Assembly (NCBI GenBank): GCA_003575245.1
Contig: NMQN01000849.1
Coordinates: 1-8,889, forward strand
DNA length: 8,889 nt
From: Candidatus Atribacteria bacterium 1244-E10-H5-B2
GTDB taxonomy: Bacteria; Atribacterota; JS1; SB-45; 34-128
Direction of reading: 5' to 3'
Shown here piece after piece: positions 1-8,889 of the stretch; the first letter of the stretch is position 1, and each line of letters starts with the position of its first letter. The translations under genes and the position numbers were made by a program. The notes under the pieces are model-generated. The model saw only the letters and a program-made list of their open reading frames with translations. It searched no databases and was not told the origin of the DNA.

Positions 1-948
1 GAAATTTCCCCAGACATTATATTTTTTGGGCATTAAAAGAGGAATGGTTCGAAAATTCATTAATCCGTAACCATAATCAATGCCTATGGAAAATTTCGCC
101 CAATCTTTCATTTTCTCAAAAGTATCTTCTCCAATAATCTCATGTTTCACTAATGCTTTCATGAATTTCAGTAAATCTTCGGATGTAGTCACAATTCCAC
201 CACCAGCATAATCAATACTGAGGCTGCGGTATTGGGTTACATCGGTATTGCCGGAATATAAATCTGCCACGGGGTACTCATTTTTTACTATTGATTCAGA
301 ATAATGAGCCAAATATGAGTGATTCATCTGAAGAGGCTGAAAAATGTAATGCCGAAGTGCTTCATGAAACGGTGTTGAGGATATTTGCTCAATAATTAAT
401 CCTAAAATATGATAACCGGTATCTGAATAATGAAACCCCTTTCCGGGTGGGAAATGTGATTTCAAATGCTCTTTAGACCATTGGATCGTTTCCTGGGGTG
501 TCCAGAAACGGGATGGTTCATCAAAAATTATATCAATCATCGATTTACCCTGTTTTGGTTTATCATCGAAATAGTCATGCAAACCTGAGGTATGATTCAA
601 TAAATGTTTTACTTTTATATTGCTGGTATAATCCTTCCCCTGGTAAATATGTAAGTTGTGCAATAGATTATTTTCTAAAAACTGGGTGATTGTATCTTCG
701 TAAGATATCATTCCCTTTTCAACCAAAATGCCCATAAGAACAGAGGTAAACAATTTACCAATACTGGCAATAAAATAAGGTTGCTGTGCATTGGCAGGCC
801 TACTGCCGGTTGAGCCTTCTGCTATATTCAGTTGAATGCCAAGCTTTTCCGAATGGATTAACAAATATGCATTGTGTATTTTTCGGTCTTTCTGTACTAT
901 TTTAGTAAAATGTTCCGAAATTAATGATTGAACTTTTTCTTTCTTCAT
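1..948 (-). CDS. Serine hydrolase, class C beta-lactamase/PBP-like (3' end beyond window)
   Basis: An open frame of 316 codons runs from ATG at 948 to the left edge without a stop, so the C-terminus is missing. It belongs to the serine beta-lactamase/D-alanyl-D-alanine carboxypeptidase-like hydrolase superfamily. The nucleophile motif SxxK is S62-I-G-K65, in the context FIASIGKLFTS. The second motif YxN appears as Y174-S-D176 (FHYSDTGYHILG), a variant I know from esterase/peptidase members. The family landmarks LLNHTSGL (116-123) and YAGGGIVTTSEDLLKF (247-262) are also present. The third motif (H/KxG) should lie just past the edge, after NVWGNF. The start is supported by GAGGAG at 959-964, 10 nt upstream. 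No signal peptide or membrane segment is visible at the N-terminus, suggesting a cytoplasmic esterase or peptidase rather than a cell-wall enzyme or true antibiotic-resistance beta-lactamase. Substrate is unknown. It lies 64 bp after the small membrane protein gene and may share its transcript. Confidence 0.9.
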   Translation of the reverse strand, partial: MKKEKVQSLISEHFTKIVQKDRKIHNAYLLIHSEKLGIQLNIAEGSTGSRPANAQQPYFIASIGKLFTSVLMGILVEKGMISYEDTITQFLENNLLHNLHIYQGKDYTSNIKVKHLLNHTSGLHDYFDDKPKQGKSMIDIIFDEPSRFWTPQETIQWSKEHLKSHFPPGKGFHYSDTGYHILGLIIEQISSTPFHEALRHYIFQPLQMNHSYLAHYSESIVKNEYPVADLYSGNTDVTQYRSLSIDYAGGGIVTTSEDLLKFMKALVKHEIIGEDTFEKMKDWAKFSIGIDYGYGLMNFRTIPLLMPKKYNVWGNF

Positions 949-1012
949 TTACTTACCACTCCTCTTGTAAAGTCTCTTTAGCTATTACTAAATAATATGC
1001 TTTTGGTTTTCC

Positions 1013-1357
1013 TTATCTGGGTCTGACCAGCCCTCCCAGAGCTCCACCGACTAATCCTAATAAACCGAAATAAAGGGTAGATATAAAAATTCCTCCTCCC
1101 AATATTGTTCCAACCGTTCCACCTAATACCCCTCCAAATAATCCACCAGAAAAAGTGCCTACCAAACCACCTAAACCAGGGAGGATAAGTAATGCCAATA
1201 TTCCTCCGAAACTCCCGCTTAAAAAACCAGCTAATGCCCCCTTTCCTGCTCCTCTAACAATCAATCCGGCGATAAAACCAGCAAGAGGTGGACCGAATAA
1301 AGGAATAAAACCCAGAAAAGACATAGCTATAATTCCCACTAATACTCCCCAAAACAT
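1013..1357 (-). CDS. Small glycine-rich integral membrane protein (DUF5518-like, unassigned)
   Basis: This encodes 114 residues, about 33 of them glycine, almost entirely hydrophobic. I read it as a compact multi-helix membrane protein with likely segments near residues 3-21, 22-34, 41-59, 61-80 and 83-110. Charges are confined to a short loop (R35, K39) and the end (R112, R114), suggesting that these parts face the cytoplasm. Many GxxxG and GG pairs (for example GGLFGGVLGG at 71-80) imply tight helix packing. The loop region GPPLAGFIAGLIVRGAGKGALAG has the look of DUF5518-type proteins, but that is pattern memory, not a search result. The start at 1357 is chosen because AAGGAGG (1363-1369) lies 5 nt upstream. 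The frame stays open to 1540, but those 61 extra residues cross a palindromic repeat and are not membrane-like. Function is unknown; it precedes the serine hydrolase gene. Confidence 0.75.
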   Translation of the reverse strand: MFWGVLVGIIAMSFLGFIPLFGPPLAGFIAGLIVRGAGKGALAGFLSGSFGGILALLILPGLGGLVGTFSGGLFGGVLGGTVGTILGGGIFISTLYFGLLGLVGGALGGLVRPR

Positions 1358-1494
1358 ATTGACCTCCTTTTTTATTTCTCCTCTCGAAGAAAGCTTTCTA
1401 TTTTCTATTTTTAATACTAATACGACAAAGGTTTTAAAAATCCTTCTTTTTAAAAGAAAAAGTTTCTGGTTTTTGGAGGGAGGGGGAAAGATAG

Positions 1495-1541
1495 ATTGCC
1501 ACGGGGAGCACTCAATTGATATTGAGTGCTCCCCTCGCAAT
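1495..1541. repeat. Palindromic interspersed repeat (REP/MITE-like hairpin)
   Basis: Perfect 14-bp arms GGGGAGCACTCAAT (1503-1516) and ATTGAGTGCTCCCC (1521-1534) flank a 4-nt loop. An outer pair, ATTGC (1495-1499) with GCAAT (1537-1541), extends the stem after a short asymmetric bulge (CAC against TC). On the minus strand the ends read TGTCATTGCGAGG and GTGGCAATCT. I recognise these from memory as the ends of a short palindromic repeat scattered between genes in many bacterial genomes. The unit is non-coding; it could be folded by RNA or moved by a REP-associated transposase elsewhere in the genome. Confidence 0.7.
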
Positions 1542-1699
1542 GACAGAGGGATTAAAACTAATAATATTTACTTACAAATGGGGGAAATGTGTAAAGCCTG
1601 TGGGAAAATACTTTCTTGAAAGTCTTGTATAACAAGGATTTATAAAAGAAAATAAGACAAAGTACCATCCCCTGTCATAAATGAATATCGTTTTCAAGC

Positions 1700-1734
1700 A
1701 ATAAATTACCCCACTAAAAGCGGGGTAATTTATT
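1700..1734 (-). terminator. Intrinsic terminator-like hairpin after the NADH oxidase gene
   Basis: Thirteen-base-pair perfect arms (1700-1712 and 1722-1734) enclose a 9-nt loop. The stem has CCCC/GGGG next to the loop and an AT-rich base. It starts 19 bp after the stop codon of the flavoenzyme gene, the right place for a terminator. On the minus strand the U-rich part (AATTTATT) belongs to the 3' arm itself and no long T run follows, so termination may be incomplete. In the plus direction the hairpin is followed by TATTATATTTAAAT. Confidence 0.6.
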
Positions 1735-1752
1735 ATATTTAAATAACTAAAT

Positions 1753-3111
1753 CTACTTTTGTGCTAATTTAATTTTCTTTGCTACAACTTCAGCACATTT
1801 AATAAAAGGATAAGCAGTCGGTGGAGCAGTAAGCAACGGATGAGTACCTATTTGTGCAGTCAAAATGGAGCTTACAGTCATTTTATTTTGGATTGCTAAC
1901 CCAATTATATTAATTAGCTCTCCTGTACTTTTACTACTAATAACTTTACCACCGAGAATTATGCCCGAATCTCGGGCAACAATTAATTTTACCATTTGTT
2001 TATGAGTATGTGCAAGAGTTCCTGGATGCTTATCGATTCCATCAAAAGTCCCGATAACCACATCGCACCCTTCTTTTTTAGCCATTGATTCAGTTAATCC
2101 TGCTGCACCAAAGGCTGTTTCCCCTATTGCTGTGGAGAAAATAGCAATAGTTCCCTCAAAGGTTTTTACAGAACGGAGTTTATATAAATTCATACCAGCT
2201 ATTCTTGCTTCTGCACAGGCAGTAGATGCCAACATAACTGCACTTGGTTTTCCTGTAACGAAATCCTTTTTTTCTGCACAATCTCCTACTGCAAATATAT
2301 CCGAATTTTCCGTTCTCATATACCCATCTACTTTAATATATTTTCCTTCACTTACCTTAAACCCTGACTTCTGAGCTAATCCTGTATTAGGACGATAACC
2401 CATTGTTAAAATAACTACCTCTGCTTCAATTTTTTCTCCATTTTCTAATAATACTTCTGTAACTTTTTTATTGCCTATTATCTCCTTGACGCCTTCGCCA
2501 CTTTTTATTTTTACTCCTCTTGTTTTAAGAGCCTCTTCGGCCTGAACAGCTATTTTTTCATCGAAAATTAAACCTAATATATGAGGTAATATTTCTACAA
2601 GTGTTACTTCCTTCCCTAATTTATTAAGTTCATCTGACATCTCAACTCCGATGAATCCTGCACCGATAACCACTATCTTTTTGCAATCTTTGATTTTTTG
2701 GAAAACTTTATCAAGGTGTATTTTGTCTTTGCTTATAGTAAAAACATTTTCCAAATTTGTTCCTTTAAGCCAATTAGGTATGATAGGAATTGAACCTGTT
2801 GCAAGTATAAGTTTTTCAAAACTAATCTCTGTCCCTTTGGCAGTACTACAAACCTTTTTATTTTGGTCTATAGATATTACCTCATCGACTTCAATTTTTA
2901 TACCCTTATTAGTTAAAACAGCATCTGGTACAATATTTTTATCTGAGCTTCCTAATGAACCAAAAATATAAGGAATCCCACAAGGAACCATAACTTTTTC
3001 TTCTTTTCTTATAACCAAAAACTCTTTTTTCGGATAATTAGATTTTCCAGTTAATGCTGTAACAATGCCTGCTGCACTTCCTCCGATTATTAATACATCT
3101 GTTTTTTCCAT
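1753..3111 (-). CDS. FAD-dependent NADH oxidase / CoA-disulfide reductase family protein
   Basis: This 452-residue protein is full length for the pyridine nucleotide-disulfide oxidoreductase family with a single active-site cysteine (NADH oxidase, CoA-disulfide reductase, NAD(P)H sulfur reductase). The FAD-binding GGSAAG is at 10-15. The redox cysteine is C44 in MVPCGIPY, the place expected for the CoA-disulfide reductase group. ATGSIP is at 104-109, the NAD(P)H-binding Rossmann motif GAGFIGVE at 150-157, and the second FAD motif DIFAVGDCAE at 271-280. The C-terminal dimerisation domain ends in the typical HPLLTAPPTAYPFIKCAE stretch (424-441). No rhodanese domain follows. It is predicted to be cytosolic, using NADH or NADPH to reduce oxygen, CoA disulfide or polysulfide; the sequence does not decide which. 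AAGGAGG (3122-3128) lies 10 nt before the ATG. It has its own promoter and a terminator-like hairpin, so it is probably monocistronic. A dodecin gene lies 195 bp upstream. Confidence 0.92.
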   Translation of the reverse strand: MEKTDVLIIGGSAAGIVTALTGKSNYPKKEFLVIRKEEKVMVPCGIPYIFGSLGSSDKNIVPDAVLTNKGIKIEVDEVISIDQNKKVCSTAKGTEISFEKLILATGSIPIIPNWLKGTNLENVFTISKDKIHLDKVFQKIKDCKKIVVIGAGFIGVEMSDELNKLGKEVTLVEILPHILGLIFDEKIAVQAEEALKTRGVKIKSGEGVKEIIGNKKVTEVLLENGEKIEAEVVILTMGYRPNTGLAQKSGFKVSEGKYIKVDGYMRTENSDIFAVGDCAEKKDFVTGKPSAVMLASTACAEARIAGMNLYKLRSVKTFEGTIAIFSTAIGETAFGAAGLTESMAKKEGCDVVIGTFDGIDKHPGTLAHTHKQMVKLIVARDSGIILGGKVISSKSTGELINIIGLAIQNKMTVSSILTAQIGTHPLLTAPPTAYPFIKCAEVVAKKIKLAQK

Positions 3112-3149
3112 ACAATTGTTACCTCCTTAAATTTTGTTACTAACTGGAA

Positions 3150-3178
3150 ATAGTAGCATAATTTTATGCAATGGTCAA
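3150..3178 (-). promoter_or_regulatory. Sigma-70-type promoter for the NADH oxidase gene
   Basis: On the minus strand, TTGACC (3173-3178) and TACTAT (3150-3155) are separated by exactly 17 nt. Each box matches the consensus in five or four of six positions. Transcription would start near 3143, leaving a leader of about 30 nt that contains the AAGGAGG ribosome binding site. Confidence 0.7.
3156..3169. promoter_or_regulatory. Inverted repeat within the promoter spacer, possible operator
   Basis: GCATAA-TT-TTATGC is a perfect 6-bp inverted repeat occupying most of the 17-nt spacer between the -35 and -10 boxes. A protein bound here would block RNA polymerase. No regulator gene is visible nearby, so the operator role is inference. 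Confidence 0.35.
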
Positions 3179-3180
3179 TC

Positions 3181-3200
3181 AATTTAAATCAATTTAAATC
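3181..3200. repeat. Two tandem 10-bp AT-rich units next to the -35 box
   Basis: The unit AATTTAAATC occurs twice in perfect tandem (3181-3190 and 3191-3200). Each holds the palindrome ATTTAAAT, so the palindromes recur at one helical turn. They lie directly upstream of the -35 box (3173-3178) of the NADH oxidase promoter, where an UP element or activator site would be expected. Confidence 0.55.
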
Positions 3201-3224
3201 TTGTTGTCTGTGTCAACTCTTTTT

Positions 3225-3255
3225 ATTAATATTAATTATTGAGTTAATATTTAAT
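3225..3255. repeat. AT-only imperfect inverted repeat
   Basis: ATTAATATTAA (3225-3235) pairs with TTAATATTTAAT (3244-3255) with one bulged base and an 8-nt loop. It lies about 50 bp downstream of the dodecin stop codon. It has no G+C and no T run follows on the minus strand, so it is a poor terminator candidate and may simply reflect base composition. Confidence 0.25.
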
Positions 3256-3306
3256 CATAAATCTTGAGAGTTGGTATATTTTTTTAATAATATTTATTAA
3301 TGATTT

Positions 3307-3513
3307 CTACTTTTTATATTTAAATGAAATATCTAATTTTGTCCTAAAAGTTAGGCTGCCATCTTTCTCTACTTTAATATCAAGCTTATTTACTTCGGCT
3401 ATCCTAATTTCCTCAATCGATTTAGAAGCAGTCTCTAATGCAACTTTTGCTGCGTCCTCCCATGACTTTTCACTGGTACCTACAATTTCGACAATTTTGT
3501 ATACACTTCCCAT
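3307..3513 (-). CDS. Dodecin family flavin-binding protein
   Basis: This 68-residue protein matches dodecin in length and layout: a first strand VYKIVEIVGTS (4-14), one helix SWEDAAKVALETASKS (17-32), then two strands, IRIAEVNKLDIKV (36-48) and LTFRTKLDISFKY (54-66). Dodecins assemble as hollow dodecamers that bind riboflavin, FMN or lumichrome (CoA in some bacteria), buffering free flavin in the cytosol. The flavin-stacking tryptophan of characterised dodecins (motif LRWFEV) corresponds here to Ile38 in IRIAEV, so ligand binding may differ. The start is supported by AGGAGGT (3519-3525), 5 nt before the ATG. The flavoenzyme gene downstream fits a flavin link, but has its own promoter. The spacer to the HD-GYP stop is 137 bp and shows neither a clear promoter nor a terminator, so read-through from the sensor gene is possible. 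Confidence 0.9.
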   Translation of the reverse strand: MGSVYKIVEIVGTSEKSWEDAAKVALETASKSIEEIRIAEVNKLDIKVEKDGSLTFRTKLDISFKYKK

Positions 3514-3650
3514 TTTGCACCTCCTACTAAATATTAATTTTTATTCACTTTATCGAATATTTAAACAACGATTAATCTTGCTTATCTGTATCAATATAAA
3601 AATACATTAGATAAAGAAAGACAAAAAATCCGTAAAGTTTTCTACTTCGT

Positions 3651-5963
3651 TTATTCAAATTTAAATTCTTTCTCTTTAAATAATTTCAGGCAAGCATCTA
3701 CTACTTCCGGGTCATAGAGGGTACCTTTGTTTTGGGAGATTTCTTCCAAGGCTTTATCTGTGCCTAATGCCGGCCGATAAGGACGGTGAGAGGACATCGC
3801 TTCTACTACATCAGTTACTCCTATAATGCGGGCTTCAAGTAGAATCTTATCAGCCCTTAACCCGTTAGGATAACCTGAACCATTTAATCTTTCATGATGC
3901 TGAAGAACAATTTGAGCTATAGGATAGGAAAAATCTATGGATTTTAGAATATCATGTCCTATTTGAGAATGCCCTTTTATTAAACTGAATTCTATATCAG
4001 TTAACTTGGTGGGTTTACTCAAGATTTCAGCAGGTAAAGCGATCTTTCCTATATCATGGATTAAAGAGGCTATTCTTATTCCCTCAATCTTATCTTTAGG
4101 AAGTTTCATCTCTTGGGCAATACGGATGGCTAATTGGCAGACCCTATGCTGGTGGCCGGAGGTGTAGGGGTCTTTGGCCTCTATTATCCTGGACATGGTG
4201 TCAATAGTTGCATCCATGGTTTTTTTGAGTCTTTCTTCTGCCTGCCTGCGCTCGGTGATGTCGCGAACAAATTCAACTACACCTGTAATTTTACCCGAAT
4301 TAGAGTCTTTTATCGGAAAACTATAAAGTTCAATCCACTCTACAGGAGAGCCCGGAAGTCCCGGTACAACATTCCATTCTGTTTTGCCGGATTCCAAACA
4401 ACGAAGGGACGGGCAGGGGTCACACGGCTTATCCGCATTATGATAGACTTCATAGCACTTTTTCCCTTCCAAAGGAAGGTTTTCTTTATACCATTTATTC
4501 ATTATTCCATTGACATGGCTGACAGTCAGATCAGGATTAAGTACGCTGACACCATCCTGAACACTTTCAAATATACTATTTAGAAATTGTTCATTTTTTT
4601 TCAAATCTTCTTCTGCCTGCTTGCGCTCGGTGATATCATCATAAACTGCAACAATCTCACCAGAGGACAGTTTATAGACGTGGTTCTCTCTCCAACCAGT
4701 AATCCTTTGGTCTTGGTAAAAGGAGATAGGATAGTGTTGGGGCTTCCCGGTTTTGTATACTTCTTGAAAGGCTTTGAAAAGGCCAAAATCTTTTACTCCG
4801 GGGAATACCTTAAGGACACTTTTTCCAAGGATATCCTCTTTTTTTACTTTTTCAATCTTCTCTGCAGCTCGGTTAAAGTCTTTAATCATAAAATCTCTAC
4901 CATTGTCTTTAGCTTCATATATTGTTACCCCACTACTCATATGTTTAAACAGTTCTCTGAATCTGTTTTCTCTCTCCTGTATAGCTTGTTCTGCTTGTTT
5001 GCGTTCAGTTATTTCTTTTCGAACCTCTTCAAATAATCGAGCATTCTCCAAAGCCATAACAGCTGCATTGGCTAAAGGTTGTAATTTTTTAATATCATCT
5101 TTAACAAATTTACCGGGAGTATCACTATCTAAATTCAATAATCCTATAACTTTGTTACCTAAACAGACGGGCATAGACAAACGTGATCTTATCCAGCCGG
5201 TTTCCTTAAAAATAATCCAGTGAGGATCCTGATGGGTATCGGGAATTAATAAAGGTTTTGTTGATTTAATCACTTTTTTATCCAGAGAAAGTTTAGCTAC
5301 TGGAGAGGTAAAACTATTTACAAATTTTTCACTGCCATATTTATCATATCCCACTGAGTGAGCATTAAATAATCTTCCTTTTTTGATAAGGACAATATTA
5401 CAGGCAGAATAAGGGACAAGACGTTTTACCTGTCTAAGTACTTCCTCTAATACATCCGAGAGGCTGAGTTTTGAGGTAAGAATAAGAGCAACTTTGGCTA
5501 ATGTCACTGCCTTTAAATGTTGCTCCCGTTCCTTTTTCAGTAAAGATTTTCGTTTTTTTTCAGCACTCTTACGTTGGGTGATATCACGGATATAAGCTAT
5601 AAGTCTGGGTTTTTCCCCAATATTGATTAACTTAGTTGCAATTTCCGTAGGGAAAATAGCACCGTCTTTCTTTTTACTTATACGTGATACGAATTTACCA
5701 TGAGTTGTTTCTTTTTCGGTAATAATTTTAGGTAGCGTCTTAATAAAATCTTTAGGAACTAAGTCGCTAATAGTTAAACTGACTATTTCTTCTTTGGTGT
5801 AGCCGAACATTTTTGCTCCAGCAGCATTACATTCAAGTATGCGGCCTTCTACTGTCTCTAAAAAAACAGCATCGGTAGCCATTTCTACCTGAATTCTATA
5901 TTTTTCTTCCGATTCTGCTAATTCGGCAGTGAGTTGTTCTTTGGTCTTTTTCGTATCTTTCAT
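3651..5963 (-). CDS. PAS-GAF-PAS-PAS-HD-GYP sensor, predicted cyclic-di-GMP phosphodiesterase
   Basis: This encodes 770 residues with no membrane segment or signal peptide, so a cytosolic sensor. Domains in order: PAS (about 20-130, ending YIRDITQRK), GAF (165-308), PAS (330-447, ending DDITERKQAE), PAS (455-572, ending RDITERRQAE) and HD-GYP (585-765). The output domain keeps the HD pair H636-D637 in IHDIGK, GHSQIG (664-669), H689-H690-E in QHHERLNGSGYP and the GYP triplet at 697-699. It is therefore expected to hydrolyse cyclic-di-GMP with a bound di-metal centre. The third PAS carries a cysteine cluster (C503, C514, C517, C522) that could bind metal or sense redox. The start at ATG 5963 is preferred: GGAGAG (5973-5978) lies 9 nt upstream. 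A TTG at 5999 would add 12 residues but has no ribosome binding site. No GGDEF or response-regulator partner is in the window. The ligands are unknown. Confidence 0.92.
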   Translation of the reverse strand: MKDTKKTKEQLTAELAESEEKYRIQVEMATDAVFLETVEGRILECNAAGAKMFGYTKEEIVSLTISDLVPKDFIKTLPKIITEKETTHGKFVSRISKKKDGAIFPTEIATKLINIGEKPRLIAYIRDITQRKSAEKKRKSLLKKEREQHLKAVTLAKVALILTSKLSLSDVLEEVLRQVKRLVPYSACNIVLIKKGRLFNAHSVGYDKYGSEKFVNSFTSPVAKLSLDKKVIKSTKPLLIPDTHQDPHWIIFKETGWIRSRLSMPVCLGNKVIGLLNLDSDTPGKFVKDDIKKLQPLANAAVMALENARLFEEVRKEITERKQAEQAIQERENRFRELFKHMSSGVTIYEAKDNGRDFMIKDFNRAAEKIEKVKKEDILGKSVLKVFPGVKDFGLFKAFQEVYKTGKPQHYPISFYQDQRITGWRENHVYKLSSGEIVAVYDDITERKQAEEDLKKNEQFLNSIFESVQDGVSVLNPDLTVSHVNGIMNKWYKENLPLEGKKCYEVYHNADKPCDPCPSLRCLESGKTEWNVVPGLPGSPVEWIELYSFPIKDSNSGKITGVVEFVRDITERRQAEERLKKTMDATIDTMSRIIEAKDPYTSGHQHRVCQLAIRIAQEMKLPKDKIEGIRIASLIHDIGKIALPAEILSKPTKLTDIEFSLIKGHSQIGHDILKSIDFSYPIAQIVLQHHERLNGSGYPNGLRADKILLEARIIGVTDVVEAMSSHRPYRPALGTDKALEEISQNKGTLYDPEVVDACLKLFKEKEFKFE

Positions 5964-6043
5964 TTTTTTTAGCTCTCCAAAAATAAAGAAATTGTACAAA
6001 GCATTATCTATTAAGTAGCGGCGGTAAATTTTGTTACATATAT

Positions 6044-6049
6044 ATTATA
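6044..6049 (-). promoter_or_regulatory. Possible -10 box for the HD-GYP gene
   Basis: A perfect TATAAT on the minus strand (within GTATAATATATATG) lies about 80 nt before the start codon. No good -35 hexamer is found at 16-18 nt; TTGAAA is present but only 9 nt away from TATAAT. The surrounding AT-rich run makes chance matches likely. Confidence 0.3.
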
Positions 6050-6097
6050 CGATAAAGATTTCAAAAAGACCTCTTTTTTTAAAAAATAGTTTTACAA

Positions 6098-6159
6098 GAT
6101 GTGAGTTGCAAGATTATTCAATTGACCAATTCACCGATTAAAAATGCGAGGTGCGAGAT
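6098..6159. repeat. Imperfect direct repeat of a 17-bp unit
   Basis: GATGTGAGTTGCAAGAT (6098-6114) and AATGCGAGGTGCGAGAT (6143-6159) match at 13 of 17 positions. Between them lies AATTGACC-AATTCACC-type sequence, itself a weak tandem of related words. This looks like degraded intergenic repeat material rather than coding sequence. Confidence 0.45.
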
Positions 6160-6174
6160 AAATTAGTCGATAGC

Positions 6175-6250
6175 ATTAAAAACAAAACAAGAAATACGAA
6201 ATAAAGAAAGATAATGAAAGATTAAATAAAGGGGAAGAGGAAAGATGGAT
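6175..6250 (-). terminator. Pyrimidine-rich, G-poor tract; possible Rho-dependent termination region
   Basis: Read on the minus strand, the roughly 75 nt directly downstream of the ATPase stop codon are almost pure T and C with A: I count about 3 G against about 16 C. G-poor, C-containing unstructured RNA just after a stop codon is what Rho uses, and I see no intrinsic hairpin with a T run there. This is inference from composition only. Confidence 0.3.
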
Positions 6251-6256
6251 TCCCGC
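6239..6256. repeat. Half-palindrome resembling a truncated interspersed repeat
   Basis: GGAAAGATGGATTCCCGC matches in style the leading flank of the palindromic repeat at 1495-1541 (GGAAAGATAGATTGCC at 1485-1500). It also matches, from memory, one arm of a common interspersed repeat that continues with a complementary GCGGGAAT arm. Here the second arm is missing and the ATPase stop codon begins immediately (6257-6259). Confidence 0.4.
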
Positions 6257-7843
6257 TTATTTTATCTTATCTTTATGTACTCCTCCCATCATCAAACCCA
6301 ATTTCTCAACACTAACTTCATTTCGTTTTACCACTCCCATAATCTTACCCTCGTAGATAACTGCAATGCGGTCAGCGAGTGATAAAATTTCATCTAAATC
6401 ATCAGAAATGAGCAGGGTCGCTGTTTTTAGTTTTGTCCTCTGTTCAATCAATTGACGATGAACATATTCTGTGGCACTGACGTCTAAACCGCGCGTAGGT
6501 TGGGCAGCTACCAGAACGCTGGGTTTTCGGGAGAGTTCTCGTGCCAGGATTAATTTCTGAATATTTCCGCCGGATAAGCTTTTTAAAGAAGTATAACGGG
6601 AAGGAGTCCTGATATCAAAATCACTTATTAGCTGTTCACTCTCCCGAGCAATGTTTTTGAAATTCATAAATATTCCCTCAGTATAAGGCGGGTGTATGTG
6701 GTCTTTAAGAATCAGATTTTCCTCTACGGTAAATTTTTGTATTGCACCATCCCGCATTCGTTCTTCGGGAATATAAGAGAGACCATATTCGAGAAGTTGA
6801 AAAGGAGGCCAATTGGTAACCTCAGTCTCTTTTATAAACACTTTGCCTTTTGTAGATTTCCGCAAACCGGCGATGACTTCTGCAAGTTCACGCTGACCAT
6901 TTCCCGAAACTCCGGCAATTCCCAAAATTTCACCTGAGCGCACTTCCAGGTCAATCCCCCGCAGGGCAGGAATGTTCTCATCTCCCTGAGCCCAAATTCC
7001 CTCCAAAGCAAGAGATACTTTGCCGAGCTTTACCGAAGGATGTTCCACTTGAAAAAGAACTTCTCTTCCCACCATAAGACGCGCCAATTTTTCTTTGGTC
7101 GCTTCAGTAATGGGAAGAGACTTTACCACTTTGCCGTCGCGAAGTATAGTCACACGGTCACTCAGTGATAGAACTTCATGAAGTTTATGGCTGATAAAAA
7201 TAATGGAGTATCCTCTGTTTATCATACTCCGCAAGACATGAAAGAGTTCTTCCACCTCTTGCGGAGTAAGAACTGCAGTCGGTTCATCCAGGATAAGGAG
7301 AGAAGCTCCGCGATATAGAATTTTTATTATTTCTACTCGCTGCTGCTCTCCTACAGAGAGTTGCCATACCTTTGCCTTTGGATCAACATAAAGCCCATGA
7401 ACTTTGGAAAGCTCCTTAATACGTTCTGAGACAACATCAAGGTCAAGAAGAAATTTTCGCGAGGAATGAAGTCCTAAAGCTACATTTTCTGCTACAGTAA
7501 GGGTGGGTACAAGCATAAAATGCTGGTGCACCATCCCAATCCCCAGTCGAATTGCATCCAACGGAGAACGAATGTTAACCAGTTTTCCGTTAACATAAAT
7601 TTCGCCTTTATCCTGGTGATATATGCCATAAAGGATTTTCATCAGGGTGCTTTTCCCGGCTCCGTTTTCGCCAAGGAGGGTATGAACTTCCCCGGCACGA
7701 ACATTAAAATCAATTCGGTCATTCGCCAGTACACCCGGAAACTGTTTAACTATTCCCCGCATCTCTACTTTTTCGACTTTGGTTAAATTTGTTATTTTTG
7801 ATGTATCTTTTCTCATATTAAAATGTAAATCAGAGCTCCCCAT
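6257..7843 (-). CDS. BMP-type ABC importer ATPase, two fused nucleotide-binding domains
   Basis: This 528-residue protein is the energy subunit of a sugar/nucleoside-type ABC importer (YufO/NupO/RbsA-like). The first domain is complete: Walker A GENGAGKST (58-66), Q-loop Q107, signature LSVGEQ (162-167), Walker B LLILDEP (182-188) and H-loop H219. The second is degenerate in the way usual for this family: GVSGNGQREL (311-320) lacks the Walker A lysine, the signature is LSGGNIQ (423-429), AAQPTRGLD has Gln448 in place of the catalytic Glu, and the H-loop position reads SDD. One competent ATP site is therefore expected at the membrane complex. The start is uncertain: ATG 7843, GTG 7849 and ATG 7816 are all in frame, with only a weak AAGAG upstream of the first two; residues 1-22 are outside the usual domain. 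A BMP binding protein and a BMP remnant lie upstream, but no permease gene follows. Confidence 0.92.
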   Translation of the reverse strand: MGSSDLHFNMRKDTSKITNLTKVEKVEMRGIVKQFPGVLANDRIDFNVRAGEVHTLLGENGAGKSTLMKILYGIYHQDKGEIYVNGKLVNIRSPLDAIRLGIGMVHQHFMLVPTLTVAENVALGLHSSRKFLLDLDVVSERIKELSKVHGLYVDPKAKVWQLSVGEQQRVEIIKILYRGASLLILDEPTAVLTPQEVEELFHVLRSMINRGYSIIFISHKLHEVLSLSDRVTILRDGKVVKSLPITEATKEKLARLMVGREVLFQVEHPSVKLGKVSLALEGIWAQGDENIPALRGIDLEVRSGEILGIAGVSGNGQRELAEVIAGLRKSTKGKVFIKETEVTNWPPFQLLEYGLSYIPEERMRDGAIQKFTVEENLILKDHIHPPYTEGIFMNFKNIARESEQLISDFDIRTPSRYTSLKSLSGGNIQKLILARELSRKPSVLVAAQPTRGLDVSATEYVHRQLIEQRTKLKTATLLISDDLDEILSLADRIAVIYEGKIMGVVKRNEVSVEKLGLMMGGVHKDKIK

Positions 7844-7862
7844 GGGCACTCTTAATTTTTCT

Positions 7863-8104
7863 TTACTTCTTTACTTTGGCCTCAATGTTTCCTTAAACTA
7901 TATCCTAATAGTTTTGCCTACAAACGCTTGGTCATTTTCGATAATTTTAAGGCTGTCTTTAGCCAGGTTAAGAGTAAAAATTTTTCCTCCTTTTTCTCCC
8001 TTCTGAATCATTTCAATCATCGGTCTGAGTGCAACTGCCCAGAAAATATCAACACGAGAGACCACATTCTGCGGGGCAAGAGAAGTTGAACGCCCCGGAC
8101 AAGT
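7863..8104 (-). pseudogene. Decayed C-terminal remnant of a second BMP-family substrate-binding protein
   Basis: Translating the minus strand from 8104 gives about 68 residues ending at TAG 7898-7900. They align over their length with the end of the neighbouring BMP gene: TSLAP, then PMI..I..G..GG, LKI and VGKTI are shared, and by hand about 30 of 60 positions are identical. There is no start codon and no N-terminal three quarters. After VGKTI the family's ending (IQDI.EG.I) continues in another frame: skipping one missing base gives DIV, a TAA stop, then GNIEAKVKK and TAA at 7863-7865. So a one-base loss and a nonsense change have disabled the end as well. Homology begins within about 15 nt of the stop codon of the intact BMP gene and ends 19 bp before the ATPase start, the usual position of the importer's own binding-protein gene. 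This is probably the original copy, mostly deleted. Confidence 0.85.
8072..8097 (-). other. GC-rich hairpin just after the intact BMP stop codon
   Basis: CGGGGC (8072-8077) and GCCCCG (8092-8097) form 6-bp perfect arms around a 14-nt loop, about 10 nt downstream of the BMP stop. No T run follows. It could protect the 3' end of the binding-protein message or attenuate read-through into the ATPase gene, as in many importer operons. It overlaps the remnant's coding sequence, so it may be incidental. Confidence 0.3.
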
Positions 8105-8106
8105 AC

Positions 8107-8889
8107 TTATAACTTGATATCGATTTTTCCTTCGATAATGTCCTGGATCGTCTTTCCTACAAGTGCCTCCTGGTTCACAACGATCTTGAGACCTCCGTTA
8201 GCCAGGGTGAGTGCATAGGTAGTTCCACCCATTGTCCCCTCTTTAATCAATTGAATCATCGGCTTGAGAACCACGGTCCAGTCGTAGACCTGGTTGGCAA
8301 CGACGACCTCGGGAGCAAGTGATGTTTGATCGGCCTGTGTCCCGAACCAGAGAACTCCGCGTTGACGTGCTACCCCGATGGCTCCAACTACCATTTGGGC
8401 TGTCCCGGTGAGGATGTCGGCTCCAACGTTGATGTGCGTCTGTGCAGCCTCGGAAGCGAGGGCAACGTCGCTGAAAGAACCAGTCCAGTTGACGTTCACT
8501 TGAGCATCCGGCTTGGTTGCCAGCACCCCAGCCTTGAATCCATCGACGTACAGCTTAGCGTCACCAGTCTCAATTGGGCCGATTACTCCATAAACATTAC
8601 TCTCGGAAAGCTTCGCCGCCAGAACACCGCAGACATACCCTCCTTCCTCAGAGCGCGCCTCGTAAGCGAAGATATTCGTAATCCCCTGATCGGAGAAAGT
8701 GTTTACCGACGTTCCCCAGGTAAAGCTCGTATTGGGAAAATCGGGGGCAATATCCACCAAGGAACTTCCATACTGGGAACCATGGGCAATTACCAGATCA
8801 TATCCCTCGCTGGCATAGTCTCGAATAGCAGCAGCAGCGTCCGCTACTACAAACATGCTCTCTGAATAGACAAACTCGAAATTCTCCTT
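8107..8889 (-). CDS. BMP family ABC transporter substrate-binding protein (5' end beyond window)
   Basis: The frame is open from the right edge to TAA at 8107, giving the last 260 residues of a protein usually about 340-400 long. The signal peptide and first lobe start are missing. It is recognised as a Med/PnrA/BMP-type periplasmic or lipid-anchored binding protein: RDYASEGYDLVIAHG (23-37), DFPNTSFTW (50-58), YEARSEEGGYVCGVLAA (76-92), VIGPIETGDAKLYVDGFKAGV (102-122), WTGSFSD (135-141) and VGKTIQDIIEGKIDIKL at the end. Such proteins capture nucleosides or related small solutes outside the cell and deliver them to the ATPase/permease complex. The ATG at 8856 is internal: homology continues upstream of it. 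Base composition is striking: three 60-base lines counted by hand give 52-62% G+C, well above its neighbours, suggesting a different origin. The ligand cannot be told from this part. Confidence 0.92.
   Translation of the reverse strand, partial: KENFEFVYSESMFVVADAAAAIRDYASEGYDLVIAHGSQYGSSLVDIAPDFPNTSFTWGTSVNTFSDQGITNIFAYEARSEEGGYVCGVLAAKLSESNVYGVIGPIETGDAKLYVDGFKAGVLATKPDAQVNVNWTGSFSDVALASEAAQTHINVGADILTGTAQMVVGAIGVARQRGVLWFGTQADQTSLAPEVVVANQVYDWTVVLKPMIQLIKEGTMGGTTYALTLANGGLKIVVNQEALVGKTIQDIIEGKIDIKL

Follow-up and report, generated by a model that had tools for sequence, protein, structure and literature searches.

Xenologous gene displacement in situ, in which a homolog from another lineage takes the place of the resident gene within its operon, usually leaves no trace. 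Homology-facilitated illegitimate recombination (HFIR) is described in the available text of its source from three competent species and from conjugation in E. coli (PMC3240628). In the displacement of Rhs C-terminal tips (PMC2935791) and of T6SS effectors (PMC5361080), as far as the available parts of these papers go, a conserved 5' region gains a new 3' part by lateral transfer, and the old 3' material is pushed downstream. Among the BMP/PnrA-type receptors of purines and nucleosides, 3s99 and AtzT (6pi5) are given as purine binders in the accessible portion of PMC6834077.

The locus described here lies in an 8,889-nucleotide contig of Candidatus Atribacteria bacterium 1244-E10-H5-B2, the whole of which was analyzed and is referred to below as the window. 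Very likely, it bears the scar of a gene displacement that affected the substrate-binding-protein gene of an ABC importer of the BMP type, in a lineage of the Atribacterota.

Gene order and the shared junction

The window was taken as the whole contig and is open at its right end, inside the intact BMP gene, so the 5' end of that gene could not be read. On the minus strand, the intact BMP gene is followed by a 16-nt linker, a BMP remnant, and an ATPase gene, with the following features:

8107..8889, minus strand: gene for a BMP-family (PF02608) substrate-binding protein, probably chimeric in origin (260 aa; Pfam Bmp E 7.2e-37; 5' end cut by the contig end)
8767..8856, minus strand: resident-like tract within the intact BMP gene, equal to codons 76 to 105 in the G037 frame (from four-fold-site identity)
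8107..8766, minus strand: putative foreign tract of the intact BMP gene, codon 106 to the stop, with G+C-rich third positions (from GC3 and same-codon identity)
8107-8109, minus strand: stop codon of the intact BMP gene
8091..8106, minus strand: 16-nt linker that separates the stop codon from the remnant, perhaps the 3' flank of the donor gene (identical in G037)
8072..8097, minus strand: possible RNA hairpin of 7 bp, half in the linker and half in the remnant (from a fold of 37 nt)
7863..8090, minus strand: remnant, the 3' quarter of an apparently displaced resident BMP gene (from alignment to the residents and a 100/100 clade)
7863-7865, minus strand: ancestral stop codon of the remnant
6257..7849, minus strand: two-domain ATPase of an ABC transporter, the importer motor, with a tentative start codon (Pfam ABC_tran, two stretches)

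A sequence-only reading of this DNA had described an intact BMP gene abutting a BMP remnant, and its description and coordinates proved accurate, with the linker at 8091-8106 and the remnant at 7863-8090.

When the intact protein was searched against the 50 genomes of the Atribacterota phylum set, some match was found in 45 of them and a match of at least 71% in 7. A single genome of the 50, G037, carries the same arrangement as the window, i.e., an intact BMP gene (90% to that of the window), another match covering the last 72 residues, and then the ATPase gene. Six genomes, referred to here as the residents (G030, G033, G034, G038, G039, and G040), carry a single BMP gene (71 to 74% to that of the window) directly before the ATPase frame, which in G039 is cut by the contig end; no second BMP match of this type was found beside the ATPase in any of the six. 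The DNAs of the window and G037 are 88% identical over 2.28 kb, through the junction, and the 16-nt linker is the same in both; among all loci examined, exact linker matches were seen only in L083 and L156, both from G037. The junction pattern had 0 matches in viral contigs. The first organism-named matches were P0019 (Atribacterota bacterium, 98%) for the BMP protein and P0127 (Candidatus Atribacteria bacterium 1244-E10-H5-B2, 89%) for the ATPase.

The ending of the window contig inside the intact gene and the many near-identical proteins (P0002 to P0109, at 88 to 100%, among the matches listed) would be compatible with a chimeric assembly, in which contigs of two strains were joined near 8106. 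However, G037 has the identical linker and gene order on a 14,872-base contig, at the 88% nucleotide identity given above, so the junction is not an assembly artefact unless the same false join was made in both assemblies, and such a join is extremely improbable.

The intact protein matches the Pfam Bmp profile with 127.4 bits (gathering score, 24.1) over profile positions 32 to 285 of 301. With NCBIfam ABC_BMP_B6 it scores 79 bits against a cutoff of 400, for a gene cut short, and the best NCBIfam match of the window ATPase, ABC_ATP_B6, has 503 bits, below the cutoff of 670; with its BMP incomplete, the window thus falls short of the scores for a putative B6 BMP importer (NF047927/NF047930). 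The organization is that of a BMP-type importer operon: the double ATPase is present in the window, which ends before any permease, and in both loci tested, G037 and G030, the BMP gene has two BPD_transp_2 (PF02653) permeases in front of it. Behind the stop codon of the intact gene, the linker can pair with the remnant (7 bp in the window, 6 bp in G037). The 37-nt fold has -12.1 kcal/mol and a z score of -2.3 (-1.8 in G037), but over longer stretches of 53 and 56 nt the z scores are only -1.3 and -0.8, so that a hairpin at this place is possible, with weak support that depends on the stretch folded.

The remainder of the window and its relatives offered several separate observations. A beta-lactamase-family (PF00144) protein is encoded at 1-948, cut by the contig end; its NCBIfam scores are far below every cutoff shown, and no claim is made for it as a resistance gene. 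Window positions ~4-1415 match G040 at 92.5%. At 1753-3513, a dodecin gene adjoins a gene for a CoA-disulfide-reductase-like flavoprotein, and the dodecin region matches G037 at 92.8%. A PAS/GAF/HD-GYP sensor of 782 aa is encoded at 3651-5999; its counterpart in G037 is a 661-aa open frame (74% over 654 aligned codons), the domain content of which may differ. Positions 7222-7271, in the coding sequence of the ATPase, hold an imperfect inverted repeat of ~47 nt, and inverted matches are found at the corresponding site in G037, G038, G040, G030, and G033 but not in G034. Apparently fused double substrate-binding proteins, with two BMP matches in one open frame that often has ~690 to 800 aa, are encoded in some other genomes (for example, G106:C152, G107:C407, and G298:C5 of the Anaerolineae-class set, and L001/G053; proteins P0112 and P0115).

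Kinship of the remnant and patchwork of the intact gene

The remnant lacks its own start and signal peptide, and its frame is lost near 7907. The remnant peptide alone has no Pfam match at E 0.001, so its identity as a BMP comes from alignment to the six full-length resident genes. The G037 tail aligns over 76 residues of the resident proteins, which have 323 to 326 aa, and about the last quarter of the gene is therefore left.

The window remnant is 48% identical (30 of 62 residues) to the tail of the adjacent intact gene, in agreement with the earlier estimate that the two share about half of their residues, and matches the six resident tails in 58 to 81% of residues and 75 to 87% of bases. 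The G037 remnant is 53% identical to its own intact neighbor and 75 to 87% to the residents. Of the 120 proteins among the matches listed, 12 were used. In the tree of the tail region, which included 11 of the 32 Anaerolineae-labelled rows, the remnants and the six residents form one clade (100/100, starred), whereas forcing the remnants together with the scar-type intact genes (those of the window and G037 kind) costs 86.5 log-likelihood units and is rejected (AU p 1.9e-5). The remnant thus groups with BMP genes that stand beside closely related ATPases and is kin to the resident type, as in displacement in situ, and the initial statement that this is no fresh tandem duplication holds. A remnant that arose long ago as a copy of the intact gene and diverged once truncated would account for two BMP-family sequences in tandem, but both remnants are nearer to the residents than to their intact neighbors, and, given the rejected grouping, such a sister duplicate is scarcely credible. 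In the same tree, a long branch (0.57) leads to the clade of residents and remnants, which stands next to the scar-type row P0104 (96/86, starred). The two types of BMP gene could be closely related, the residents having evolved fast, or this branch may be misleading.

A small working protein encoded by the remnant is disfavored in the window, where the remnant goes out of frame. In G037, the remnant keeps an open frame with dN/dS values to the residents of 0.10 to 0.18, within the resident range of 0 to 0.20, and could conceivably encode such a protein.

The G+C content of the window is 51.7% in the intact BMP gene, 40.2% in the remnant region, and 42.4% in the ATPase gene, which bears out the earlier remark that the intact copy is the richest of the three; GC3 is 0.56 in the intact BMP gene and 0.36 in the ATPase gene. 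High G+C content as a product of the gene's role is disfavored, as the six resident BMP genes, in the same operon place, have GC3 of 0.32 to 0.35.

The mosaicism of the 5' end was read in G037 alone, as the 5' end of the window gene lies off the contig. The 5' flank and ribosome-binding site (RBS) of G037 align with those of the residents (by eye, most closely with G039), GC3 is 0.28 at the first codons, and codons 1 to 33 are resident-like in sequence and composition (GC3, 0.30); in the signal peptide, 0.58 of the residues are like those of the residents, compared with 0.77 among the residents themselves. Codons 34 to 60 are foreign-looking (GC3, 0.70; same-codon identity to the residents 0.49, versus 0.79 among the residents), and codons 61 to 75 are mixed. 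In the two halves of codons 76 to 105, the four-fold-site identity to the residents is 0.81 and 0.71 in G037 and 0.91 and 0.59 in the window, next to 0.90 and 0.59 among the residents. From codon 106 to the stop, the G037 gene appears foreign; its GC3 is 0.58 to 0.92 in every interval from codon 101, where the residents average 0.16 to 0.43. The foreign tract of the window gene has GC3 of 0.56 to 0.60, versus 0.16 to 0.36 in G038, and same-codon identity to the residents of 0.33 to 0.49, versus 0.72 to 0.82 among them. In a tree of the 5' part with the window row left out, neither placement was rejected (AU p 0.36 and 0.29). P0109 is mostly the best protein-level proxy for the foreign parts (0.82 to 0.98 by segment); for P0003, a full-length relative of the window protein, P0120 or Anaerolineae proteins are nearer in two segments, and for the signal peptide P0109 is a poor proxy (0.41, versus 0.57 to 0.68 for the residents). 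As read in G037, the intact gene is thus a chimera, in which the 5' flank, the signal peptide, and a single block are of the resident kind and most of the rest appears foreign.

Because the replaced part begins inside the resident gene, recombination into that gene fits better than entry of a whole gene beside it. The original proposal was that a foreign or distant BMP gene had entered beside the ATPase gene and removed the first three quarters of the resident one. This replacement reading is largely right, and its displacement and the last quarter left behind are retained here, but entry of a whole gene disagrees with the resident-like 5' flank, RBS, signal peptide, and internal block of G037. 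The event is, moreover, shared with a second lineage, that of G037. In the displacement proposed here, incoming DNA with a homologous BMP gene from a G+C-richer source would have recombined into the resident gene via conserved 5' blocks, and a mostly foreign mature domain would have come under the 5' flank, RBS, and signal peptide of the resident, as is seen in G037. The far end of the incoming DNA, with the foreign stop codon and ~16 nt of flank, would have joined inside the resident gene at about codon 250, and the last quarter of the old gene would have stayed as a dead tail before the ATPase gene; the importer would have kept its permeases and ATPase, with the receptor swapped.

The same abutment could have come from two side-by-side BMP genes, the downstream one of which lost its first three quarters, and doubled BMP genes do occur in this family (two BMP matches in one open frame, in the Anaerolineae set and in L001/G053). 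However, in each of the 6 resident loci the ATPase gene has a single BMP copy beside it, and the upstream copy of G037 starts resident-like and turns foreign inside, so that a tandem pair would need duplication, conversion, and deletion; this course of events is unlikely.

As to how the displacement could have proceeded, the resident-like codons 76 to 105 before the long foreign tract provide homology at one end of the incoming DNA, as in HFIR. The far-end join leaves the resident gene interrupted by a stop codon and the linker, and microhomology at this join would be readable only with the donor flank. Such a one-sided-homology join would follow the HFIR pattern, and a circular intermediate with later loss would give the same end product. 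In the latter variant, circular donor DNA would have entered by a single crossover in the 5' block, and the intervening donor DNA would then have been lost, with the old 3' end left downstream. A circular intermediate is proposed for Rhs tip displacement in the part of PMC2935791 that was available, and the final anatomy would be the same. No vector or second donor piece was seen in the present case, the linker has only 16 nt, and the final sequence looks alike for this and the one-step route; if displacement did occur, the circular route is a rather doubtful but serious candidate.

The donor could not be named from searches of 2 genomes, the 50-genome phylum set, 13 single genomes, and 396 Anaerolineae-class genomes (a set named after locus L067, Anaerolinea sp.) or with a profile of four donor-like proteins; an additional search covered 6 genomes from the phylum of G002, where an empty result is uninformative. 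With no donor genome found, it is composition and divergence that point to a foreign source. Related BMP proteins are present in 154 of the 396 Anaerolineae-class genomes at E 1e-60 (best match, 77%), and the 32 aligned Anaerolineae-labelled rows, one of which (L002) is titled Acidimicrobiales, have 6 to 8 extra residues near the C-terminus that are missing in the scar-type, resident, and P0109 to P0120 rows. Among the matches listed, the nearest protein with another signal peptide is P0109 (88%). In the ATPase tree, P0182 forms a 100/100 pair with a sequence that bears the name Candidatus Bipolaricaulota. In the tree of the foreign part, the residents, on a branch of 0.41, and the scar-type genes adjoin weakly (56/86), so that a donor within the wider Atribacterota-like group can still be envisaged. 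Of the words "foreign or distant" used earlier, the former agrees with composition and synonymous divergence; the trees do not show distance of the donor, given the positions of P0104 (96/86) and of the adjoining resident and scar-type genes (56/86).

Neighboring genes and a scar haplotype that has probably moved

The window ATPase is 94% identical to that of G038 and 90% to that of G037, and the window BMP is 73% identical to that of G038 and 90% to that of G037. Between the window and G038, dS is 0.33 for the ATPase gene and 1.84 for the BMP gene, i.e., the BMP/ATPase dS ratio is 5.6, versus 0.63 to 1.14 in 14 of the 15 resident pairs; the BMP gene is thus in conflict with its neighbor, as in displacement in situ. 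The exception among the resident pairs, G038-G040 (L086/L087), has a ratio of 0.13 (BMP dS of 0.045 versus ATPase dS of 0.36), which suggests that the resident allele, too, was exchanged recently in an event of its own, and the BMP gene may therefore recombine often. Between the window and G037, dS is 0.28 (0.19 to 0.38) for the BMP gene and 0.51 (0.42 to 0.63) for the ATPase gene; their ratio, 0.54 (0.39 to 0.81), is below those of 14 of the 15 resident pairs, with an interval that overlaps most of theirs.

The identical linker suggests that the junction arose once. If it arose once and was only inherited, the flanks of the window and G037 should be neighbors. This placement is rejected in the ATPase DNA tree of 8 rows (AU p 0.0011) and in the remnant DNA tree of only 174 columns (AU p 0.012), in which the window remnant joins the resident tail of G039 (98/96). 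As both trees separate the window from G037, the scar haplotype has probably moved between lineages, a conclusion of moderate strength; exchange of the ATPase gene or of the tail, with the scar inherited, would yield the same tree conflict.

The scar copy of the window looks somewhat older than that of G037. Over 58 codons, dN/dS values to the residents are 0.16 to 0.28 for the window remnant and 0.10 to 0.18 for the G037 remnant; the window copy has lost the remnant frame near the end and has lower GC3 than G037. P0003 is less P0109-like than G037 in codons 103 to 197 and slightly more so in codons 245 to 321. A tentative scheme, possible but not favored, is that the stranded tail serves as a homology arm: the foreign receptor gene, flanked by resident DNA, would be passed as a cassette to other Atribacterota lineages through double crossover and would each time become joined to the recipient's own tail. 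Such spread, if real, would account for the same linker standing next to remnants that differ in ancestry and for the fresher-looking remnant of G037.

Receptor function and comparison with known systems

By sequence, the relatives of known structure that come nearest are 3s99 and 6pi5 (AtzT). Pocket positions were compared by sequence alignment only (a structure model of P0003, with a mean pLDDT of 43, was discarded), with the contacts taken from the available text of the AtzT (PMC6834077) and BmpA (PMC13325309) papers and with a hand-counted numbering offset. The alignment puts F at both aromatic sandwich positions of the scar type, against W and Y in the residents. The position of BmpA Asp225, which is said to engage ribose in the accessible part of PMC13325309, holds Q in scar-type proteins and D in resident ones. 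The motifs FAWSQ, GSYSD, and GYDVDQ are found in all 6 residents; their scar-type counterparts are AFSQ in 105, GSFSD in 108, and GTQ in all of the 109 proteins P0001 to P0109 among the matches listed (at least 88% to the window, some of them fragments, P0109 with another signal peptide). At the positions aligned to AtzT Ser97, Glu165, Asn218, and Asn220, both types have G, D, T, and Q, so neither keeps the AtzT pocket exactly. With three ligand-contact positions different, an altered ligand specificity is plausible, and the two types may have the ligand class in common and differ in preference. The joint change of these three positions offers a prediction for ligand binding.

The present case documents, at nearly base resolution, the exchange of a receptor with the membrane and motor parts of the importer retained. 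The 16-nt linker can serve as a tag for following the scar haplotype through metagenomes, which makes it possible to ask directly whether receptor alleles sweep from species to species within an uncultured phylum. No report of this scar was found in the titles and abstract beginnings of the literature on horizontal transfer, ABC transporters, and recombination in Atribacterota or on mosaic substrate-binding proteins.

The kind of event is already known; what is new is its place, its resolution, and the hint of later spread. The protein resembles the BMP/PnrA-type purine and nucleoside receptors AtzT and BmpA in having 3s99 and 6pi5 as its nearest solved relatives and differs in its ABC_BMP_B6 score (79 versus the cutoff of 400, for an incomplete window protein). 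Compared with HFIR, the mechanism is deduced here from anatomy, in an uncultured phylum, and the 3' end of the old gene survives. The Rhs and T6SS loci, in the accessible parts of their descriptions, are similar in that a lateral 3' part is set on a conserved 5' part, with the old 3' end downstream; they involve nonhomologous tips or effector modules and keep immunity genes, whereas here a nutrient receptor would have been replaced by its homolog, with a decaying tail. The closest likeness of outcome is to xenologous displacement in situ, in which a homolog likewise replaces the resident gene of an operon, but at this locus the tail, the linker, and the patchwork mark the joins.
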